In this document: one piece after another, positions 1-64,000 of the stretch
Layout: every line of letters begins with the position of its first letter
How positions within the stretch are numbered: the first letter of the stretch is position 1
DNA from: Mucilaginibacter lappiensis
GTDB lineage: Bacteria; Bacteroidota; Bacteroidia; Sphingobacteriales; Sphingobacteriaceae
Assembly (NCBI RefSeq): GCF_900155965.1
Contig: NZ_FTMG01000003.1
Coordinates: 62,001-126,000, forward strand
Direction of reading: 5' to 3'
DNA length: 64,000 nt
Made by a program: the position numbers and the translations under genes
Notes under the pieces: model-generated
What the model was told of the DNA's origin: nothing
Seen by the model: only the letters and a program-made list of their open reading frames with translations
Databases searched by the model: none

Positions 1-18
1 TTTACTTTAAAAAAAAAT

Positions 19-531
19 TTAATTTTGCTCCTCAAGCAATAATTGCATAAAAAGCAGATCGAGCCAGCGATTAAACTTAAAACCGACCTCTTTAAAGTGC
101 GCAACCTGCCTGAAACCCAATGACTGGTGCAAATGATAACTGATTTGATTTTCGCTGTCGATACCGGCTATTACAGCATGAATACCATTTTTTCGTGCTA
201 TATCAATAAGCGGCCGGAGTAAAAGTTTGCTGATACCTTGTCCTTGAAATACTGGATCTATATAAACAGAATGCTCAACAGTATACCTATAACATGGCCA
301 TATCCTGAAATGCCCATAAGTGCAAAAGCCAGCTATCTTCCCGCCTGTTTCTGCCACCAATACCGGAAAGCCATTATCTATTCTGTCCTGATACCATGCC
401 TGGCGCATTTCTGGCGTATGAGGCCGCTCGCTGTAAACGGCAGTAGTGTTTAATATGGCATCGTTATAGATGTACAGAATGGCAGGTAAATCGGCCTCAT
501 TCGCATTTCTGACATTTATTATACTATTCAT
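19..531 (-). CDS. GNAT family N-acetyltransferase (Pat/Bar-like)
   Basis: The 170-residue protein is a single GNAT domain that would transfer an acetyl group from acetyl-CoA to an amine. The acetyl-CoA pyrophosphate loop is visible at residues 96-101 (QGQGIS), followed by a helix rich in Leu. The order (N-terminal AxxxDLPAILxIYN, the central IAGFCTYG strand, then VEHSVYI and the C-terminal YHLHQSLGF) matches the phosphinothricin/L-amino-acid N-acetyltransferase group. The true substrate cannot be read from sequence; family members acetylate methionine sulfoximine-like compounds or other amino-acid analogues. It stands alone, with a hairpin terminator of the next gene about 10 bases upstream of its start. 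Confidence 0.85.
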   Translation of the reverse strand: MNSIINVRNANEADLPAILYIYNDAILNTTAVYSERPHTPEMRQAWYQDRIDNGFPVLVAETGGKIAGFCTYGHFRIWPCYRYTVEHSVYIDPVFQGQGISKLLLRPLIDIARKNGIHAVIAGIDSENQISYHLHQSLGFRQVAHFKEVGFKFNRWLDLLFMQLLLEEQN

Positions 532-540
532 ATTGATGGT

Positions 541-574
541 AAATTAAAACACCCCTTACTTTACATAAGAGGTG
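541..574 (-). terminator. Hairpin terminator of the cytochrome c gene
   Basis: CACCCCTTA and TAAGAGGTG form a nine-base stem with one wobble or mismatch. On the minus strand the stem is followed by a T-rich tail, downstream of the cytochrome gene stop codon. Confidence 0.6.
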
Positions 575-593
575 CTTTGAATGTTTTCAAGGA

Positions 594-1106
594 TTACCCT
601 TTTTTATCAGGAGTACCGGCTGCTGGCTGGCCGCCTGGCGCTGGTTGACCACCTGGGGGCATGCCTCCCGGACCACCACCGGCAGGTATCACAACCTCTG
701 GATGGGCAGTACCACGATGGCAGGTATTACAGTTGATGCCAGATTGCATGATCATGCCTAATGAATCCTTTTTGGCATGAAAATATTTCTGGTTTATTTT
801 ATTCATCATCTTGTACATGTCACGGGCCATTTCCTTTTCGGGCTTGGCATCACTGGCCCAATCCATCTTTTTGGTTTCCTCATTACGGGCATGACAAAAG
901 TTGCAATGTACCCCTAATGAATGCTCCCACTCTTCCATTACTTTATGAAGATTATCGCCAGAGATGTTTTTAGGTAATACTTTTAAATTTTTAAACCCTT
1001 CATCCTGGGGCTTTTTAGGGGTCATGGACGTCATGGCACCTAATACTACAACAGATAACAATCCAAGTGTAGCTACTATTTTCTTATTAAAAGGCATTAG
1101 TGTCAT
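594..1106 (-). CDS. Di-haem c-type cytochrome (photosynthetic reaction-centre cytochrome c-like)
   Basis: This 170-residue exported protein has two CxxCH haem attachment sites, at residues 68-72 (CNFCH) and 126-130 (CNTCH). The N-terminus (about residues 1-28) is a signal peptide or membrane anchor; Met1 and Met4 are both possible starts. The spacing EEWxxxLGVxCNFCHARN, then a long helix, then GINCNTCHRGxxHP, is typical of the small reaction-centre-cytochrome-like proteins common in non-phototrophic Bacteroidota, where they act as periplasmic electron carriers. The last 30 residues are a Gly/Pro/Gln-rich tail with repeated PGGQPA units. Haem attachment would depend on the Ccm proteins encoded at 54.4-61 kb. 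The physiological electron partner is unknown. Confidence 0.85.
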   Translation of the reverse strand: MTLMPFNKKIVATLGLLSVVVLGAMTSMTPKKPQDEGFKNLKVLPKNISGDNLHKVMEEWEHSLGVHCNFCHARNEETKKMDWASDAKPEKEMARDMYKMMNKINQKYFHAKKDSLGMIMQSGINCNTCHRGTAHPEVVIPAGGGPGGMPPGGQPAPGGQPAAGTPDKKG

Positions 1107-1213
1107 ATTTAAGTCACCGAAAATAACTATTAACTTTTAATGCTACAATACCGGATTCCGTAAAAATGGGTAATTTTTAAGATACAATTTATGGAATCGG
1201 GATTGCAGGGTAC

Positions 1214-1306
1214 AGAGTCAAGAACCGAGAATCAAGAATTAAGATAAAAAACTTCATTTTAATAAACGAACAGCAAAATTCATCTTGATTCTAGGTTCTT
1301 GACTCT
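1214..1306. repeat. Word-repeat inverted repeat
   Basis: The left arm begins AGAGTCAAGAACC and the right arm ends GGTTCTTGACTCT. Within each arm the short word AATCAAGA recurs. It lies between two minus-strand genes and is one of several hairpins in the window built the same way with different words. Confidence 0.75.
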
Positions 1307-1322
1307 CATCGCCTGTCTGCTC

Positions 1323-2186
1323 TTAGCCCGCATTTATAACCGGCCAGATCAGGTAACGGGAAAGAAGCTTTTCGCTGATAACCCAAAGCTTATTGCGCGA
1401 TTCCGTGTCTGTAGCTATAACCGAAGTTTTGGCCACCTTATTTTTGATAAAATAGGCTCCGTTATATTTTTCGAGTTTTGCCGCTGTGGCCAAAAATATA
1501 ATGGTTTCGGCACCTTGTTCGGCGGTTATCATAAACGGACGCGCTAATAGCATCATCATTTTATTCAAGCCTTTTACTGTTGCCCCAAAACCTGTTTTTA
1601 CCAGACCAGGGTGTGCCGAAAATGCCAGGATTCCTTTTTCTCCATACTTTTCGGCCAGCGACTGGGTAAAATAAATATTGAATAGCTTACTCATGCCATA
1701 AGCCTTAAAAGCGCTGTAGAATTGTTCCCATTGCAAGTCATCAAACCGGGGTCTGCTCCATTTATGCGCTTTTGAACTTACATTAATAATCCGGGCCTGT
1801 CCTTTTTGCAGCAATGGCATCAGGCAATGGGTTAATAAAAAATGCCCCAGGTGATTAGTGGCCAATGTCATTTCAAACCCATTCTTACTTAGCTGGCGTT
1901 CTTCAAAAACACCACCGGCATTATTGATGAGGGTATTTATAGCAAATAGTTTTTCTGTTAATTCATCCGCCGCTTCACGTACACTTTGCAAATCGGCCAG
2001 GTCGCAACGCAGCACATATATTTCTTTATTGCCTGTTTTACCTATTATTTGATTTTTAAGTCGCTCGCCTTTGGGTATATTACGCACCAACAAATAAAGC
2101 GCGTGCCCTTGTGCGGCCAATGCCAATGCGGTTTCTTGTCCTATGCCGGATGTTGCACCGGTAATAACGGTTGTTTTTAAAGCCAT
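1323..2186 (-). CDS. Short-chain dehydrogenase/reductase (retinol dehydrogenase-like)
   Basis: A classical SDR of 287 residues that would oxidise or reduce a hydroxyl/keto group with NAD(P). The Rossmann motif TGATSGIGQE lies at residues 9-18, the structural NNAGG motif near residue 88, and the catalytic YGMSK (YxxxK) in the second half, preceded by the INVSSKAH strand that carries the catalytic Ser. The overall pattern (LINNAGGVFEERQLSKNGFEMTLATNHLGHFLLT) is that of the RDH/WWOX-type SDRs. The substrate is not predictable. It stands alone, 145 bases from the FtsX permease gene on the same strand. Confidence 0.88.
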   Translation of the reverse strand: MALKTTVITGATSGIGQETALALAAQGHALYLLVRNIPKGERLKNQIIGKTGNKEIYVLRCDLADLQSVREAADELTEKLFAINTLINNAGGVFEERQLSKNGFEMTLATNHLGHFLLTHCLMPLLQKGQARIINVSSKAHKWSRPRFDDLQWEQFYSAFKAYGMSKLFNIYFTQSLAEKYGEKGILAFSAHPGLVKTGFGATVKGLNKMMMLLARPFMITAEQGAETIIFLATAAKLEKYNGAYFIKNKVAKTSVIATDTESRNKLWVISEKLLSRYLIWPVINAG

Positions 2187-2329
2187 GCCCTGTATCCTCT
2201 AAAAAGAAAACTTTCAGATTGGCAAGATACTTGTTTTTTGGCCCCCTAAAGGGGGAATTTTTTGATTTGCTTCAATACTTTTACAATTTTATTAAAATAT
2301 CCGAATTTACAATCCGGGTTAAGCTTTTG

Positions 2330-4687
2330 TTACTCGCTCCTTAAACTCTTTACCGGGTTTGCCAATGCAGCTTTAACCGATTGAAAACTAATAGTGATAA
2401 AAGCTATTAATATCGCCATTAGTCCTGCCAATACAAATACATACCAGCCGATACTGATACGATAGGCAAAATCTTCGAGCCATTTATTCATGGTGAACCA
2501 GGCAGCCGGAATGGCTATAGCGATAGCAATCAGCACCAGCTTGATAAAATCTTTTGCCAGCAGGCCAATAATTTCGCTAACGCTGGCACCTAATACTTTC
2601 CGAACGCCAATTTCGCGGGTACGTACCTGAGCTGTAAAAGCTGCCAAGCCCAACAATCCTAAGCACGAAATCATGATAGCAATACCCGCAAAATAATTAA
2701 ACAGGGTTCCTTCTCTTTGTTCGCCTTTATAAAGATTGTTAAAAATATCATCCAAAAAAGTATAATCAAAAGGGTATTGCCCGTTGTATTGTTTAAACTG
2801 ATCCTGAGCAGCGTTAATAGCCTTTTGCGCATTACGACCATCCGTTTTGATGTATATTGAATTTAAATCCTGTGTATAATAAAAAATGGCAGGTGAGATC
2901 TTCTCCCGCATAGAAGCAAAATGAAAATCTTTTACCACACCTATTATGGTACCGCTAATTTTCCGCATCCTGAACCTTTTGCCTATCGGGTTTTTCAAAC
3001 CAATTTCCTTAACAGCAGCTTCATTTAAAATAAAGTGGATGGAGTCGGCCACGGCCCCCGTAAAACCAGCACCCTGTACTAATTTCATTTTAAAAAAAGA
3101 CATAAAATCCTTATCAATGGCCATTGGATGAACAATAAACGTTTGGTTTGCCGCCTTACCATCCCAATCAGTATCGCCACTTAAGCCACCAAGGCTTACA
3201 ATGTTGGAGTTGGAGCGGGTAACACCCAATACACCGGGCTGCTTTAAAAGTTCGGCTTTTACGGCATCGTAATGTTTTGCCATATCCCGCATCCAGAAAG
3301 CCAACACGTGACTTTTATCGTACCCTAATTGTTTTGACCGGATATAGTTGAGTTGGCCGGTAATTACTATCGTGCCAATAATGAGTATAACTGAGAAGGT
3401 AAACTGGGTAACCACCAGTATTTTCCGGAAAGTAACATCACCCATCCCGGCAGAAACTTTACCCTTTAATGCTTTAAGCGGTTCAAATGATGAAAGCAGC
3501 AACGCAGGATAGATGCTTGATACGATCAGCGTACCGGATATGGTTGCCAATATAACAATCCATATATGATAATCATTCAGGTTAAATACCAGCTGTTTAC
3601 CCGATAGCTCATTAAATGCAGGCATCAGGGCGTAGATAAGTAAAATGGCCAAACCTGCGGCAATTAAAAACAGCAGGGCGGTTTCTACAATAAATTGCAG
3701 GAATAGATGTGATTTTGCTGCCCCTATAATTTTACGCATGCTGATCTCTTTCGACCGTAACATTGACCGCGCTGTTGAAAGGTTTACATAATTGATACAG
3801 GCTATCACCAATATTAACAGGGCTATAACAATAAATATCCTTACTGTACTTATACCGCCATCGCTGCCATCAAGATGATACAAATGCATTTTTGTTAAGG
3901 GTAGCAATAGATATTCAACATCAGTATCTTCCTTTTTATGGCTGATGTGGATGTTAAACAGCTTGGTTTTTAAACTTTCCGGGGCAATACCCGGATTAAG
4001 CAAAACATAGGTTTCATAGCCAAAATTGCTAAAATCGTTATTTACATCCTTCTCGCCTTCCGCCAGCAGTTTGTTGGTATGGTAGCTCATGGGCATGATG
4101 AGCCCCATATTAAAACTCGAATTATCCGGAAAATCGTTAATAACACCACTTACGGTAAAGTTCGCTTTATCATCTGCTACAATTACCTTTCCAATCGGAT
4201 TTTCATTGCCGAAATACTTTTTGGCTGTTTTTTTGGTAATGACCACTGAATTATCATTGGCAAAAGGCTTAGCCGTATTACCCTGCACCAGTGGAAAATC
4301 GAAAATGGAGAAAAACGACGGATCAGCAAAAACAACGTTCTCGTTACCAAAAACTTTATCCTGGTATCTGAACATCGAAAAAAACTCATTGCCCGTTATA
4401 CGCACCTGATCTTTTACCCCGGTTAATTGCTGCTTAGCCAGTGGCCCCATCGGGGCTACATCTTGCCGCCAAATTTGCCTGCTGGCACCGGTGCCGCCAA
4501 AAATTGCCATCCTGTAAATGTTTGGTGTTTTTTTGTGGAAGCTGTCAAAGCTCAATTCGTTTTGCACCCATAATAATATCAAGATTCCGATAGCCAGGCC
4601 AACAGTTAAACCAACAATATTAATAATGGAGTAGAATTTGTTTTTCAACAAATTACGCCAGGCGGTTTTGAGGTAATTTTTTAACAT
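2330..4687 (-). CDS. FtsX/MacB-type ABC transporter permease
   Basis: The 785-residue protein belongs to the large FtsX-like permease family common in Bacteroidota. It opens with the family signature MLKNYLKTAWRNLLKNKFYS and a first membrane helix at about residues 20-43. A MacB-like periplasmic domain follows, then three helices (FtsX domain 1) with the LxxSKEISMRKIIGA motif, a second periplasmic domain, and a C-terminal FtsX domain with VRTREIGVRKVLGAS. It ends in the conserved ALANPVKSLRSE. These proteins pair with an ATPase in efflux or envelope mechanotransmission; no ATPase is adjacent, so the partner is unknown. A second member of the family lies at the far end of the window. Confidence 0.9.
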   Translation of the reverse strand: MLKNYLKTAWRNLLKNKFYSIINIVGLTVGLAIGILILLWVQNELSFDSFHKKTPNIYRMAIFGGTGASRQIWRQDVAPMGPLAKQQLTGVKDQVRITGNEFFSMFRYQDKVFGNENVVFADPSFFSIFDFPLVQGNTAKPFANDNSVVITKKTAKKYFGNENPIGKVIVADDKANFTVSGVINDFPDNSSFNMGLIMPMSYHTNKLLAEGEKDVNNDFSNFGYETYVLLNPGIAPESLKTKLFNIHISHKKEDTDVEYLLLPLTKMHLYHLDGSDGGISTVRIFIVIALLILVIACINYVNLSTARSMLRSKEISMRKIIGAAKSHLFLQFIVETALLFLIAAGLAILLIYALMPAFNELSGKQLVFNLNDYHIWIVILATISGTLIVSSIYPALLLSSFEPLKALKGKVSAGMGDVTFRKILVVTQFTFSVILIIGTIVITGQLNYIRSKQLGYDKSHVLAFWMRDMAKHYDAVKAELLKQPGVLGVTRSNSNIVSLGGLSGDTDWDGKAANQTFIVHPMAIDKDFMSFFKMKLVQGAGFTGAVADSIHFILNEAAVKEIGLKNPIGKRFRMRKISGTIIGVVKDFHFASMREKISPAIFYYTQDLNSIYIKTDGRNAQKAINAAQDQFKQYNGQYPFDYTFLDDIFNNLYKGEQREGTLFNYFAGIAIMISCLGLLGLAAFTAQVRTREIGVRKVLGASVSEIIGLLAKDFIKLVLIAIAIAIPAAWFTMNKWLEDFAYRISIGWYVFVLAGLMAILIAFITISFQSVKAALANPVKSLRSE

Positions 4688-4911
4688 GATTGGAGCATTT
4701 TAACCAACGTTAGCTAAGATTATGCCATTCATATAAACAATTGACTATTAAATAATTAAGTAAATCATTAAATACCCTCCCGTACGAATACATTATACTA
4801 ATTGTTCGCACGCGGACGGTTTATCCCCCAATGTAGTGAAAAGATTGACATTGGAATGTTCTAAAGAAAACACCACTCCCCCCTTCCGAAAATAAAATAA
4901 AATAAAATAAA

Positions 4912-4958
4912 TTTGGATTACTACGAAATATTCGTAGATTTACGAAACAATCGTAAAT
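4912..4958 (+). promoter_or_regulatory. blaI promoter overlapped by two operator dyads
   Basis: A Bacteroidota-type promoter is visible: TTTG at 4912-4915, a 19-base spacer, then TAGATTTA at 4935-4942, one base from the known TAnnTTTG -7 consensus. Two dyads of the form TACGA-N5-TCGTA overlap it: 4921-4937 within the spacer and 4938-4958 over the -7 box and expected transcript start. This is where a BlaI/MecI repressor would be expected to bind. The dyads are seen in the sequence; the binding is inference. Confidence 0.7.
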
Positions 4959-4961
4959 ACA

Positions 4962-5318
4962 ATGGAGAAATTATCGCAGCAAGAGGAAGAAGCCATGCAG
5001 GCAGTGTGGCAATGCGGCCCAGGTTTTATTAAAGATTTTCTGGATCAGTTATCAGAACCCAAACCTCCTTATACCACCCTGGCATCCACCATCAAGAACC
5101 TGGAGCGTAAAGAGTTTTTAAAAAGTGAAAAAATGGGTAACTCGCTCCGTTACATCCCCATTATTAAAGAAGAGGAATATAAAAAACGCTTTATGAGCGG
5201 TTTTGTGAGCGATTACTTCCAAAACTCCTATAAAGACCTGGTTACGTTTTTCGCCAACGAAAAAAAAATAAGTGCCAGCGATTTGCAGGAGATCATTAAA
5301 CTGATTGAAAAACAATAA
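4962..5318 (+). CDS. BlaI/MecI/CopY family transcriptional repressor
   Basis: This 118-residue protein has the winged-helix fold of BlaI/MecI repressors: an N-terminal LSQQEEEAMQAVWQCG helix, a recognition region KPPYTTLASTIKNLERKEFL, and a C-terminal dimerisation helix (residues about 80-118). In the family, repression is relieved when the partner M56 membrane peptidase is activated. That partner starts 12 bases downstream, so the two form an operon. The gene should be autorepressed through the two dyads just upstream. The signal need not be a beta-lactam; no beta-lactamase is nearby. Confidence 0.92.
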   Translation: MEKLSQQEEEAMQAVWQCGPGFIKDFLDQLSEPKPPYTTLASTIKNLERKEFLKSEKMGNSLRYIPIIKEEEYKKRFMSGFVSDYFQNSYKDLVTFFANEKKISASDLQEIIKLIEKQ

Positions 5319-5329
5319 ACCCTAATACC

Positions 5330-7066
5330 ATGCCAGCATTGTTTGTTTTTTTACTTAAAGTAAATGTTGCCCTGTTGCTATTTTGCGCAGGATATTACCT
5401 GGTGCTCAGACCATTAACTTTTTATACACTAAACCGTATTTACCTGCTCGCAGCCATTATTTTTGCCAGTATATATCCCTGGTTAAATCTTTCGGCTTTT
5501 TTACAGCGGCACGAGGAACTGGCAAAACCCGTACAGCAAGTGGTTATTAATTGGCAGGCACCGGTACAAAGCCTGGTAAAACCATTGAGCCAACCCGATT
5601 ACTGGCGCTGGGCCGAGGTTATTTTTTGGCTGGGAGCATACGTATTGGCACTTAAACTGGTGGTACAGCTATTCTCGCTGTACAGATTATATAAAAGCTC
5701 TAAACCCGCTACTATAAACAATCACCAGGTACGCATTATGGACAAGGATGCGGCACCTTTCTCTTTCTGGCAAAGCATTTTTGTAAACCCTTCAAAACAT
5801 GAACCTGCCGACCTGAAAGCTATATTACTGCATGAGCAGATACACGTGAACGAGTGGCATACCATCGATATATTACTAGCCGAAATAAGCAGCATCTTTT
5901 ACTGGTTTAACCCCGGCATATGGCTGATGAAAAAGGCTATCCGCGAAAATGTAGAGTTTATAACCGATCGTAAAATATTGAATAAGGGTATCGACAGTAG
6001 AACTTATCAGTACAGCCTGGTTTCGGTAAGTTTTAATAACCAGCAGCCCGGTATAGTGAACCATTTTAATATATCAACCATCAAAAAACGCATTATCATG
6101 ATGAACGCTAAAAGATCTTCGAAAATAAACCTTACCCGCTACGCCTTCCTGGTACCCGCGGTAATTACTTTACTGCTTGTATTCAGCATATCAAAGGCTG
6201 ATTTTGCCAAACCTATCCGGGTAAAATTGGCCAATGCGGTTAAACCATTGGAAAACATCATCACTGTTAACGCTTTGCCTAGCCCGGCAGGTAATGCTCC
6301 GCTTCCAAAGCTTAAAAAGCCCGCGCATCCGGCGGCCAAAACACTACCCGTTGCAAAACCGGATACGACTAAGAAAGTACTCATTATCAATAGATATGGC
6401 AATAAGGACTCCGTAATTTGTTATATTAATGGTATAAAAGGCAGTCTTAAAAATATTGATCCTGATAATATAGCCCAGATTACCGTTTTAAAAGGCGCCC
6501 CCTTGCCGGCTTATATTAGTAAAGATGATATAGATGATGCAAAAAAAGTGGGACTGATGCTTGTTGTCACCAAAGATTCACCAGATGGAAAAACACTAGA
6601 AAAATTAAAACAATTAAATGGGGTTGTAGTAACTGATAATAAAATAAAGCCTAATGTAAATTTAACCAGCATTACCGTAAAAACTGATCCAACCAGCTCT
6701 ATTACTACTAGTACTAACATAACTGTTGATACTCCTTTAAAATCGAATATCAAAAACAATATAAAAGCTCATATTATAAAAGTATCGTCAGTTTCAAACG
6801 TATCTGTTGATGGCAAAAACACCTCTTCTCAAAACATTTCGGTTGATAATGACAAAGGCATGCATATCTCTTTTGATAAAGATAAAACTCCGTTGGTTAT
6901 TGTAGATGGCAAGGAAATACCTGCAACTGACATGAAAAATTTAAACCCCAACAATATTGATTCCATGTCTGTTCTTAACGGTGAAGGCGCTACAAAAAAA
7001 TACGGCGACAAAGCAAAAGATGGGGTAATACTAATCAGCACTAAAAGAAGGCCGCTTAAGGATTAA
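5330..7066 (+). CDS. M56 family sensor metallopeptidase (BlaR1-like) with plug-like repeats
   Basis: The protein is 578 residues long. Four membrane segments lie in the first 300 residues, with the zinc-binding HEQIH at residues 168-172 in a cytoplasmic loop, as in BlaR1/MecR1, and a fourth helix near residue 275. There is no penicillin-binding sensor domain. The C-terminal 250 residues are instead Lys/Asp/Ser/Thr-rich and contain two copies of a motif like that of TonB-receptor plugs: NIDPDNIAQITVLKGAP near residue 376, and NLNPNNIDSMSVLNGEGA followed by KYGDKAKDGVILIST near the end. It probably senses an envelope signal and triggers loss of the BlaI repressor encoded 12 bases upstream. The ligand is unknown. 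Confidence 0.88.
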   Translation: MPALFVFLLKVNVALLLFCAGYYLVLRPLTFYTLNRIYLLAAIIFASIYPWLNLSAFLQRHEELAKPVQQVVINWQAPVQSLVKPLSQPDYWRWAEVIFWLGAYVLALKLVVQLFSLYRLYKSSKPATINNHQVRIMDKDAAPFSFWQSIFVNPSKHEPADLKAILLHEQIHVNEWHTIDILLAEISSIFYWFNPGIWLMKKAIRENVEFITDRKILNKGIDSRTYQYSLVSVSFNNQQPGIVNHFNISTIKKRIIMMNAKRSSKINLTRYAFLVPAVITLLLVFSISKADFAKPIRVKLANAVKPLENIITVNALPSPAGNAPLPKLKKPAHPAAKTLPVAKPDTTKKVLIINRYGNKDSVICYINGIKGSLKNIDPDNIAQITVLKGAPLPAYISKDDIDDAKKVGLMLVVTKDSPDGKTLEKLKQLNGVVVTDNKIKPNVNLTSITVKTDPTSSITTSTNITVDTPLKSNIKNNIKAHIIKVSSVSNVSVDGKNTSSQNISVDNDKGMHISFDKDKTPLVIVDGKEIPATDMKNLNPNNIDSMSVLNGEGATKKYGDKAKDGVILISTKRRPLKD

Positions 7067-7113
7067 GGAAACTTTTGTACACTCGGGGCCCTCTGCGAGA
7101 GACCTGAAGGAAC

Positions 7114-7232
7114 AAAAAGTGGGTTTACACTTTTAACCCATTATATGATTAAAAAATTTATAATTATCTTATTTTCAATTAGTTAAATAAATGAAAGCTA
7201 TAAAAAGTGTAAACCATGTAAACCCACTTTTT
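7114..7232. repeat. GTTTACAC palindromic element, copy A
   Basis: This is a 119-base AT-rich element bounded by AAAAAGTGGGTTTACA on the left and its exact complement TGTAAACCCACTTTTT on the right. It has no coding capacity. It lies between two convergent genes and is preceded at 7085-7110 by a CTCTGCGAGAGACC/TGAAGGAAC module that recurs beside copy B and in the 22.2-22.6 kb island. MITE-like or REP-like by shape; no transposase is in the window. Confidence 0.85.
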
Positions 7233-7274
7233 GGGTAACACCATAGCCCTAACGGTCACAATTAATCATATCAA

Positions 7275-8360
7275 CTAACTGGCTTCGGCCAGTTTTTCTG
7301 TTTCAAGCAGGTTAAGCAAGGCTTTTTCGGCCTGGTTGAGCTCGGCTGCTTTCACATCCTTTTCTTCGTCAAGTTCGCTGATGTACTTAAATAAGGTACC
7401 TTCCTCATAGCTTTTGATCACCGAAGGGTGTACGTAATACTTTTTACAAACCGAACGGGTGTTGCCTAAAGTAACGGCCACTTCATCAATTACACTGACG
7501 ATTTTTTTACGGCATTCAGTTACATTTGCAAATTCACCGGCCGCTTTAAAAGCATATAAAGCGCTTACGCTGCCTGCCCAGGTACGGAAGTCTTTGGCCG
7601 TAAAATCTTCGCCGGTAATCTCTTTCAGATAATTGTTAATATCGCCCGAGTCAATGCTGCGGCGTTCACCGGCTTCGTCATAATATTGAAAAAGCTCTTT
7701 CCCTGGAATATCACGGCATTGTTTTACCAGCCGGGCTAGTTTTCTGCTTTGCAGGCTTACCTTATGCTGCACACCTTTTTTCCCCTTAAACTCAAACCTG
7801 ATGGTTGATCCATCAATTTTAATATGCCGGTTTTGCAGGGTGGTTAAACCAAAAGAACCATATAATTTTTGATAGGATTCGTTCCCTATTCTAATGCTGG
7901 TCAGCTCCATGAGGCGCACCACAAGAGCCACCACTTTTTCGTGACCGGGATTGTGGCGGGCCAGGTCTTTATCTACCTGCTCCCGTATAGCGGGCAGGTA
8001 AGAGGCAAAAGTTTGCAGGCGATGATATTTGGATTGATTGCGGATCTGGTTCCAACCAGGATGATAGCGATATTGTTTCCGACCGGCAGCATCTATACCT
8101 GTAAATTGCAGATGGCCGTTTTCATAAGGCGATATCCATACGTTGGTATACGCCGGCGGGATCACCAACCGGGTAAACCTGGTTATTAACTCTTTATCTT
8201 TTACTAATTTGCCTTCGACATCGTAAAAACTCCAGCCCTTACCAGATTTTTTACGGGTATAGCCGGGTGTTGAATCTGATACATATCTCAAACCGACCGC
8301 CTTTGCAGTAATTTTGGGGTCGCGTCCAATTTTTTCCAGTTTTTGCAGCAATCGGTTCAT
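7275..8360 (-). CDS. DNA topoisomerase IB (poxvirus-type)
   Basis: A 361-residue bacterial type IB topoisomerase, which relaxes supercoils by a transient 3'-phosphotyrosine link. The N-terminal domain (residues 1-100) contains LRYVSDSTPGYTRKKSGKGW and the RLVIPPAYTNVWI signature. The catalytic domain shows RIGNESY (first Arg, near 157), FKGKKG (Lys, near 192-195), KDFRTWAGS (second Arg, near 259) and CKKYYVHP (active-site Tyr 308 or 309). All expected catalytic residues are present and the length is normal for the family. It is a single gene bounded by copies of the GTTTACAC repeat on both sides. Confidence 0.92.
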   Translation of the reverse strand: MNRLLQKLEKIGRDPKITAKAVGLRYVSDSTPGYTRKKSGKGWSFYDVEGKLVKDKELITRFTRLVIPPAYTNVWISPYENGHLQFTGIDAAGRKQYRYHPGWNQIRNQSKYHRLQTFASYLPAIREQVDKDLARHNPGHEKVVALVVRLMELTSIRIGNESYQKLYGSFGLTTLQNRHIKIDGSTIRFEFKGKKGVQHKVSLQSRKLARLVKQCRDIPGKELFQYYDEAGERRSIDSGDINNYLKEITGEDFTAKDFRTWAGSVSALYAFKAAGEFANVTECRKKIVSVIDEVAVTLGNTRSVCKKYYVHPSVIKSYEEGTLFKYISELDEEKDVKAAELNQAEKALLNLLETEKLAEAS

Positions 8361-8540
8361 ATGGATGCTACAACAAAACCTATACCATTAGGTTTTGATG
8401 GGTACGGTAAAGACACTGAGATACCCTAATCAGATTATGTCCTCGCAGGGTCTCTCGGAAAGGACCCTGCGTTTGTGTTGACCTGTTCGCTGTTAACCTC
8501 AGGGTCCCTTCCAGGAGACCCTGAGGGGACGTAAAGGGAC

Positions 8541-8659
8541 AAAAAGTGGGTTTACACTTTAAACCCGTTATATGATGATAAAACAATATAATTACCTTAT
8601 TATCAATAAATTAAAATCATGTAAACCATAAAAAGTGTAAACCATGTAAACCCACTTTT
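8541..8659. repeat. GTTTACAC palindromic element, copy B
   Basis: It has the same ends as copy A (AAAAAGTGGGTTTACA / TGTAAACCCACTTTT), about 119 bases apart, with a diverged AT-rich middle. The left end shares with copy A the shortened form GTTTACACTTT, while the right end has the full form AGTGTAAACCATGTAAACCC. Confidence 0.85.
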
Positions 8660-8752
8660 GTAACAAAATGGCCAGTTTGTTCAGGGATAATGCTTAAGTC
8701 CATTAAGTAAGGGAAATTTGCCGAAATTATTTTGAAAAACCTCACTAATAAT

Positions 8753-8775
8753 GATGTTTATATTTTATAAACATC
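8753..8775. promoter_or_regulatory. Operator-like dyad upstream of the aldo/keto reductase
   Basis: GATGTTTAT-ATTTT-ATAAACATC is a perfect nine-base inverted repeat ending 42 bases before the reductase start codon. The position fits a repressor or activator site; the regulator is not identified. Confidence 0.4.
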
Positions 8776-8817
8776 AGATAGTTACTAATTTCACATCACA
8801 AGAAAAACCACCAACTA

Positions 8818-9831
8818 ATGAAATACAATTTTTTAGGAAATACCGGCTTGCTGGTTTCTGAGCTTTGTTTTGGTACCATGACCTTTGGTGGTACAGGCTT
8901 GTACGAAGCCATTGGTAAATCTCAGCAAAAAGAGGTTAATGACCTCATGAAAACGGTTGTGGACTCGGGTATTAACTTTATTGATACCGCCAATGTGTAC
9001 TCCTTTGGTGAATCAGAATCATTGTTGGGTCAGTCGATCAAAGATATGGGGCTCGACCGTAACCAACTGGTTATTGCTACTAAAGTACGCGCTTTTTTAA
9101 ACCAGGGGCAAAACAGCGGCGGCCTATCCCGCTATCATATATTTCAATCGGTTGATGCCAGCTTAAAACGTTTGCAGTTGGATCATACCGACATATTGTA
9201 TGTACACGGCGTGGATTACCACACACCTATAGAAGAGATCATGCGCTCCTTAAACGACATTGTTTTAAGTGGCAAAGTGCGCTACATAGCCGTATGCAAC
9301 TGGCCCGGCTGGATGGTGATGAAGGCCATGGGTATTGCCGAAAAGAATGGCTGGCATAAGTTTATAGGTATGCAATGCTTTTACTCGCTGGCAGGCAGGG
9401 ATATTGAAAGAGAGATACTGCCAGTTGCTATCGATCAAAACCTGGCTATGATGCCCTGGAGCCCGCTGGCTGGTGGTTTTTTATCGGGTAAGGTTACCCG
9501 CAACAACCAAAACGCCGAAGGATCGCGCAGATCAACGTTTGATTTTCCGCCAATAAACAAAGAAAAAGCTTATGATATCATAGACGTGATTGTAGAGATA
9601 GGCAAACAACACAACGTATCTGCAGCACAGATTGCGCTGGCCTGGGTGCGATTACAAAAAGGTATTGCGAGCACTATCATCGGTGCAAAAAACAATGATC
9701 AATTGCTGGATAATATCAAATCGACTGAAATATTATTATCTGATGAAGATCTGAAAAAGATTGATGAGGTAAGCGCGCTGCCCGTTGAATATCCAGGCTG
9801 GATCATTGATTATCAGCATAGGTTCAGATAG
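8818..9831 (+). CDS. Aldo/keto reductase (voltage-gated K+ channel beta-like group)
   Basis: A 337-residue NADPH-dependent aldo/keto reductase with the usual (beta/alpha)8 pattern. The catalytic tetrad can be placed: Asp in INFIDTANVY, Tyr in the same motif, Lys in LVIATKVR, and His in DILYVHGVD. The C-terminal coenzyme site is at IASTIIGAKNNDQLLDNI. The opening MKYNFLGNTGLLVSELCFGTMTFG is typical of the YghZ/YajO-like subgroup. The aldehyde or ketone substrate is unknown. A perfect dyad lies upstream and a bidirectional terminator downstream. Confidence 0.9.
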   Translation: MKYNFLGNTGLLVSELCFGTMTFGGTGLYEAIGKSQQKEVNDLMKTVVDSGINFIDTANVYSFGESESLLGQSIKDMGLDRNQLVIATKVRAFLNQGQNSGGLSRYHIFQSVDASLKRLQLDHTDILYVHGVDYHTPIEEIMRSLNDIVLSGKVRYIAVCNWPGWMVMKAMGIAEKNGWHKFIGMQCFYSLAGRDIEREILPVAIDQNLAMMPWSPLAGGFLSGKVTRNNQNAEGSRRSTFDFPPINKEKAYDIIDVIVEIGKQHNVSAAQIALAWVRLQKGIASTIIGAKNNDQLLDNIKSTEILLSDEDLKKIDEVSALPVEYPGWIIDYQHRFR

Positions 9832-9881
9832 GCCAGAGGAGTTATCAGTTTTGAGTAAACCGGTACGCCTTAACAAACAAA

Positions 9882-9913
9882 AAAGGGAAGCCATATCATG
9901 GTTTCCCTTTTTA
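9882..9913. terminator. Bidirectional terminator
   Basis: AAAGGGAAGCCAT and ATGGTTTCCCTTT form a stem flanked by A- and T-runs, between the convergent aldo/keto reductase and outer-membrane barrel genes. Confidence 0.8.
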
Positions 9914-9928
9914 TATCAGGCAGTAAAA

Positions 9929-10465
9929 CTACAATCCAAAGCCATAAGCTACGCGCAAGGCAAATATGCCTAAGTGATCTTCTTTGTGAGTAAGATAGTC
10001 ATAATGAATCCCAAAATCCCAGTGTTTGGTGGCATAGCCCAGGTTAGGAGACAGATCTAAACGGTGAGGCCCCCAATCCGGACCTTCCAGCTTCTCGAAA
10101 GCGACACCAATTTCGCCACCTACATATATATTGGGCAGAAAAAACTCTTTAACACCGGCTTTGATAGGCAGCTCACCATAGCTTTGATATCTTCTGTCTT
10201 GTCCGGGTATTTTTTTGGGAAAAAAGTGATAACCACCAGCAGTAAATGTGATAGCCAGATCATTGGTAACCCCATACTGCAGGCGTGCGGTTCCGCCTAA
10301 ACTGAAATTTGTACCCAGTTTGGCAACTCCGGTAGGAAGTCCCGATTCAACACCTAAGCTTAAAACAAAAGCTTTGGCCGGGGTGGTTTGCGCTTTTACG
10401 TCGGTTGCAAAAAACAAAATAGCTGCCAGAAAAGCTACACCTATTAGTTTTGATAGTTTTTTCAT
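9929..10465 (-). CDS. Outer-membrane beta-barrel protein
   Basis: This 178-residue protein has a clear signal peptide (MKKLSKLIGVAFLAAILFFATDVKA, cleaved before QTTP). The mature part consists of alternating strands: FVLSLGVESGLPTG, FSLGGTARLQYGV, LAITFTAGGYHFF, LPIKAGVKEFF, IYVGGEIGVAFE, HWDFGIHYDYLT. It ends ALRVAYGFGL, the terminal-aromatic/Leu strand expected for outer-membrane insertion. The function is not predictable beyond a small porin-like or structural barrel. Confidence 0.75.
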   Translation of the reverse strand: MKKLSKLIGVAFLAAILFFATDVKAQTTPAKAFVLSLGVESGLPTGVAKLGTNFSLGGTARLQYGVTNDLAITFTAGGYHFFPKKIPGQDRRYQSYGELPIKAGVKEFFLPNIYVGGEIGVAFEKLEGPDWGPHRLDLSPNLGYATKHWDFGIHYDYLTHKEDHLGIFALRVAYGFGL

Positions 10466-10682
10466 TTGTAATAATTTTTAGTAAACAATATTTACATACA
10501 TTACTATCTCATTTACAAATAGGTTGCCTCGCTTCCTATTTATTTTTTATAATCAGGCAGAAAAAACATGTTTCGATGGAAATTTTTATCACAGGCAACC
10601 TATTACTTAAACTCTTCGTATTTTTTACATGAGCAGTCATTTAACCGGTATTTATATGTATCAAACCAATAAAAATATTTCC

Positions 10683-11198
10683 ATGAAAAAAGTTATCTAT
10701 CCCACGCTGATCATATTATTCATCAGCTTTTCGGCTTTTATTGCAGCAACTACCTGGAAGGTAAAAGATCCCTATGAAATAAAATTTTCGAACGGGAAAA
10801 TACACGGAGAATTTCAGGGACTAAAAGCAAATATTCAGTTTGATAAAGCACATCCCGAAGACTCCAAAATTTCGGCTACTATTGATGCCACCACGTTAAG
10901 TACCGGGTTTTTCATTAAAACCAGTCACTCTAAAGATGCTATCGATGTTGATCATTACCCTACTATCACTTTTACATCAACTGCTGTAAGCAAAACCAAC
11001 GCGGGTTATGATGCCAATGGCAAGCTCTCCTTAAAAGGCGTTACCAAGCCTGTTACCATTCATTTTACTTTTGACGATAAAGGGAATGAAGGCATTTTTA
11101 AAGGTGATTTTAAAGTAATTACCAAAGATTTCGGAATCACCAAAAATGGATCTCCAGATTACCTGGACATTGCATTAAGTGTTCCGGTAGCCAAATAA
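10683..11198 (+). CDS. YceI family protein
   Basis: A YceI-like lipocalin-fold protein that would bind a polyisoprenoid or amphiphilic molecule in the periplasm. I start it at the ATG at 10683, since MKKVIYPTLIILFISFSAFIAA is a good signal peptide; the open frame continues upstream to 10629 but that start would add 18 residues before the signal. Family motifs are IHGEFQGLKANIQFD, the SKISATIDATTLSTG strand pair, DHYPTITFTSTAV and GKLSLKGVTKPVTI. The length (171 residues) is normal. It stands alone with a strong terminator downstream. Confidence 0.9.
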   Translation: MKKVIYPTLIILFISFSAFIAATTWKVKDPYEIKFSNGKIHGEFQGLKANIQFDKAHPEDSKISATIDATTLSTGFFIKTSHSKDAIDVDHYPTITFTSTAVSKTNAGYDANGKLSLKGVTKPVTIHFTFDDKGNEGIFKGDFKVITKDFGITKNGSPDYLDIALSVPVAK

Positions 11199-11260
11199 GC
11201 TATTCAAGAATTTTGAGTTATGAGGGGGAAATTGTGTGTTTTATTTAATAACTCAAAAAG

Positions 11261-11292
11261 AAAGCCCGGAGCTTAAAAACTCCGGGCTTTTG
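11261..11292. terminator. Bidirectional terminator
   Basis: AAGCCCGGAG and CTCCGGGCTT form a ten-base perfect stem with an eight-base loop and T/A runs on both sides, between two convergent genes. Confidence 0.9.
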
Positions 11293-11313
11293 ATTTAATA
11301 TCGTGTTCTTGTA

Positions 11314-12330
11314 CTAGAAGCTTTTTAATACTTTGATAACGTGTTCTACCTGTTCGGGATGAACATCCAGGTGGGTTACAAAACGGATGCGGTGCTTATC
11401 GGTATCACTAGCTTTGATTCCATGTATAGCCAGCTTGGCCAATATAGCGGCTGCTGGTTCAACGGTATCAAACAATACAATATTGGTTTCCACAGGTACC
11501 ACATTACTTACCCAGGATAGTTTGCTTAGCTCCTCGCCCAAAATAGCAGCATGGGCATGATCAATTTTAAGCCGCTCTACATGGTGATCAAGCGCATAGA
11601 TACCCGCTGCTGCTAAAAAGCCTGCCTGGCGCCATCCACCACCCAAAACCTTACGAATACGACGAGCAAATTTGATAGTCGCTACATCGGCCAGCAAAAC
11701 TGACCCTACAGGCGTGCCTAATCCTTTTGATAAACAAACTGATATTCCATTAAAATATTTGCCATAGTCAATAGCCTTGTCACCAGTGTGTGTTAGGGCG
11801 TTAAATATACGTGCCCCATCCAGATGAAGTTTTAAGCCTTTAGCGCGGCATAGTTCGGCAATAGGGGCAATATCAGCCAGTGTATAACAACTGCCGCCAC
11901 CTTTATTTACTGTATTTTCCAGCACTACTAAACTGGTATGAGGGAAATGAATATTTTCGGCATTAATCTCGGGCTCTATCATTTCGGCGGTGATAATACC
12001 CCGGTAACCATTTAGCAAGCGGGTTGATACACCTGAGTTAAAGGCAATACCGCCACCCTCGTACCGGTACACATGCGCGGTTTGGTCGGCTATCAGCTCA
12101 TCTAAAGGCTGTGTAAAGCATTTAATAGCTATTTGGTTGGTCATCGTACCCGATGGACAAAATAAGCCCGCTTCCATCCCAAAAATGGCGGCCGTTTTTT
12201 GCTCCAGTTCAATAATGGTTTCATCCTCGCCAAAAACATCGTCGCCTACTTTGGCGCTCCACATGGCTTCAAGCATGCCGGGTGTCGGTTTTGTTACGGT
12301 ATCGCTGCGTAAATCAACAGTTAATTGCAT
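11314..12330 (-). CDS. ltaE: Low-specificity L-threonine aldolase
   Basis: A 338-residue fold-type I PLP enzyme that cleaves L-threonine/allo-threonine to glycine and acetaldehyde. Diagnostic stretches are VDLRSDTVTKPTPGMLEAM at the start, GDDVFGEDETI, the GLFCPSGTMTNQIAIK phosphate-binding loop, LKLHLDGARIFNA (Asp contacting the PLP ring) and SVCLSKGLGTPVGS with the Schiff-base Lys. Length and order match the family. It is monocistronic and ends at a shared terminator. Confidence 0.9.
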   Translation of the reverse strand: MQLTVDLRSDTVTKPTPGMLEAMWSAKVGDDVFGEDETIIELEQKTAAIFGMEAGLFCPSGTMTNQIAIKCFTQPLDELIADQTAHVYRYEGGGIAFNSGVSTRLLNGYRGIITAEMIEPEINAENIHFPHTSLVVLENTVNKGGGSCYTLADIAPIAELCRAKGLKLHLDGARIFNALTHTGDKAIDYGKYFNGISVCLSKGLGTPVGSVLLADVATIKFARRIRKVLGGGWRQAGFLAAAGIYALDHHVERLKIDHAHAAILGEELSKLSWVSNVVPVETNIVLFDTVEPAAAILAKLAIHGIKASDTDKHRIRFVTHLDVHPEQVEHVIKVLKSF

Positions 12331-12476
12331 GGTAATTTTTTATTCTTATTTTAGAAGTTCAAATCTAAATTATATGCGTTCAATTTTACTATTATCCGTG
12401 TATTTTATGGTTGTAACAAATATGTATCTATCATATTAAATGTTTTTAATTTACGTTCTCTGTTTTTAAACTTGTT

Positions 12477-13160
12477 ATGCGTACAACTATACTCCTTTCA
12501 TTAATCGTATTGAGCTTCACATCAGTTCAGGCTCAAAAATGGCAGCCTGGAACTTTTACGGATGTAAAAGGCAATCGAGAATCCGGTTTCATCAGGCTTG
12601 ACCCTCCCGGTAAAGGGCCGATAAAAGATGAAGGCTTTATTGAATTTAAAGAAACCGAAAAAAATAATCCATATAAATTAAGTGCCAGCGACCTTCGGTC
12701 GTTCATCGTAGCTAAAGATAGCTTTGTGGTAGCTCACGCCCCGCAAAACGGTGCCTGGGGCAAAGAAGAGACTGACTTTGTAAAAGTGGTTTTGGACGAA
12801 CCTACCAAGCTTTACGTTGCCCAGGGTGGTAAAGGCGGCGGCGGAAGCGGTTTTGGCATTTCGCCAGGGGTTGGCCTGGGTTACGGGACCGGTGGCTATG
12901 GAGGTGGCGTAGGCGGGGGTATAGGTATATCACTTGGTGGCGGCCGTGGCCGCAAGGGCGGCAAAACAATTTACTATTATGGTACCAACACAGCCGAAAT
13001 GAAACAGCTTACAGACCAGAATTTTGAAGACATCATGACTGATATTATGGGCGATGAACCTGATGTGGTGGAGAAAATACATGCACACCAGTTTGGGTTA
13101 AAAAATATTGATAAGCTAATCACTTATTATAATGCGCAAATAGCTGCACATAAAAAATAG
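12477..13160 (+). CDS. Exported protein with glycine-rich segment, function unknown
   Basis: I do not recognise a family. The 227-residue protein begins with a signal peptide (MRTTILLSLIVLSFTSVQA). The first half reads as a beta-rich domain (WQPGTFTDVKGNRESGFIRL, then YKLSASDLRSFIV and SFVVA). Residues about 117-162 are very Gly-rich (GGKGGGGSGFGISPGVGLG, then GGYGGGVGGGIGISLGGG), followed by a charged helical tail. The N-terminal pattern of asking whether a value should be changed 'with the environment' recalls small stress-response exported proteins of Bacteroidota, but this is only an impression. Confidence 0.7.
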   Translation: MRTTILLSLIVLSFTSVQAQKWQPGTFTDVKGNRESGFIRLDPPGKGPIKDEGFIEFKETEKNNPYKLSASDLRSFIVAKDSFVVAHAPQNGAWGKEETDFVKVVLDEPTKLYVAQGGKGGGGSGFGISPGVGLGYGTGGYGGGVGGGIGISLGGGRGRKGGKTIYYYGTNTAEMKQLTDQNFEDIMTDIMGDEPDVVEKIHAHQFGLKNIDKLITYYNAQIAAHKK

Positions 13161-13280
13161 TAAATAAGAGAAGTCATATCGAAATAAATTCGGCATCCCA
13201 CCATACATGGCTACACATAATTGAACCTTGCTAATGAGATGTTGAAACAAGTTCAGCATGATGCTATTCTTTGTTTTTAC
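13161..13280. repeat. Degenerate GAGATGTTGAAACAAGTTCAGCATGA repeat unit (partial)
   Basis: The short gap contains ATTCGGCATCCC and, further on, GAGATGTTGAAACAAGTT followed by CAGCATGA. This looks like a decayed inverted repeat of the GATGCTGAA/TTCAGCATC type. It is listed because its arms resemble the other CTGAGC/CAGCATGAC repeats in the window. Confidence 0.4.
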
Positions 13281-13778
13281 CTAATCAATCTTAATGCCCT
13301 TATAATATTCGGCATTCTGATAATCTTTCCGGAGTGGAAAACCGTCCCAATCATCGGGCAATAATATGCGGCGCAGATCCGGGTGACCTTCGAAAAATAT
13401 ACCCAGCAGGTCATAAGCTTCACGCTCGTGCCAGTCGGCTGTGCGGTAAACACAAGTTATGCTTTTAAATTCGGGTAATTCTGTACTTTCCCTGTCCTGC
13501 GGTTTACTTACTTTTAAGGTAAGTTGCGTTTTATAGGGAATAGAGGCCAAATGATAAACTACGCCATAACGATTATCCTCATCATTGTAATGCACCCCGC
13601 TCAGACTCGACAGAAAATCGAAATAAGTTTGGGAATTATTGCGCAATTCCAGACACACCGCTGTGATATCATCTGGATTGATCAACAAAGCGGGTTGTAG
13701 CCCGCCTGTTTCTTCGCCGATAATTACCGCCTCGCCAAATTTTTGAACAAGCAATTGCTTGATATCGTTAAACATCAT
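13281..13778 (-). CDS. nuoC: NADH-quinone oxidoreductase subunit C
   Basis: This 165-residue protein is the 30-kDa hydrophilic subunit of respiratory complex I. The family signature is plain at the C-terminal half: DWHEREAYDLLGIFFEGHP, then DLRRILLPDDWDGFPLRKDY. Its start overlaps the pdxH stop by four bases, so the two are cotranscribed. It is separated from nuoB/nuoA by 13 kb and from nuoD by 18 kb, and nuoD is on the other strand, so the usual nuoABCD order is broken here. It is not fused to NuoD. Confidence 0.92.
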   Translation of the reverse strand: MMFNDIKQLLVQKFGEAVIIGEETGGLQPALLINPDDITAVCLELRNNSQTYFDFLSSLSGVHYNDEDNRYGVVYHLASIPYKTQLTLKVSKPQDRESTELPEFKSITCVYRTADWHEREAYDLLGIFFEGHPDLRRILLPDDWDGFPLRKDYQNAEYYKGIKID

Positions 13779-14431
13779 GGAGCCAAACGTACTTTTTTCC
13801 AGCTTTTTTTATCAACTTTTTTATATAAGATACGGTCATGCAAGCGACTTGAGCGACCTTGCCAAAACTCAACCAATTGCGGGTTCAGGATATAGCCACC
13901 CCAAAATGATGGCTTTGGTACTTCCTTACCCTCATATTCAGCTTCCAGTTCGCCCCATTTTTTCTCTAACTCAGCACGACCTTCAATCTCCTGGCTTTGT
14001 GGTGAAACTACAGCTCCTATCTGGCTGCCTTTAGGCCTGGAATGAAAATACCTTTCGGAATCTTCCTTGCTCAATTTTTCTATCGTACCCTCAATACGTA
14101 CCTGGCGTTCCAATTCGCCCCAAAAAAAAGTAATGGCTCCCTGCGGGTTCTTGGTGATCTCTTTACCCTTCCTACTTAAGTAATTGGTATAGAATATAAA
14201 ACCATGCTGATTAAATCCCTTTAACAACACGATACGTGCCGATGGTTTTCCGTTTGTGGTAGCGGTAGCCAGGGTCATGGCGTTAGGCTCATGCAATTTT
14301 GCGGCTAAAGCTTCGTTAAACCATTGTTCGAACTGATTTATCGGGTCGCCTTTAGTGTCATTTTCGGATAATGTAGCGGCAGTGTAATCCTGCCTCAAAT
14401 TTTGTATTTCCTGTTGATTCATTGAATGCAA
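13775..14431 (-). CDS. pdxH: Pyridoxamine 5'-phosphate oxidase
   Basis: This 218-residue FMN enzyme oxidises pyridoxine or pyridoxamine 5'-phosphate to pyridoxal phosphate. Diagnostic motifs include EPNAMTLATATTNGKPSARIVLLKGF (FMN site), GFIFYTNYLSRKGKEI, FFWGELERQVRIEG, ERYFHSRPKGSQIGAVVSPQS, and the C-terminal WGGYILNPQLVEFWQGRSSRLHDRI. Length is normal. It is the first gene of a two-gene unit with nuoC; its upstream region carries a long perfect inverted repeat. Confidence 0.95.
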   Translation of the reverse strand: MHSMNQQEIQNLRQDYTAATLSENDTKGDPINQFEQWFNEALAAKLHEPNAMTLATATTNGKPSARIVLLKGFNQHGFIFYTNYLSRKGKEITKNPQGAITFFWGELERQVRIEGTIEKLSKEDSERYFHSRPKGSQIGAVVSPQSQEIEGRAELEKKWGELEAEYEGKEVPKPSFWGGYILNPQLVEFWQGRSSRLHDRILYKKVDKKSWKKVRLAP

Positions 14432-14442
14432 ACTTACAAATA

Positions 14443-14538
14443 TAGTATCAAGTAGTTAGTATCAAGTATCATGGCAGCCATATTTTGTTTGATAGGGCGT
14501 TTAAAATCTTGATACTTGATACTAACTACTTGATACTA
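14443..14538. repeat. Perfect 28-base word-repeat hairpin
   Basis: The arms at 14443-14470 and 14511-14538 are exact reverse complements of 28 bases with a 40-base loop. Each arm repeats the word AGTATCAAGTA. It occupies nearly all of the space between the divergent pdxH and algH-like genes, so it must sit close to one or both promoters. Confidence 0.9.
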
Positions 14539-14585
14539 GAACATATTTTTCTTATGCTTGTTGTAATATTTAAAAACTGAACCTT

Positions 14586-15149
14586 ATGCTAAGTCCTATT
14601 CCGGCCGCCGCTGGGCGTCTGCTCATTTCGGAGCCTTTTATGATGGATCCGAATTTTAAAAGATCGGTTATCTTACTAACAGAATACTCTGCTGATGGCG
14701 CTATGGGGTTTATTTTAAACCATCACAGTGAATATATGCTGGGCGATGTTTTACCAGATGTTTCTTACTCCGAAATGCCGGTTTATGATGGCGGACCAGT
14801 AGCTAAAAACACCCTGCACTTTATGCATTGCTGCCCCGAAAAAATAGAAGGTGGTATTGAAATAGCCAAAGGTGTATTTTGGGGCGGTGATTTTGAACAG
14901 GCAAAAGAATTAATATCAAATTACCAATTAACCGAAAACGAGATCAAGTTTTTTGCAGGATACTCTGGCTGGACGCCCCAGCAACTTGACGAAGAAATAT
15001 TACAGGATAGCTGGATAGTAGCCGAAAAATTCAACTCGGAAACACTATTTTCCAACGATGAGCAAAACCTCTGGAAAGAAGTAGTTATAGGCCTGGGCCA
15101 ACGCTATGCCCACATTGCTAATTTTCCGGAGAATCCGGCTTTGAATTGA
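14586..15149 (+). CDS. YqgE/AlgH family protein
   Basis: A 187-residue member of the YqgE/AlgH family, whose biochemical role is still unclear. The signature opening GRLLISEPFMMDPNFKRSVILL is followed by GAMGFILNH, the PVYDGGPVAKNTLHFMH stretch and KFFAGYSGWTPQQLDEEI. No membrane segments or signal peptide are present. The first Met gives the usual length. Confidence 0.93.
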   Translation: MLSPIPAAAGRLLISEPFMMDPNFKRSVILLTEYSADGAMGFILNHHSEYMLGDVLPDVSYSEMPVYDGGPVAKNTLHFMHCCPEKIEGGIEIAKGVFWGGDFEQAKELISNYQLTENEIKFFAGYSGWTPQQLDEEILQDSWIVAEKFNSETLFSNDEQNLWKEVVIGLGQRYAHIANFPENPALN

Positions 15150-15157
15150 ATCTCATA

Positions 15158-15246
15158 TTAAAAGAGATTTTACGTTGGGCGTGTTAAGTTGGACGCTTAA
15201 AAGAATATTTAAAAAACGTACAACGTAACACGTAAAACATATAACA
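15158..15246. repeat. ACGT word-repeat inverted repeat
   Basis: Imperfect inverted repeat between convergent genes. The left arm begins TTTTACGTTGGGCGTGTTAA and the right arm contains TACAACGTAACACGTAAAA. A repeat with the same ACGTAAAACGT word occurs at 49.04-49.16 kb. Confidence 0.65.
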
Positions 15247-15250
15247 TTTA

Positions 15251-15748
15251 CTACCCCTCCATTTCCCTTGCAGAATCTTCTACCTTCTTTTTAAGATCTT
15301 CTTTAAAGCTGATGAGGTTTTTAACCAGGTATTCGTCAGCAGTGGATAATATCTGAGCGGCCAGGATACCTGCGTTTTTTGCCGCATTAAGGGCTACGGT
15401 AGCTACCGGGATGCCATTAGGCATTTGTAATATAGAAAGTATCGAATCCCAGCCGTCAATAGAGTTGCTTGATTTTACAGGCACCCCTATCACCGGCAGA
15501 TGCGTTAACGATGCCACCATACCCGGCAAATGCGCCGCGCCTCCGGCACCGGCAATGATCACTTTAATACCTCTATCGGCAGCGGCACGGGCATAGCTAA
15601 ACATTCTATCTGGCGTGCGGTGTGCCGATACTACGGTGATCTCATACTCAACACCCAATTCTTTTAAAACATCGGCGGCATCCTGCATCACATTCAAATC
15701 GGATTTGCTGCCCATAATGATAGCTACTTTTAGTTCTTTATTGTTCAT
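15251..15748 (-). CDS. purE: N5-carboxyaminoimidazole ribonucleotide mutase
   Basis: PurE converts N5-CAIR to CAIR in purine synthesis. The 165-residue protein carries [14 protein letters not shown] (phosphate loop), [32 protein letters not shown] and [37 protein letters not shown], all diagnostic. I start it at 15748; the frame extends seven residues upstream to 15769, but those codons lie inside the inverted repeat that begins at 15749. PurK is encoded upstream on the same strand, with a four-helix-bundle gene in between. Confidence 0.95.
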
Positions 15749-16202
15749 AGTTGATGGTTCATAGATCATAGTTCATGACCACTATTAATTAATTGAATTC
15801 TTAAGTGCTGTGATCATTTTTACCAGCACCTCGTATTCATTATATAATCTTTTGAAATTATCGTCCTGAAGATACCCTCTTTTTTGAGCAATAAATAAAC
15901 AGCTTACAACCTCTATTGCCGATCTAAGTGAATACCCTAAAAACACTTTAAAAACAGCTTTACTTTGTCCGGTTGAGCCTTCGGCAATATTTAGTACTAC
16001 GGAATCTGCAGCCCTTTTAATTTGAGATATTAGGATATAAATTTCTTCTTTAGGAAAGGTTTTAGTCAGCTGATTGATTTGTTCATCTAAGTCCATAGCT
16101 TTTTGCCACACCTGAAGATCTTCAAACCTAAATGCCATTTATTTTTATTTGATATGTAAATAACCTGTCTTACTATGAACTATGATCCATGAACCATGAA
16201 CT
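15749..16202. repeat. 28-base inverted repeats framing the four-helix-bundle gene
   Basis: The arms 15749-15776 and 16175-16202 match as inverted repeats at 26 of 28 positions and repeat the word GTTCATAG/GTTCATGG. They sit immediately outside the gene at 15785-16138, giving a cassette-like unit between purE and purK. Confidence 0.8.
15785..16138 (-). CDS. Four helix bundle protein (23S rRNA intervening-sequence protein family)
   Basis: A 117-residue member of the IVP/four-helix-bundle family (also related to the Avd accessory proteins of diversity-generating retroelements). The hallmark opening FRFEDLQVWQKAMDLDEQIN is followed by FPKEEIYILISQIKRAADSVVLNIAEGSTG and the last two helices with LRSAIEVVSCLFIAQKRGYL. 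The biochemical role of stand-alone members is unknown; nucleic-acid binding has been proposed for the family. It separates purE from purK and is framed by near-perfect inverted repeats, as IVP genes are in rRNA intervening sequences. Confidence 0.9.
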   Translation of the reverse strand: MAFRFEDLQVWQKAMDLDEQINQLTKTFPKEEIYILISQIKRAADSVVLNIAEGSTGQSKAVFKVFLGYSLRSAIEVVSCLFIAQKRGYLQDDNFKRLYNEYEVLVKMITALKNSIN

Positions 16203-16207
16203 AATAC

Positions 16208-17347
16208 CTAACTAATTACCTTCAGCGTTTGCTGCACCAACCTTGCTTTTTCTATGGCTTTTTTCCGGTCAGCGTCAACAATGGTTACATGACCCATTTT
16301 GCGGAATGGCTTGGTTAATGCTTTTCCGTATAGATGCACATAAACGCCCGGAATTTTCAATATTTTTTCGATGCCCTGGTATATAGCCGGGCCTTCATAA
16401 CCTACTTCACCCAAAATATTCACCATAATGGCATTATTGAGGCAGGCCGTATCACCCAGGGGTTGATTGAATATAGCCCTCAAATGCTGTTCAAACTGCG
16501 ATACCACATTACCCTCAATGGTTTGGTGCCCGCTATTATGCGGCCGTGGCGCCAGCTCATTAACCAGTATTTTACCATGTTTATCCAGAAACATTTCAAC
16601 TGCCAATATGCCTACAATTTTAAGGCTCTCAGCAATCTTTTTGGCAATTTGCTCGGCCCGTTCCAATATCTCGAAGGGTAAAGTTGATGGGGATATTAAA
16701 AACTCAACCAAGTTGGCCTGTGGATTAAATTCCATCTCCACTAATGGGAATGTACTTACTTCGCCATTTTCATTCCGGGCTACAATTACGGCTATCTCCT
16801 TTTCAAAGTCAATCCATTTTTCAATCAGGCTGGGTTCTTTAAACGCGCCAGGCAAATAGCTTTCGTCGACAACTTTATAAACGCCTTTACCGTCGTAACC
16901 ATCCTTACGTAATTTTTGGATGTAAGGAAATGGTATAAAGCTTTGCTGTAATTGCTGTGGCGATGATATGATCTGGAAATCGGCCGTAGGGATGCCGTTT
17001 TCTTTGAAAAATTGCTTTTGCAAACCTTTATCCTGTATCAGCCTAATAATACGCGACTGTGGATAAACCATCACCCCCTCTTTCTCCAGTTGAGCAAGAG
17101 CGTCAACGTTCACCTTTTCTATCTCGATGGTGATCATGTCTACATTTTTACCAAAATTGTAAACGGTCTCATAATCGCTCAGGGAACCTATGGTAAACTC
17201 ATCGCAGAGCTTACGGCAGGGTGCCTCCCTGTCGGGATCAAGAATTTTTATAGTAACGTTATAATTTATGGCCTGTTGTATCAGCATACGACCAAGCTGG
17301 CCGCCGCCCAGGATACCTAATTTTAAATCTCCGTAGAATGCTTTCAT
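16208..17347 (-). CDS. purK: 5-(carboxyamino)imidazole ribonucleotide synthase
   Basis: PurK makes N5-CAIR from AIR, bicarbonate and ATP, just before PurE in the pathway. The 379-residue ATP-grasp protein begins with LGILGGGQLGRMLIQQAINY, and shows IQKLRKDGYDGKGVYKV (ATP-binding), FEKEIAVIVARNENGEVSTFP, VEMFLDKHGKILVNELAPRPHNSGHQTIEG and QFEQHLRAIFNQPLG. All are typical. It is the upstream member of the interrupted purK-purE unit. Confidence 0.95.
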   Translation of the reverse strand: MKAFYGDLKLGILGGGQLGRMLIQQAINYNVTIKILDPDREAPCRKLCDEFTIGSLSDYETVYNFGKNVDMITIEIEKVNVDALAQLEKEGVMVYPQSRIIRLIQDKGLQKQFFKENGIPTADFQIISSPQQLQQSFIPFPYIQKLRKDGYDGKGVYKVVDESYLPGAFKEPSLIEKWIDFEKEIAVIVARNENGEVSTFPLVEMEFNPQANLVEFLISPSTLPFEILERAEQIAKKIAESLKIVGILAVEMFLDKHGKILVNELAPRPHNSGHQTIEGNVVSQFEQHLRAIFNQPLGDTACLNNAIMVNILGEVGYEGPAIYQGIEKILKIPGVYVHLYGKALTKPFRKMGHVTIVDADRKKAIEKARLVQQTLKVIS

Positions 17348-17413
17348 GTTGACGATGCAAGTTTACCTGAAATCTTTCAAAAAGCCATAAAATGCTTCAA
17401 CATCTATAGCTTA

Positions 17414-17794
17414 CTACCGCTTTTTAACCAGTAAATAATAAAAAATGGCGTGCACAACCAGGAATATACCGCCTGTCATCAAATAAACTACTTTAACAGG
17501 AGGACTTATTTTCATACTCAGTGCAGTAATGATAAACACAACCGATCCGCCAAAATACAGCAGAAATCGAACAATGCGGTTATTCCAGTATTGCGGGTTA
17601 ACCAGGAACATAGCAGGCAGGGTCATCACAAAAATGATGATATTTAAAAAAGTAACATTTTCCATGATCTTGGGTAATGTCTTGGTATAATCGTCGCTCT
17701 TTTGCGCTATATTGTAATAAACGCAGACGGCCGCTATAGACAAGATAACTGAGAATAAGAAGACTCTGAAAAGTTGTTTAGGAATTGTTTTCAT
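17414..17794 (-). CDS. Small four-helix membrane protein, function unknown
   Basis: The 126-residue protein has four predicted membrane segments (about residues 10-28, 47-66, 76-93, 99-121) with short polar loops, and ends in basic residues (LLVKKR). I do not recognise a family. It is the gene nearest upstream of purK on the same strand (67 bases), but no functional link can be argued. Confidence 0.65.
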   Translation of the reverse strand: MKTIPKQLFRVFLFSVILSIAAVCVYYNIAQKSDDYTKTLPKIMENVTFLNIIIFVMTLPAMFLVNPQYWNNRIVRFLLYFGGSVVFIITALSMKISPPVKVVYLMTGGIFLVVHAIFYYLLVKKR

Positions 17795-17976
17795 CTTGAT
17801 ATCAAATATAATAAATAAGCCCGGTTACACGCCGGTATTATGGCTGCAAAGAAACACATATGAGCCCGAAAAGCTTTAATCCTATTGTCACAAATTGGGA
17901 TAGAATGATGCCCTCTCCTCCTGAATACCCCAAAAACAGCTACATTTGCACCGTTTTTACATAAATATAATTTTCA

Positions 17977-19431
17977 ATGAGAACCAAAATAGCAGTAGCC
18001 AACGGTGATGGGATAGGTCCCGAGATAATGCAGGCCGTACTTAAAGTTTTTGAGGCCAATAATGTACCTCTTGAGTATGAATTTGTGGAGATGGGCAAGT
18101 CGTATTTCGACGCGGGACACTCCACCGGTATGACAGCTAAGGCTAAGGAAACCATTGAAACGCTGGGCATATTGTTTAAAGGCCCTATGGAAACTCCAAA
18201 AGGCAAAGGTGTAAAAAGCATCAACGTAACCGCCCGTAAGGTTTGGAATACCTACGCCAATCAGCGCGATTTCAGGACTTTGAACGGTGTTGATACTGTT
18301 TTCTCAAAGGCAGGCATCCCCATTAACCTAACCATTATCCGCGAAAATATAGAGGATACTTATGGAGGTATTGAGCACTTGCTTACTTACGATGTTGCTG
18401 TAGGCCGCCGTATCATCACCCGTCCTGGTTCGGCGCAGGTTATCCGTTATGCTTTTGAAATGGCAAAACGTAAAGGTTTAAAAAAATTAGCCTGCGGTCA
18501 TAAAGCCAATATCATGAAATTGACCGATGGCCTTTTCCTTGAAACTTTTCAGGAAATAGCCAAAGAATACCCTGAAATAGAAGCATCAGACATTATTGTT
18601 GACGACCTGTGCATGAAACTGGTTACCCGTCCGGAAACGTTCGAAGCCATTGTTTTAACTAACCTGCAGGGCGATATTGTATCAGACCTTTGCGCCGGTT
18701 TAGTTGGCGGATTGGGTTTTGCCCCATCGGCCAACATAGGCGATAACATATCCATATTTGAGGCCGTACACGGTACCGCTCCTGATATTGCAGGCAAAGG
18801 CATCGCCAACCCTACCGCTTTGTTGCTTTCGGGCATTTCGATGTTGCGCTTTTTAGGCTTCTCCAAAAATGCGGCTGATATTGAAAATGCGCTATTATAT
18901 ACTTTAGAACAAGGCGTGCATACCGGCGATTTTGGTAACAAAGCTATTCCGGCTTCTAATACCAATGCCTTTACAGATGCCATTATTGCCAATATAGGCC
19001 AGGTACCTGCAAATGGTGGTGTTTTTTCAAACCCCGATTTTGAAGCCAGAGTGAGTCATCTGCAACCGATAAAAAACAAACTGACCGTTACCAAAAACAT
19101 CAAAGAAGAAATGATTGGTGTTGATGTTTTTGTGGAAGCGAGGGTTCAACCCAATGAACTGGCCGAAATGGCAAAAAAGGTATTAACCGATAATTTTGAA
19201 TTGGTAATGATATCCAACCGGGGTACCCAGGTTTGGCCAACAGGCTCTATTTATACCGAACTGGTTAACGAATACCGTGTACGCTTTGAAAAGAAAGCCG
19301 GTAAAGAGATCACCCAGAAAGAACTGCTGCATATTGCCGCTGATTTTTCTGAACTGGCCAAAGTTTGCTCTGTAGAGTTCCTGATGAATTTTGATGGTAA
19401 AATTGGCTATACATTGGCGCAAGGCCAATAA
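17977..19431 (+). CDS. icd: NADP-dependent isocitrate dehydrogenase (long Thermus/Rickettsia type)
   Basis: A 484-residue beta-decarboxylating dehydrogenase that converts isocitrate to 2-oxoglutarate in the TCA cycle. The first 340 residues show the family core: VANGDGIGPEIM, the NLTIIRENIEDTYGG substrate loop, HKANIMKLTDGLFLE, DIIVDDLCMKLVTRPE (metal Asp), and VHGTAPDIAGKGIANPTA. A further 140-residue C-terminal domain is the extension known in the long IDH type and absent from the E. coli enzyme and from isopropylmalate dehydrogenases. A TACATTTG -7-like box lies at 17941-17948. A hairpin terminator follows. Confidence 0.87.
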   Translation: MRTKIAVANGDGIGPEIMQAVLKVFEANNVPLEYEFVEMGKSYFDAGHSTGMTAKAKETIETLGILFKGPMETPKGKGVKSINVTARKVWNTYANQRDFRTLNGVDTVFSKAGIPINLTIIRENIEDTYGGIEHLLTYDVAVGRRIITRPGSAQVIRYAFEMAKRKGLKKLACGHKANIMKLTDGLFLETFQEIAKEYPEIEASDIIVDDLCMKLVTRPETFEAIVLTNLQGDIVSDLCAGLVGGLGFAPSANIGDNISIFEAVHGTAPDIAGKGIANPTALLLSGISMLRFLGFSKNAADIENALLYTLEQGVHTGDFGNKAIPASNTNAFTDAIIANIGQVPANGGVFSNPDFEARVSHLQPIKNKLTVTKNIKEEMIGVDVFVEARVQPNELAEMAKKVLTDNFELVMISNRGTQVWPTGSIYTELVNEYRVRFEKKAGKEITQKELLHIAADFSELAKVCSVEFLMNFDGKIGYTLAQGQ

Positions 19432-19456
19432 GCATCCGTTTATATCAATATGGAAA

Positions 19457-19486
19457 GAGCCTGTGATTGATCACGGGCTTTTTTTA
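19457..19486 (+). terminator. icd terminator
   Basis: AGCCTGTGAT and ATCACGGGCT pair with one G-U, followed by seven T residues, 25 bases after the icd stop. Confidence 0.9.
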
Positions 19487-19524
19487 TGCGATTTAACTAT
19501 TACTCGTATCAACCAGAAATTGAT

Positions 19525-19637
19525 AAAAATGTGGGTTTACATGGTTTACACTTTTTATGGTTAACATGTATTTAAATTACTGTAAATCAATTATTTATAA
19601 TTTATTTTACTCAAAAAGTGTAAACCATGTTTTTGGG
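19525..19637. repeat. GTTTACAC palindromic element, copy C (reversed, one end truncated)
   Basis: The left end is AAAAATGTGGGTTTACATGG and the right end AGTGTAAACCATGTTTTT, which lacks the AAACCCAC block. Read in reverse, it aligns with copies A and B. A TTTTTGGG flank is shared with copy A. Confidence 0.75.
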
Positions 19638-19648
19638 ATAAAAAGGCT

Positions 19649-19723
19649 GTCATGCTGAGCGCCGTCGAAGCATAGTGGGCAGGCCTCTATGCTCTACACT
19701 TCGACGGAGCTCAGGGTGGCAGC
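19649..19723. repeat. CTGAGC/CGAAG inverted repeat, copy 1
   Basis: CATGCTGAGCGCCGTCGAAG on the left pairs with CTTCGACGGAGCTCAGGGTG on the right, with a short loop. The same palindrome type recurs at 22.57, 25.35 and 31.38 kb. Confidence 0.8.
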
Positions 19724-19815
19724 CCACCTTTTTGAACATTTTCAGCCTTTGTCTTATATCATGGAGCATTTAATCACGGGCGAGGTTTCTACGCGCGATG
19801 ATTATCTTGTTCCAT

Positions 19816-19874
19816 AACCCCCTTCCTCCTCTTCCCGAGGGAAGGAATCGCACAGGGCTTTGGCTTTTTGACCA
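19816..19874. repeat. CCCCTTCCTCC...GGGAAGGAATCGCA repeat, copy 1
   Basis: CCCTTCCTCCTCTTCCCGAG, GGAAGGAATCGCACAGGGCT and a T-rich end. Close copies are at 26.42 and 54.26 kb. Together with the neighbouring elements it fills the 674-base gap 19432-20105, in which I see no gene. Confidence 0.75.
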
Positions 19875-20141
19875 GTTGTCACGCTAAATACCGTCGAGTC
19901 ATGGTGTGTGCGCCTTGATAAACAGGGCAATTCGTACCCATCTGTGTAATTCGTACGATTTTTACTCCCTCTCCCTTAGCGGTTTAAGCATCTAATTCAA
20001 TTATTTAAAAACCATTCGTTGTAATTATAAGTTATAAATCTACACAAACTGAAATAAACTATTAATTTAAACGATAATATATCAGAGAAACTGCTACTCA
20101 TTTACATGCTAATTATGAACAAAATCAAAAGAAAGATGAAC

Positions 20142-20735
20142 ATGAAAAAGTCAGTTTTAATTGCCATTGCATCACTATCTATCGGTTTTTTATCAACCCG
20201 TGCAATTGCCCAAACACAACAGCAAGACACTACTAAACGCGATACAACTAACAAAACCGCTCCTGCCTCAACTGCTGCTCCTTCTGCAGCATCGGGCGAT
20301 GTGGTTGGTGTACTTTCCAGCTCTACCACTTTTGCACCAATGGCCCTGGCCATCAAGAATGCCGACCTGGAAGCAACCTTAAAAGGTGCCGGACCGTTTA
20401 CCGTTTTCGCACCAAATGATGTAGCCTTCAGCAAGGTGCCCAAACCTACTATGGACGATCTGATGAAAGATCACGCCAAACTGGCCAAGGTTTTAAAATA
20501 TCATGTGGTAGCCGGTAAATACACCAAAACCGACATTATCAAAGCCCTGAGTGCCGGCAAGGGCAAGGCTGTTTTAAAAACTATCGATGGTGATACGCTA
20601 ACCCTGTCCGTTAACGACAAGAGCAACCTCCAGATCGCCGATGCCAAAGGTAATGCTGCCCTGGTGATATCATTTGATACTATGGCCAGCAATGGTGTTA
20701 TACACGGCCTTAACAGCGTGTTGATACCGCAATAA
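20142..20735 (+). CDS. Fasciclin-domain exported protein
   Basis: The protein consists of a signal peptide (MKKSVLIAIASLSIGFLSTRAIA), a low-complexity Gln/Thr/Ala linker (residues about 24-60) and one FAS1 domain. The domain has the expected H1 box FTVFAPNDVAFSKVPKPTMDDL and H2-like end GVIHGLNSVLIPQ, with the YH motif in LKYHVVAGKYT. Such proteins are thought to mediate adhesion or matrix contacts at the cell surface. I prefer the Met at 20142; the frame stays open upstream to 20106 and Met at 20136 is also possible. Confidence 0.9.
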   Translation: MKKSVLIAIASLSIGFLSTRAIAQTQQQDTTKRDTTNKTAPASTAAPSAASGDVVGVLSSSTTFAPMALAIKNADLEATLKGAGPFTVFAPNDVAFSKVPKPTMDDLMKDHAKLAKVLKYHVVAGKYTKTDIIKALSAGKGKAVLKTIDGDTLTLSVNDKSNLQIADAKGNAALVISFDTMASNGVIHGLNSVLIPQ

Positions 20736-20764
20736 AAATCGTTTGTTTAATTAATTCTAAATCC

Positions 20765-20800
20765 AAAAAAGTCCCGGTATGCAGGTGCCGGGCTTTTTTA
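20765..20800 (+). terminator. Terminator after the fasciclin gene
   Basis: AAGTCCCGG and GCCGGGCTT form the stem, with an A-run before and six T residues after. It can also serve the minus-strand gene that ends at 20807. Confidence 0.85.
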
Positions 20801-20806
20801 TAGAGA

Positions 20807-21304
20807 TTACTTTTTTAATAAAACATTAAATTTCCCTTGTTTCAAATGCCGGTCGGCTATTAACGCTACGGGTAGGCCCAGGCAAACAATCAGTACAGCT
20901 ATACCGGTTATCAAAACCGGTAGTTTAACCACCGGGAATGCTTTTTGAGTGATAGGTATAACCACCAGGTTCATGATGATCCAGGCTGTAAAGCCGTACA
21001 ATACTGCTATGAGATAAGCGTTTTTAAGCCCCTTTTTAAAAAAAGGGTATAGCAGGTAAAACGCGTTGGTAAACAAAATAGCTATGAGGTAATGGAACAC
21101 CACACCGGCTACAACCATTTCGGCGCCTCCTTTAAAAGCTGCTTTGCCAAACGCGGCGCTGGCTATAAATTTAAAAATGATAGCTGGTTTTAATTTATAG
21201 TTCAATAACAAGGCGGCCAAACCGTCAAGCGTACCGGTTATTAATCCAATACCCAGGATATTGAGCAGCACATTGCTTTTACGAGGTGTAGTATTTTTTT
21301 GCAT
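20807..21304 (-). CDS. Integral membrane protein, function unknown
   Basis: This 165-residue protein has four or five hydrophobic helices (residues about 12-30, 62-85, 95-117, 124-148), a basic N-terminus and a basic C-terminus. The motif ITGTLDGLAALL in the first helix, FGKAAFKGG in the loop and the pattern AVLYGFTAWIIMNLVVIPIT resemble small membrane proteins of Bacteroidota without a known function (YagU/DUF1440-like in layout). It is monocistronic. Confidence 0.7.
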   Translation of the reverse strand: MQKNTTPRKSNVLLNILGIGLITGTLDGLAALLLNYKLKPAIIFKFIASAAFGKAAFKGGAEMVVAGVVFHYLIAILFTNAFYLLYPFFKKGLKNAYLIAVLYGFTAWIIMNLVVIPITQKAFPVVKLPVLITGIAVLIVCLGLPVALIADRHLKQGKFNVLLKK

Positions 21305-21416
21305 CAGGAAATTTGAACGGCTAATTTATGCTTTTTATAAAGTTACGATACGGACATTATTAAATTATTTTTTGCTTTTAAGTAAACTTTTGTAACAGAT
21401 GCTTATTTTTATAGCA

Positions 21417-22028
21417 ATGAATAATGACACCTGCCTTATTGAGGTTCCGGCTTTACTGAATAGAAAAACGAGCAAGATATTAACGTTTAAAACAGAAAGC
21501 CTGATCATCGAAAAACCGATGGGTTTAAAGTCGCCTGATTTTATACCTGCTGAGGCTATTACTGGTTTCCGGTATGGTGTTAGCTGGATACGGGGCTATG
21601 CTTTTACCTTCGGCAGGCAGTATTTTATTGAAATTCAAACCGATCAGCAAAAGGTGATCAGCATCAAACTCGGTAGTTATTATGGCATCCGTAAAAACCT
21701 GTATAATCAACTCTGGTCAGATATCATACACCAGCTTTGGCGCTATTACTTTGTAAATCAGTACAATTACTATTACGATCTGTATAAGATCAATCAAACA
21801 TTTGAACTTTGCGGCATTTACTTTCACCCCAATGGTATCGGTTGGGATGCGCTTAACATTTTGCAATGGGGCGAAGTGGGTATCAGCAATTACTACAATT
21901 ATTTCATGATCTATAACCGCAAAAACAAAAAACAGTATAAAAGCCGCAGTTTTGCCAAAGACTGGAACGCGGTAGTACTTCAGGCTATTTTGAAAGAGAT
22001 AGTCGAAGAGAAAAAAGTATTGTTCTGA
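21417..22028 (+). CDS. Conserved hypothetical cytosolic protein
   Basis: I do not recognise a family. The preferred start (ATG 21417) gives 203 residues. The first 90 residues are beta-rich and resemble a PH-like domain (ILTFKTESLIIEKP, ITGFRYGVSWIRGYAFTFG, YFIEIQTDQQKVISIKLG). The middle is very Tyr/Asn-rich (FVNQYNYYYDLYKINQ), and the C-terminal half repeats the PH-like pattern (FELCGIYFHPNGIGW, LQWGEVGISNYYNYFMIY). A tandem PH-like or DUF-type domain pair is inference from the strand pattern. Confidence 0.65.
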   Translation: MNNDTCLIEVPALLNRKTSKILTFKTESLIIEKPMGLKSPDFIPAEAITGFRYGVSWIRGYAFTFGRQYFIEIQTDQQKVISIKLGSYYGIRKNLYNQLWSDIIHQLWRYYFVNQYNYYYDLYKINQTFELCGIYFHPNGIGWDALNILQWGEVGISNYYNYFMIYNRKNKKQYKSRSFAKDWNAVVLQAILKEIVEEKKVLF

Positions 22029-22228
22029 TTACCCCCCGTTCAAACTTTTTAAACCTTTTATTTTAACATTTTTCGATCCAAAATCGAGTCAAAAACAGCT
22101 TAAAATCCTTCTAAGAATTTTCATTTTAATACTTTTAACAAATTCCTGCCCGGTTTTGGTGAGTTTTGAAAATTTAAAAAGTATTATTTATTATCACCTC
22201 AAGGTTGCCTGTAAAACCAGCAAGCTTC

Positions 22229-22553
22229 ATCCCTCAGGGTCTCTCGCAGATTTAAGTTAACCCATACAATCTAAATATGAACTAAAGAGTCCCCGGAAGG
22301 CAAGTTCAGGATCAGGAGACTCCGCAGGAGTCCGGTATTTCTTTAGATTTTATCTATAAACAGGTGGCCTCTCTGAGGCCGAATGGTATTTCAGGTATAC
22401 TGATTATAGTATAAAGCATTGCCGGCCCCAGCGGGGCCACCTGTTTATAGCTCTAAAAAAGCACCTTCTTTGGCTCCGTAGGTGCCTCCGTTGAAATTTC
22501 AAGTTGATCAATTTTGTGGGTTAACTTAAACTCGCAGAGAACCCTGAAGGAAC
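22229..22553. repeat. Nested palindromic repeat island
   Basis: This is a 325-base gene-free island. Its outer arms contain GCAGATTTAAGTTAACCCA (22245-22263) and TGGGTTAACTTAAACTCGC (22517-22535), flanked by the GGGTCTCTCGCAG / GCAGAGAACCCTGAAGGAAC module seen also near 7.1 and 8.45 kb. Inside lies a second palindrome at 22354-22450. The gap between the flanking genes (22029-22780) shows no credible gene. Confidence 0.75.
22354..22450. repeat. CTATAAACAGGTGGCC inverted repeat with inner hairpins
   Basis: CTATAAACAGGTGGCC at 22354-22369 is repeated exactly in inverse at 22435-22450. Just inside each arm is a short GC hairpin, GGCCTC-TCT-GAGGCC and GGCCCC-AGC-GGGGCC, giving a cross-shaped folding potential. 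Confidence 0.85.
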
Positions 22554-22566
22554 ATAAAAGCGGGGT

Positions 22567-22641
22567 TGCCACCCTGAGCTCCGTCGAAGGGTAGAGCGCA
22601 GAGGGCCGCCCGCCATGCTTCGACGGGGCTCAGCATGACAC
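22567..22641. repeat. CTGAGC/CGAAG inverted repeat, copy 2
   Basis: CCACCCTGAGCTCCGTCGAAG pairs with CTTCGACGGGGCTCAGCATG. It is the same family as copy 1, with the two end variants (CACCCTGAG and CATGCTGAG) exchanged. Confidence 0.8.
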
Positions 22642-22719
22642 CCTTAGTATTCAAATACCGATTATTTAAGAATACATCTCAAATGGTCGGTTCTTTGTTC
22701 CATTTTTCCGTTTAATAAA

Positions 22720-22755
22720 ACAGCCCGGATACTTGTTAAAAGACACCCGGGCTGT
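22720..22755 (-). terminator. Terminator of the MFS operon
   Basis: CAGCCCGG and CCGGGCTG form the stem on the minus strand; it is followed by TTTTATT in the direction of transcription. Confidence 0.8.
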
Positions 22756-22780
22756 TGATATAAATATACGAAAATTTAGT

Positions 22781-24055
22781 TTACCCTTCCAAAATCACAA
22801 CATCATCTGGGATGATCGATTTGCCGTTTTCGGCTTTCTTTTTAGTGAGATTATCAACCCTTCGCATTAAAAGGATACTGATGATGGATATCGCTACAAT
22901 TACATAGCCTACTATGTTATAATGCTGCAGCGGCGCGCCTTTGCCCGGCTGCGTTACAATCATGCCTGCAACTGCAGCGGCAACACCGCCTGCAATTTGC
23001 TGTAACGAGGAGTTGATGCTCATGAAGGCGCCACGATCGGCCATATCGGGTATGGCGCTGGTTAACGCAGATGAAGGTATCATCCTGCTCATCACGCCCA
23101 TCATCATTAATATATTGTAAAAAATAACCATCGGAAATGCGGTAACCCCCAAATTGGTATACAACACACACATAAACATCATCCATACGGTGGCAATTGC
23201 AAATATTTTAAACTTGCTGATCTTATCGCTCAGTTTACCTACCAATGGCATGATCGCCAATGAACTCAGGCCCGATACCATAAATAGTATAGGCAATTGT
23301 CCGTTGGTTAATCCCAGGTTATTGATAGCGAAAGCGCTGCCGAAAGGCATCATCATAAAACCTCCTATAGAAAGCAACCCTGTAGCCGCGAAGCCAACGC
23401 GATAATTGCTTTTGGTAACCGTGTGTAACAAATGTTTAAAAGCCGTTTTTTCGGTTTTGATCAGTAAATGCGCTATTACCGGTTTCATTTTAATGGCTAT
23501 TAAGATTGCAATACTGATGCTTAACAGGGCTACCATCCAGAATGGAGCTTTCCAACCCAAGGCATTGGCTAAATAAAGACCGATAGGAATCCCAAGAACC
23601 TGACTTGCGCCAAAGCCCATCTGTACAAAACCCATCACCCGCCCGCGTTGCTGCAGGGTAAACAGATCGGTAATGATAGCCATGGATATGGAACCGATAA
23701 CCCCACCAAACAGGCCGGTAATGATACGCGCGGCAACCAGCACGGCATAAGATTGTGCTAAACCGCAAAAAACAGTACCGGCAATAAAGCCCAGATAAAA
23801 GAACAGCAGCAGCTTTTTACGATCAAACTTATCGGCAAAGCCGGCGGTTAGCAAGCCTGATATACCCGCGCTGAACGCATAAGCCGATACGGCAATGCCA
23901 AAGGCCGAGGGTTTCAGGTTAAGCGATTTCATCAATATATCGCCAAGTGGCGACATCACCATAAAATCAAGTATCACGGTAAACTGGGTGATAGCCAGTA
24001 AAAATATAATGAGTTTTTGGTAGCCTGTAAAAGCTACCGGTTGTTGATTGTCCAT
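22781..24055 (-). CDS. Major facilitator superfamily efflux transporter
   Basis: The 424-residue protein has twelve membrane helices and the DHA1-type MFS layout. The loop-2/3 motif A variant is GFADKFDRKKLLLF, and helix 4 carries ARIITGLFGGVIGSISMAI (motif B region with Arg). Helix 5 contains GFGASQVLGIPIGLYLA (motif C-like, typical of drug:H+ antiporters). A 20-residue cytoplasmic tail follows helix 12. It is the last gene of a three-gene operon headed by a TetR repressor, which suggests ligand-induced export; the substrate is unknown. Confidence 0.9.
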   Translation of the reverse strand: MDNQQPVAFTGYQKLIIFLLAITQFTVILDFMVMSPLGDILMKSLNLKPSAFGIAVSAYAFSAGISGLLTAGFADKFDRKKLLLFFYLGFIAGTVFCGLAQSYAVLVAARIITGLFGGVIGSISMAIITDLFTLQQRGRVMGFVQMGFGASQVLGIPIGLYLANALGWKAPFWMVALLSISIAILIAIKMKPVIAHLLIKTEKTAFKHLLHTVTKSNYRVGFAATGLLSIGGFMMMPFGSAFAINNLGLTNGQLPILFMVSGLSSLAIMPLVGKLSDKISKFKIFAIATVWMMFMCVLYTNLGVTAFPMVIFYNILMMMGVMSRMIPSSALTSAIPDMADRGAFMSINSSLQQIAGGVAAAVAGMIVTQPGKGAPLQHYNIVGYVIVAISIISILLMRRVDNLTKKKAENGKSIIPDDVVILEG

Positions 24056-24063
24056 AATTTAAT

Positions 24064-24297
24064 TTAAGTTAGTTCACAGCATTTATAGCCATGATGATTT
24101 ATGATTTCAATAATTTGCGTATGCGACAGTGTTTCTGATATAATCCGCAATACATAGTCGTTATCGTCCACGTCTATATTCCAGCATTGTACCGCGGGAT
24201 GCTTATCCAGTATGTTATGCAGCAGTTGTTTACCTTTATTGCTGCTGATGTTGGTTTTAAATAGCAGGATATGATTAAAATTCAAAGCCGTTTCCAT
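24064..24297 (-). CDS. Small HMA-fold-like protein without the metal-binding CxxC
   Basis: This 77-residue protein lies between tetR and the MFS gene with gaps of 5 and 8 bases, so it is part of the operon. The pattern beta (HILLFKTNIS)-alpha (KGKQLLHNILDKHPAV)-beta (CWNIDVDD)-beta (YVLRIIS)-alpha (HTQIIEIINHHGY)-beta (KCCEL) is that of a ferredoxin-like heavy-metal-associated domain. The CxxC loop of metallochaperones is absent. A role as small regulator or partner of the transporter is inference. Confidence 0.75.
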   Translation of the reverse strand: METALNFNHILLFKTNISSNKGKQLLHNILDKHPAVQCWNIDVDDNDYVLRIISETLSHTQIIEIINHHGYKCCELT

Positions 24298-24302
24298 CAG
24301 TT

Positions 24303-24893
24303 TTACTTTTTTAGAGATTTTACAACCAGGTCAAACGCCCTCCAGAGTACTTCGTCGGTCATTTTAAAGGGCGTACCACCCAGGCTTTTTCCCTCCATAT
24401 CAAAGCGGATAAGGTTATATAAAGTACCGAACGCGATTGACCAATACACCTCAAAAGGCATAGTTTCTATTTCGCCACGCTCAGTAATATTTTGCATAAA
24501 CCTGGTCATGGCACTCACAAATCCGGGCATAAAGCCCGAAAGAAACTCTTCCTGGTAACTTGAACTGCGCAGCTGATCGAAAAACTGGCTCATCCTGGGT
24601 TTTTCCCTGGCATAACGGTAACGGTTTTCCCATTGCTTGCGCAAGCCTTGTTCAAATGGCTCTTCCGGATCAAAATCTCTGGTAAAAAACTCTTCCATCA
24701 CCCTCAGCTCCTCCATAGCCACTTTCATGATCAAATCGTCGCGGTCTTTATAGTATACGTAGGGGGTACCCACCGAAATATTACAGGCCTTGGCCAGTTT
24801 ATTCATACTAAAGCCTTCTAAACCATCTTTGATGATGAGCTCGATAGCTTTTTGCTTTACTAATTCTTCCTTATCTGTATCTCTTGATCGCAT
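24303..24893 (-). CDS. TetR/AcrR family transcriptional regulator
   Basis: A 196-residue repressor with the N-terminal helix-turn-helix IIKDGLEGFSMNKLAKACNISVGTPYVYYKDRDDLIMKV (residues about 18-58) and an all-helical ligand domain behind it. It heads the operon tetR-HMA-like-MFS and very likely controls it. The region directly upstream (24905-24945) is AT-rich and carries ATTCATTCATTTAT runs of the kind TetR proteins bind, but a clean dyad is not evident. Confidence 0.92.
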   Translation of the reverse strand: MRSRDTDKEELVKQKAIELIIKDGLEGFSMNKLAKACNISVGTPYVYYKDRDDLIMKVAMEELRVMEEFFTRDFDPEEPFEQGLRKQWENRYRYAREKPRMSQFFDQLRSSSYQEEFLSGFMPGFVSAMTRFMQNITERGEIETMPFEVYWSIAFGTLYNLIRFDMEGKSLGGTPFKMTDEVLWRAFDLVVKSLKK

Positions 24894-25091
24894 AACGGCT
24901 CAAAGATAAATAAATATTCATTCATTTATACTGATATTTTATTTATGTGACTATTTTGACAATGTGAAACAGACGTTTTTCTGTAAGTTCCTAACCTTTG
25001 TAGAAAAACACTATGGTCAATTTACTATAAAGTAACATTACCGCTTTACTTTTAAGAGCAAGTAAATGAACCATCATTTAAAACAAAAACC

Positions 25092-25292
25092 ATGAAAAAT
25101 TTAAAATTGAAAGCATTAGGACTGGGTGTTACCGAAATGCTTACAAGAACACAAATGAAAAAGGTAACAGGTGGCGCCAGCGGTCCTACCTGCAGTATTA
25201 ACCAGGGTGGCTGCGCTACCAGCATTACCTGCGCCGGCGGCGAAATATGCAGATGCACTGAAGACCCATGCTGGTGCGGCTGCCGCGGTTAA
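25092..25292 (+). CDS. GG-leader natural product (RiPP-like) precursor peptide, cysteine-rich
   Basis: This 66-residue peptide has a leader ending in a double glycine: MKNLKLKALGLGVTEMLTRT, then QMKKVTGG (residues 27-28). This is the leader type of the Bacteroidota natural-product-precursor/bacteriocin-like families (LxxxEMLTRxQMKKVxGG). The 38-residue remainder holds eight Cys (34, 41, 47, 53, 55, 60, 62, 64) and is Gly/Thr/Ser-rich with few hydrophobic residues. In such families the leader is cleaved by a C39-peptidase transporter. No modification enzyme, peptidase or transporter of that kind is adjacent, so the gene is an orphan here. It is divergent from the tetR operon. Confidence 0.8.
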   Translation: MKNLKLKALGLGVTEMLTRTQMKKVTGGASGPTCSINQGGCATSITCAGGEICRCTEDPCWCGCRG

Positions 25293-25352
25293 GCTAAGAT
25301 GCCTTAGTTATTTTCCTTTCTTCCCTTCGGGAAATTCTTAGGAAAAAATACT

Positions 25353-25431
25353 TGTCATACTGAACGGAGTGAAGTATCTATTCTGCGATATGCATATTGA
25401 AGAAGATCCTTCGCTCCGCTCAGGATGACAA
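25353..25431. repeat. CTGAGC/CGAAG inverted repeat, copy 3
   Basis: TGTCATACTGAACGGAGTGAAG pairs imperfectly with CTTCGCTCCGCTCAGGATGACA. It lies just downstream of the precursor peptide and might serve as its terminator. Confidence 0.75.
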
Positions 25432-25583
25432 CTATAAACTATTCAATTCTCCCATTGCAGCAAGATCATCTCCTTGTTTCTCTTACCCTTAAATGTTTGA
25501 ATTTTGTAAGTATAGCATTGATATTTGTAATCAGTTGCGTTGCATTTCTGAACATCTTTGTATGATTAATATAACTCAGCAAG

Positions 25584-26312
25584 ATGAAATTAACCCATAA
25601 TAAAATTCTGATTACCGGTGGGGCCAGCGGCATTGGTCTGGGGCTTACCGAAAGATTTATCAGGGAAAACAATACCGTTATCGTTTGCGGCCGGCGCGAA
25701 TCCGTTTTACAGGAGCTTACCGATAAATATCCCACCGTAATAACCAAAGTATGTGATGTTGCGGTTGAAGCTGATCGTGTGGAACTTTTTAACTGGATAG
25801 CCGAACATCACCCCGACTTAAACGTGCTGGTAAATAATGCGGGCATACAGCAATGGATGAACATCACCGATGACGATTTTATGCAGCGTGCCAAAATAGA
25901 GATAGCCACCAATATCGAAGCGCCGCTTCATTTAACATCGTTGTTTATCCAATTAAAATCATTCACAACAGTGATGAATGTAAGCTCGGGCCTGGCTCTT
26001 GTGCCTTTTACCCAGGTGCCGGTATATTCTGCCACTAAAGCTTTTTTGCATTCCATTACACTTTCTACCCGTTTCCTGCTCCAGCCAAAAAACATTGAAG
26101 TGATAGAGGTGATACCTCCCGCACTGAATACCGACTTAGGCGGAATAGGCTTGCATGATGCACATCCACCGGTAAGCACCTTTATTGAAGGCATATTTGA
26201 GCAATTGAAAGCCGGAAAAACCGAATTGACCTTTGGCTTTAGCGAAGCGATAGCCAATAGTGATCCGGAGGGGTTGAAGGTTATATTTAATAGGTTAAAC
26301 CCGGTTAAATAA
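25584..26312 (+). CDS. SDR family oxidoreductase (DltE-like)
   Basis: A 242-residue short-chain dehydrogenase. Features are ILITGGASGIGLGLTERF (cofactor loop), VCGRRES (Arg pair suggesting NADPH), LNVLVNNAGIQQWMN, the VMNVSSGLALVP strand with catalytic Ser, and YSATKAFLHSITLS (YxxxK). The C-terminal region VEVIEVIPPALNTDLGG and HDAHPPVSTFIEGIFEQL matches the DltE-like subgroup. The substrate is not known. It stands alone between repeat-rich gaps. Confidence 0.88.
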   Translation: MKLTHNKILITGGASGIGLGLTERFIRENNTVIVCGRRESVLQELTDKYPTVITKVCDVAVEADRVELFNWIAEHHPDLNVLVNNAGIQQWMNITDDDFMQRAKIEIATNIEAPLHLTSLFIQLKSFTTVMNVSSGLALVPFTQVPVYSATKAFLHSITLSTRFLLQPKNIEVIEVIPPALNTDLGGIGLHDAHPPVSTFIEGIFEQLKAGKTELTFGFSEAIANSDPEGLKVIFNRLNPVK

Positions 26313-26329
26313 CTGTAATATCGCTTTTC

Positions 26330-26388
26330 CCATTCCCTCCCCACGGGAGGGGTGCGGCTGTTTTGCGTGGTGGCAGGGAGGGGTTTAT
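26330..26388. repeat. CCCTCCC/GGGAGGGGTGCGG repeat, copy 1
   Basis: CATTCCCTCCCCACGGGAGG, then GGTGCGG, then GGCAGGGAGGGGTTTA. A near copy is at 29222-29280. Confidence 0.75.
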
Positions 26389-26418
26389 GCACCCTGTAGA
26401 TCAATTAACTAATCCATC

Positions 26419-26470
26419 AAACCCCTTCCTCCCCTTCCCCAGGAAGGAATCGCACGGGGTCGGGCTTTTC
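26419..26470. repeat. CCCCTTCCTCC...GGAAGGAATCGCA repeat, copy 2
   Basis: ACCCCTTCCTCCCCTTCCCC, then AGGAAGGAATCGCACGGGG, ending in CTTTTC. Same family as 19816 and 54260. Confidence 0.75.
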
Positions 26471-26483
26471 TAATCAACTGCTG

Positions 26484-26816
26484 CTATCGAATTTTTCTAA
26501 CAAATTCGAAGTACTCATCAGGGTATCTTTTGGCTACTTTTAGCAGAATCTTTTCCCGTATCTTGAAACTATCTTGCATGACAGAGAAATCACTCCTTAA
26601 TTTTACACCATTATAAACGTATTCAACATAAATTCTGGTGCAGCTTCTTGAAGGAGTAATATCTATTATTGTTGCACTAACAAAATCGCTGCTTTTTAAT
26701 GCGGCTTCTTTCTTTTTATTATAAACAATACTATAAACTATCGATAGTGCAAACAGAACCAGAAGTAAGGTTATCTTAAACGCTTTAGTTTCTAGTATCC
26801 AGTAATACTTATTCAT
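26484..26816 (-). CDS. Single-pass membrane protein, function unknown
   Basis: The 110-residue protein has one membrane segment (residues about 13-30, ITLLLVLFALSIVYSIVY) followed by a lysine-rich stretch and a small beta domain (FVSATIIDITPSRSCTRIYVEYVYNGVKLRSDFSV). The latter pattern resembles DUF3592-like extracellular domains found in small Bacteroidota proteins. No functional prediction is possible. Confidence 0.65.
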   Translation of the reverse strand: MNKYYWILETKAFKITLLLVLFALSIVYSIVYNKKKEAALKSSDFVSATIIDITPSRSCTRIYVEYVYNGVKLRSDFSVMQDSFKIREKILLKVAKRYPDEYFEFVRKIR

Positions 26817-26872
26817 TGATATTTGAGCGATGTTGTATAGAACATAGTCAATAAATATCTATGGATAATCCT

Positions 26873-27355
26873 TTACGCCCTAACCCAATGTTCCTGCTCA
26901 ATTTTCTTTTGCAGTTCCAGGATGGAGCCGATGAGGGCTTCGGGGCGTGGCGGGCAGCCTTGTACGTATACGTCAACGGGGATCACTCTGTCTACCCCTT
27001 TTACCACGTGGTAGCCATGCTGCCAGTATGGGCCGCCGCAATTGGAGCAGGACCCCATCGATATCACATACTTGGGCTCGGGCATTTGCTCGTAGAGGCG
27101 TTTAATGCGTTCGGCCATTTTAAAGGTAACGGTACCGGCTATAATGATCACATCGGCCTGGCGGGCTGATGGGCGCGGGAAAACACCAAAGCGGTCCAGA
27201 TCATACGTTGAGGCCATCGATCCCATCATTTCAATGGCGCAGCAGGCTATTCCAAAACTTAAGGGCCACAGGGACGACAGTCGCGCCCAGTTGAGCAGAT
27301 CATCCAGTTTGGTTACTACAACACCGCCGCTTTCACTCGTTATATCACTGCTCAT
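26873..27355 (-). CDS. nuoB: NADH-quinone oxidoreductase subunit B
   Basis: The 160-residue PSST subunit of complex I binds the terminal [4Fe-4S] cluster N2, which passes electrons to quinone. All ligands are visible: the CC pair in [10 protein letters not shown], the Cys in [13 protein letters not shown], and the Cys in [16 protein letters not shown]. Its start overlaps the nuoA stop region by 11 bases, so nuoA-nuoB are translated together. NuoC and NuoD, its direct partners in the Q-module, are encoded elsewhere in the window rather than next in line. Confidence 0.95.
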
Positions 27356-27959
27356 TGGTTGGCTTTTTAAAAGTGGGTTTAAACATGGGTTTCCGGATAG
27401 GCACAGCCTCTACGGGTATTTCTGCAACAACTGCTTCGGCTACTAGCGCTTCATTACCCATGCTGAATGGTTTCACAACAAATTTCCCCTGCTCCATATT
27501 TAACTGTTGGTACAAAGAAGCGGGAATGGTTACATCGGTAACAGGCACCACGGGTTTGGCTTTTATCCATTCCAAATCGCCTTTGCGCCAAACGTAAACC
27601 AAGCCCAGGATCAGGATGCCTAAAAATATAAACATTTCGACCAGCGAGAACCAGCCCCAGCGGGCATCCTGCGCTATAATTTCATGACTACCAAATACGG
27701 TTGCCCAGGGAAATATGAACACCATTTCTACATCGAACAACAAGAATATGAGGGCGATAACATAAAACCTCGAATTAAAAGGCAGCCAGGCATTGCCGGT
27801 GGGTTCTTCACCGCATTCGTACGAGGTTAATTTCTCGTAATTTGGGTTTTTGGGAGCAAGCAGGCGGTTAATAAAAAATATTACACATACCATTATTATT
27901 CCGGTGATCAGAAAGATGAGTATCTTTCCAAATTCTGATATTTGCGAAACATCGGTCAT
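27345..27959 (-). CDS. nuoA: NADH-quinone oxidoreductase subunit A, C-terminally extended
   Basis: NuoA is a three-helix membrane subunit of complex I. I start it at 27959 ([17 protein letters not shown]), giving 204 residues; the longer open frame to 28109 would run antisense through the flavoprotein gene and adds no recognisable sequence. The family loop [16 protein letters not shown] with its conserved Cys is present, then [22 protein letters not shown] and a third helix [18 protein letters not shown]. About 60 further residues, Pro/Val/Lys-rich, extend the C-terminus beyond the usual 120-150. Its start codon overlaps that of the divergent flavoprotein gene by two bases. Confidence 0.92.
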
Positions 27960-29172
27960 GACTACAAATTTAACAAAACAAACCCATTTTGATGCAATAA
28001 TTATTGGCGGCGGTGCCTGCGGACTCATGTGCGCCGTGCAGGCGGGCTTTTTGGGTAAGCGTACGCTGATACTGGAAAAGGTCGACCGTGTGGGCGCCAA
28101 GATCCTCATCAGCGGGGGCGGCAGGTGTAACTATACCAACCTGTACGCTACCGATCAGCAGTTTATATCGCAAAACCCGCACTTCTGTAAATCAGCCTTT
28201 TCACAATGGACAGTGGAAGATACCATCAGCTTTTTTGAAACTTATGGCATTGAAGGCAAAGAGAAAACCCTAGGGCAGCTTTTCCCGGTAAGCGATAAAG
28301 CTAAAGATGTGGTACAGGTTTTTACTGACCTATGCGCTGATATGGATCAGGAGATCTGGTGCGATGCCGAGGTTAAAATGGTTGAAAAAACCGACGATGG
28401 TTTTACTGTTCGGGCCGAAGTTAACGGCCGGCAGGAATACATCAGCGCATCCAGCGTGGTGATTGCCGCGGGCGGTTTGCCTATCCCTAAAATGGGCGCT
28501 ACCGATTTCGGTCTGCGTACAGCGCGCCAGTTCGACCTTAAAATTGTGGATACCGCGCCCGCCCTGGTGCCCCTCACCATTACCGGGAAAGATCAGCCCT
28601 GGTATGAGCAGCTGAGCGGCAACAGTATTTTTTGCCGGGTTTGGAACGACAGGATCAGTTTTGAAGAGAACATCCTGTTTACCCATTGGGGACTGAGCGG
28701 TCCGGCTATACTGCAAATTTCCTCCTATTGGAAACCCGGCGAATACATCAACATCGACCTGCTTCCCAATCAAAACATAGCCGACCTGTTGCTACAAGAA
28801 AAGGAAGCGAACGGTAAAAAGATGTTACTGGCTTACTTAGCCGGTTTATATACCCGCAAATTTGCCGAGGCCCTAAGCGATAAATTACCGGTAGAGAAAA
28901 ATCTGGCCTCGCTTACCAAAACCGATATCGAAAACATCAGCGAGCTGATACATGAATTTAAAGTAAAACCTGCTGGCGACAAGGGTTACGACAAAGCCGA
29001 AGTAATGCGCGGCGGCGTATCTACCGATGAGCTATCATCCAAAACATTGGAAGCTAAGAAAGTTCCAGGTTTATTTTTTGGCGGCGAATGCGTGGATGTT
29101 ACCGGCTGGCTGGGCGGCTACAATTTTCAATGGGCCTGGGCCAGCGGTTTTGTGATTGCGCAAAATATTTGA
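27958..29172 (+). CDS. BaiN/RdsA-type NAD(P)/FAD-dependent oxidoreductase (HI0933-like)
   Basis: This 404-residue flavoprotein starts at the ATG at 27958 ([23 protein letters not shown]); a longer frame to 27850 lies antisense within nuoA. FAD-binding motifs are AIIIGGGACGLMCAVQAG, KILISGGGRCNYTN and VVIAAGGLPIPKMGATDFG. The C-terminal family signature is RGGVSTDELSSKTLEAKKVPGLFFGGECVDVTGWLGGYNFQWAW. The family is often annotated as aminoacetone oxidase or BaiN; physiological substrates are poorly known. It is divergent from nuoA, with a shared CATG at the two start codons. Confidence 0.9.
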   Translation: MTTNLTKQTHFDAIIIGGGACGLMCAVQAGFLGKRTLILEKVDRVGAKILISGGGRCNYTNLYATDQQFISQNPHFCKSAFSQWTVEDTISFFETYGIEGKEKTLGQLFPVSDKAKDVVQVFTDLCADMDQEIWCDAEVKMVEKTDDGFTVRAEVNGRQEYISASSVVIAAGGLPIPKMGATDFGLRTARQFDLKIVDTAPALVPLTITGKDQPWYEQLSGNSIFCRVWNDRISFEENILFTHWGLSGPAILQISSYWKPGEYINIDLLPNQNIADLLLQEKEANGKKMLLAYLAGLYTRKFAEALSDKLPVEKNLASLTKTDIENISELIHEFKVKPAGDKGYDKAEVMRGGVSTDELSSKTLEAKKVPGLFFGGECVDVTGWLGGYNFQWAWASGFVIAQNI

Positions 29173-29221
29173 CCTCACCTCAATCCTCTCCAAAGGAGAG
29201 TACTTTGAACAACACTTTTTT

Positions 29222-29280
29222 TCATTCCCTCCCTTGGGAGGGGTGCGGTTGGGTAGCGTGCAATGGCAGGGAGGGGTTTA
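29222..29280. repeat. CCCTCCC/GGGAGGGGTGCGG repeat, copy 2
   Basis: CATTCCCTCCCTTGGGAGGG, then GTGCGGTTGGG, then GGCAGGGAGGGGTTTA. It closely resembles copy 1 at 26330-26388. Confidence 0.75.
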
Positions 29281-29353
29281 TTCCTGAGGCCATCTTATCA
29301 TGCTGAGCTCCGTTTTTTATCCTTTCTTCAGGTCATCAGCCCAAACTACCTCT

Positions 29354-30235
29354 TTACCGTTCTACTATTTCATAATTCCGGTACTCGCCGATGCGCCAGC
29401 CAGTGAGTTGCTCAACCCTTTGCAGGAATTTACGGCGGAAGGTCATGTTTTTGCGGAGAGCCTTGGTACTGAAATCTATCTTCCAGTTGGTGGCGGCTAT
29501 GCGTTTTTGCATAGGTGTTGGGTGTGTACCGTTAAAGTGCACCAGTTTATCGGCATTGCCATAGTCAAACTCAAAAGTTTTGGGAAGGTTTTGCTCCATC
29601 CAGGCATCGTCGTGATAAAACTTATTGAAATTACGGATCTTATTATTCAACCCTTGCGGTGGTTTTGCCCAGCCGTAATGATAGATGTAAGCATCAATGA
29701 GTTTTACTTTGATCTTGCGATCATTAAGCCTGAAACCCTGCGCGTCACGATAAGCCCTGATCCCCTTAATATTCTTAACCAAACGTATCTCGCGGCGGTA
29801 CCAGCGCCTGGAATCGCCATAGTAATCGTACGAACCATAAAAGTGCAGGTATTTGAACAATAGCCCTTCAATGTTGGGTTTGTTCAGCGCTTCTTCCATC
29901 TCTTTTTTAATGAGAGGATGATATTTTTCGTGCACGGCTTCGTCGCCCTGGATATAAAAGGCCCAATCGGTATCCGGCGATATGGCATCAAAAGCTTTAT
30001 CGGTTTCTACAGCAAAAACACGTCCGCCATCTTTAAGAGAATCGTCCCAAACCGAATCAATGATCCGGATCTTGGGCGAACCAATGGCCTCTATCAACTG
30101 GCGGGTACCGTCATCAGAATTTCCGGACATCACAATAAATTCATCACACAGCGGCAAAATAGAGGCGATAGCTTCAACAATGGGGTAATCGTTTTTAACC
30201 GCGTTTCTGATAAAGGTAAATCCAGATACTTTCAT
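29354..30235 (-). CDS. Glycosyltransferase family 2-like protein
   Basis: I start this at 30235 (MKVSGFTFIRNAVKNDYPIVEAI), giving 293 residues; the frame stays open to 30325. The N-terminal half has the GT-A start of family 2 (GFTFIRNAVKNDYPIVEAIASILPLCDEFIVMSGNSDDGTRQLIEAI), and FYIQGDEAVHEKYH supplies the DxD-like metal site variant QGDE. The second half carries the YRREIRLVKNIKGIRAYRDAQGFRLN stretch typical of this Bacteroidota subgroup. It probably transfers a sugar to a surface glycan; donor and acceptor are unknown. Confidence 0.82.
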   Translation of the reverse strand: MKVSGFTFIRNAVKNDYPIVEAIASILPLCDEFIVMSGNSDDGTRQLIEAIGSPKIRIIDSVWDDSLKDGGRVFAVETDKAFDAISPDTDWAFYIQGDEAVHEKYHPLIKKEMEEALNKPNIEGLLFKYLHFYGSYDYYGDSRRWYRREIRLVKNIKGIRAYRDAQGFRLNDRKIKVKLIDAYIYHYGWAKPPQGLNNKIRNFNKFYHDDAWMEQNLPKTFEFDYGNADKLVHFNGTHPTPMQKRIAATNWKIDFSTKALRKNMTFRRKFLQRVEQLTGWRIGEYRNYEIVER

Positions 30236-30478
30236 TAAGCCAAAGGTATTTAAACAGGGGATAATTTTGGTAAAAGTAACGGGATATTTATTGCGTTCAA
30301 AAATCCCGTTGTGCATTTTGTTCATCCAATCTTCATATTGTTTTACAACCTTCAGATGCTCTTCTGCGTAACACAGTTAAAGCCCATCTACCTTCCTAAC
30401 TTTAAAGAAATCAATTAATTATTAAGCTAAGGGTTTAATCTTTTACTAAACCTGTATCACCCTGCAACCAGTTTAAAC

Positions 30479-31327
30479 ATGGATATCATCAGACGAGACA
30501 ACATTACCTACGAGGGGTTTATGGAAGAGCATTATAAACCCGGCATACCGCTGGTGTTTACCAATGCTGCCAAAGTGTGGAAGGCTAATGGGCTGTTTAG
30601 TCCGGATTGGTTCCGTGAAAATTACCCTGACCGTAAAACCGATTGTCGCGGTATCACCTACACCATGCGGCAGGTGATGGATATGGTGGAGGCTGCTACC
30701 GAGGAAAATCCAGCACCTTACCCTATCATCTTTGATATCCCTACCACCCTGCCCGAAGTATTACCGCTACTTGATCCGCTTGATTTGAACTATGCATCGC
30801 CCAACTGGCTGAAAAATAAAATGTTCAGCATTGGTAAATGGGGCGGCGCTACCGAAATGTTTATAGGTGGCCCGGGCGGCAGGTTCCCTTACATGCACAT
30901 TGATTATTACCACCTGAATGCCTGGATAACCCAGTTGTATGGCGAAAAGCGTTTCACCGTTTTCCCACGCGGGCAGGAACATCTGCTTTACCCCCGTCCG
31001 GATGATCCCTGGCGCTCGGAGCTCAATGTATTTGAGCCTGATTACGAGAAATACCCACTGTTTAAAGATGCTACGCCCATTAATTTTGTGATTGGTCCTG
31101 GTGAAACGCTATTTATTCCCTTTGGTACCTGGCATACGGCTTATTCGCTTACACCTACCATTTCTGTTGCTTTTGATACCCTGAACAGCAAAAACCACAA
31201 GGAATTTATGAAGGATGTATGGACCTTTAAAAAACGCGATAGTAAATTGAAAGCTGTAGCTATGTATGCCTATGCCGCGGTGGCTACACAAACATCAAAG
31301 ATTGGTGAAGCTTTGAGGGGCCGGTAG
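30479..31327 (+). CDS. Cupin-like (JmjC-fold) protein, putative Fe(II)/2-oxoglutarate oxygenase
   Basis: This 282-residue protein has the cupin-8/JmjC fold. An N-terminal segment GIPLVFTNAAKVWKANGLFSPDWF matches the family. The iron triad is visible as H140-x-D142 in PYMHIDYYH and H219 in LFIPFGTWHTAYSL, with the intervening strands AWITQLYGEKRFTVFPRGQEHLLYP. Family members hydroxylate protein side chains or small molecules; the target is not predictable. It is divergent from the glycosyltransferase gene, which may suggest a shared surface-glycan or modification role. Confidence 0.85.
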   Translation: MDIIRRDNITYEGFMEEHYKPGIPLVFTNAAKVWKANGLFSPDWFRENYPDRKTDCRGITYTMRQVMDMVEAATEENPAPYPIIFDIPTTLPEVLPLLDPLDLNYASPNWLKNKMFSIGKWGGATEMFIGGPGGRFPYMHIDYYHLNAWITQLYGEKRFTVFPRGQEHLLYPRPDDPWRSELNVFEPDYEKYPLFKDATPINFVIGPGETLFIPFGTWHTAYSLTPTISVAFDTLNSKNHKEFMKDVWTFKKRDSKLKAVAMYAYAAVATQTSKIGEALRGR

Positions 31328-31632
31328 TCAACTCACCCCGACGTCGCTGCGCTTGTCCTCCCCTCTCTTAATTTTGTCATCCTGAGCGCAGCGAAGGATC
31401 TATTCATGAACTATGCTTCCGGAAGAATAGATCCTTCGCTGCGCTCAGAATGACAAATTTGTTCTATAACTTTTCAATTCCCCCTCTTTGCGCAGCAGAG
31501 AAGGGTGCCGCGCGCAGCGCGCAGGCGGGGTGAGTCGCCTCTGCACCACGTAAACACTACAATTTTTATAGATTTTTAGTCCGATAAAACCAAAAAAATG
31601 TTGATTTTTGAAACCTACAAAACAGCGCAACA
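31328..31632. other. Gene-free stretch rich in repeats
   Basis: Between the cupin gene and nuoD lie CACCCCGACGTCGCTGCGC, an inverted repeat of the CTGAGC/CGAAG family and a GCGCGCAGCGCGC palindrome at about 31510-31523. No gene is seen. The nuoD promoter must lie in the last 80 bases. Confidence 0.6.
31375..31455. repeat. CTGAGC/CGAAG inverted repeat, copy 4
   Basis: TGTCATCCTGAGCGCAGCGA, then AGGATCTATTC, pairs with GAATAGATCCTTCGCTGCGC, then TCAGAATGACA. It is a long, nearly perfect hairpin. Confidence 0.85.
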
Positions 31633-32835
31633 TTGGTTATCACAAATCCGAAATACGAAGAAGCTTTAAATAACTATCATAAAAAAATAGCTGAGGCCAG
31701 CGTGGAAGATATGGTGCTTAATATGGGGCCACAACACCCTTCTACCCACGGTGTTTTGCGTTTGGAGCTGATAACCGATGGCGAGATTGTAAAAGAGGTA
31801 ATCCCCCATATCGGGTACCTGCATCGCTGTTTCGAGAAACACGCCGAATCTTTAACCTACCAACAAACCATCCCTTTTACTGACCGGTTGGATTACCTGG
31901 CATCCATGAACAATAGTCACGCTTTTGTGATGGGTGTAGAGCGGATGATGGGGATTGATAAAGATATCCCTAAACGGGTGGAGTACATCCGCGTGCTGGT
32001 ATGCGAGCTTAATCGCATTGCATCGCACCTGATAGCTATCGGTACTTATGGTATTGATATAGGCGCTTTTACGCCATTTTTATGGTGTTTTAGGGATCGC
32101 GAACATATTATGGGGATGCTGGAGTGGGCCTCTGGCTCGCGCATGCTGTACAACTATATATGGGTGGGCGGCTTATTTTACGATCTGCCGGTAGGTTTTG
32201 AGGAACGCTGCCGCGAGTTTGTCGAATATTTTAAACCCAAAATGGTGGAGCTTAACCAGCTGCTTACCGATAACCAGGTATTTATATCGCGTACGGCCAA
32301 TGTGGGTGTGCTGCCATTGGATGTAGCTATTAATTATGGCTGCTCAGGCCCTATGCTGCGGGCATCGGGTTTGAAATGGGATCTGCGGCGCATTGATAAC
32401 TATTCTGCTTATCCCGAGCTTGATTTTGAGATCCCGGTAGGTACCGGTCTTATGGGTACTGTAGGCGATTGCTGGGACCGTTACAAAGTGCGTGTGGATG
32501 AAATAGAACAATCCCTGCGAATAGTGGATCAGTGTCTTGATCGCCTGCAAAACGAACTGAAACGCACTCCCGATTTTGATCCCCGGGCTAAAATGCCGCG
32601 CAAAACCATCCCCAAAGCACAGGATTATTATGTGCGCTGCGAAGGTGCCAAAGGCGAGCTGGGTTTTTACTTTATGGCCGATGGCAAATCTGAGATCCCT
32701 ACCCGTGTAAAAGCACGCGGACCAAGTTTTAATAATCTTTCTGTATTACCCGAAATATCCAAAGGCGTACTCATTGCCGATCTGATAGCTATTGTAGGCT
32801 CTATTGACTTTGTGCTTGGCGAAGTGGACAGGTAG
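31633..32835 (+). CDS. nuoD: NADH-quinone oxidoreductase subunit D
   Basis: The 49-kDa subunit of complex I, 400 residues, forms the quinone site with NuoB. Signatures are [83 protein letters not shown] and the C-terminal FVLGEVDR. The start appears to be TTG at 31633 (read as Met, then [12 protein letters not shown]); no in-frame ATG precedes it, and the first in-frame ATG at residue 27 would cut into the conserved start. It lies on the opposite strand from nuoA, nuoB and nuoC. Confidence 0.94.
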
Positions 32836-32838
32836 AGT

Positions 32839-32960
32839 GATTTCGGAATTCGGATGTTCAATTTCGGATTTGTTTATGTATAGAATCAAAGATGTTTAAT
32901 TGAAGATTTAAATGCCTTTGCAAGTCAATAAATCCGAAATCGAACATCCGAAATCCGACA
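32839..32960. repeat. Word-repeat inverted repeat (TTTCGGAT word)
   Basis: The left arm (32839-32871) repeats TTCGGAAT/TTCGGATG/TTTCGGATT and the right arm (32931-32960) is its near-complement with AATCCGAAATCGAACATCCG. It follows nuoD. Confidence 0.8.
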
Positions 32961-32961
32961 T

Positions 32962-32994
32962 AAAAAAAAGAGGCACCTTACGGTACCTCCTTTT
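32962..32994. terminator. Bidirectional terminator between nuoD and the protease gene
   Basis: GAGGCACC and GGTACCTC form a stem with one mismatch, flanked by eight A residues and by CTTTT. Confidence 0.8.
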
Positions 32995-33023
32995 CAATTA
33001 TTAATTTTTATTGGTTGGGCAAA

Positions 33024-34130
33024 TTATTGATTGTAAACTTTAACCATGAAAACATAGTTTTTAAGTTTCTTTAACTGTTGGGGGCGACTTAAACCAGCCA
33101 GCGTGTTTTTGGTATTTAAAGTTAATGATTTACTTAATGAATCTGATGGGATATTCTGGATAGCTTTTAACAGATAAGCTGATTTTACAGCGAATGCCGC
33201 ACCTGCTACCTGTGTTTGCTTGGCATTAATGATACCAACCACATTGCCTCTATCATCCAGCAGCGGGCCACCACTATTACCCGGGTTAACCGGAATGGAA
33301 ACCTGGTATTCGGTAGTATCTCCCTGGTAACCAGTTGCTGAGGTTAATGACCCCAAACCATAAACCACCTTACTATCCGGATAACCAATAGTGAATACGT
33401 TTTCACCAAGATCTGTAGATGAACGCTTAAAGTTATAAGGTACTGCACCCAATCCTTCAAAGGCTTCATCATTGATCTGTAATACAGCTATATCATTTGC
33501 AGGTTCGGTATAGATCACCTTGCTGTGGAATGATTCGCCGTTTGCATTTTGCACATAAACAGAATCAGCATCCTTAATCACGTGGTAATTGGTAACGATA
33601 TACCCGTTTGACGAAAGCGCGAAACCTGTTCCTCTGAAATTACCTGGGTTAGTAACTCTCTTACTTCCTTTGATATCGTTTATAATACTGTTGGTACGGG
33701 TATTCAGCGTCTCTTGGGAATGTTTAATCTTACCGATCTCCTGGCTTAACTGCTCAAAATTCGATTCATGACTATTCAGTTTACCAGTGAGGAATAGCGT
33801 ACCCAAAATAGCAAAAATAGCTATAGAGGCGGCCACTGATATTTTAGAATGGTGATTTCTCCACATGCGCACTACCCAGGTTGGATGGATGGTTACTTCC
33901 TCTTTCAAGGCATGTACATCAATCTCGTCATGAATAGCATTTAAACGTTTTTCAAGCTCCAGGCGCTCACCGTATTGTTTTAGTAAACCAATAAACTGCA
34001 GGTGCTCGGTAACCCGGCTTTCTACAGTTGCATCGTTTTTGCGGAGCAATTCAAACTGGGTACCTTCTTCGGCGGTCATGCTGCCGTCAAGGTACCTTTC
34101 AATTAATTCCGTAAGTTGGTTATCACTCAT
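33024..34130 (-). CDS. Anti-sigma-like membrane protein fused to a periplasmic trypsin-like (S1C) protease
   Basis: The 368-residue protein has three parts. Residues 1-90 are a helical, acidic cytoplasmic domain (MSDNQLTELIERYLDGSMTA opens it) resembling the N-termini of Bacteroidota anti-sigma factors. A single membrane helix follows at about 97-115, then a likely coiled coil (120-155). Residues 165-325 are a DegP/HtrA-like serine protease domain with His183 (TNYHV), Asp213 (NDIAVL) and Ser286 (NPGNSGGPL), so the triad is complete. There is no PDZ domain. The gene follows the sigma factor gene on the same strand by 12 bases. I infer that it holds the sigma factor and senses or processes an envelope signal. 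Confidence 0.85.
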   Translation of the reverse strand: MSDNQLTELIERYLDGSMTAEEGTQFELLRKNDATVESRVTEHLQFIGLLKQYGERLELEKRLNAIHDEIDVHALKEEVTIHPTWVVRMWRNHHSKISVAASIAIFAILGTLFLTGKLNSHESNFEQLSQEIGKIKHSQETLNTRTNSIINDIKGSKRVTNPGNFRGTGFALSSNGYIVTNYHVIKDADSVYVQNANGESFHSKVIYTEPANDIAVLQINDEAFEGLGAVPYNFKRSSTDLGENVFTIGYPDSKVVYGLGSLTSATGYQGDTTEYQVSIPVNPGNSGGPLLDDRGNVVGIINAKQTQVAGAAFAVKSAYLLKAIQNIPSDSLSKSLTLNTKNTLAGLSRPQQLKKLKNYVFMVKVYNQ

Positions 34131-34142
34131 CTCTTAAACTCC

Positions 34143-34712
34143 TTATTTCTGCTGAAAAAACAGCTTTTTGAGCCTTTGCAGGCATTTATATTTTTGTGTT
34201 TTGGCATTATCAGCATTAGTATAGCCAAAACGCTCGCAGATATCCTGCATTGATCTGTTATGTATATAAAAATCTTCCATAATGGTTTTGCAGGGCTCAC
34301 CCAGCAATTGCAGGGCACTTTCCATTTTACTAAACTGGATATCCCTTTCATTATGGTCATCAACCTCTTCTTCTACCGGCAGGTATTCTTCAAAATCACG
34401 GATATCGCCCCCGTACCTGTTCATATGGCTCAATCTTTTAAGCCAGAGCCGGCGGCAAACCGAATAGATATAAGTTTTAAGCTTACTGCTCAATTCAAAC
34501 TTGCCCGATTTGATTTTATTATAAAGAACGATGATGGCTTCCTGGTAAATATCTTTGGCATCATCCTCATCTCCGTTGTTATTGACAATTAACTGTAGTA
34601 TCATCGGAAAATAGGTAGTGTATAACTTTTTTAACACTATTTCCGAGTTGTTAAGTATACCAAGAACTATCTCGCTATCTGTTGGTGCCGAAGTCTTTAA
34701 CTCTTTATTCAC
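34143..34712 (-). CDS. RNA polymerase sigma-70 family (ECF-like) sigma factor
   Basis: A 189-residue sigma factor with region 2 at about residues 24-95 (ILNNSEIVLKKLYTTYFPMI, then DDAKDIYQEAIIVLYNKIKSG, then LKTYIYSVCRRLWLKRL) and region 4 at about 130-185 (LGEPCKTIMEDFYIHNRSMQDICERFGYTNADNAKTQKYKCLQRLKKLF). The start is GTG at 34712. The membrane anti-sigma/protease gene follows by 12 bases. Two copies of the GGGTTAC-N16-TATTAA site lie upstream on the same strand, so autoregulation is likely. The proximal copy is so close to the GTG that a transcript from it would begin at or after the start codon; the distal copy leaves a leader of about 120 bases. Confidence 0.9.
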   Translation of the reverse strand: MNKELKTSAPTDSEIVLGILNNSEIVLKKLYTTYFPMILQLIVNNNGDEDDAKDIYQEAIIVLYNKIKSGKFELSSKLKTYIYSVCRRLWLKRLSHMNRYGGDIRDFEEYLPVEEEVDDHNERDIQFSKMESALQLLGEPCKTIMEDFYIHNRSMQDICERFGYTNADNAKTQKYKCLQRLKKLFFQQK

Positions 34713-34714
34713 TC

Positions 34715-34743
34715 TTAATACTATTTATACGAAATTGTAACCC
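34715..34743 (-). promoter_or_regulatory. Sigma-type promoter motif, proximal to the sigma gene
   Basis: On the minus strand GGGTTAC (34743-34737), 16 bases, TATTAA (34720-34715). The -10-like box ends two bases from the GTG start codon, so its use as a promoter for the full-length protein is doubtful. Confidence 0.6.
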
Positions 34744-34839
34744 ATCATTATAAAAAATAATTTAACTAAAATAAATTATTAGTACCAACGCGGATATTTA
34801 GTGTTGTAACAATTATACGCCCGAATGTTTTATTCGTTT

Positions 34840-34868
34840 TTAATACTATAATTTAAACAAGGTAACCC
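34840..34868 (-). promoter_or_regulatory. Sigma-type promoter motif, distal to the sigma gene
   Basis: On the minus strand GGGTTAC (34868-34862), 16 bases, TATTAA (34845-34840), with the same G just before TATTAA as in the other copies. It lies 128 bases upstream of the sigma start codon. Confidence 0.75.
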
Positions 34869-34983
34869 AAGCCTTTTTTACCCCGTTTTTTATCAGGCGG
34901 CAAATCTGCAATAAAAAAAAACGGCCTCAAAAATATTTTGTTAATCAAAGCCCCTACACGCTATTTCCCTCCAGCAGCCAATT

Positions 34984-35012
34984 AGGTTACCTTTTTATTT
35001 TTATGGTATTAA
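34984..35012 (+). promoter_or_regulatory. Sigma-type promoter motif before lipoprotein 1
   Basis: AGGTTAC at 34984-34990, 16 bases, TATTAA at 35007-35012; 38 bases separate it from the ATG. Confidence 0.75.
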
Positions 35013-35050
35013 TATCAAAAACAAACAATTAAAACTTAAAACATATCCAA

Positions 35051-35275
35051 ATGAAAAATTCAATCAAAACCGGCTTAGCCGCATTAGTTATTGCCATTTC
35101 TTTCTCAGCTTGCGGCGGTCATGCTTCAAAAACACCGACTGACTCAGCAAAAACCAGCGCTACTAAAATTGATTCAGCCAAAATTGATTCGGCTAAAACG
35201 CTTGCTGCCGACTCTGCCACAGCTGCTGCTGCCGACTCCGCTACGGCTGTTCTTTCCGATTCAACTAAAAAATAA
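35051..35275 (+). CDS. DSAK-repeat lipoprotein, paralogue 1
   Basis: This 74-residue protein has a lipoprotein signal with a lipobox ending at Cys21 (ALVIAISFSAC). The mature part is low-complexity, made of repeated Asp-Ser-Ala-Lys/Thr units (TDSAKTSATKIDSAKIDSAK, then DSATAAAADSATAVLSDSTKK). It contains no aromatic residue after the lipobox and no folded-domain pattern. It is the first of three tandem paralogues, each with the same promoter-like motif. The role is unknown; a flexible envelope-tethered spacer or a sacrificial substrate of the neighbouring protease is speculation. Confidence 0.75.
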   Translation: MKNSIKTGLAALVIAISFSACGGHASKTPTDSAKTSATKIDSAKIDSAKTLAADSATAAAADSATAVLSDSTKK

Positions 35276-35378
35276 CAAGTAACCCACAAACAAATAAAAA
35301 TCTTATACCTTTTTTTAACCTGTTTATCAGTTATTTACAAACAATAAAAGGTAATTTATATTTTTCTTGAAAAAACTT

Positions 35379-35407
35379 GGGTTACCTTTTATTCCTAAAA
35401 GTATTAA
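35379..35407 (+). promoter_or_regulatory. Sigma-type promoter motif before lipoprotein 2
   Basis: GGGTTAC at 35379-35385, 16 bases, TATTAA at 35402-35407; 45 bases before the ATG. AAAAGGTAA about 25 bases upstream makes an inverted repeat with TTACCTTTT of the site. Confidence 0.78.
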
Positions 35408-35452
35408 CACTCGAAAACGATCACAAAATATTTAAATTTTAAAACTCACAAA

Positions 35453-35677
35453 ATGAAAAATTCATTCAAATTAGGTTTCTTAGCTTTAGCTATCGCTGTT
35501 TCTTTCGCTGCTTGTAAAGGTTCTGGTTCAGCTTCAACTACTGATTCAACTGCTAAAGCTGATTCTACTAAAGTTGATTCTGCTAAAACTGATTCAGCTA
35601 CTAAAGTTGACTCTACTGCTAAAGCTGGTGCAACTAAAGTTGACTCAGTTAAAAAAGATACTGCTGCTAAGAAATAA
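35453..35677 (+). CDS. DSAK-repeat lipoprotein, paralogue 2
   Basis: The 74-residue paralogue has a nearly identical signal (MKNSFKLGFLALAIAVSFAAC, lipobox Cys21) followed by KGSGSAS. The rest is repeated DS(T/A)(K/A) units: TDSTAKADSTKVDSAKTDSA continues to VDSVKKDTAAKK. Acidic and basic residues alternate regularly. The signal peptide and KGSGSA start are shared with paralogue 3, showing recent duplication. Mature residues next to Cys are Lys-Gly-Ser rather than the acidic surface-export signal reported for Bacteroidota lipoproteins, so periplasmic-face anchoring is more likely (inference). Confidence 0.78.
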   Translation: MKNSFKLGFLALAIAVSFAACKGSGSASTTDSTAKADSTKVDSAKTDSATKVDSTAKAGATKVDSVKKDTAAKK

Positions 35678-35689
35678 TTTTACCACAAT

Positions 35690-35730
35690 AAAAAAGGCTT
35701 TAGAAATATAATTTCTGATTCCTTTTTATT
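35690..35730 (+). terminator. Terminator after lipoprotein 2
   Basis: AAAAAGGCTTTAGAAAT pairs with ATTTCTGATTCCTTTTT, an interrupted stem followed by ATTG. Confidence 0.6.
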
Positions 35731-35788
35731 GATTTTTTAGTTATTCGTTAATTTATAAAAGGTAATCTGTAATTTTTTTTAAAATTAT

Positions 35789-35817
35789 GGGTTACCTTTT
35801 GTTGTTTACTGTATTAA
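35789..35817 (+). promoter_or_regulatory. Sigma-type promoter motif before lipoprotein 3
   Basis: GGGTTAC at 35789-35795, 16 bases, TATTAA at 35812-35817; 37 bases before the ATG. As before lipoprotein 2, an AAAAGGTAA copy lies upstream in inverse orientation. Confidence 0.78.
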
Positions 35818-35854
35818 CAACAAAACTATTAAATCACTTATTAAAAAATTAAAC

Positions 35855-36073
35855 ATGAAAAATTCATTCAAACTTGGCTTTTTAGCCCTGGCTATCGCTA
35901 CTTCATTTGCTGCTTGTAAAGGTTCTGGTTCGGCAGCAGGTGCTGATTCAGCAAAAATGGACTCAGCTAAAATGGATTCAGCTAAAACTACTGCTGTTGA
36001 TTCAACTAAAATGTCAATGAAAGATTCTACTAAAATGGATTCAGCTAAAAAAGACACAGCTAAAAAAATGTAA
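35855..36073 (+). CDS. DSAK-repeat lipoprotein, paralogue 3
   Basis: A 72-residue paralogue with the same signal peptide and KGSGSA start after Cys21. The repeats here are mostly Met-Asp-Ser-Ala-Lys (ADSAKMDSAKMDSAKTTAVD, then KMSMKDSTKMDSAKKDTAKK). A strong terminator follows at 36096-36126. The methionines in the repeat are peculiar to this copy. Confidence 0.78.
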   Translation: MKNSFKLGFLALAIATSFAACKGSGSAAGADSAKMDSAKMDSAKTTAVDSTKMSMKDSTKMDSAKKDTAKKM

Positions 36074-36095
36074 TTTTTCTTTTTTTAGAAACAAA

Positions 36096-36126
36096 GAAAC
36101 GCCCTGGTTTACCGGGGCGTTTTTTG
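36096..36126 (+). terminator. Terminator after lipoprotein 3
   Basis: AACGCCCTGG and CCGGGGCGTT form the stem, followed by TTTTT. Confidence 0.9.
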
Positions 36127-36193
36127 TTTGATACCGGTTTTACATCAAAACAATTTGGATAGATATTGCTTCATATGGTAAGTTTAAAATCAT

Positions 36194-36637
36194 ATGAAAT
36201 ATTCGGAATGGCAATTACTCAGTAAAGACGAGCGCAAAACTATAGGCTGGCACCGGCACCCCCATATTAAAACGGCCACGCTTTTTAGCATCACTTTTAT
36301 TATAGTTTTTATTGCGGTAATTTTTGGTATCAGCAAAAACAGTACGGTACACCTTAATCGTAAACCTACGGGCCAGGAAGCTTTTAATATGGCCCGGGGA
36401 ATTGTAAAAGATCATTTAAAGCAACCCTCAACCGCCCTGTTTCCTGATCGTGATTTTAAGCCGTTGATTGACACTGCTACCAATAGCTACCAGATCCAAT
36501 CAACCGTAAAAGCCTTAAACGCTACCGGCAAAACAATAAATTCTGTTTGGGTGGTGGATATGAATTACACAGGTGGCGATTGGTCTGAAAAAACAAGCTG
36601 GCAGGTTAAATCTGTAAGCATATCGCCAGAAAACTAA
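36194..36637 (+). CDS. Single-pass membrane protein, function unknown
   Basis: The 147-residue protein has an N-terminal cytoplasmic segment, one membrane helix (about residues 28-48, LFSITFIIVFIAVIFGI) and a 95-residue extracytoplasmic domain. The latter contains ARGIVKDHLKQPSTALFPDRDFKP and SYQIQSTVKALNATGKTINSVWVVDMNYTGGDW, a pattern seen in small exported domains with four or five strands (cytochrome-c-oxidase-assembly-like 'FMNxxxWxxx' groups are not a good match). I cannot assign a family. It is not preceded by the sigma-type motif. Confidence 0.65.
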   Translation: MKYSEWQLLSKDERKTIGWHRHPHIKTATLFSITFIIVFIAVIFGISKNSTVHLNRKPTGQEAFNMARGIVKDHLKQPSTALFPDRDFKPLIDTATNSYQIQSTVKALNATGKTINSVWVVDMNYTGGDWSEKTSWQVKSVSISPEN

Positions 36638-36656
36638 ACAGCAAAGCTTCTTACAT

Positions 36657-36690
36657 AAAAAAAGACCGGCCAAATGGTCGGTCTTTTTTT
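36657..36690. terminator. Bidirectional terminator
   Basis: AAAAAAAGACCGGCC and its partner GGTCGGTCTTTTTTT form a strong stem between convergent genes. Confidence 0.9.
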
Positions 36691-36705
36691 ATGTAAGATT
36701 ATCTT

Positions 36706-37161
36706 TTATTGAACCCGGTCGCGCAGGGCCTTTATTTCGTCATGAGCATCAAGCAGTTCATTCAATTGTGTGTTCACCACTCCGCGCAAATGAGCCGACA
36801 AAGATTTCTCTTCCAAAGCTTCACGATAAGCTTTAACAATCGCATCTTCTCCAAATTCGCATTCTTCCAGTATATCATGCGTATCATGAGCGGTAAATGC
36901 CGCTTTAACATCTAACCAGGTACGGTGAATTTTACCGCTGGTGGTTGTACCGTTATCGATATCCTGCCCTAATACCTGAATTTCGGTCCCCAACTCCAAT
37001 TTAAACCGATGACTATCGCCAATCAGTGTAGTAAAAAGTGCTTTAAGATCGGTTTCATTTTCTTTCAGATCTTTTAAAGCGCGTTGGTATCCTTCAGTGC
37101 GATCATTATTAATCTGTACCAGGTCATTTAATACCTCGGCTGTTGCTTGTGTGTTTTCCAT
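36706..37161 (-). CDS. PA2169 family four-helix-bundle protein (DUF2383)
   Basis: I start it at 37161 (MENTQATAEVLNDLVQINND), giving 151 residues; the frame continues ten codons upstream. It is an all-helical ferritin-like bundle with the family pattern LNDLVQINNDRTEGYQRALKDL, then FTTLIGDSHRFKLELGTEI, then GKIHRTWLDVKAAFTAHDTHDILEECEFGEDAIVKAYREAL. Members are common in Bacteroidota and are often stress-induced; the function is unknown. It is cotranscribed at most with the small lipoprotein encoded just upstream. Confidence 0.88.
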   Translation of the reverse strand: MENTQATAEVLNDLVQINNDRTEGYQRALKDLKENETDLKALFTTLIGDSHRFKLELGTEIQVLGQDIDNGTTTSGKIHRTWLDVKAAFTAHDTHDILEECEFGEDAIVKAYREALEEKSLSAHLRGVVNTQLNELLDAHDEIKALRDRVQ

Positions 37162-37249
37162 AGTTGTAAGTTTTATACAGAAGCAACGCACCAGAAATTA
37201 AATTGTTTAATTTAAAATATAAAATTTATCTTATTTATAAATAAAACCA

Positions 37250-37417
37250 TCATGACTTTCCGCGGAACAAAGAGATGATCCAAATGAGTAGCAGGATAAC
37301 TACAACTACGGCTATAATACCGACAACGGCGCCTGCTTTAAATATTCCTGTAATAACCGAACAGCCACTCATCGTGAACAGCAATAGGGCAATAAGTACT
37401 AAATGTGCATTTTTCAT
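37250..37417 (-). CDS. Small MSGCS-type membrane lipoprotein (55 aa)
   Basis: This gene is below usual ORF cut-offs. Translation on the minus strand from ATG at 37417 gives 55 residues: a signal MKNAHLVLIALLLFTMSGCS with a lipobox Cys19, then VITGIFKAGAVVGIIAVVVV continuing into a second hydrophobic stretch, and a basic end FRGKS. The same layout (SGCSVIxGIFKAGxxVGI, one membrane helix) occurs in many Bacteroidota small proteins, sometimes mislabelled as a phosphatidate cytidylyltransferase. It lies 88 bases upstream of the DUF2383 gene, a pairing that suggests envelope-stress roles for both (inference). Confidence 0.8.
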   Translation of the reverse strand: MKNAHLVLIALLLFTMSGCSVITGIFKAGAVVGIIAVVVVILLLIWIISLFRGKS

Positions 37418-37650
37418 ATGTTAATTATTTGTTGGTGATTGTATCTACTACAGTACTGCACAGTTTTTTGTTTGCCGTAATTTATTCCACTCAAAAAGCT
37501 ATACCTATAAAGCCCCACCTATAAATCACAGCCAGTAATTTAAAAAAACAGCCTAACTTCCAGGCATATAGTTGTTCATTATTAAATATTAAGTAAAACA
37601 ATATAGGTTTTTAAGACAGATAAGTATTTTTACTGCCTACTTATAAAGCC

Positions 37651-39156
37651 ATGTTTAATATGCTTTTCTCCATAAATAATGCTACCGTAAGGTTTCTGAC
37701 CAATACATTGTTTAATAACCTTACTTTCAAAATAAATAAAGGTGAACACTGGGCATTAATAGGCGAAAGCGGCTCAGGTAAAAGCGCCTTGCTACAAACT
37801 ATAGCGGGGCGTTTTAATATTACCGGGGGAACTACTAATTATTATTTTCAGGACGATGTTCCGAATTTGCAGGTTGCCGAAAATGGCCAGAATTTACATA
37901 GCAAACTAATATCGTTGGTTGAACCCAAACACCATTTCAGGAATTTATCAAACACTACGGATTTTTATTACCAGCAACGATACAACTCCTCAGATTCTGA
38001 AGATGCGCTAACCGTTAATGATTATTTATTGTCTGTTAAAAGCATCCATCGCCCCGGTACACAGTGGACTTTGGACAAAACACTTACCCTGTTAAACCTT
38101 CACGCTTTACGCGATAAGCAACTCATCAAACTCTCCAACGGCGAAACAAAGCGTTTAATGCTGGCTGCGGCCTTACTTAAAAACCCCTTATTACTCTTGC
38201 TCGACAATCCATTGACGGGCTTGGATGTAAAAACCAGGCAGGAGTTTACTGGCATTATTGACCAGATAACAGCATCCGGAATCAGCATCATTATAGCTAC
38301 ATCTGTACATGAAATACCCGAAGCCATTACTCACGTAGCCGTTTTAAAAAACGGAAAAATTATTCATGAAAGTACCCGGGACGCCTTTAACCCGGAACTA
38401 TTTACCATAAACACATCAGACAATATTGATCATCAAGAACTTACGGCACTATTAAATATCAATAAAAACCCGGTTGTTTTTAACCAGATTGTAACCATGG
38501 ATAAGGTACATATTCAATATGGCGATAAGATAATTTTGGATGATATAAACTGGCAAATCAAAATCGGCGACAGATGGGCCCTGCTTGGCCCTAACGGCGC
38601 AGGTAAATCAACTTTATTGAGTTTGATTAATGGCGATAACCCGCAGGCCTATGCCAACAACATTATTTTGTTTGATAAAAAACGAGGCACCGGCGAAAGT
38701 ATCTGGGATATCAAAAAGAAGATCGGTTTTGTATCACCCGAGCTGCATCAGTACTTCCCTACCGATAATAGCTGCCTGCAGGTAATTGAATCGGGTTATT
38801 ATGATACGCTTGGCTTATTCAGGCCGAGCAATAAAGAGCGGGCAGATATTGCCTTAAGATGGATGAAAGCGCTGGAGATTGACCGCTACGCCCGTACCTT
38901 ATTAAAAAATATACCAGCCAGCGCCCAACGCTTGTGTTTACTGGCCCGCGCGCTGATCAAAAACCCGGCTTTGCTTATTTTTGATGAACCCTGCCAGGGT
39001 ATGGACGACCATCAGCAGCTCCATTTTAAAAACCTGGTGGATACCATTTGCAGCCTGAGTAATGTTACCCTTATTTATGTAACCCATTACCAGCATGAAA
39101 TACCCAATAGCGTTGATAAGGTGCTGCGATTAGACAAGGGGAAAATGGTGAATTGA
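37651..39156 (+). CDS. Twin ABC ATPase (ModF/PhrA-like)
   Basis: The 501-residue protein holds two ABC domains and no membrane helix. Domain 1 has Walker A GESGSGKS (residues 38-45), signature LSNGETKR (near 160) and Walker B LLLLLDNPL (near 181). Domain 2 has Walker A GPNGAGKS (near 313), Walker B ALLIFDEPC (near 441) and a degenerate signature (PASAQRLCL instead of LSGGQ). The layout matches the ModF/PhrA group, described near molybdate transport genes, though none are here. Soluble twin ATPases also include ABC-F translation factors, but the characteristic linker is lacking. The partner or process is unknown. Confidence 0.8.
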   Translation: MFNMLFSINNATVRFLTNTLFNNLTFKINKGEHWALIGESGSGKSALLQTIAGRFNITGGTTNYYFQDDVPNLQVAENGQNLHSKLISLVEPKHHFRNLSNTTDFYYQQRYNSSDSEDALTVNDYLLSVKSIHRPGTQWTLDKTLTLLNLHALRDKQLIKLSNGETKRLMLAAALLKNPLLLLLDNPLTGLDVKTRQEFTGIIDQITASGISIIIATSVHEIPEAITHVAVLKNGKIIHESTRDAFNPELFTINTSDNIDHQELTALLNINKNPVVFNQIVTMDKVHIQYGDKIILDDINWQIKIGDRWALLGPNGAGKSTLLSLINGDNPQAYANNIILFDKKRGTGESIWDIKKKIGFVSPELHQYFPTDNSCLQVIESGYYDTLGLFRPSNKERADIALRWMKALEIDRYARTLLKNIPASAQRLCLLARALIKNPALLIFDEPCQGMDDHQQLHFKNLVDTICSLSNVTLIYVTHYQHEIPNSVDKVLRLDKGKMVN

Positions 39157-39395
39157 TGGCAGTAAAACGCCACATCTACAATAGCATATTCTCATCATTA
39201 CACTTAAATATTTCTTAATAGTTAAGTATAATTTTATTAATCTGTATCATATTTTTCTTTTAAATGCTATTTGTTTATTCATTTTGTTCATTACTTTAAA
39301 CGCTATATCCTTCTGACGAAACGCACGTAATAACCCGTAAATTACTTATTAGTTTAATAGCTTATAAGAATATCTGTGGTTATAACCTGCGTTTT

Positions 39396-42300
39396 ATGAA
39401 AAGCCTTTTACATTATTTGATATTGTTGCTGATACTGCTTGGTTTACAGGTAACAAATGTAAAAGCGCAGGTTACACATACATGGAATGGAACAAATCTT
39501 TCCGGAACACCCGCGGTATATGATTGGAACGACCCGACAAATTGGGTACCCGCAACAGTTCCCCAGGCTAATGACCCAGTTTTAATAAACGCCGCTTTAG
39601 CTGTTATTAATGCACCAACCGTAACTGGTACTGCTCAATGCGCCTCCATCTCTTTTAATGCACTGGTCGCGTTAGTTAATATCCCATTAACTGTTAATGG
39701 TATTTTAACTGTATCCGGGGTTATTGCACTGCAGCCTACATTACTCACCGGTTATAATGTACCGTTATCAGGTACAGGCACACTTAATTGCGGTTCCATA
39801 CAAGTAGGGAGCGCTGCGGTTCTTTCATCCTTACTTGGTGTTTATGATTTACGTTTGAGTTCAACGATAGCCAATCTAAATGTTACGGGAGGTGTAACTA
39901 TCTATTCACTTACATTAGTTCTTGGTTTAGGCAGGATAACCGGCGCATTTTCGTTACAAAATGGGACCACTACAATTGGTGGTCAGATATTAACACAATA
40001 CGTTACAGTTCTGGGAGCCGCAGGCAGTTCCAGATTCAGCATTGATCCTCCTACTGGCTCTAATGCTATACTAAATCTTACCAATGCAGTCCCACTCACT
40101 ACAACCCCTACAGGCGGCGCATCCTATTCAGGCATTATTGATTTTTACAACAGCACGGGAACCGGGCAAGCTACTGTTAACTATGCCTATACCGGTGCGG
40201 GTACACAAACGGTATACTCAACAACCGGCTTTAGTAACTTAGACGTAAGTCCGGCTTTATATCAAAATTTAACATTTACAGGAACAGGCAATAAGCAACC
40301 TAATATATCAACGGGCTTGCTAACCGTTGCTGGTAATATTGATAATTCGGCAAGCTCGCCTATTGATTTTGTGACTAATAAAAATACCGTTCAATTAACC
40401 GGTACTACCCAAACTATTGCAGGTGGGTCATACGCCAACACTGTCTTGCCAGCTTCACCAATTGGCACCGTATTTTATAACCTTACATCAACAGCCACAA
40501 CGGCCACACTAAGCGGGCGTAATAACATAGCAGCGCTGGGAACTTTGGCTTTTTTAAAAACCAGCAACACCACCATGAATGTGGATGCTACAGCAACCAA
40601 CAGCCTCACCCTGTTATCAAACAGTACCGGCGATGCCAGCATAGCCAGTTTAAGCGCAGATGCCAGCGCCACCGCCATCACAGCCACGGTTACCGGCACC
40701 CTTAACGTACAACGCTATGTAAAAGGCGGTGGCGGATCAACCGGGCCACGCCGTTATATGCTGATCTCATCGCCGGTTGCCAATGCATCGGCCAATGCTT
40801 ATAACCTGCTGCCATTTTTTGCCACTACTTATATTAGCGGGCCGGGTGGTGCAGGCAATGGTTTTGACACTTCTCCCCAAAACAACCCATCCGTTTTTAT
40901 CTATGACGAAAATGCACCGCTGACAACCAACCCCAACGTGGTAACAGGCAATGAATTTAAAGGCTTTGCTACCATTAACGAAACCGTACCAATGGGCAAT
41001 GGGTTAGAATATTATTTCAGGGGCAGCCGTACGGGTGTATTAAGTTCTGCCGTATTTATAAGCCCCTTCCCTGCTCCAGACAATGCCACGTTAAATTTTT
41101 CGGGCGCTGTATATAAAGGCGCTGGTACCAATGGCGCTTTTACCGCAAGTATCATCAATTTTCCTGCTACTCCCCCCACCTATTACAGTTCATCAGCGGT
41201 TACGTTGTCAAACAATTTATCATATGCCAGTTCTGCTTCTACCAAAAAAGGGCTCAACCTGGTAGGTAATCCCTATCCTTCGGTTATCGACCTGCAAAAA
41301 GTTTACTCGGGGAACAGCAATGCTTACAGGTATTATTATATGCTGGTAAAAAATATCAGTACAGGCGCCAATAGCTTCTCAACTAAATATGCTGTTTATG
41401 ATGCTACCAATTCCGGAACTCCACCTGCAGGAGCCAGCAGGTACGCTGTATCCGGACAAGGCTTTTTTATAACTGCTGCTAATGCAACCTCAACATTAAC
41501 ATTTAACGAGGGGATGAAAGTGCCTTATAGCTCCTATACATCACCTGCTTCAACCAGCCCGGTGTTTAACGTGATACGCAACCCAAGTGTGGTAGCTAAA
41601 ACCCTGGCTGTTAGTCCCGATAAAGCCAATAATACACAACAGGTAACAGCTGCGGCCGCCCCGGCAGCGGCCCAAACCAATGCAGACCCCATGCCGCGAT
41701 TACGTTTAGAGATGATGAAGGATACCAATATATTGAATACAGCCGACATTGCCTTTGATAAAAACTCCAGTGCTAAATTTGTACCCGGCGAGGATGCGCC
41801 ATACATAGCAGCATCGGGTCAGGGCGATTTCTTTTATTCGCAATCGGCCGATTCTGTTGGTTGTTTTGCCAATTATATCGGTAACCTGGAAAAACTAAAA
41901 CGCATCAATTTATTTATCGCGTTTTCGAATTTTGGGCAGTACAAAATTACCTCGCCTATTAAATCAAATATCGACGAACGCTATACCATCTACTTAAAAG
42001 ACAAATACACTAACGACTCCTTAGATGTGGTGCATAACCCTGTTTATACTTTTAACGTCGATCAAAATGCAGCCAGTTATCCCCGGGATCGTTTTTACCT
42101 GAGCATTGGCATTGCTCCGGGGCATGAATATAAATTATTAGGCTTTAGCGGCAGTAAGGTAACGGGAGGCATTCAGCTAACATGGAAAACTGATAATGAA
42201 AGTAATTTCACGGGTTTCGTGGTTCAAAAAAGCACTAACGGTGGTAAGTCATTTGAAGTGATAGACACCTTACAATCAACCGGTGCGGGTAGTTATACCT

Positions 42301-42668
42301 TTACCGACCCTGCACCAGGTACCGGGCAGATCACTTATCGGCTGGCCCAAAGTTTGGTAACCGGTGATACCCAGCTATCAAAAACCCTCGTATTTGACTA
42401 TAGTGGCGATCTGAATGTTTTAAAATTCATGGTATATCCTACCAACACGGCCCAGGATATCCACATTAAACTGGGTAAAACCTATAGTAACAACATCAAG
42501 ATCAATATTATAAGCGCTACAGGTGCTATGGTAAAAACCTTAACCACCACCGACACCGATTCTGTACAGGAAAACGTGGGCAATTTGATCAAAGGGCTTT
42601 ACATTGTTGAGGCTATTGATGCTACCACGGGCAAACGCATCGGGAGCGCTAAATTCTTCAAACAATAA
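39396..42668 (+). CDS. Giant type IX-secreted protein with repeat-rich beta region, paralogue 1
   Basis: A 1090-residue exported protein. The signal peptide is about residues 1-25 (ends NVKAQ). Residues about 30-430 are Thr/Gly/Ser/Ala-rich and alternate short strands, as in parallel-beta repeat adhesins. A central domain begins at PRRYMLISSPVAN (near 453), a stretch shared with the paralogue. The C-terminus (from VYPTNTAQDIHIKLG to KRIGSAKFFKQ) has the pattern of a type A T9SS sorting domain, preceded by a fibronectin-like segment (GIQLTWKTDNESNFTGFVVQKS). It would be secreted to the cell surface; the ligand is unknown. The paralogue begins 256 bases downstream. Confidence 0.85.
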   Translation: MKSLLHYLILLLILLGLQVTNVKAQVTHTWNGTNLSGTPAVYDWNDPTNWVPATVPQANDPVLINAALAVINAPTVTGTAQCASISFNALVALVNIPLTVNGILTVSGVIALQPTLLTGYNVPLSGTGTLNCGSIQVGSAAVLSSLLGVYDLRLSSTIANLNVTGGVTIYSLTLVLGLGRITGAFSLQNGTTTIGGQILTQYVTVLGAAGSSRFSIDPPTGSNAILNLTNAVPLTTTPTGGASYSGIIDFYNSTGTGQATVNYAYTGAGTQTVYSTTGFSNLDVSPALYQNLTFTGTGNKQPNISTGLLTVAGNIDNSASSPIDFVTNKNTVQLTGTTQTIAGGSYANTVLPASPIGTVFYNLTSTATTATLSGRNNIAALGTLAFLKTSNTTMNVDATATNSLTLLSNSTGDASIASLSADASATAITATVTGTLNVQRYVKGGGGSTGPRRYMLISSPVANASANAYNLLPFFATTYISGPGGAGNGFDTSPQNNPSVFIYDENAPLTTNPNVVTGNEFKGFATINETVPMGNGLEYYFRGSRTGVLSSAVFISPFPAPDNATLNFSGAVYKGAGTNGAFTASIINFPATPPTYYSSSAVTLSNNLSYASSASTKKGLNLVGNPYPSVIDLQKVYSGNSNAYRYYYMLVKNISTGANSFSTKYAVYDATNSGTPPAGASRYAVSGQGFFITAANATSTLTFNEGMKVPYSSYTSPASTSPVFNVIRNPSVVAKTLAVSPDKANNTQQVTAAAAPAAAQTNADPMPRLRLEMMKDTNILNTADIAFDKNSSAKFVPGEDAPYIAASGQGDFFYSQSADSVGCFANYIGNLEKLKRINLFIAFSNFGQYKITSPIKSNIDERYTIYLKDKYTNDSLDVVHNPVYTFNVDQNAASYPRDRFYLSIGIAPGHEYKLLGFSGSKVTGGIQLTWKTDNESNFTGFVVQKSTNGGKSFEVIDTLQSTGAGSYTFTDPAPGTGQITYRLAQSLVTGDTQLSKTLVFDYSGDLNVLKFMVYPTNTAQDIHIKLGKTYSNNIKINIISATGAMVKTLTTTDTDSVQENVGNLIKGLYIVEAIDATTGKRIGSAKFFKQ

Positions 42669-42924
42669 TCTGCTATCGTTTAAATTCTACCTCTCCAAAT
42701 ATTAAAATCTTTTTTTAAATCCAGGGTATACAAACGCTGCCGATCAATCTCTGCAATAATTTAGCAAGCCTGTCTTTGTTAATTTTTTTTTAAAATTTCT
42801 TTAAAAACGATGCTTTTGTTCATTTTATTCACTGACTTACATGTCTTTAGGGTATAAAAATGAAACTTTGACGAAATTTTAGCCGTATAAAGCCCTATTA
42901 TTGTAAGCTTTAATACTCAAAACA

Positions 42925-45900
42925 TTGTCACTCCCGAATTTGCCAACACGTCTACTCCAAGTTATCCTCATCGTTATTTTTTTGATATTTATCCAAAGCC
43001 GAACCTATGCCACGATAACTTTCGACTGGGATGGCAGCAATTCTACAGCCTGGACGCTGAAAGCCAATTGGACCATCACTGCAAACAATGGCGAAAATTT
43101 AACAAACGTAAATTATCCGGGTGAAAGCAGCAGCCGAACTACTGACATTGTGAGGCTTGGTGTTAATACCTCCGTTAGTGCTTTTGCTAATCAACCTACG
43201 CTTAGTGCAAGTGTAACCATAGCATCTCTTACGTTTGGATCTATACAAAACAGTAGTACTCCTTCCGGTACTATATTCTCAGGTTCTGTTTTAACAATCA
43301 CATCGCCTGCTACACTAACCGTAAGTGGTGATATTGTTCAAAATGTGAGCACAAACAATACCACTATATTTAATAACATCAGGGGAACAGGCTCCATAAC
43401 CTGTAATAATTTACAATTGGGTATTAACAATACCACGATAGTGTCTAATTTGTATTATTTAATAGTTGAACCTGCTGTTTTTTCTATAGCCAATAACGTT
43501 AATATATACGTGAATTGCTCCTCACAAAATGGTAGTGGCATCAGGCTCGAAGGTGGCACCATGACCATAAACGGGCAGATAACTTTTACCAACAGCGGTA
43601 GCAGTACCACCCAAAACTCCAGTTACTTTACTGTAAATGCCCTCACATCTTACAAAGGAAGCAATAATACAGCTACTAATCCAACAGTCATACTTAAGAG
43701 TACTACCCCTATAGGTCCTATACCCACACCTTATGCCTCTTGTAATTTTTACGGAGACCACGGCGGTAAGGCAACCACTATTTACCAGGGAGCTAATCCG
43801 CAGATTTTCACCTCTGCCTATCAAGGTTTCGGCCCAGGTGGCGGCGTCCCTATTGGATCGCCTTCTACAAGTCCTACTTATGATAACCTGGTTATACAGG
43901 GCAGCGGTACCGCAGTAATAGGAGGGCCAGGCGGTAGTAATCCAGCTTATTTAACTATTGATTCCACCTTAACAACAGCCAGCAATACTACTTTCAATAC
44001 GGTTAATACTACTACCATCATCGGCGTTGTAAACGGTGCTACAGGCGCCAAATGGACAAATAATACAGGCGTAACCGTTACCGGGGGAGCAGGATCAATT
44101 GATATTAATGGCACTCTCAGCAATGCCGGAACCATGAACATGGGCACAGGTAATTTGAACATTTCCAAAGACTACACCAATACGGGCATATTTACCCCCA
44201 ATACTACAGCGCTCATCACCTTTGATGGCGCAGCCGCACAAACTTTAATTGACAACACTGCAGCAGGTACAAAATTCAACAATGTAACTTTTACCAATGG
44301 TACAACGGGAGCAAATAGCAAGCGGATGAAATCGGGAAGTAATTTTTTTGTGAATCCTACCTACACCATCAACGTGAATGGATCTGGTATATTGACGGTT
44401 GAAAATACGCCTTCAACCTATACCTCTGCTTTAACCTTACTGTCCACTTCGGCTGGTGATGCCAGTATTGGCAACCTCACTGCCGGAAACATTGCGGGTA
44501 AAATTGAAGTGCAACGTTTTATAAAGGGTGGTGCACGCAGATATATGCTTATTTCATCGCCGGTTGCCGACACCACCAATACAGCTATTACTCCAAACAC
44601 CATATCCAATTGTTACAGTCTGAAACCAATTATATTGCCCGGCGCGGCGGGAACCAGCACTATTGTTACAGGGATAAATGGCTCTGCAAATGGTTTCGAC
44701 AGCGCGCCTTCTACGAGTAATAGCCCGTCTGTTTTTGTTTATAATGAAAATGCGCCGGCAACTGCCGACCCTAACCAGGTGGCAGGCAATGAATACAAAG
44801 GGTTAACGAATACCAGTGTAGCTATACCCATGGGCAACGGCATATTACTTTATTACAGAGGAAGCAGGGCTTTGTTAAACTCAACTACAGGAGCACCTTT
44901 TGTAAAACCCTTCCCTGCTGCCGACGATGGTACATTAACGTTTTTCGGTTCTGTTATTAAGGGGTCAACTGCTACCAACTCCCCGATGACGCCTAACATC
45001 ATTAACTTGCCAACTACCACCGCGACAGATATATCAACCTACCCATTGGCAAGCACTAGCTATCCTACTACTTTATCATTTCATACTACCACCCCACTGG
45101 CAAAACGGGGATATAATTTGGTAGGCAACCCTTACGCGTCTGTTATCGACCTGGTTAAAGTTGGCACGGTTAACACAGGTATAAAATTTTACTACCTGCT
45201 CATCAAAAATGCATCAACCGGGCCAAACAGTTCATCTACCCGGTTTGTAGTATGTAACACTACCGTACTCGCCGCACCGATCATAGGGACAGGCGGCACT
45301 CAGTATGTGCTATCAGGACAGGGCTTTTTTGTAGCTGCACCTAGTGCCACAGCCATTACTTTTAACGAAAGTATGAAGGTATCTTATTCAACTTATACAG
45401 GCACAACACCTCCCATTTTTAATGTAAAAAAAGGGGGGCCCTCTGTGGTAAAAACTTTAGCTGTTAATGGAAACCATGACCTTGCAGCGGCTGCTACAGC
45501 TTCATCAGTTGCTGAAACGGCAACAACAACAGTTAATACCAATAATACACCGTGGATACGGCTGGATATGATGCAGGATTCGAGCACTTTTAGCTCTACC
45601 GATATTTTTTTCGATAAAACTGCCCACGATAAATTTGTTCCCGGCGAGGATGCTCCTTACTTAGCTTCATCTGGCCAGGGAAATTTCTTTTTTTCGCAAA
45701 CTGCCGACTCTATAGGATGCTTTGCCAACTACACTACAGGGCTGGAGAAACTGAAGCGGGTAAATCTTTTTATTGCCTATACCAACTATGGCACGTATAA
45801 ACTTACCGCCCCCATTAAACAAAACATTGACGAACGCTATACCATCTTTTTAAAAGATAAATTCACCAACGATTCTTTAGATGTAGTACATAATGCTGTA

Positions 45901-46521
45901 TACACCTTCAATGTAACCACCGCCCCGGCTAGTTACGCTCGCGACAGGTTTTATTTAAGTATTGGCATAGCTCCCGGTCATGAGTATAAACTACGTGGCT
46001 TTAATGGCGCAAAACAAACAAATGGTATAAAACTAACCTGGCAAACCGACAATGAAAGTAATTTCACCACATTTGTTATTGAAAAAAGCGCCAATGGCGG
46101 CAATTCATTTATAGCGATAGATAGCCTGCGGTCAACTGGTGCGGGTAATTATAATTATACCGATTTAACACCCGGCAACGGACAGATACTTTACCGTTTA
46201 AAACAGCAACTAGTAACAAATCGTACAGATATTTCAAAAAATTTAAGTTTTAATTATCTCAACACAAACCCTATAAGATTTGTTGTTTACCCCAGCACCG
46301 CTTCACAAAACATCAATATCAACTTTGGCAAAACCTATAGCAACACCATTAAAGTGAGTATTGCAACCGCATCCGGAGGCCTTGTAAAAACCATAACAGC
46401 AAGTAATACTAATTATTTACAGCAAAATATTGGTAACCTGTTGAGCGGACTTTACGTAATAGAGGCAGTTGACGAGTCGACCGGAAAAAGAATTGGCAGC
46501 GCTAAGTTTTATAAACAATAA
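42925..46521 (+). CDS. Giant type IX-secreted protein, paralogue 2
   Basis: The 1198-residue paralogue shares the whole architecture: signal peptide (LLQVILIVIFLIFIQSRTYA), Thr/Asn/Ser-rich beta region, GGARRYMLISSPVADTTN central domain, FVPGEDAPYLASSGQGNFFF segment, fibronectin-like segment and T9SS type A tail ending KRIGSAKFYKQ. The reading frame has no ATG near the signal, and the likely start is TTG at 42925. Similarity to paralogue 1 is strongest in the last 400 residues, while the repeat region has diverged. A small gene with a membrane tail starts seven bases after its stop. Confidence 0.85.
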   Translation: MSLPNLPTRLLQVILIVIFLIFIQSRTYATITFDWDGSNSTAWTLKANWTITANNGENLTNVNYPGESSSRTTDIVRLGVNTSVSAFANQPTLSASVTIASLTFGSIQNSSTPSGTIFSGSVLTITSPATLTVSGDIVQNVSTNNTTIFNNIRGTGSITCNNLQLGINNTTIVSNLYYLIVEPAVFSIANNVNIYVNCSSQNGSGIRLEGGTMTINGQITFTNSGSSTTQNSSYFTVNALTSYKGSNNTATNPTVILKSTTPIGPIPTPYASCNFYGDHGGKATTIYQGANPQIFTSAYQGFGPGGGVPIGSPSTSPTYDNLVIQGSGTAVIGGPGGSNPAYLTIDSTLTTASNTTFNTVNTTTIIGVVNGATGAKWTNNTGVTVTGGAGSIDINGTLSNAGTMNMGTGNLNISKDYTNTGIFTPNTTALITFDGAAAQTLIDNTAAGTKFNNVTFTNGTTGANSKRMKSGSNFFVNPTYTINVNGSGILTVENTPSTYTSALTLLSTSAGDASIGNLTAGNIAGKIEVQRFIKGGARRYMLISSPVADTTNTAITPNTISNCYSLKPIILPGAAGTSTIVTGINGSANGFDSAPSTSNSPSVFVYNENAPATADPNQVAGNEYKGLTNTSVAIPMGNGILLYYRGSRALLNSTTGAPFVKPFPAADDGTLTFFGSVIKGSTATNSPMTPNIINLPTTTATDISTYPLASTSYPTTLSFHTTTPLAKRGYNLVGNPYASVIDLVKVGTVNTGIKFYYLLIKNASTGPNSSSTRFVVCNTTVLAAPIIGTGGTQYVLSGQGFFVAAPSATAITFNESMKVSYSTYTGTTPPIFNVKKGGPSVVKTLAVNGNHDLAAAATASSVAETATTTVNTNNTPWIRLDMMQDSSTFSSTDIFFDKTAHDKFVPGEDAPYLASSGQGNFFFSQTADSIGCFANYTTGLEKLKRVNLFIAYTNYGTYKLTAPIKQNIDERYTIFLKDKFTNDSLDVVHNAVYTFNVTTAPASYARDRFYLSIGIAPGHEYKLRGFNGAKQTNGIKLTWQTDNESNFTTFVIEKSANGGNSFIAIDSLRSTGAGNYNYTDLTPGNGQILYRLKQQLVTNRTDISKNLSFNYLNTNPIRFVVYPSTASQNININFGKTYSNTIKVSIATASGGLVKTITASNTNYLQQNIGNLLSGLYVIEAVDESTGKRIGSAKFYKQ

Positions 46522-46528
46522 CATCACC

Positions 46529-46762
46529 ATGAAAATAACAGCCTTTGTAAAAACTATTTATAAATTTTTACCTGGGATATGCCTTTTATTGATCACCTCC
46601 AATTGTTTTGCCCAATCAAACCCTGGCGGTGGTTTTTGCGACGGATCTGACGGTGGACCAGATGGTTGCCCTTTGGATACCTGGGTAATTATATTGGTAG
46701 TTGCTGCCGCTGTGTTTGCCGCTGTCCATTTATATCGCCAAAAAAAATCCCTTCAGGCTTAG
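46529..46762 (+). CDS. Small exported protein with PLD/TM/basic C-terminal tail
   Basis: I start it at 46529 (MKITAFVKTIYKFLPG), giving 77 residues. A signal peptide (to about NCFAQ) is followed by a Gly/Asp-rich stretch with two Cys (GGGFCDGSDGGPDGCPLD), then PLDTW, one hydrophobic helix (VIILVVAAAVFAAVHLY) and the basic end RQKKSLQA. The tripartite end (Pro-Leu/Ile-Asp, helix, basic residues) resembles the PID-CTERM/sortase-type sorting tails. The gene lies seven bases after the second T9SS protein and is probably cotranscribed. The role is unknown. Confidence 0.7.
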   Translation: MKITAFVKTIYKFLPGICLLLITSNCFAQSNPGGGFCDGSDGGPDGCPLDTWVIILVVAAAVFAAVHLYRQKKSLQA

Positions 46763-46818
46763 CGCCCAAAAGGATCATCATTATATTTTTTCTTGCAGGA
46801 ATGAATGTGTTGTTTGCC

Positions 46819-47475
46819 TTATACTTTTCGCATTTGCGACGGACTGATCTGGTTTACTTGTAATTGTTTCAACACACCGTCAACCACTTTAGGTAATTCG
46901 TCAAGTGTTTTTTGCGGGTTGTGCAATTCGCCAACACCAAAACCTCTCCATACAATACGTCCGGTATTACGGTCAATCAGGTCGATGATAAGAGTGCCTT
47001 CTTTGTAGGGCACACGGGCATAAGTGCCACCGCCGTAGCCACCGTATGGGTAACCCCAGCCGCCCCAGCCACCATAGTAGCCGTAAAATCCGCGGGATCG
47101 CCAGCCCCAACCCCAGCCCCAGCCACCCCAGCCGCCCCAACCGAAGCCGCCATAGTAAGCCGGATAAAATTCAGTCTTCACACCCCTGCCGGTCACAGTA
47201 GAATAGCTTACCAGCAGATCGGGATTGTTTTCCTGTAGTCTTAAGCCTTTGGTTTGTAGTGCCGAGATAGTGGCATCTTTCACTCTTTCATCAGCGATCT
47301 CTTTTTTAATCACGCCACCGGCCTTGTTGCTTGTTTCGGGTGCTACCCAGGCAAATGTTCGGTAAGATGAGAGATCGGTTTTGTTACGGGCTGCTGTGTA
47401 GTAATTGTAACTGCTGCAAGCAGACAGGGCCGAAACCAGCAATATTGCCAGCCCTGTATACATAGTTCTTTTCAT
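46819..47475 (-). CDS. DUF4136 domain lipoprotein
   Basis: A 218-residue lipoprotein: signal MKRTMYTGLAILLVSALSAC (lipobox Cys20), then a DUF4136 domain (YNYYTAARNKTDLSSYRTFAW, IADERVKDATISALQTKGLRL, DLLVSYSTVTGRGVK). A striking Gly/Trp/Tyr-rich insert (residues about 108-147, with GWGGWGGWGWGWGW) interrupts it before the last strand TLIIDLIDRNTGRIVWRGFG, also a DUF4136 signature. The function is unknown; the domain is common in Bacteroidota outer-membrane lipoproteins. Confidence 0.9.
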   Translation of the reverse strand: MKRTMYTGLAILLVSALSACSSYNYYTAARNKTDLSSYRTFAWVAPETSNKAGGVIKKEIADERVKDATISALQTKGLRLQENNPDLLVSYSTVTGRGVKTEFYPAYYGGFGWGGWGGWGWGWGWRSRGFYGYYGGWGGWGYPYGGYGGGTYARVPYKEGTLIIDLIDRNTGRIVWRGFGVGELHNPQKTLDELPKVVDGVLKQLQVNQISPSQMRKV

Positions 47476-47540
47476 AGTTAATTCACTCCCTTATATTTAA
47501 TCATTAGACTGTTGAGCAAACAAAGGTTTAATTTAAATAA

Positions 47541-48113
47541 TTATTTATTTAAATTAACTAGCTGAGCGTATAACTTTTCTGTAGGCAAGCCCACTACGTT
47601 AGTATAAGAGCCGTTAATGCGTTCAATACCTATTAAGCCAATACGTTCCTGTATGCCATATGACCCGGCTTTATCAAGTGGGTTATATTGAATTACGTAA
47701 CTTTCTATCTCCTGGTTGCTTAGTTTACGAAAAAACACTTCGGATACATCAAAAAAGTTATTATAACGCCCCTTATACAGCAAACACACCCCGGTAATAA
47801 CCTGGTGCACCTTGCCCGATAGTATTTTGAGCATTTCAACCGCATGTTCCGGGGTTTCTGGCTTGCCTAATATCAGGCCATCTATGCAAACAATGGTATC
47901 GGCAGTAAGTACCACCTCATCGTTTATGGTACCATCAAACGCCTCGGCTTTTTTACGGGCGATGTAAACCGCAACCTCCTGTGGTGTTAAACCTTCGGGG
48001 TATGATTCGTCCACGTCCTTTAAAACAACTTCAAACTCCATATCCATCAGCCTGAGCAGGTCCTGCCTGCGCGGTGATTTTGATGCCAGAATGATCTTGG
48101 GAATACTATTCAT
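47541..48113 (-). CDS. maf: Maf-like nucleotide pyrophosphatase
   Basis: The 190-residue protein hydrolyses non-canonical or pyrimidine nucleoside triphosphates. It has ILASKSPRRQDLLRLM, the DVDESYPEGL stretch, VVLTADTIVCIDGLILGKPE (catalytic Asp) and the IQYNPLDKAGSYGIQERIG motif. Length is normal. The next gene upstream on the strand (68 bases) encodes a KdsC-like phosphatase; the order maf-kdsC is a common Bacteroidota arrangement. Confidence 0.93.
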   Translation of the reverse strand: MNSIPKIILASKSPRRQDLLRLMDMEFEVVLKDVDESYPEGLTPQEVAVYIARKKAEAFDGTINDEVVLTADTIVCIDGLILGKPETPEHAVEMLKILSGKVHQVITGVCLLYKGRYNNFFDVSEVFFRKLSNQEIESYVIQYNPLDKAGSYGIQERIGLIGIERINGSYTNVVGLPTEKLYAQLVNLNK

Positions 48114-48181
48114 TTGTTTTATCGATTAGAGATAAAGAACAAAGGGTTTTTGAATTTTAACTTTTGAATTTTGACTTCAAT

Positions 48182-48703
48182 TTACCAGCTATAGGCCTGC
48201 TCGCTCATCCACTTGTCCTGCACTTTAAGCACTTTTTCGATAATATCGCGGGCGCAGCCCTTGCCACCACCATAAGGCGATACATAAGTGCTCACCGCTT
48301 TTATTTCTTCAACCGCATCGGCAGGGCAAACCGGTAAACCGGCCAGTTTCATTACCTCCAGATCGGGAATATCATCGCCCATGTATAAAACATTGGTAGC
48401 AATGATGGCTTTTTCTTCGAGGTATATTTTAAAACGTTGTGATTTGGTATGCGTACCCATGTAAACATCCTGAATACCCAGGCTGTTTAAACGGTATATA
48501 GCACTTTTTGAGCGACTACCCGATATGGCGCATACGTTGTAGCCGCATTTAACGGCCAGTTGCAGCGCATACCCATCTTTGATATTAAAGGCCCGGCTTT
48601 GTTCTCCACTGTCTGTCACAAAAACAGAACCATCTGTAAGCACGCCGTCCACATCAAAAATAAACGTGGTAATATCTTTTAATTTATGTAGAAATGATTC
48701 CAC
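48182..48703 (-). CDS. kdsC: KdsC-like HAD phosphatase (KDO 8-phosphate phosphatase)
   Basis: The 173-residue HAD phosphatase has the catalytic FDVDGVLTDG (Asp17, Asp19), AISGSRSKSA (motif II), VLYMGDDIPDLEVM (motif IV) and GKGCARDIIEKVL at the C-terminus. It has no cap domain, as expected of the C0 KdsC tetramers. It would release phosphate from KDO-8-phosphate during lipopolysaccharide inner-core synthesis. Some Bacteroidota homologues act on keto-deoxy-nonulosonate phosphate; that alternative cannot be excluded. Confidence 0.85.
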   Translation of the reverse strand: MESFLHKLKDITTFIFDVDGVLTDGSVFVTDSGEQSRAFNIKDGYALQLAVKCGYNVCAISGSRSKSAIYRLNSLGIQDVYMGTHTKSQRFKIYLEEKAIIATNVLYMGDDIPDLEVMKLAGLPVCPADAVEEIKAVSTYVSPYGGGKGCARDIIEKVLKVQDKWMSEQAYSW

Positions 48704-48793
48704 CAGTAATTAATTATTGAATTTTGAGTTAGTGGATTATTGAATCAGCAACTTTAAATGCAAACTGCTAACTACAAACCGCTAACCGGAATA

Positions 48794-49036
48794 CTATTGA
48801 TTATCTCGCCATTCGTAAACCCAGGCCGATTGGATTTGCTCCAGGTGTCCTTCTGTCGATTCGGCTTTTGTACCTGCAAAGTTAGGTAACGCTAAAACCC
48901 ATTCCAGCAATTCGGTAAAACGAATGCGGTATATTTTTGATTCGTCAAAATCATCACCAAACTTTTCATAAAGTTCAATAGCGATGTCTTCGTGATCATT
49001 CCAGTGAATAGGCAAGGCAAATTTATTTTCGCTCAT
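48794..49036 (-). CDS. iscX: Fe-S assembly adaptor IscX (YfhJ)
   Basis: An 80-residue acidic protein with the IscX fold: IHWNDHEDIAIELYEKFGDD, then IRFTELLEWVLALPNFAG, then the HLEQIQSAWVYEWRDN end. IscX binds IscS and modulates cluster delivery. A [2Fe-2S] ferredoxin gene lies upstream on the same strand, as in isc operons, but iscS, iscU and hscA are not in this window. Confidence 0.92.
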   Translation of the reverse strand: MSENKFALPIHWNDHEDIAIELYEKFGDDFDESKIYRIRFTELLEWVLALPNFAGTKAESTEGHLEQIQSAWVYEWRDNQ

Positions 49037-49039
49037 TTT

Positions 49040-49156
49040 TTGTGGTACGTTATACGCTCTTGTTTTGGTTATACGTAATACGTTTTACGTAGCACGTTTT
49101 TTATTCATTAATCATATTTACTTTTCACGTAAAACGTACAACGTTAAACGTAAAAC
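49040..49156. repeat. ACGT word-repeat inverted repeat
   Basis: GGTTATACGTAATACGTTTT, then ACGTAGCACG, pairs with CACGTAAAACGTACAACGTT, then AAACGTAAAACC. The repeated word ACGTAAAACGT is shared with the repeat at 15.16-15.25 kb. It separates iscX from the ferredoxin gene. Confidence 0.75.
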
Positions 49157-49161
49157 CTCAA

Positions 49162-49494
49162 TTAGTGCCCCAGGAATTGTGACTGATCTGGCAGGGTTAC
49201 TTCTATATCACCGTCGATGATCACACATTGGCAACCCAGGCGCGAGTTAATACGCGGATTTACAGCCCGGTCAATAAAATCTTCCTCTTTATCTGATATT
49301 TCCTGAATATTATCCATTCCTTTATTCACATAAACATGGCAGGTACTGCATCCGCAAACACCGCCGCAATTATGCTGCAGCTCTATACCGTTCTCCAGGC
49401 AAACATCCAATACAGATTCTCCTTCGGCAATAGGCAGTTCAATTGGTTCGTGCCCTTTTTCCTCGAAATTTATCTTTACTTTAAAAACGTTCAT
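49162..49494 (-). CDS. fdx: [2Fe-2S] ferredoxin, ISC type
   Basis: This 110-residue plant/ISC-type ferredoxin has a cluster-binding HNCGGVCGCSTC (Cys43, 49 and 52) and the fourth ligand in RLGCQC (88 or 90). It would carry electrons for Fe-S cluster assembly. Its place just upstream of iscX supports this. An N-terminal FKVKINFEEKGHEPIEL and a C-terminal IEVTLPDQ are typical. Confidence 0.88.
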   Translation of the reverse strand: MNVFKVKINFEEKGHEPIELPIAEGESVLDVCLENGIELQHNCGGVCGCSTCHVYVNKGMDNIQEISDKEEDFIDRAVNPRINSRLGCQCVIIDGDIEVTLPDQSQFLGH

Positions 49495-49513
49495 TTAGGC
49501 AAAAGTAACAAAA

Positions 49514-50296
49514 TTACTTGTCCCTGTGCCCTCCATTATTGTTTTTGATAATACCCTGACTTAATAAAGTATAGATCTCTTGCCAATACGGCTCAGCTTT
49601 AAGCATTTGCAGGTGAGCATTCATCGTAACCACGTCATTTCGTACAGCCGGACCTGTTTGTACACTTGCCGGAAGTTGTGTCTGCACTTTCTGCGCTGTT
49701 TCCAATATCAGGGGCTTCAGCATATCAAAATTCATTTGATGCCCCGCCAGCAGCTGTTGTGCAACAGCATAAAGATAATTAGGGAAGTTACAGGCAAATA
49801 CAGCAGCCAGGTGCAATATTTTACGATCGGCAGAGTTAACATGGTATATATTATTACTGATCGTAGCTGCTAATTTTTCCAGATCGGTTTTGATATCATC
49901 ATTAGCGGCTTCAATACATAGCGGCACGGCCCAAAAATCAACTTCTTTGGTTTTACTAAAGGTTTGTAGCGGATATAATACCCCTGCATTATCGGTAAAA
50001 GCCAGCAGATCTTTTAAATTGGTTGCACCAGATGTATGTACAATAATTTTTTGATATCTGGCCAGCGCCTTTACCATTTCTATAATGGCATCGTCCTTAA
50101 CAGAAATGATAAATATATCGGTATCCGGACTTATAGTTGCCAGGTTATCAATAGCTTCAGCGCCCACATGATAGGCTAACAGGGCGGCATGCTGAGCATC
50201 GCGGCTATAAACCTGCACAATGCGGTGACCTGCGTTTTTTAATGCTGCAGCCAGGTGAGTAGCTACATTGCCCGATCCGATTAAGGTTATACGCAT
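49514..50296 (-). CDS. Rossmann-like and DUF2520 domain protein
   Basis: The 260-residue protein has an N-terminal NADP Rossmann fold (ITLIGSGNVATHLAAALKNAGHRIVQVYSRD) and a C-terminal helical DUF2520 domain (residues 130-245, DRKILHLAAVFACNFPNYLY as the conserved motif). It resembles pyrroline-5-carboxylate reductase and ketopantoate reductases but with a different C-terminus. The substrate is unknown. It lies 19 bases upstream of the ferredoxin gene and may be cotranscribed. Confidence 0.87.
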   Translation of the reverse strand: MRITLIGSGNVATHLAAALKNAGHRIVQVYSRDAQHAALLAYHVGAEAIDNLATISPDTDIFIISVKDDAIIEMVKALARYQKIIVHTSGATNLKDLLAFTDNAGVLYPLQTFSKTKEVDFWAVPLCIEAANDDIKTDLEKLAATISNNIYHVNSADRKILHLAAVFACNFPNYLYAVAQQLLAGHQMNFDMLKPLILETAQKVQTQLPASVQTGPAVRNDVVTMNAHLQMLKAEPYWQEIYTLLSQGIIKNNNGGHRDK

Positions 50297-50387
50297 ACTA
50301 TTTTTACAATTAAAATATTTCGTAATCCATTGTAATTTAAATATTTCTGTATTTTAGCAATCATCATCTCTATCTATCCCTAGCCCC

Positions 50388-51311
50388 ATGAAAATACTTA
50401 GAGTAAGTATCATCATTATCATGTTCCTGGTAGGAGCCTCTACCCTTATATTATATAGTTTTTACGAATATAACAATAAGGAAAAAAAGGCTTTAACCGA
50501 TGTTGAACGCAAAAATATCGACGGCAAATTTATTAAATTAAGTCAGGGCATCACGCATTATCAGCTCGAAGGACCAGAAAATGGTGAAGTAGTGATATTG
50601 GTTCATGGTTTTAGCGTTCCGTATTATATCTGGGACGGCACCTATGAGTTCCTGGTGAAGAACGGTTACAGGGTGCTGCGCTATGACATGTATGGCCGGG
50701 GTTATTCGGACAGACCTGCCACTGTATATAATAAAAACCTGTACAACACGCAACTGCTTGATCTGATAGCTGCCCTGAAACTACAGGGGCATGTAAATCT
50801 GGCCGGCATATCATTTGGCGGCGAAATGATAACTAATTTTGCCTGCCAGCATCCGGGCATCATCAATAAAGTGATCCTGATAGATCCCGCGTATGAAAGC
50901 CTTAAACCAAGTGCACCCCGCTATTTTACTTTGTATAACGAAGCCGTAAATTCCAATAAAAGGGCTAAGGGCCAGCTGAATGATTTCCTGTACCCTAAAA
51001 AACACCCGGAATGGATAAAACACTACCTGCCGCAAATGGAGTACAAAGGTTTCCGCCATGCCCTGGTATCCACCATGTATGATTATGACCAGCATGGGCG
51101 ACAAAGTAATATATGCCTCAACAATGCCAATAAACCCGTATTGCTGATCTGGGGCGAAAAAGACAGCACATCACCTTTCCGTTACAGCGATTCTATCCGC
51201 AGTGTACTCAAGGTTGATTTCTTCCCGGTTGCCGGAGCGGCTCACTTACCTTCTATTGAAAAACCAGATACGGTAAATAACAAAATTTTATCTTTTTTAA
51301 AGCAGGGGTAA
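50388..51311 (+). CDS. Membrane-anchored alpha/beta hydrolase
   Basis: A 307-residue alpha/beta hydrolase with an N-terminal signal anchor (residues about 4-24). The oxyanion loop is VVILVHGFSVPYYIWD, the nucleophile elbow AGISFGGEM (Ser142), the acid LLIWGEKDSTSPF (Asp259) and the base GAAHLPSIEKP (His286), so the triad is complete. The substrate is not known. The enzyme would face the periplasm if the anchor is uncleaved. Confidence 0.88.
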   Translation: MKILRVSIIIIMFLVGASTLILYSFYEYNNKEKKALTDVERKNIDGKFIKLSQGITHYQLEGPENGEVVILVHGFSVPYYIWDGTYEFLVKNGYRVLRYDMYGRGYSDRPATVYNKNLYNTQLLDLIAALKLQGHVNLAGISFGGEMITNFACQHPGIINKVILIDPAYESLKPSAPRYFTLYNEAVNSNKRAKGQLNDFLYPKKHPEWIKHYLPQMEYKGFRHALVSTMYDYDQHGRQSNICLNNANKPVLLIWGEKDSTSPFRYSDSIRSVLKVDFFPVAGAAHLPSIEKPDTVNNKILSFLKQG

Positions 51312-51356
51312 AAATTGGCACTGGCCAGCATCCCAAAAATTTTGTAATATTAGGTG

Positions 51357-52079
51357 ATGAAACCTAAATTACTCCTGCTTTTATTTTTATTGATGTACCT
51401 GGGTAGCTATGCTGACAGCAGGGAGTTAAGTTGTGGATTAGATACGATTAACCATCGTCAAAAGAAGATTATCTCAAAACAACTCACGCTAAAACAACTT
51501 CAAATATTAAACAAACGGCATAAGATCTGGTTTGATGACTGTGTATTCACCAGTCAATATACTATTGAACAGCGATTAAAGAAATATCCATTTTCAAAGG
51601 CTCATAAAATACTGGCAGTATCATATTGGGGTGGCGCCGAACCTAATCCGGTGATTTCTTTAGATACCATAAAACCCACACAAACATTAAGCTATAAAGA
51701 ATTACAACAACAAAAGGGCTTAGTGATCATAAAAGACAGCTTAGATTATTCAACACTTATAGAAGTAAAAACCTTAGATAAAAATCAGATCATCCGGCTA
51801 ACCAACATTATTTTTAATACTGATTTTAAAAAAACTGATGGTGCTAATCTCATGGAGCATGGAGCCTGCTTTGAGCCCCGCAACTCCTTTATCTTCCTCA
51901 ATAAAAAAGGCAAAGTGATTCATCATCTTGATATTTGCTTTCATTGTCACAATTATGAGTCCGATGCTTATAAATTAGACATTGGAACGGTATGCACCCA
52001 GAAATACGATATGCTCAGAATGTTTTTTATAAGTGTGGGTGTCATTTATGGTACCAATAAAGATGTATCAGGATATTAA
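51357..52079 (+). CDS. Exported protein of unknown function with CFHCH motif
   Basis: I start it at ATG 51357, giving 240 residues. A signal peptide (MKPKLLLLLFLLMYLGSYA) is followed by a mostly alpha/beta domain. Near the end is HHLDICFHCHNYESD followed by VCTQKYDMLRMFF. The CFHC/H arrangement could bind a metal or haem, though it is CxxCH in form (CFHCH), and a covalent haem site cannot be excluded. I know no family with this layout. It stands alone. Confidence 0.65.
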   Translation: MKPKLLLLLFLLMYLGSYADSRELSCGLDTINHRQKKIISKQLTLKQLQILNKRHKIWFDDCVFTSQYTIEQRLKKYPFSKAHKILAVSYWGGAEPNPVISLDTIKPTQTLSYKELQQQKGLVIIKDSLDYSTLIEVKTLDKNQIIRLTNIIFNTDFKKTDGANLMEHGACFEPRNSFIFLNKKGKVIHHLDICFHCHNYESDAYKLDIGTVCTQKYDMLRMFFISVGVIYGTNKDVSGY

Positions 52080-52391
52080 AATAACAAAACAGCCGCCGTG
52101 TTACAAGTGAAGCGTGGCAATCTACCCGGCAGCCTCTGGTCTAGAGATGTTCTGATAGTGATAATTCTATAAAAATTATCATTTCGATAGAGCATGAGCC
52201 AGTATGAGTGTTGTGCAAAAGAGAAATCTTCTGCATAATGCTAAGCCTCAATCTCAGCTTTATGTTGCAGAAGATTTCTCCTCTTAACTCGTTCGATGAC
52301 AACCTACTTATCTCTTAAAAATGCATCTGAGCACACCAACAGCATTTGAGACCATACAGAGAAGGAAGAGATTGTCATATTCAATCTATAC
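52080..52391. other. Gene-free stretch with a short perfect inverted repeat
   Basis: GAGAAATCTTCTGCA at 52221-52235 is repeated exactly in inverse at 52266-52280. GAAGCGTGGCAATCT (near 52108) is a fragment of the palindromic repeat seen in full near 57.55 kb. No gene is visible. Confidence 0.6.
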
Positions 52392-53903
52392 TTACGGCAC
52401 TATGCTCCATAACTCGGCATCATACTGATTTTCGTACCATTGCTCTAATTTTGTTCCTGGTGTGGTATTGCTATTGGGTACATTGAGTGCCAGCAAGCTA
52501 TGACAGTTAATGATCTTGAAATAGCCGCTGCCCATGTCCTGTACGCGCCATTCTTGTGCGGTACCGCCGATATCATTCCACTCAATCAGAATATTGCCCG
52601 CATTTAATGATGCGCCTGCATTATCCAAACACAAATTACTTGCTGTCGACTTAATTTTGTAGTAGCCATTGCCCAAGCTGGTAAACACCCATTTTTGTGC
52701 GATGTTGCCGTTATCCGTCCACTCCTGTAGCTGTGTTCCGGGGGTTGTTGAACCACTGGGTACATCCAAACACTGGCCGGTAACTTTCGACTTAATGCGA
52801 TAGGTGCCATTAGCTACAGGCATGCTATAACTTGGGTCGATAGCCGGCGCTGGTATAGGTATTCCCTTTTCTATAGGGTAACCAAAGTAAGGCACATCGC
52901 CATCCCACGAAAACTGTTGAGTCATGATCCTCCTATCCCAGCCAGAGCCATCAGCATTCGCAGCATGATATACTATCCACCACTGAAGATTATCTGGCGA
53001 TTGAACAAATGACGCGTGGCCCGGCCCAAACACATTACCAAACTTGGAAAATGCCGGTGTCGATAGCTTTGTCCATGATGCTTTTGACATTAAGTTACCA
53101 TTGGTACAAGTTAAACGACCCAAGCAATAATCATTTGTCCAGCTGCCGCTGGCCGAATAGATGACATTCACTGTAGAGCCGCTTACCAGTGTTTCGGGGC
53201 CTTCGTTCACGGTTGGCGTACCCACTTTTTCCCAGGCATAATCTGGTCGCGAAATTTCAACCCTTTCACTGTTGATCGTATAGGGGTTACTCATGGTAGC
53301 GATATACAGGTATTGGGATACATTGGTATTACCCTCCCAGCCCGACCATATGAAATAGGTTACCCCGTTATAAACAAAGGGCGAACCATCAATGGCCCAA
53401 TTATCGGTAGTGGCGGCTAATTTGGCTTTATAGTTATAGCCGCCATCCAGTGGATCATTAGCATCGCCCCCGCCTTCCAAAACATGCATGCGGTGGTTGT
53501 TATTATTACCATCATCGGCAGCAAAATATACGTACCAGCGACCACCCAGGTAATGCAGCTCGGGCGCCCAAAGATCGCTGGAATATAGAGTACCCGCGGG
53601 AGGTGTAAAAATGTAAGTTTTGGTTTGCTGCAGGATATTTTGCAGTGTGGCTGATTTAGTTATCCAGAGCCTTCCTCCATCCGAGCCGCAATAATAGTAA
53701 TAGCCACCAGCCCGTATTACCCAGGGATCATAATAGCTGCCATTATCAGTTGATGGCAAAGCATTAGTAAAAATTGCCGATAGGCTGTTGCCATCTAGTT
53801 TTGATGCCTTTGCAGTGTCAGGAGTATTAATTTTTGATTTTTGGCAGCTATTAAATAATAACAGTGATGCCACAACCGAGAGGATAAAGAAGGTGTTTCT
53901 CAT
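52392..53903 (-). CDS. GH43-type glycoside hydrolase with C-terminal ricin-B lectin domain (lipoprotein)
   Basis: The 503-residue protein carries a lipoprotein signal (lipobox Cys20 in LLLFNSC). Residues about 50-350 form a five-bladed GH43 beta-propeller: SYYDPWVIRAGGYYYYCGSD supplies the catalytic base Asp, then SDLWAPELHYLGGRWYVYF, WAIDGSPFVYNGVTYFIWSGW, and VNEGPETLVSGSTVNVIYSASG with the general-acid Glu. Residues about 365-503 are a ricin-B (CBM13) domain with three QxW-like repeats (QLQEWTDNGNIAQKW, ILIEWNDIGGTAQEW, KLEQWYENQYDAELW). It probably removes arabinose-type residues from plant polysaccharides at the cell surface. No SusC/SusD pair is adjacent. Confidence 0.88.
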   Translation of the reverse strand: MRNTFFILSVVASLLLFNSCQKSKINTPDTAKASKLDGNSLSAIFTNALPSTDNGSYYDPWVIRAGGYYYYCGSDGGRLWITKSATLQNILQQTKTYIFTPPAGTLYSSDLWAPELHYLGGRWYVYFAADDGNNNNHRMHVLEGGGDANDPLDGGYNYKAKLAATTDNWAIDGSPFVYNGVTYFIWSGWEGNTNVSQYLYIATMSNPYTINSERVEISRPDYAWEKVGTPTVNEGPETLVSGSTVNVIYSASGSWTNDYCLGRLTCTNGNLMSKASWTKLSTPAFSKFGNVFGPGHASFVQSPDNLQWWIVYHAANADGSGWDRRIMTQQFSWDGDVPYFGYPIEKGIPIPAPAIDPSYSMPVANGTYRIKSKVTGQCLDVPSGSTTPGTQLQEWTDNGNIAQKWVFTSLGNGYYKIKSTASNLCLDNAGASLNAGNILIEWNDIGGTAQEWRVQDMGSGYFKIINCHSLLALNVPNSNTTPGTKLEQWYENQYDAELWSIVP

Positions 53904-54363
53904 ATTTTAAGTGGTTTTGGTTAGCATACTTAAAATTCAGGAACGATGCTTTTATCTACCTGCCTTATAAACCCGTGCAACCCATTTTATGGGCAATAAA
54001 GTCCCCATGATTTCATTTGGTAAATGAAACAAACACAAGGGTTTTAAATACGCATACGGATTTAAACCAGGAAGATGTTAAGCAATAGTTACTGTTTATA
54101 AATTGGTATAATGAAGCGCTGTTGATAATTGGCTTTATTAAACAAATAACTCAATTTATTTGAAAATTACTAAGTATCTGCGTATCAACAGTTAGCAAAA
54201 TCGTATCAATTTTATGAATTGGGATGAGTATCGTGGTTAAATTTTCCTTTTTGGTGTAGAAACCCCTTCCTCCCCTTCCCGAGGGAAGGAATCGCACTAG
54301 GCCTTAGCTTTTATTGAATATTTATTTAAAAGCCCTCTCCAATGAAGAGGGCTGAGTGAGGTC
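53904..54363. other. Gene-free stretch
   Basis: This 460-base stretch holds the GH43 upstream region and, at 54260-54310, a CCCCTTCCTCC...GGGAAGGAATCGCA repeat (copy 3), followed by CCCTCTCCAATGAAGAGGGC, a short hairpin that could terminate ccmF. No gene is visible. Confidence 0.55.
54260..54310. repeat. CCCCTTCCTCC...GGGAAGGAATCGCA repeat, copy 3
   Basis: ACCCCTTCCTCCCCTTCCCG, then AGGGAAGGAATCGCACTAGG. It is nearly identical to copies at 19816 and 26419. Confidence 0.8.
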
Positions 54364-56832
54364 TTAAACTGTTTTCAATTCTTTTTTACGGCGGAGGATC
54401 GACATAAAGAAGCCGATAACCATAATGATAGTACCGGCCCAGAAGAAGTTGATGTATGGGAACTGGATGGCCTTCATTACAATAAATTTCTTTTTGCTTT
54501 CTGGTTGCTGATATACCATGATCTCTACCTTCTTATTTTCGGGTATCACCTTGCTGAAACGTAGTTTCAAGCCGGCATCATCTACCTTGCGGGCAAAATC
54601 AAACACGTTACCATTTTTGATCATGTACACCGGTACCGCTTCATATTTTCTACCATGAGTTACAATTTCCAAATTAGCACCTATAGCTACGTCACTATCA
54701 CTAAGCGGGATGCTTTGTACTTTGGCTTCTTTGTTCAGGCCTTTTAATAAAATATAGCCGTCGCGATATCGGATAGTATCTCCGGGTTTCACTTCGTGAC
54801 TTACCGGTGCATCATAATTTTTATCATCATTAGCCTCGTCATGGCCACCCGCGCCATTCTCCTCTGCATCACCCTTTAAGGCAGACGGCACTGGATAAAA
54901 CATGGTAATGTGCGTGTACATGTCATGAAACAGGTAGTGCTTGGTATCTGGCGATGCTGACATCTGTCCTTTATTGATCAATGCTTTGGGTTTCAACACA
55001 AATTCATCCTCAATTTTTCCAGTAGCATCAATTTTTTTATAATCAACTTTAAAGAACACGTTAGGGGTAGAAACGGAATCGCCTACGTATGTAACGGTAT
55101 AATCGCCCATTTTTTGAGGCTGATTCAAGTAAACCAACACATTTTCGCGTGGATTTTCCTCTTTAGCAAACTCAGGCGAAAAGCCTTCGCCAGTATTATT
55201 AATGGATATAATGCTGCTGGTACCTGCTGCAATCACCGCACCAACCATCAGGAAGCCAAAACCAATATGCGCCACAGCCGATCCAGCCAGTTTGAATTGA
55301 CCTTTAAAGGCATCAGCTAGTATTTTGGCGTTAGCCACTACCGAATATACCGAGCCCCACATCACCAGTATAAACACCGCGTTCAGCTTGTAAACGCCTG
55401 TTGCGTACACCACCAGGGCGGTTATTAAAGCTCCAAAAAGCAGGTACAAGCCCGTGGTGATAAAAAAGCGGGTTACATCGGTTTTCTTATATTTTAAAAA
55501 CTGGGTAAAACCGGTGAGTATGGTTATTACAAAAGCAAACGACGATTGGATAACATTGTAATGCATTTTAATATTTGATGGCGGTGCCATTTTGGTACCA
55601 AACATGGCGTTCCAAACCGGCACAGAGGTTACCACCAGTAAATGGAAGCATGACAGGCCCAAAAATACCGAGCCTACAAACATCCAGAACTCACGCGAGT
55701 AAGTGTCTTCGTCTTTTTTGGTGATAGGCAATTGTTTCCACCTGGCCACAAGCAATACAACCGAAAGCACCAGGAATATCAGCACGCCGATAACCAGCTG
55801 CCAGAACATACCGTTATCAGTAAAGGAGTGTACCGAAGTATCGCCCAAAATGCCACTACGCGACAGGAATGACGAATACCAAACCAGCACAAAGCTGATG
55901 AGCACTAAAAACGTAGCGGTAAAGTAGGAATGACCTGTATTTTTAAATACGATAAGCACGTGCAGGGCTGCTACCATCGTGATCCATGGGAAGATAGAGG
56001 CATTCTCTACCGGGTCCCAGGCCCAGAAACCACCAAAATTAAGCGATTCATATGCCCAGAATGCACCCATAATAACGCCGGTGCCCAGTATCATACCAGA
56101 AAACAGGGCGTATGGTATCGCTGGCGCAACCCAGTCTTTATAACGTTTTTGCCATAAACCGGCTACCGCGTAAGCAAAAGGCACCACCATGGAAGCAAAA
56201 CCCAGGAACAGTGTTGGCGGGTGAATAATCATCCAATAGTTTTGCAGGGATGGATTCATACCCTGTCCGTCTTTTATAAACGAAAGATAGTCGGGGTTTT
56301 GGAAGATAGGCGCTTCCAGTGCTTTACGTAACAACAGGAATGGCGAGCTGCCGACGCGGGTACCCAAAATTTCGACACCCAGCACCATAGTGGCTAATAC
56401 CACCTGCGAAAAAGCAACCACCGTCATGACCGGGCGTTCCCATGATTTGGCCCTGCGAATAAGGATATTACCTAAAACAGCCTGCCAGAAGGTCCACAAC
56501 AGGAAGCCTCCCTCCTGTCCGTTCCAGAAACCCGATACGATGTAGTACACCGGTAAGGAGCGCGAGGTATAGGCCCAGGCATAATGATACTCAAAATAGT
56601 GATTATAAATAACATAGAACAGGCATGTGCCCATACCCAGTATAGAGATAGAATTGATATAAAAGCCGATGCGGCCCAGGCGCTGCCATGAGCTATCATT
56701 TTTACCTGCATCCTCGGTGGTGGCAAAATAATAGCTTATAAATGATATAAGCGCGGCGCCAAAAGAAAGAACTATAAAAAACTGACCTATCTGGCCGGGT
56801 AAAAGGTGTTCACCTTTAAAAACTGTATCCAT
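54364..56832 (-). CDS. ccmF: Cytochrome c maturation haem lyase CcmF/CcsA-like
   Basis: The 822-residue multi-helix protein has the haem-handling domain of CcmF: GQEGGFLLWTFWQ (near 105), LQNYWMIIHPPTLFLGF (near 196), and the tryptophan-rich WAWDPVENASIFPW (270-283). A long extracytoplasmic domain (about 600-790) and a final helix follow. It attaches haem to apocytochromes at CxxCH, using holo-CcmE. CcmE is encoded 85 bases upstream. It is longer than the E. coli CcmF, with the C-terminal periplasmic domain enlarged. Confidence 0.92.
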   Translation of the reverse strand: MDTVFKGEHLLPGQIGQFFIVLSFGAALISFISYYFATTEDAGKNDSSWQRLGRIGFYINSISILGMGTCLFYVIYNHYFEYHYAWAYTSRSLPVYYIVSGFWNGQEGGFLLWTFWQAVLGNILIRRAKSWERPVMTVVAFSQVVLATMVLGVEILGTRVGSSPFLLLRKALEAPIFQNPDYLSFIKDGQGMNPSLQNYWMIIHPPTLFLGFASMVVPFAYAVAGLWQKRYKDWVAPAIPYALFSGMILGTGVIMGAFWAYESLNFGGFWAWDPVENASIFPWITMVAALHVLIVFKNTGHSYFTATFLVLISFVLVWYSSFLSRSGILGDTSVHSFTDNGMFWQLVIGVLIFLVLSVVLLVARWKQLPITKKDEDTYSREFWMFVGSVFLGLSCFHLLVVTSVPVWNAMFGTKMAPPSNIKMHYNVIQSSFAFVITILTGFTQFLKYKKTDVTRFFITTGLYLLFGALITALVVYATGVYKLNAVFILVMWGSVYSVVANAKILADAFKGQFKLAGSAVAHIGFGFLMVGAVIAAGTSSIISINNTGEGFSPEFAKEENPRENVLVYLNQPQKMGDYTVTYVGDSVSTPNVFFKVDYKKIDATGKIEDEFVLKPKALINKGQMSASPDTKHYLFHDMYTHITMFYPVPSALKGDAEENGAGGHDEANDDKNYDAPVSHEVKPGDTIRYRDGYILLKGLNKEAKVQSIPLSDSDVAIGANLEIVTHGRKYEAVPVYMIKNGNVFDFARKVDDAGLKLRFSKVIPENKKVEIMVYQQPESKKKFIVMKAIQFPYINFFWAGTIIMVIGFFMSILRRKKELKTV

Positions 56833-56837
56833 ATTTT

Positions 56838-56908
56838 AAGTCAAAATTCAAAAGTCAAAATTTAAAAGTCAGGCATTTGTGTTTTTTTTGACTTTTGAAT
56901 TTTGACTT
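56838..56908. repeat. Word-repeat inverted repeat between ccmE and ccmF
   Basis: AAGTCAAAATTCAAAAGTCA at 56838-56857 is repeated exactly in inverse at 56889-56908. The words AAAGTCAAAATT recur inside the arms. As RNA this would form a strong hairpin between the two cotranscribed genes. Confidence 0.9.
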
Positions 56909-56917
56909 TTAACTTTA

Positions 56918-57328
56918 TTATATACTGGCCTGCGTGGCCTTTGCTTCTGTAATTTCTAACTTGTCCTGAGTGTATTTGGAAGGGCATTTCATCAGGATCT
57001 TGGAGGCGTGAAACTCCTGGCCAATCATAGTGCCGGTTAATACCAGCTGCTCGCTGCGCTCAAAGTCTTCGGGTTTGGTACCCGTAAAAACCACTTTACG
57101 CTCCTCGCCTTTATTATCTTTCATGTAAAACGAAAAGTAATTAGCATCCTTGGTGGCATCATAATACAACTTTTTTGTTGTATTCAGGTGCCCTACAATA
57201 TGCAATTCGCTGGTAGTTTTTTGCGCGTCGCTAAAAGAACCATAGGTACTGGAGTTGGAGTAAACACTAATGATAACCGCTATAGCGATGGCTATAACTA
57301 CAAGACCAAAAATTGCACTTTTCTTCAT
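56918..57328 (-). CDS. ccmE: CcmE haem chaperone, CXXXY variant
   Basis: The 136-residue protein has one N-terminal membrane helix (residues about 5-23) and an OB-fold domain with ELHIVGHLNTTKKLYYDATK, then YFSFYMKDNKGEERKVVFTG, then QLVLTGTMIGQEFHASKILM. Haem-binding CcmE of the E. coli type has a His in the motif HxxxY; here the motif is C115-PSK-Y119 (KCPSKY). Cysteine-type CXXXY CcmE proteins are known from archaea and some sulphate reducers. The protein therefore probably binds haem through Cys. It sits 85 bases upstream of ccmF. Confidence 0.93.
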   Translation of the reverse strand: MKKSAIFGLVVIAIAIAVIISVYSNSSTYGSFSDAQKTTSELHIVGHLNTTKKLYYDATKDANYFSFYMKDNKGEERKVVFTGTKPEDFERSEQLVLTGTMIGQEFHASKILMKCPSKYTQDKLEITEAKATQASI

Positions 57329-57540
57329 TCCGAGGCTTATAAATTATATAATAGAATGCAAAAATACAAAACATAGCGCTAATAAAGTTTATTACAAGCC
57401 ATATGTGTTATTTAGAACCGTTCTTGATAAATTAAAGAGAGGCAAGAAGTGAGAGTCAGGAATCAAGATTTTTATGGAACGCGGGGTCGACTCATCCGGT
57501 CGGCGCCACACTGGACCACTCTCTCTTCGGCTTTTTATAT

Positions 57541-57640
57541 CCACGCGTCATTGAGCGTAGCGTGGCAATCCCTAACTATACAGACCGGCTCTACAAATCG
57601 GGGATTGCCACGTCGGTCCCCCTCGCAGCAATGACGCGTG
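57541..57640. repeat. CACGCGTCATTG inverted repeat
   Basis: CACGCGTCATTG...CGTGGCAATCCC on the left and GGGGATTGCCACG...CAATGACGCGTG on the right. With the stretch before it (57329-57540), which contains AGAGTCAGGAATCAAGAT, a fragment of the 1.2-kb repeat word, it fills the gap; no gene is visible there. Confidence 0.8.
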
Positions 57641-57679
57641 CTGGATACTTTTGGTATATTTACGTAAAACCACACAACC

Positions 57680-57850
57680 ATGAGTAACGAATGCAGAATA
57701 AAATTGGAATGGGTGCCAGAAGCATATAAGGATACTACCGAACTATCTGACAAAAATTTAAAAAAAAAACCTATTGCCAGTAAATTTTCTTCGATGCTCC
57801 ACGGCAAATCCAAAACAAAAACTGTTTATGGACGGAAAAACAAAGGGTGA
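57680..57850 (+). CDS. Possible small basic protein (56 aa)
   Basis: A short frame starting MSNECRIKLEWVPEAYKDTT continues to a Lys-rich end (KNLKKKPIASKFSSMLHGKS, then YGRKNKG). It has a proper ATG about 20 bases from a TATTTACG sequence. No family is recognised and no membrane or signal segment is present. Small basic frames near repeats are often chance, so this is reported with low confidence. Confidence 0.35.
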   Translation: MSNECRIKLEWVPEAYKDTTELSDKNLKKKPIASKFSSMLHGKSKTKTVYGRKNKG

Positions 57851-57864
57851 AAGGGTATTTGATC

Positions 57865-58383
57865 TTATTCTTTAACCAAGTAACCTCGTCTGATAATATA
57901 ATATCCAAACAGGCCCTTATTTACAATTACCATCACATAAGATGCACTATCCATCTCAGATTCATTACTTACCGGAATATTTTTCGTATACCCCTGATAT
58001 TTAAAAGAAACGGACGGCCCAGACCGACGACCAGCCGGGTATTTATTATCAATCATTAATTTTAATTGGATGTCTTTAGAATTGGCAAACACACTATTGA
58101 TAATTAAAGGAAGATTGATAAATAAAGAGCATATGCCAATAATCGCTATCACCATCATATCGCGTTTCTTTACCCATATCAACACAATAATAAGGCCTAA
58201 GAATCCTCCAATTATGATCAACCATTTCAAATCCATCAATACATTAGTAGAGTTGCTTAACATATATGCAAAAGAAATAATGGAGGGAAGCAACCAGCCT
58301 ATTCTTCCAAGGCGCATTTTCCCTTCATCCAAGTCGTCTCTATCTATATCTATTAACGCTTTTTTCTTTTTTGTTCTACTCAT
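57865..58383 (-). CDS. Membrane protein of unknown function
   Basis: The 172-residue protein has a charged N-terminus (MSRTKKKKALIDIDRDDLDEG) and three or four membrane helices (about residues 28-46, 52-70, 74-98). A 70-residue extracytoplasmic domain with a VSFKYQGYTKNIPVSNESE strand pair and MVIVNKGLFGYYIIRRGYL follows. No family is recognised. It lies between ccmE and gdhA on the same strand, but is separated from both by repeats or terminators. Confidence 0.65.
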   Translation of the reverse strand: MSRTKKKKALIDIDRDDLDEGKMRLGRIGWLLPSIISFAYMLSNSTNVLMDLKWLIIIGGFLGLIIVLIWVKKRDMMVIAIIGICSLFINLPLIINSVFANSKDIQLKLMIDNKYPAGRRSGPSVSFKYQGYTKNIPVSNESEMDSASYVMVIVNKGLFGYYIIRRGYLVKE

Positions 58384-58417
58384 CCACTTATTTTAAAGCC
58401 TGCTAAATATAAAAACA

Positions 58418-58447
58418 AAAGCGGCAGGTTTTTCAACCCGCCGCTTC
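58418..58447 (-). terminator. gdhA terminator
   Basis: AAGCGGCGGGTT and AACCTGCCGCTT (minus strand) form the stem, with TTTTGTTTTT beyond it. A CTCAGGATGACA repeat fragment adjoins it. Confidence 0.85.
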
Positions 58448-58479
58448 AAGCTTTGCTCAGGATGACAAAGGAAATGTAT

Positions 58480-59916
58480 TTACGGCCAAACACCAAGGTT
58501 TTGGTATGATACGGCTATTTTGTTGATAGCACCTACCATAGCTGCGCTTCGCAGGGTATCAATCTTTGGATTGTTTTTGTAAATCTCCCTAATCTCGTGG
58601 TATGAGCGGATCATGGTATCTTCCAGTCCGGAGTTTACCAGTTCCAGTTCAGACGCGCCTTTGATAATGGTTGAACGCTGCATTGGGGTTAATGATGTTC
58701 CGGTTATACCTTCTACCATGTTCACCAGGTTAAGATTAGAATTTTCTTCAAATCTGCGGTTCATGCGTCCAAAAGCTACGTGGCTCAGGTTTTTTAACCA
58801 TTCAAAATAAGATACGGTTACACCACCGGCATTAGCATACATGTCAGGGATGATCAAACCACCATTAGCATAAAATATAGCTTCGGCTTCTGGCGATGTT
58901 GGTCCGTTTGCACCTTCGGCAATAATTTTTGCCTGTATGTTACGGATGTTATATTCGGTGATCTGGTTTTCCAGCGCGGCCGGTACCAGGATGTCGCATG
59001 GTTGCTCCAGCCCTTCCATAGTGTTAGCAAACTCGCGCAGGGCACCTGCATAACCTAAAATAGATCCGGTTGCTTTACGGTGCTGGAAAACAGCCTCGAT
59101 ATCCAGTCCGTCTTCGTTATAGATAGCGCCTTCAAATTCGCAAAGGCCTACAATGATGGCACCAAACTCAGCCAAAAATTTAGCTGAATAATAACCCACA
59201 TTACCCAAACCTTGTACAATTACTCTTTTACCGGCTAAACCTGGTAATAAGCCTAATTTCTGCATATCCTCACCAACGCTTACGCACTCGCGGATGGCCA
59301 TGGCCACACCACGACCAGTAGCCTCACGACGACCAGCAATACCATGCAACGCAATAGGTTTACCGGTAACGGCGCCCATAGCATCCAGCTGACCTGGGTT
59401 CATGGTAGCATACGTATCAGCTATCCAGCTCATTTCGCGCTCGCCCGATCCATAATCCGGAGCAGGCACGTCGATGCTGGGGCCAATAAAGTTTTTCTTA
59501 ATCAATTCCACAGTGTAGCGGCGGGTAATGTTTTCCAACTCGCTTACGGTGTAGTTTTTGGGGTTTATTTTGATACCACCCTTGGCGCCACCAAAAGGTA
59601 CATTAACAATGGCGCATTTGTAAGTCATTAAAGCGGCCAATGCCATTACCTCATCCTCATTCACCATTTCGCTGTAGCGGATACCGCCTTTGGTTGGCGA
59701 TTGATGATGTGAGTGCTCTACCCTCCATGCGTCGATCACCTCAAAACCATTACCCCTACGGATAGGGAAACGGAAGCGGTAAACACTGTTACAGGATTTG
59801 ATCTGATCTAATAAGCCAGCATCGTGTTTGGTAAACTGCGCTGCGTAATCGAAGTTTTTACATACGTCGCCAAAGAAATGGGTATCCTCGTCAGCAACTA
59901 AAATATTCGTAGCCAT
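58480..59916 (-). CDS. gdhA: Glu/Leu/Phe/Val dehydrogenase (probable glutamate dehydrogenase)
   Basis: A 478-residue amino-acid dehydrogenase that reversibly deaminates glutamate to 2-oxoglutarate. The substrate-binding region is [17 protein letters not shown] and the catalytic stretch [21 protein letters not shown], followed by a Rossmann domain with [22 protein letters not shown]. The C-terminal [27 protein letters not shown] is typical of glutamate rather than leucine dehydrogenases. It separates the ccmC-ccmD pair from ccmE-ccmF on the same strand. Confidence 0.87.
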
Positions 59917-60068
59917 AATTATTATATAAATATTAAACTCTTAAAAAAGTGCACAAATTTGGTACAATTTTTATCAATATCGCAAATATTTTATTGTTAG
60001 TGTGTCAGATACACCTTATAACAGCGGTACAAAAACTATGTTTAAACAAGATAGGCAAATTATTTGAA

Positions 60069-60278
60069 CTATTTTTCCTTTTCGATTTTTTTTAATCGGC
60101 GGTCCATCGAGAACAGATAAAGGGCCAATCCGGCAAAAATAATGGCTATAGTAAGCACTACAACGTATATTTTGCCCGAGCTGCGCAAGGCATCGGCCAT
60201 TTCAACCTGCTGTGCTTGTTGTGCCATAACGGCGGTACAACTGATGAGCAGTAATAACGAAAAGATCAATTTCTTCAT
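60069..60278 (-). CDS. ccmD: CcmD family small membrane protein
   Basis: Starting at 60278 (MKKLIFSLLLLISCTAVMAQ) this gives 69 residues: a signal peptide, a short extracytoplasmic segment, one membrane helix (IYVVVLTIAIIFAGLALYLF) and the basic end SMDRRLKKIEKEK. This is the shape of CcmD-like proteins, which support CcmC. Its start lies directly after the ccmC stop, so the pair is an operon. Confidence 0.8.
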   Translation of the reverse strand: MKKLIFSLLLLISCTAVMAQQAQQVEMADALRSSGKIYVVVLTIAIIFAGLALYLFSMDRRLKKIEKEK

Positions 60279-60279
60279 A

Positions 60280-60951
60280 TTAATTGTCGTTCTTTTTATT
60301 CTCAACTAAACGGATACGGTAACGGAGCGTGGCTATCCACAAGGCTATAAAGCTCCAGCCTAACAGGGCAGGGTAAAAAGCTATCTTCATGCCGTTATCC
60401 AGGTCATATTTTCCAAACGCGGGGTTGCCACCGCTTCCGGGGTGTAAGGAATCCGTCATCCGGGGTAAAATAAATATCAGCACAATCATAATCGGGAAAG
60501 CGAAAATGTTGTAAATGGCCGATATTTTAGCGCGCTTCTGCTCCTCGTCTATCGAGTTGCGTAAAACGATGTAAGCACAGTACAGCAAAAAAGCTATCGC
60601 GGCACTGTTTTGTTTAGGGTCGCCGCTCCAAAACTCACCCCAGGTGTATTTTGCCCACAGCATGCCCGTTACCAAGCCAAGCGCGTAAAACAGTAAGCCG
60701 GTGTTAACACATTCCACAGCTGCCAGGTCATGCTCTTCTTTACCTGAGCTTAAATATTTGATGCTGAAATATACCGATACCACAAACACCGTGAGCATCC
60801 CCATCCACATGGGTACGTGAAAGTATAAGTTACGTATGGTTTCGTGGATGATCGGCAGGTGGGGCACCTTAAATAATAAACCGGTAATAAAGGTGGATAA
60901 CACCATTAATACGGCTATCACTTTCCACCATGTTTGATAAATAAACTTCAT
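60280..60951 (-). CDS. ccmC: CcmC-type haem exporter/cytochrome c biogenesis protein
   Basis: The 223-residue protein has six membrane helices. The haem-binding tryptophan-rich segment is in WGEFWSGDPKQNSAAIAFLL, with conserved His in LYFHVPMWMGM (near 46) and a second His in TDSLHPGSGG (near 176). It passes haem to CcmE. ccmA and ccmB, the ATPase partners, are not in the window and would be expected on the minus strand beyond 60951; instead an unrelated permease lies there. Confidence 0.9.
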   Translation of the reverse strand: MKFIYQTWWKVIAVLMVLSTFITGLLFKVPHLPIIHETIRNLYFHVPMWMGMLTVFVVSVYFSIKYLSSGKEEHDLAAVECVNTGLLFYALGLVTGMLWAKYTWGEFWSGDPKQNSAAIAFLLYCAYIVLRNSIDEEQKRAKISAIYNIFAFPIMIVLIFILPRMTDSLHPGSGGNPAFGKYDLDNGMKIAFYPALLGWSFIALWIATLRYRIRLVENKKNDN

Positions 60952-61142
60952 ATTGATTGATGGGCAAATGTAGGTATTTTGTATTAGTTCATTGGTATCA
61001 TTAGTTTATTAGTTCATTGGTTCTTTGTAATTTTTCGCGGGGCTTTTACATTTTTTAAAAGCGATTAAAGCGCTTTGGTAAACAGGCGAAAAGAATAGAC
61101 ACATTTTAGACAAAAAAGCTATAACCCTCCGGATATAAAAAA

Positions 61143-61175
61143 TGCGTTCCGTATCTCACCCCGGAACGCACCACA
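61143..61175 (-). terminator. Terminator of the permease fusion gene
   Basis: TGCGTTCCG and CGGAACGCA form the stem, followed on the minus strand by TTTTTTATATCC. Confidence 0.85.
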
Positions 61176-61247
61176 TCAAATGTGTCAACTAAACCTCAGA
61201 TCTCATGTTATTGATCCAAGTTCTTTACTGCTAAAGCAGTTTTTATA

Positions 61248-64000
61248 TTACTCGCTTCTCAAGCTTTTCACCGGGTTTTCTTTTGCTGCTTTTATTGCCT
61301 GGAAACTTATGGTTGCTAATGCAATAATTGTTGCAGCGAGGCCGCCTGTAGCAAATAACCACCAACTAATGCTGATACGATAAGCGTAGTCCTGTAGCCA
61401 TTGGTGCATGTAGTACCAGGCAATGGGTGTAGCAATGGCAAAGGCAATAGCTATGAGTATGATAAATTCTTTTGAAAACAAATAAACGATACTACCCGCA
61501 GTGGCACCAAGGACTTTACGAATACCAACTTCTTTTATCCGCTGTACGGCTATGAACGAGGCTAAACCATACAAGCCCAAACAACTAAGGAATATAGCGA
61601 TGGCTGCAAAAATTTTATATAATGCTGCTAACTGAGTTTCCTGTTTGTAGAAACCTGCAATTTTTTCATCCAAAAACTTGTATTCGTAAACAAAATCGGG
61701 ATAGGTTTGCTCAAATACTTTTTTAACAGATTCCAGTGTAGAAGAAATGTTTTTGGTTGCAAGTTTGACGCCGATCTGGTTGTACATGGCTTTGTCTGTG
61801 GTAATCAACAATGGTGCAAGAGTATTGCGAAAAGATCGGTCATTAAAATCTTTCAATACTCCCACGACAGGGCCATGCAGCACATCGTTCCATGTGCTGA
61901 TGTCTTTGTTCAATATGTCCTCTGGATTTTTAATACCTAAATTTTTTATCAGGGATTCGTTTACTAAAAACTCTCCTACAGTATCAGATGGCTGCAAATT
62001 TCTACCAGCAACCAGTGGTAATTTATAAGTTGGCACATATTCGTTGTCGGCAAATTTGATAATAGTCTGAAAGTCTGCTTCTTTTACGGCATGGTTAAAT
62101 CTAACCGTATTCCACATATCATTACCATTTTCAATCGGGGTGTTGGTACTTAAGCTTACGGCCTGCACGCCATTTACCGTCAATAACTGCCTCTTTAAAT
62201 AATCCAGTTTGTTAAGGAGTGTAGTATCAATCCGGAAAGGGACATTGATAACAGCATCTTTATCAAAGCCTAAGGGTTGATCCATAAAATAATTCATTTG
62301 CTTTACAATGATGAGCGTTCCGATGATGAGCACCTGTGCAATAATGAATTGAAACACAACCAATCCCCTTCTTAATGAAATCCCCTTTGCATTTGATGTG
62401 AGTTTACTCTTTAAAGCATTAACCGGATTGAAACGTGATAAAACAAGAGAAGGATAAAAACCGGCGAATGCGGTTACAACAATGGTTACAATTAAAAGAA
62501 ATAAAATAATTGCGGGATTGTTAAATATGTTAAACGATAACGAAAGTTCTAAAAGTTGATTGATATAAGGCAATGCAAGCATGGTAATAAGGGCTGCCAA
62601 TATCACAGCGCTTGCCACTATCAAAAATGTTTCAACAATGAATTGGACCTGCAATTGGGATTTACTGCTGCCCAAAACTTTTCTTACACCAACTTCCTTT
62701 GCACGATTAACAGCTTGCGCGGTAGAGAGGTTTATAAAGTTTACGCAGGCAATTAACAGGATGAATGCCGCGATGAGCCACAATACATTGAGCAGTTGAT
62801 GACTGATTGTTTTACTGCTGTAGTTACCTGCTTCTGCATCGTAATGTACCGCACTTATTGATTGTATAATATGACTATCCTTATTGTCGGGAGATTCCAC
62901 CTTCCGGGAGTATGCTCTTAATTGCTGATTAAAATTATTGGCAGAAACATTCGGTGGCAACAAAATGTAGCAGCCAAAATTAGATACCGTTTCGACCCAA
63001 TTGGTTGATTTTGACAGGTAATCTCCGGTAAAGCCTGTTCCAAACGCCACAACCATTTTTAGCTGAAAATCTGTATTTGCAGGTACGGTAGCAAGGATGC
63101 CCGAAACTTTCAATATGTCGGTACCGTGCTCAAATATATAGCCGCCTGCTTGCAGTTTAATGGTTTTGCCTATTGCCGTTTTCCAGTCGCCGAAATATTT
63201 TTCAGCAATCTCTTTGGTAAGCAATACATTGTTCGGGTCATTTAATGAGGCATAGGAGCCTGCAAGCAAAGGGAAATCAAATATTTTAAAGAATGAAGGC
63301 CCTGCAAAAAATACGCCCCGTTGCTCTTTAAATTTTTTCTCCGCACTTCCGTTATGATCAACTATCAACACCTGATCATTTTGGCTTGCAAAAGTTGGAG
63401 CCACCTGTTCTATTTGAGGGAAAGCCGTTTTCAATCCCAGGGGCATTGGAAAAGGGAGATCTTTCCCATAAGAAATATTTGCCGATTCGGCATGATGATA
63501 TTCGGTTAACACCCGATAGATGCGATCTCTTTTGGAATGAAAACCATCAAAGCTTGTTTGATATTGGATAATGATAAAGATCACCATACAAACGGCAATA
63601 CCAACAGCTAAACCAATAACATTAATAGCGGTATAGCTTTTATTGCGCACCAGGTTGCGCCATGAGATTTTTAAATAGTTCCTAAACATATAATTGCCGT
63701 TTAATTTTTCATGAGCCCATTTTGAAAGGGTTTCACGATGCAATATTACCGGCGCAAATTGGGATTGGCTTCCCAACTTATAAGATGGGCACTCTTTTTT
63801 CAGGTGATTTTTATACTCCAGCGGGCTTTTCCCGGTCATTTGTTTAAAAATGCGATTAAAAGTGCTTTGAGAGTTGAAACCCGATTCATATGCTATGCCC
63901 AGAAGCGTAAAGTGATCAAAAGCAGGATCCTTCATTTTTCGGGACACCTCCTGTACGCGATATTCATTAATGAAATCATTGAAGCTTTTTTTAAGCGCTG
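61248..64000 (-). CDS. AraC-type HTH fused to FtsX-family ABC permease (5' end beyond window)
   Basis: One open frame runs from 61248 to the window edge and beyond. The permease starts in the usual way at residue 87 of the frame beginning at 63947 (MFRNYLKISWRNLVRNKSYT, ATG 63689) and has both periplasmic domains, FtsX domains (VNRAKEVGVRKVLGSSKSQL, then VQRIKEVGIRKVLGATAGSI) and the final ENPVKSLRSE. Upstream, in frame and without a stop, is an AraC helix-turn-helix: SFNDFINEYRVQEVSRKMKD, then FTLLGIAYESGFNSQSTFNR, then IFKQMTGKSPLEYKNHLKKE. The linker is about 36 residues. Either a true fusion or a short, stop-free junction between two genes is possible. The N-terminus lies outside the window. 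Confidence 0.85.
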   Translation of the reverse strand, partial: ALKKSFNDFINEYRVQEVSRKMKDPAFDHFTLLGIAYESGFNSQSTFNRIFKQMTGKSPLEYKNHLKKECPSYKLGSQSQFAPVILHRETLSKWAHEKLNGNYMFRNYLKISWRNLVRNKSYTAINVIGLAVGIAVCMVIFIIIQYQTSFDGFHSKRDRIYRVLTEYHHAESANISYGKDLPFPMPLGLKTAFPQIEQVAPTFASQNDQVLIVDHNGSAEKKFKEQRGVFFAGPSFFKIFDFPLLAGSYASLNDPNNVLLTKEIAEKYFGDWKTAIGKTIKLQAGGYIFEHGTDILKVSGILATVPANTDFQLKMVVAFGTGFTGDYLSKSTNWVETVSNFGCYILLPPNVSANNFNQQLRAYSRKVESPDNKDSHIIQSISAVHYDAEAGNYSSKTISHQLLNVLWLIAAFILLIACVNFINLSTAQAVNRAKEVGVRKVLGSSKSQLQVQFIVETFLIVASAVILAALITMLALPYINQLLELSLSFNIFNNPAIILFLLIVTIVVTAFAGFYPSLVLSRFNPVNALKSKLTSNAKGISLRRGLVVFQFIIAQVLIIGTLIIVKQMNYFMDQPLGFDKDAVINVPFRIDTTLLNKLDYLKRQLLTVNGVQAVSLSTNTPIENGNDMWNTVRFNHAVKEADFQTIIKFADNEYVPTYKLPLVAGRNLQPSDTVGEFLVNESLIKNLGIKNPEDILNKDISTWNDVLHGPVVGVLKDFNDRSFRNTLAPLLITTDKAMYNQIGVKLATKNISSTLESVKKVFEQTYPDFVYEYKFLDEKIAGFYKQETQLAALYKIFAAIAIFLSCLGLYGLASFIAVQRIKEVGIRKVLGATAGSIVYLFSKEFIILIAIAFAIATPIAWYYMHQWLQDYAYRISISWWLFATGGLAATIIALATISFQAIKAAKENPVKSLRSE

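Follow-up and report, generated by a model that had tools for sequence, protein, structure and literature searches.

A conserved ECF sigma factor module with a predicted anti-sigma/protease fusion and small lipoproteins in Mucilaginibacter lappiensis

What does a sigma factor control when the same two-block motif lies ahead of its own gene and ahead of each of three small lipoprotein genes beside it? This question is raised by a locus of the soil bacterium Mucilaginibacter lappiensis, which we analysed within a stretch of 64,000 nucleotides of contig NZ_FTMG01000003.1 (the window). An initial annotation had placed a sigma factor gene, an anti-sigma/protease gene and three lipoprotein genes here and had reported five copies of RGGTTAC-N15-GTATTAA. 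The gene coordinates were correct, and a pattern search of the window returned five exact copies at the positions given (Table 1).

Table 1. Features of the locus, in window coordinates (promoter labels are putative)
Feature	Coordinates	Strand	Remarks
Anti-sigma-like/protease fusion, 368 aa	33024..34130	-	12 nt downstream of sigma stop codon; anti-sigma-like domain ~1-80, membrane helix ~96-115 (by eye), helical linker ~120-155, DegS-like protease without PDZ ~160-330, conserved C-terminal tail
ECF sigma factor, 189 aa, GTG start	34143..34712	-	TIGR02937, Pfam Sigma70_r2
Promoter P1, autogenous	34715..34743	-	GGGTTAC-N15-GTATTAA, exact match
Promoter P2, second sigma-facing, farther upstream	34840..34868	-	exact match
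Promoter of lipoprotein 1	34984..35012	+	exact motif match
Lipoprotein 1, 74 aa	35051..35275	+	6 D[ST][AILVMT] sequons
Hairpin, 3' arm = -35 GGGTTACCTTTT of lipoprotein 2	35345..35391	+	fold of stretch -13.7 kcal/mol
Promoter of lipoprotein 2	35379..35407	+	exact motif match
Lipoprotein 2, 74 aa	35453..35677	+	7 sequons
Hairpin overlapping -35 of lipoprotein 3	35755..35802	+	fold of stretch -20.7 kcal/mol
Promoter of lipoprotein 3	35789..35817	+	exact motif match
Lipoprotein 3, 72 aa	35855..36073	+	7 sequons
G+C-rich hairpin and T run past lipoprotein 3	36100..36125	+	by eye; absent from terminator scan

The motif at the locus and in the genome

The sigma protein scores 69.7 bits against TIGR02937 (sigma70-ECF; curated cut-off 42.9) and 31.8 bits against Pfam Sigma70_r2 (cut-off 24). 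Among the best 25 of 40 NCBIfam matches, all sigma subfamilies fall below their cut-offs, the top one being Sig70_bacteroi1 (49.3 versus 126.4). A region-4 stretch, GYTNADNAKTQKYKC, is almost invariant across 23 aligned orthologues.

When up to two mismatches are allowed, the window holds six motif matches; shuffled versions gave 1.40 on average and 5 at most, so that six were reached in 0 of 100 shuffles; the sixth, at 30904, has two mismatches. The genome search that the initial annotation had recommended found the exact copies concentrated at the locus. The 28-base pattern GGTTAC-N15-GTATTAA has seven exact matches genome-wide, five of them here, and its reversed-pattern control has none; a pattern shortened by one base gives the same seven versus three for the control. 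With up to one mismatch there are 22 matches versus 17 for the control, and near-matches off the locus are therefore background. One of the two off-locus exact sites falls within a long open reading frame, and the other lies 19 nt ahead of a 105-aa membrane-like protein. A large genome-wide regulon is unsupported in this genome, its one-mismatch sites being at control level. Chance occurrence of the motif is ruled out by the window shuffles, the genome controls and the conservation in relatives. The region holds no excess of sigma-70-type promoters (4 versus 5.6 in shuffles).

Simple duplication of one block can be rejected, as had been argued before, because the spacers are unequal and the sigma-facing and lipoprotein copies diverge after GGGTTAC: the next-but-one base is A in 0.91 of the former versus T in 1.00 of the latter. 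From the motif end to the lipoprotein ATG there are 38, 45 and 37 nt, in agreement with the range first given. The initial annotation overlooked that P1, the nearer sigma-facing copy, stops 2 nt ahead of the sigma GTG. Translation of the ~125 nt P2 leader revealed no lipoprotein-like reading frame.

Conservation and the nature of the motif

For our main sample the sigma protein served as query; of 578 confirmed loci the best 80 were taken, and for that reason the sample consists mostly of Mucilaginibacter and Pedobacter. A second sample holds 13 distant loci, for which the anti-sigma protein was the query. Since the loci are related, conservation counts are not independent. A further set was fetched by the motif itself, which makes its counts (77/82 and 124/126) partly circular, and it is not a basis of our conclusions. 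Shuffles for the locus, sequon and distant-locus tests kept composition, not dinucleotides.

The same gene order, for which the initial annotation had suggested looking, recurs in related genomes. Among the best 80 of 578 loci, an autogenous N15 site faces the sigma gene in 78 (of the other two, one has an N16 version and in one none was found), the anti-sigma/protease gene lies beside the sigma gene on the same strand in 80/80, and 147 of 151 divergent motif copies precede a small lipoprotein. These counts give comparative support to the original proposal that the sigma factor drives itself, the anti-sigma/protease and the lipoproteins; recognition of the motif by the sigma factor is inferred. 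In the same 80 loci, sigma residue 189 and the first anti-sigma residue are separated by 2-26 nt (median 15, stop codon included), and motif spacing is N15 in 206 copies, N16 in 24 and three other values once each. For the 147 lipoprotein sites the 5-95% range of the distance to the start codon is 24-46 nt. At least two sigma-facing sites within 400 nt, as here, occur in 29 of the 80. In the distant loci, where sigma identity is 42-54%, a sigma-facing copy (N15-16, up to one mismatch) is found in 13/13 and a divergent copy in 10/13; shuffled sigma-facing regions contain the motif in 0.8%.

The motif is present in 132 of 136 genomes that have the sigma gene versus 3 of 15 that do not (Fisher p 4e-12, nominal because the genomes are related; the crossing was made by eye from two tables), so that four family genomes with the sigma gene lack an exact motif. 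The module was present in 150/151 genomes of the family in one draw and in 136/151 in another. At E 1e-30 the anti-sigma/protease was unmatched in 269 of 296 phylum genomes, and of the 49 fusion members in an alignment, 36 belong to the home family and the other 13 to three further families. Six phylum matches cover the protease part only; the two that were inspected lack the anti-sigma start, and all six were excluded from the module. The suggestion that the unit is self-contained is largely in keeping with its own genome, where exact copies are concentrated at the locus; relatives have some sites at other places, ahead of other envelope genes.

In relatives, too, only 2-3 nt as a rule separate the end of the sigma-facing site from the start codon. 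Such a position of a -10 is unusual for an ordinary promoter and counts against the assignment; it also suggests, by inference from the spacing, a leaderless sigma message from the nearest promoter. The oddity could mean that the motif is the site of another regulator controlling the sigma operon and the lipoproteins, with the sigma factor recognising something else. A mirrored copy of GGTTACC upstream, AAAAGGTAA, as in a possible dimer operator, points the same way: with up to one mismatch within 80 nt, it accompanies 37/120 lipoprotein promoters versus a shuffled-word mean of 6 and maximum of 25, and 19/86 sigma-facing sites versus a mean of 4 and maximum of 21 (only sites with 150 nt upstream inside the searched stretch were kept). 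Part of the mirrored sigma-facing sites must be divergent lipoprotein promoters read backwards. The two-block motif is, however, not palindromic and has -35/-10 geometry with N15-16, its distance from the start codon is similar across 147 lipoprotein sites and it tracks the sigma gene across genomes, which together make control by another regulator improbable in our judgement.

The upstream pairing, moreover, is found mainly at second and later promoters, where a terminator of the preceding gene fits better than an operator. The -35 arm pairs upstream in 27/52 and 10/22 later lipoprotein promoters versus 19/75 first promoters, against a baseline of ~30% for shuffled upstream sequence, and the enrichment is limited to the second and later ones; by predicted folding, the -35 of these promoters can serve as one hairpin arm. 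The hairpins before lipoproteins 2 and 3 are possible terminators, predicted only, of lipoproteins 1 and 2, respectively, and the one past lipoprotein 3 is a likely terminator. We retain the reading of the motif as a promoter, an assignment that is comparative, not experimental.

The protease fusion and the lipoproteins

The product of the second gene had been called a membrane anti-sigma/protease. Fold matches refine that description: an anti-sigma-like domain is joined to a DegS-like one in a single protein. The protease part scores 92.7 bits against Pfam Trypsin_2, its top Foldseek match is DegS without PDZ (E 3.4e-13) and its catalytic triad H183/D213/S286 is intact; in 95 aligned rows, only H, D and S occur where the triad columns hold a residue. 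No PDZ family was found in Pfam up to E 0.1, and the structure model ends ~40 residues past the protease domain. Lacking a PDZ domain, it is named here a DegS-like domain, not a DegS. One hydrophobic segment is seen by eye.

Evidence for the N-terminal domain is weak. In its Foldseek search the first four rows are all taken by anti-sigma complex chains (RsiW twice, RslA, MucA), at E 1.2-2.6, above 1. VIA-align gave Z 6.6 for RsiW (rmsd 5.0, 70 aligned), 5.7 and 5.6 for MucA (rmsd 2.7, 54 aligned) and 5.5 for RslA (rmsd 5.8, 63 aligned), where Z below ~13 is weak for helical bundles; the next row is unrelated (Z 3.8). A weak zf-HC2 match occurs in 20/47 members. A PDB sequence search with this domain gave chance-like matches only (a fusion protein, PPAR receptors; best E 0.005), and a Hemerythrin match (E 0.0026), below the Pfam cut-off, was put aside. 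The second gene is best read, from models, as an anti-sigma-like domain, a membrane helix and a PDZ-less DegS-like protease; binding and inhibition of the sigma factor are inferred.

Even with the module right, the protease might be a separate quality-control enzyme that leaves its own chain uncut, another site-1 protease freeing the sigma factor. HtrA-type proteases commonly degrade misfolded proteins, and no PDZ domain was found here that could sense a peptide. Persistence of the fusion to the anti-sigma-like domain in distant loci, with the triad intact, nevertheless suggests a linked task of the two domains, and we hold the quality-control role to be possible without favouring it.

The genome has three clear members of the lipoprotein family, all at the locus (next match E 0.001). 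No protein family exceeded its cut-off for them in Pfam and NCBIfam profile searches; PG1828_fam_lipo (NF050142; cut-off 50) scored 35.1 and 28.8 bits with lipoproteins 2 and 3, respectively. The Bacteroidota O-glycosylation sequon of exported proteins is D-S/T-A/L/V/I/M/T, and Ser/Thr in such motifs are generally almost fully substituted, according to the portions available of PMC12871550. In 147 lipoproteins of relatives there are 5.27 such sequons per protein versus 1.07 after shuffling; in 37 of the 147, one or more of 200 shuffles did at least as well, and one protein or more lacks the sequon altogether. The proteins consist mainly of T, K, D, S, A and V, and low-complexity repeats arise easily, so the array could be their by-product, which counts against a sequon reading. 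The DS/DT repeats might then be disordered charged spacers or tethers of the envelope, or protease decoys for feedback, and the absence of any family above its cut-off suits this as well. Against it, Ser or Thr follows 905 of 936 Asp, the order D-[ST]-[AILVMT] beats permuted orders (5.3 versus 0.9, 1.0 and 2.5), and such residues are normally substituted in this phylum; a spacer role stays tenable, if not our choice. At the level of sequence the lipoproteins are arrays of the sequon, and their glycosylation is inferred.

Proposed mechanism and known systems

We consider it likely that the locus is an autoregulated ECF sigma/anti-sigma module with the motif as promoter, a fused protease and lipoprotein output, in the absence of transcript, binding or knock-out data. 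On strong comparative evidence, the sigma factor would recognise GGGTTAC-N15/16-GTATTAA as -35 and -10 and transcribe its own gene, the downstream anti-sigma gene and, in the divergent direction, small lipoprotein genes (as a rule one to three), every one of them with a motif copy to itself. Structure models and inference suggest that a cytoplasmic N-terminal helical domain would keep the sigma factor at the membrane, connected through the membrane helix to a periplasmic DegS-like serine protease; with both domains in one protein, the site-1 protease would be built into the anti-sigma factor. We infer that an envelope signal, presumably stress, would switch on the protease, which would cut the membrane-proximal linker, its own or a neighbour's, after which intramembrane proteolysis would free the sigma factor. 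The output would be a burst of tiny lipoproteins with a mature part rich in O-glycosylation sequons; if modified as inferred, these would form short, densely glycosylated, mucin-like chains with a lipid anchor. The promoter nearest the sigma gene would yield the leaderless message. The full combination is a bolder proposal that we regard as rather unlikely to hold in every part: a one-protein stress sensor working as a self- or neighbour-cutting trimer, a mucin-like coat of sequon lipoproteins as near-sole output in at least four families of one Bacteroidota class, a leaderless sigma message, and a -35 doubling as the preceding gene's terminator arm.

Comparison of genomes indicates that the module is real, conserved and a putative new form of sigma/anti-sigma signalling. 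The switch is widely conserved and seems to carry its own protease; its targets appear to be, for the most part, its own genes and a small number of tiny lipoproteins. It is near-universal in one family, and its strict motif and almost single-locus predicted regulon in this genome make cause and effect testable. The 78 sigma-facing and 147 lipoprotein sites are also usable as training data on ECF promoters of Bacteroidota. If our reading is true, a sensor protease and an anti-sigma factor can be a single protein; if the lipoproteins are O-glycosylated, an envelope response would be tied to the general O-glycosylation of the phylum, whose functions are still unclear in the accessible part of PMC12871550.

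No description of the module was found in the literature searched, which did not cover the 2021 ECF reclassification, so a listing of the fusion there is not excluded. The module resembles sigmaE-RseA-DegS of Escherichia coli, where, in what was available of PMC8103513, a membrane anti-sigma factor holds an ECF sigma factor and the site-1 protease is of DegS type. It differs in having one 368-aa protein with the protease fused to the anti-sigma factor and no PDZ sensor found. Fold matches to DegS and MucA extend the likeness to AlgU-MucA-AlgW. Both systems are autoregulated, as is the module in our reading; sigmaE has a large envelope regulon, versus the near-single-locus regulon of tiny lipoproteins predicted here. 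From SigW-RsiW of Bacillus subtilis come both the top PDB hit of a sequence search with the sigma alignment (SigW, E 2.7e-7) and the best, if weak, fold match of the N-terminal domain; RsiW, unlike the fusion, is not known to have a protease domain. Dma is likewise a Bacteroidota anti-sigma factor that has additional domains in the envelope and is paired with an ECF sigma factor of its own. It is described as dual membrane-spanning and as controlling vesiculation, where the fusion shows by eye one hydrophobic segment, and 'trypsin' appears only in the methods of the partial text available. The lipoproteins share small size and a partial match with the PG1828 family, although they score below its cut-off. 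They also share their sequon with exported substrates of general O-glycosylation, as far as PMC12871550 was available, and differ in that whole mature proteins are largely sequons and are linked to one sigma factor, whereas known substrates, we infer, carry only scattered ones.

Proposed promoter motif at the locus and among relatives

The five copies of RGGTTAC-N15-GTATTAA that the initial annotation had described around the sigma gene are all exact (see table). The whole-genome search that it had proposed gave seven exact matches to GGTTAC-N15-GTATTAA in 6.79 Mb, five of them at the locus, against none for the backwards control; with one mismatch allowed the counts were 22 and 17. Comparison with the loci of relatives supports its proposal that the sigma factor drives its own gene, the anti-sigma/protease and the lipoproteins. 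A sigma orthologue was present in 136 of 151 family genomes and the exact motif in 135 (both, 132; sigma only, 4; motif only, 3; neither, 12). The p value of 4e-12 for this cross-table, made by eye from two tables, is nominal only, because the genomes are related. A second draw, entirely from the same family and partly overlapping the first, had the orthologue in 150 of 151 genomes.

Out of 578 loci confirmed by sigma alignment 80 were kept; identity in the 46 best alignment records was 77-93%. The anti-sigma/protease gene is directly downstream of the sigma gene in all 80. Autogenous sites (at most one mismatch) were found in 78; the gap between site end and residue 1 is 2-3 nt in 72 of them. 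Within 1500 nt these loci have 151 divergent sites, 147 of which are followed by a lipoprotein gene (median distance 36 nt); for the other four the search found no frame of at least 40 codons from ATG within 150 nt. Lipoproteins numbered none in 4 loci, one in 24, two in 33 and three in 19. Motif halves were spaced by 15 nt in 206 pairs, by 16 in 24, and by 6, 14 and 24 in one each, and shuffled regions gave no N15 pairs. Sites with N16 are in many cases a second sigma-facing copy lying upstream; at least two exact sigma-facing sites (N14-16) fall within 400 nt in 29 of the 80 loci, and likewise in the window.

Positions of the motif and of neighbouring features
Feature	Location	Motif or placement
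Sigma-facing copy P1	window 34715-34743 (-)	exact
Sigma-facing copy P2	window 34840-34868 (-)	exact
Copies before lipoproteins	window 34984-35012, 35379-35407, 35789-35817 (+)	exact
Imperfect inverted repeat built on TTTCGGATGTTCGATTTCGGATTT	window 32840-32961	flanked by the anti-sigma gene and an NADH dehydrogenase subunit D-like gene
147-aa protein with hydrophobic segment	window 36194-36637 (+)	adjoins third lipoprotein
DUF4294 gene, glutathione peroxidase gene 3'	L130-L133, L136, L137 (six genomes, one genus of the family)	exact, 40-41 nt before
DUF4349 protein	L134	exact, before start
DUF2459 protein	L139	exact, before start
Further lipoproteins, same kind as at the locus	L129, L135	exact, before start
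105-aa strongly hydrophobic protein	L127, near 1175-1203, own genome contig C25	exact, 19 nt before

In a phylum-wide draw, 27 of 296 genomes matched the anti-sigma/protease at E 1e-30: 8 from the home family, 13 from three other families of the class (loci L085-L097), and 6 in the protease part only (L098-L103). The remaining 269 had no match at this threshold; at such sensitivity the fusion does not extend across the whole phylum. The sigma gene adjoins the anti-sigma/protease gene in the 13 distant loci, and its products are 42-54% identical to the window's sigma. Allowing N14-16 and up to one mismatch, a sigma-facing site occurs in 13 of 13 and a divergent site in 10; after shuffling, 0.8% of sigma-facing regions had one. 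Nine of the 13 loci have, after the site, a frame for a small DT/DS-rich lipoprotein, and in a separate reading of the distant loci a similar frame was visible in L089, L094 and L097 too.

Of the 79 loci where the site is exact, 57 have an in-frame stop codon within the -10 element or downstream of it, which forces translation to begin beyond that stop. Of those 57, 37 offer a single possible start codon within 20 codons, which in 34 of the 37 sits exactly 3 nt past GTATTAA. Transcription from SigW-type promoters starts about 6-7 nt past the GTA core; if that holds here, we infer that the sigma message would have the GTG at its very 5' end. The site-to-start distance is longer (13-17 nt) in a few relatives. 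From copy P2 the message would carry a leader of ordinary kind, about 125 nt long.

The sigma and anti-sigma/protease proteins

In NCBIfam profile searches the sigma product is above the ECF superfamily cut-off and below that of every named subfamily among the matches listed; SigW is its closest solved relative by profile (E 2.7e-7). The region-4 stretch GYTNADNAK[TN]QKYKC is almost invariant across aligned orthologues, distant ones included, as would be expected for a fixed -35 element.

The second gene product has 368 aa. Mean pLDDT over its full model is 80.6; the stretch that connects the two ends, residues 61-160, scores lower (block means 45-64). The protease part best matches DegS without the PDZ domain (Foldseek, E 3.4e-13), with H183, D213 and S286 as catalytic triad. 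Over 95 aligned rows (the window's protein and 94 distinct others) the triad positions show 88 H, 89 D and 82 S, and nothing else but gaps; the gaps come from rows truncated where the locus ends and from L103, which is not the fusion. Modelled alone, the N-terminal 96 residues are helical (pLDDT 86.1). In Foldseek their top four rows (5wuq twice, 3hug, 6in7) are all chains taken from anti-sigma complexes, at weak E values (1.2-2.6). Realignment gave Z 6.6 for RsiW (rmsd 5.0, 70 aligned), 5.7 and 5.6 for MucA (rmsd 2.7, 54 aligned) and 5.5 for RslA (rmsd 5.8, 63 aligned); the next row, an unrelated protein, had Z 3.8. A membrane helix at about 96-115, assigned by eye from sequence, falls mostly inside predicted helix 85-114.

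Lipoproteins and their proposed tandem promoters

The 147 lipoproteins (mature mean 49 residues; about 1% of letters masked X) average 5.27 D[ST][AILVMT] triplets each (range 0-8) versus 1.07 after shuffling; permuted orders gave 0.9, 1.0 and 2.5. The count exceeds all 200 shuffles in 110 proteins and does not in 37, and Asp precedes Ser/Thr in 905 of 936 cases. The triplet is the Bacteroidota O-glycosylation sequon, in which, a review states, Ser/Thr is generally nearly fully substituted (PMC12871550). On this identity rests our reading of the lipoproteins as putative mucin-like glycolipoproteins, glycan attachment being inferred. None of the window's three scores above any Pfam or NCBIfam cut-off. 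They are the only clear family members in their genome, at E 2e-9 or better, with another four matches at E 0.001-0.5. In L015, a relative's locus, and similar relatives, copies in one locus differ in repeat unit (e.g. DSAKM versus DSTV), suggesting that the repeats turn over fast and that promoter and signal peptide stay fixed. The 147-aa protein that adjoins the third of them matched neither Pfam nor NCBIfam profiles at E 0.1.

At second and later lipoprotein promoters the -35 element GGGTTACCTTTT can often pair as the 3' arm in a long hairpin. Upstream pairing of five or more of the seven arm bases occurs at 27 of 52 second promoters and 10 of 22 third-or-later ones, versus 19 of 75 first promoters; with shuffled upstream DNA the figure is 28-32%. 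The window has such hairpins at its second and third lipoprotein promoters (-13.7 and -20.7 kcal/mol) and none at its first. We read this as one sequence common to the preceding gene's terminator and the next gene's promoter. An inverted repeat for protein binding is not excluded, and termination here is uncertain because the T run is short.

Sites away from the locus and kind of system

Fourteen exact off-locus sites were picked by eye among the matches listed, leaving others out, and one representative of each target family was checked. Eleven lie 19-41 nt ahead of a start codon, mostly of exported or membrane proteins; the other three are L126, within a reading frame, and L128 and L138, whose distances to the next frame are 172 and 309 nt. 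The DUF4294/glutathione peroxidase site is a likely extension of the regulon, perhaps reaching oxidative defence. The first 100 residues of the 105-aa protein match no Pfam family.

The core of the TTTCGGATGTTCGATTTCGGATTT repeat has 68 genome matches (at most two mismatches) versus 0 for the backwards control, and thus belongs to an interspersed palindromic repeat family.

In kind the system is a predicted ECF sigma/anti-sigma pair. Three features make it a variant, of which no description was found in the literature searched: an anti-sigma-like domain is fused to a DegS-like protease, the predicted regulon is small, and the lipoproteins are arrays of sequons.
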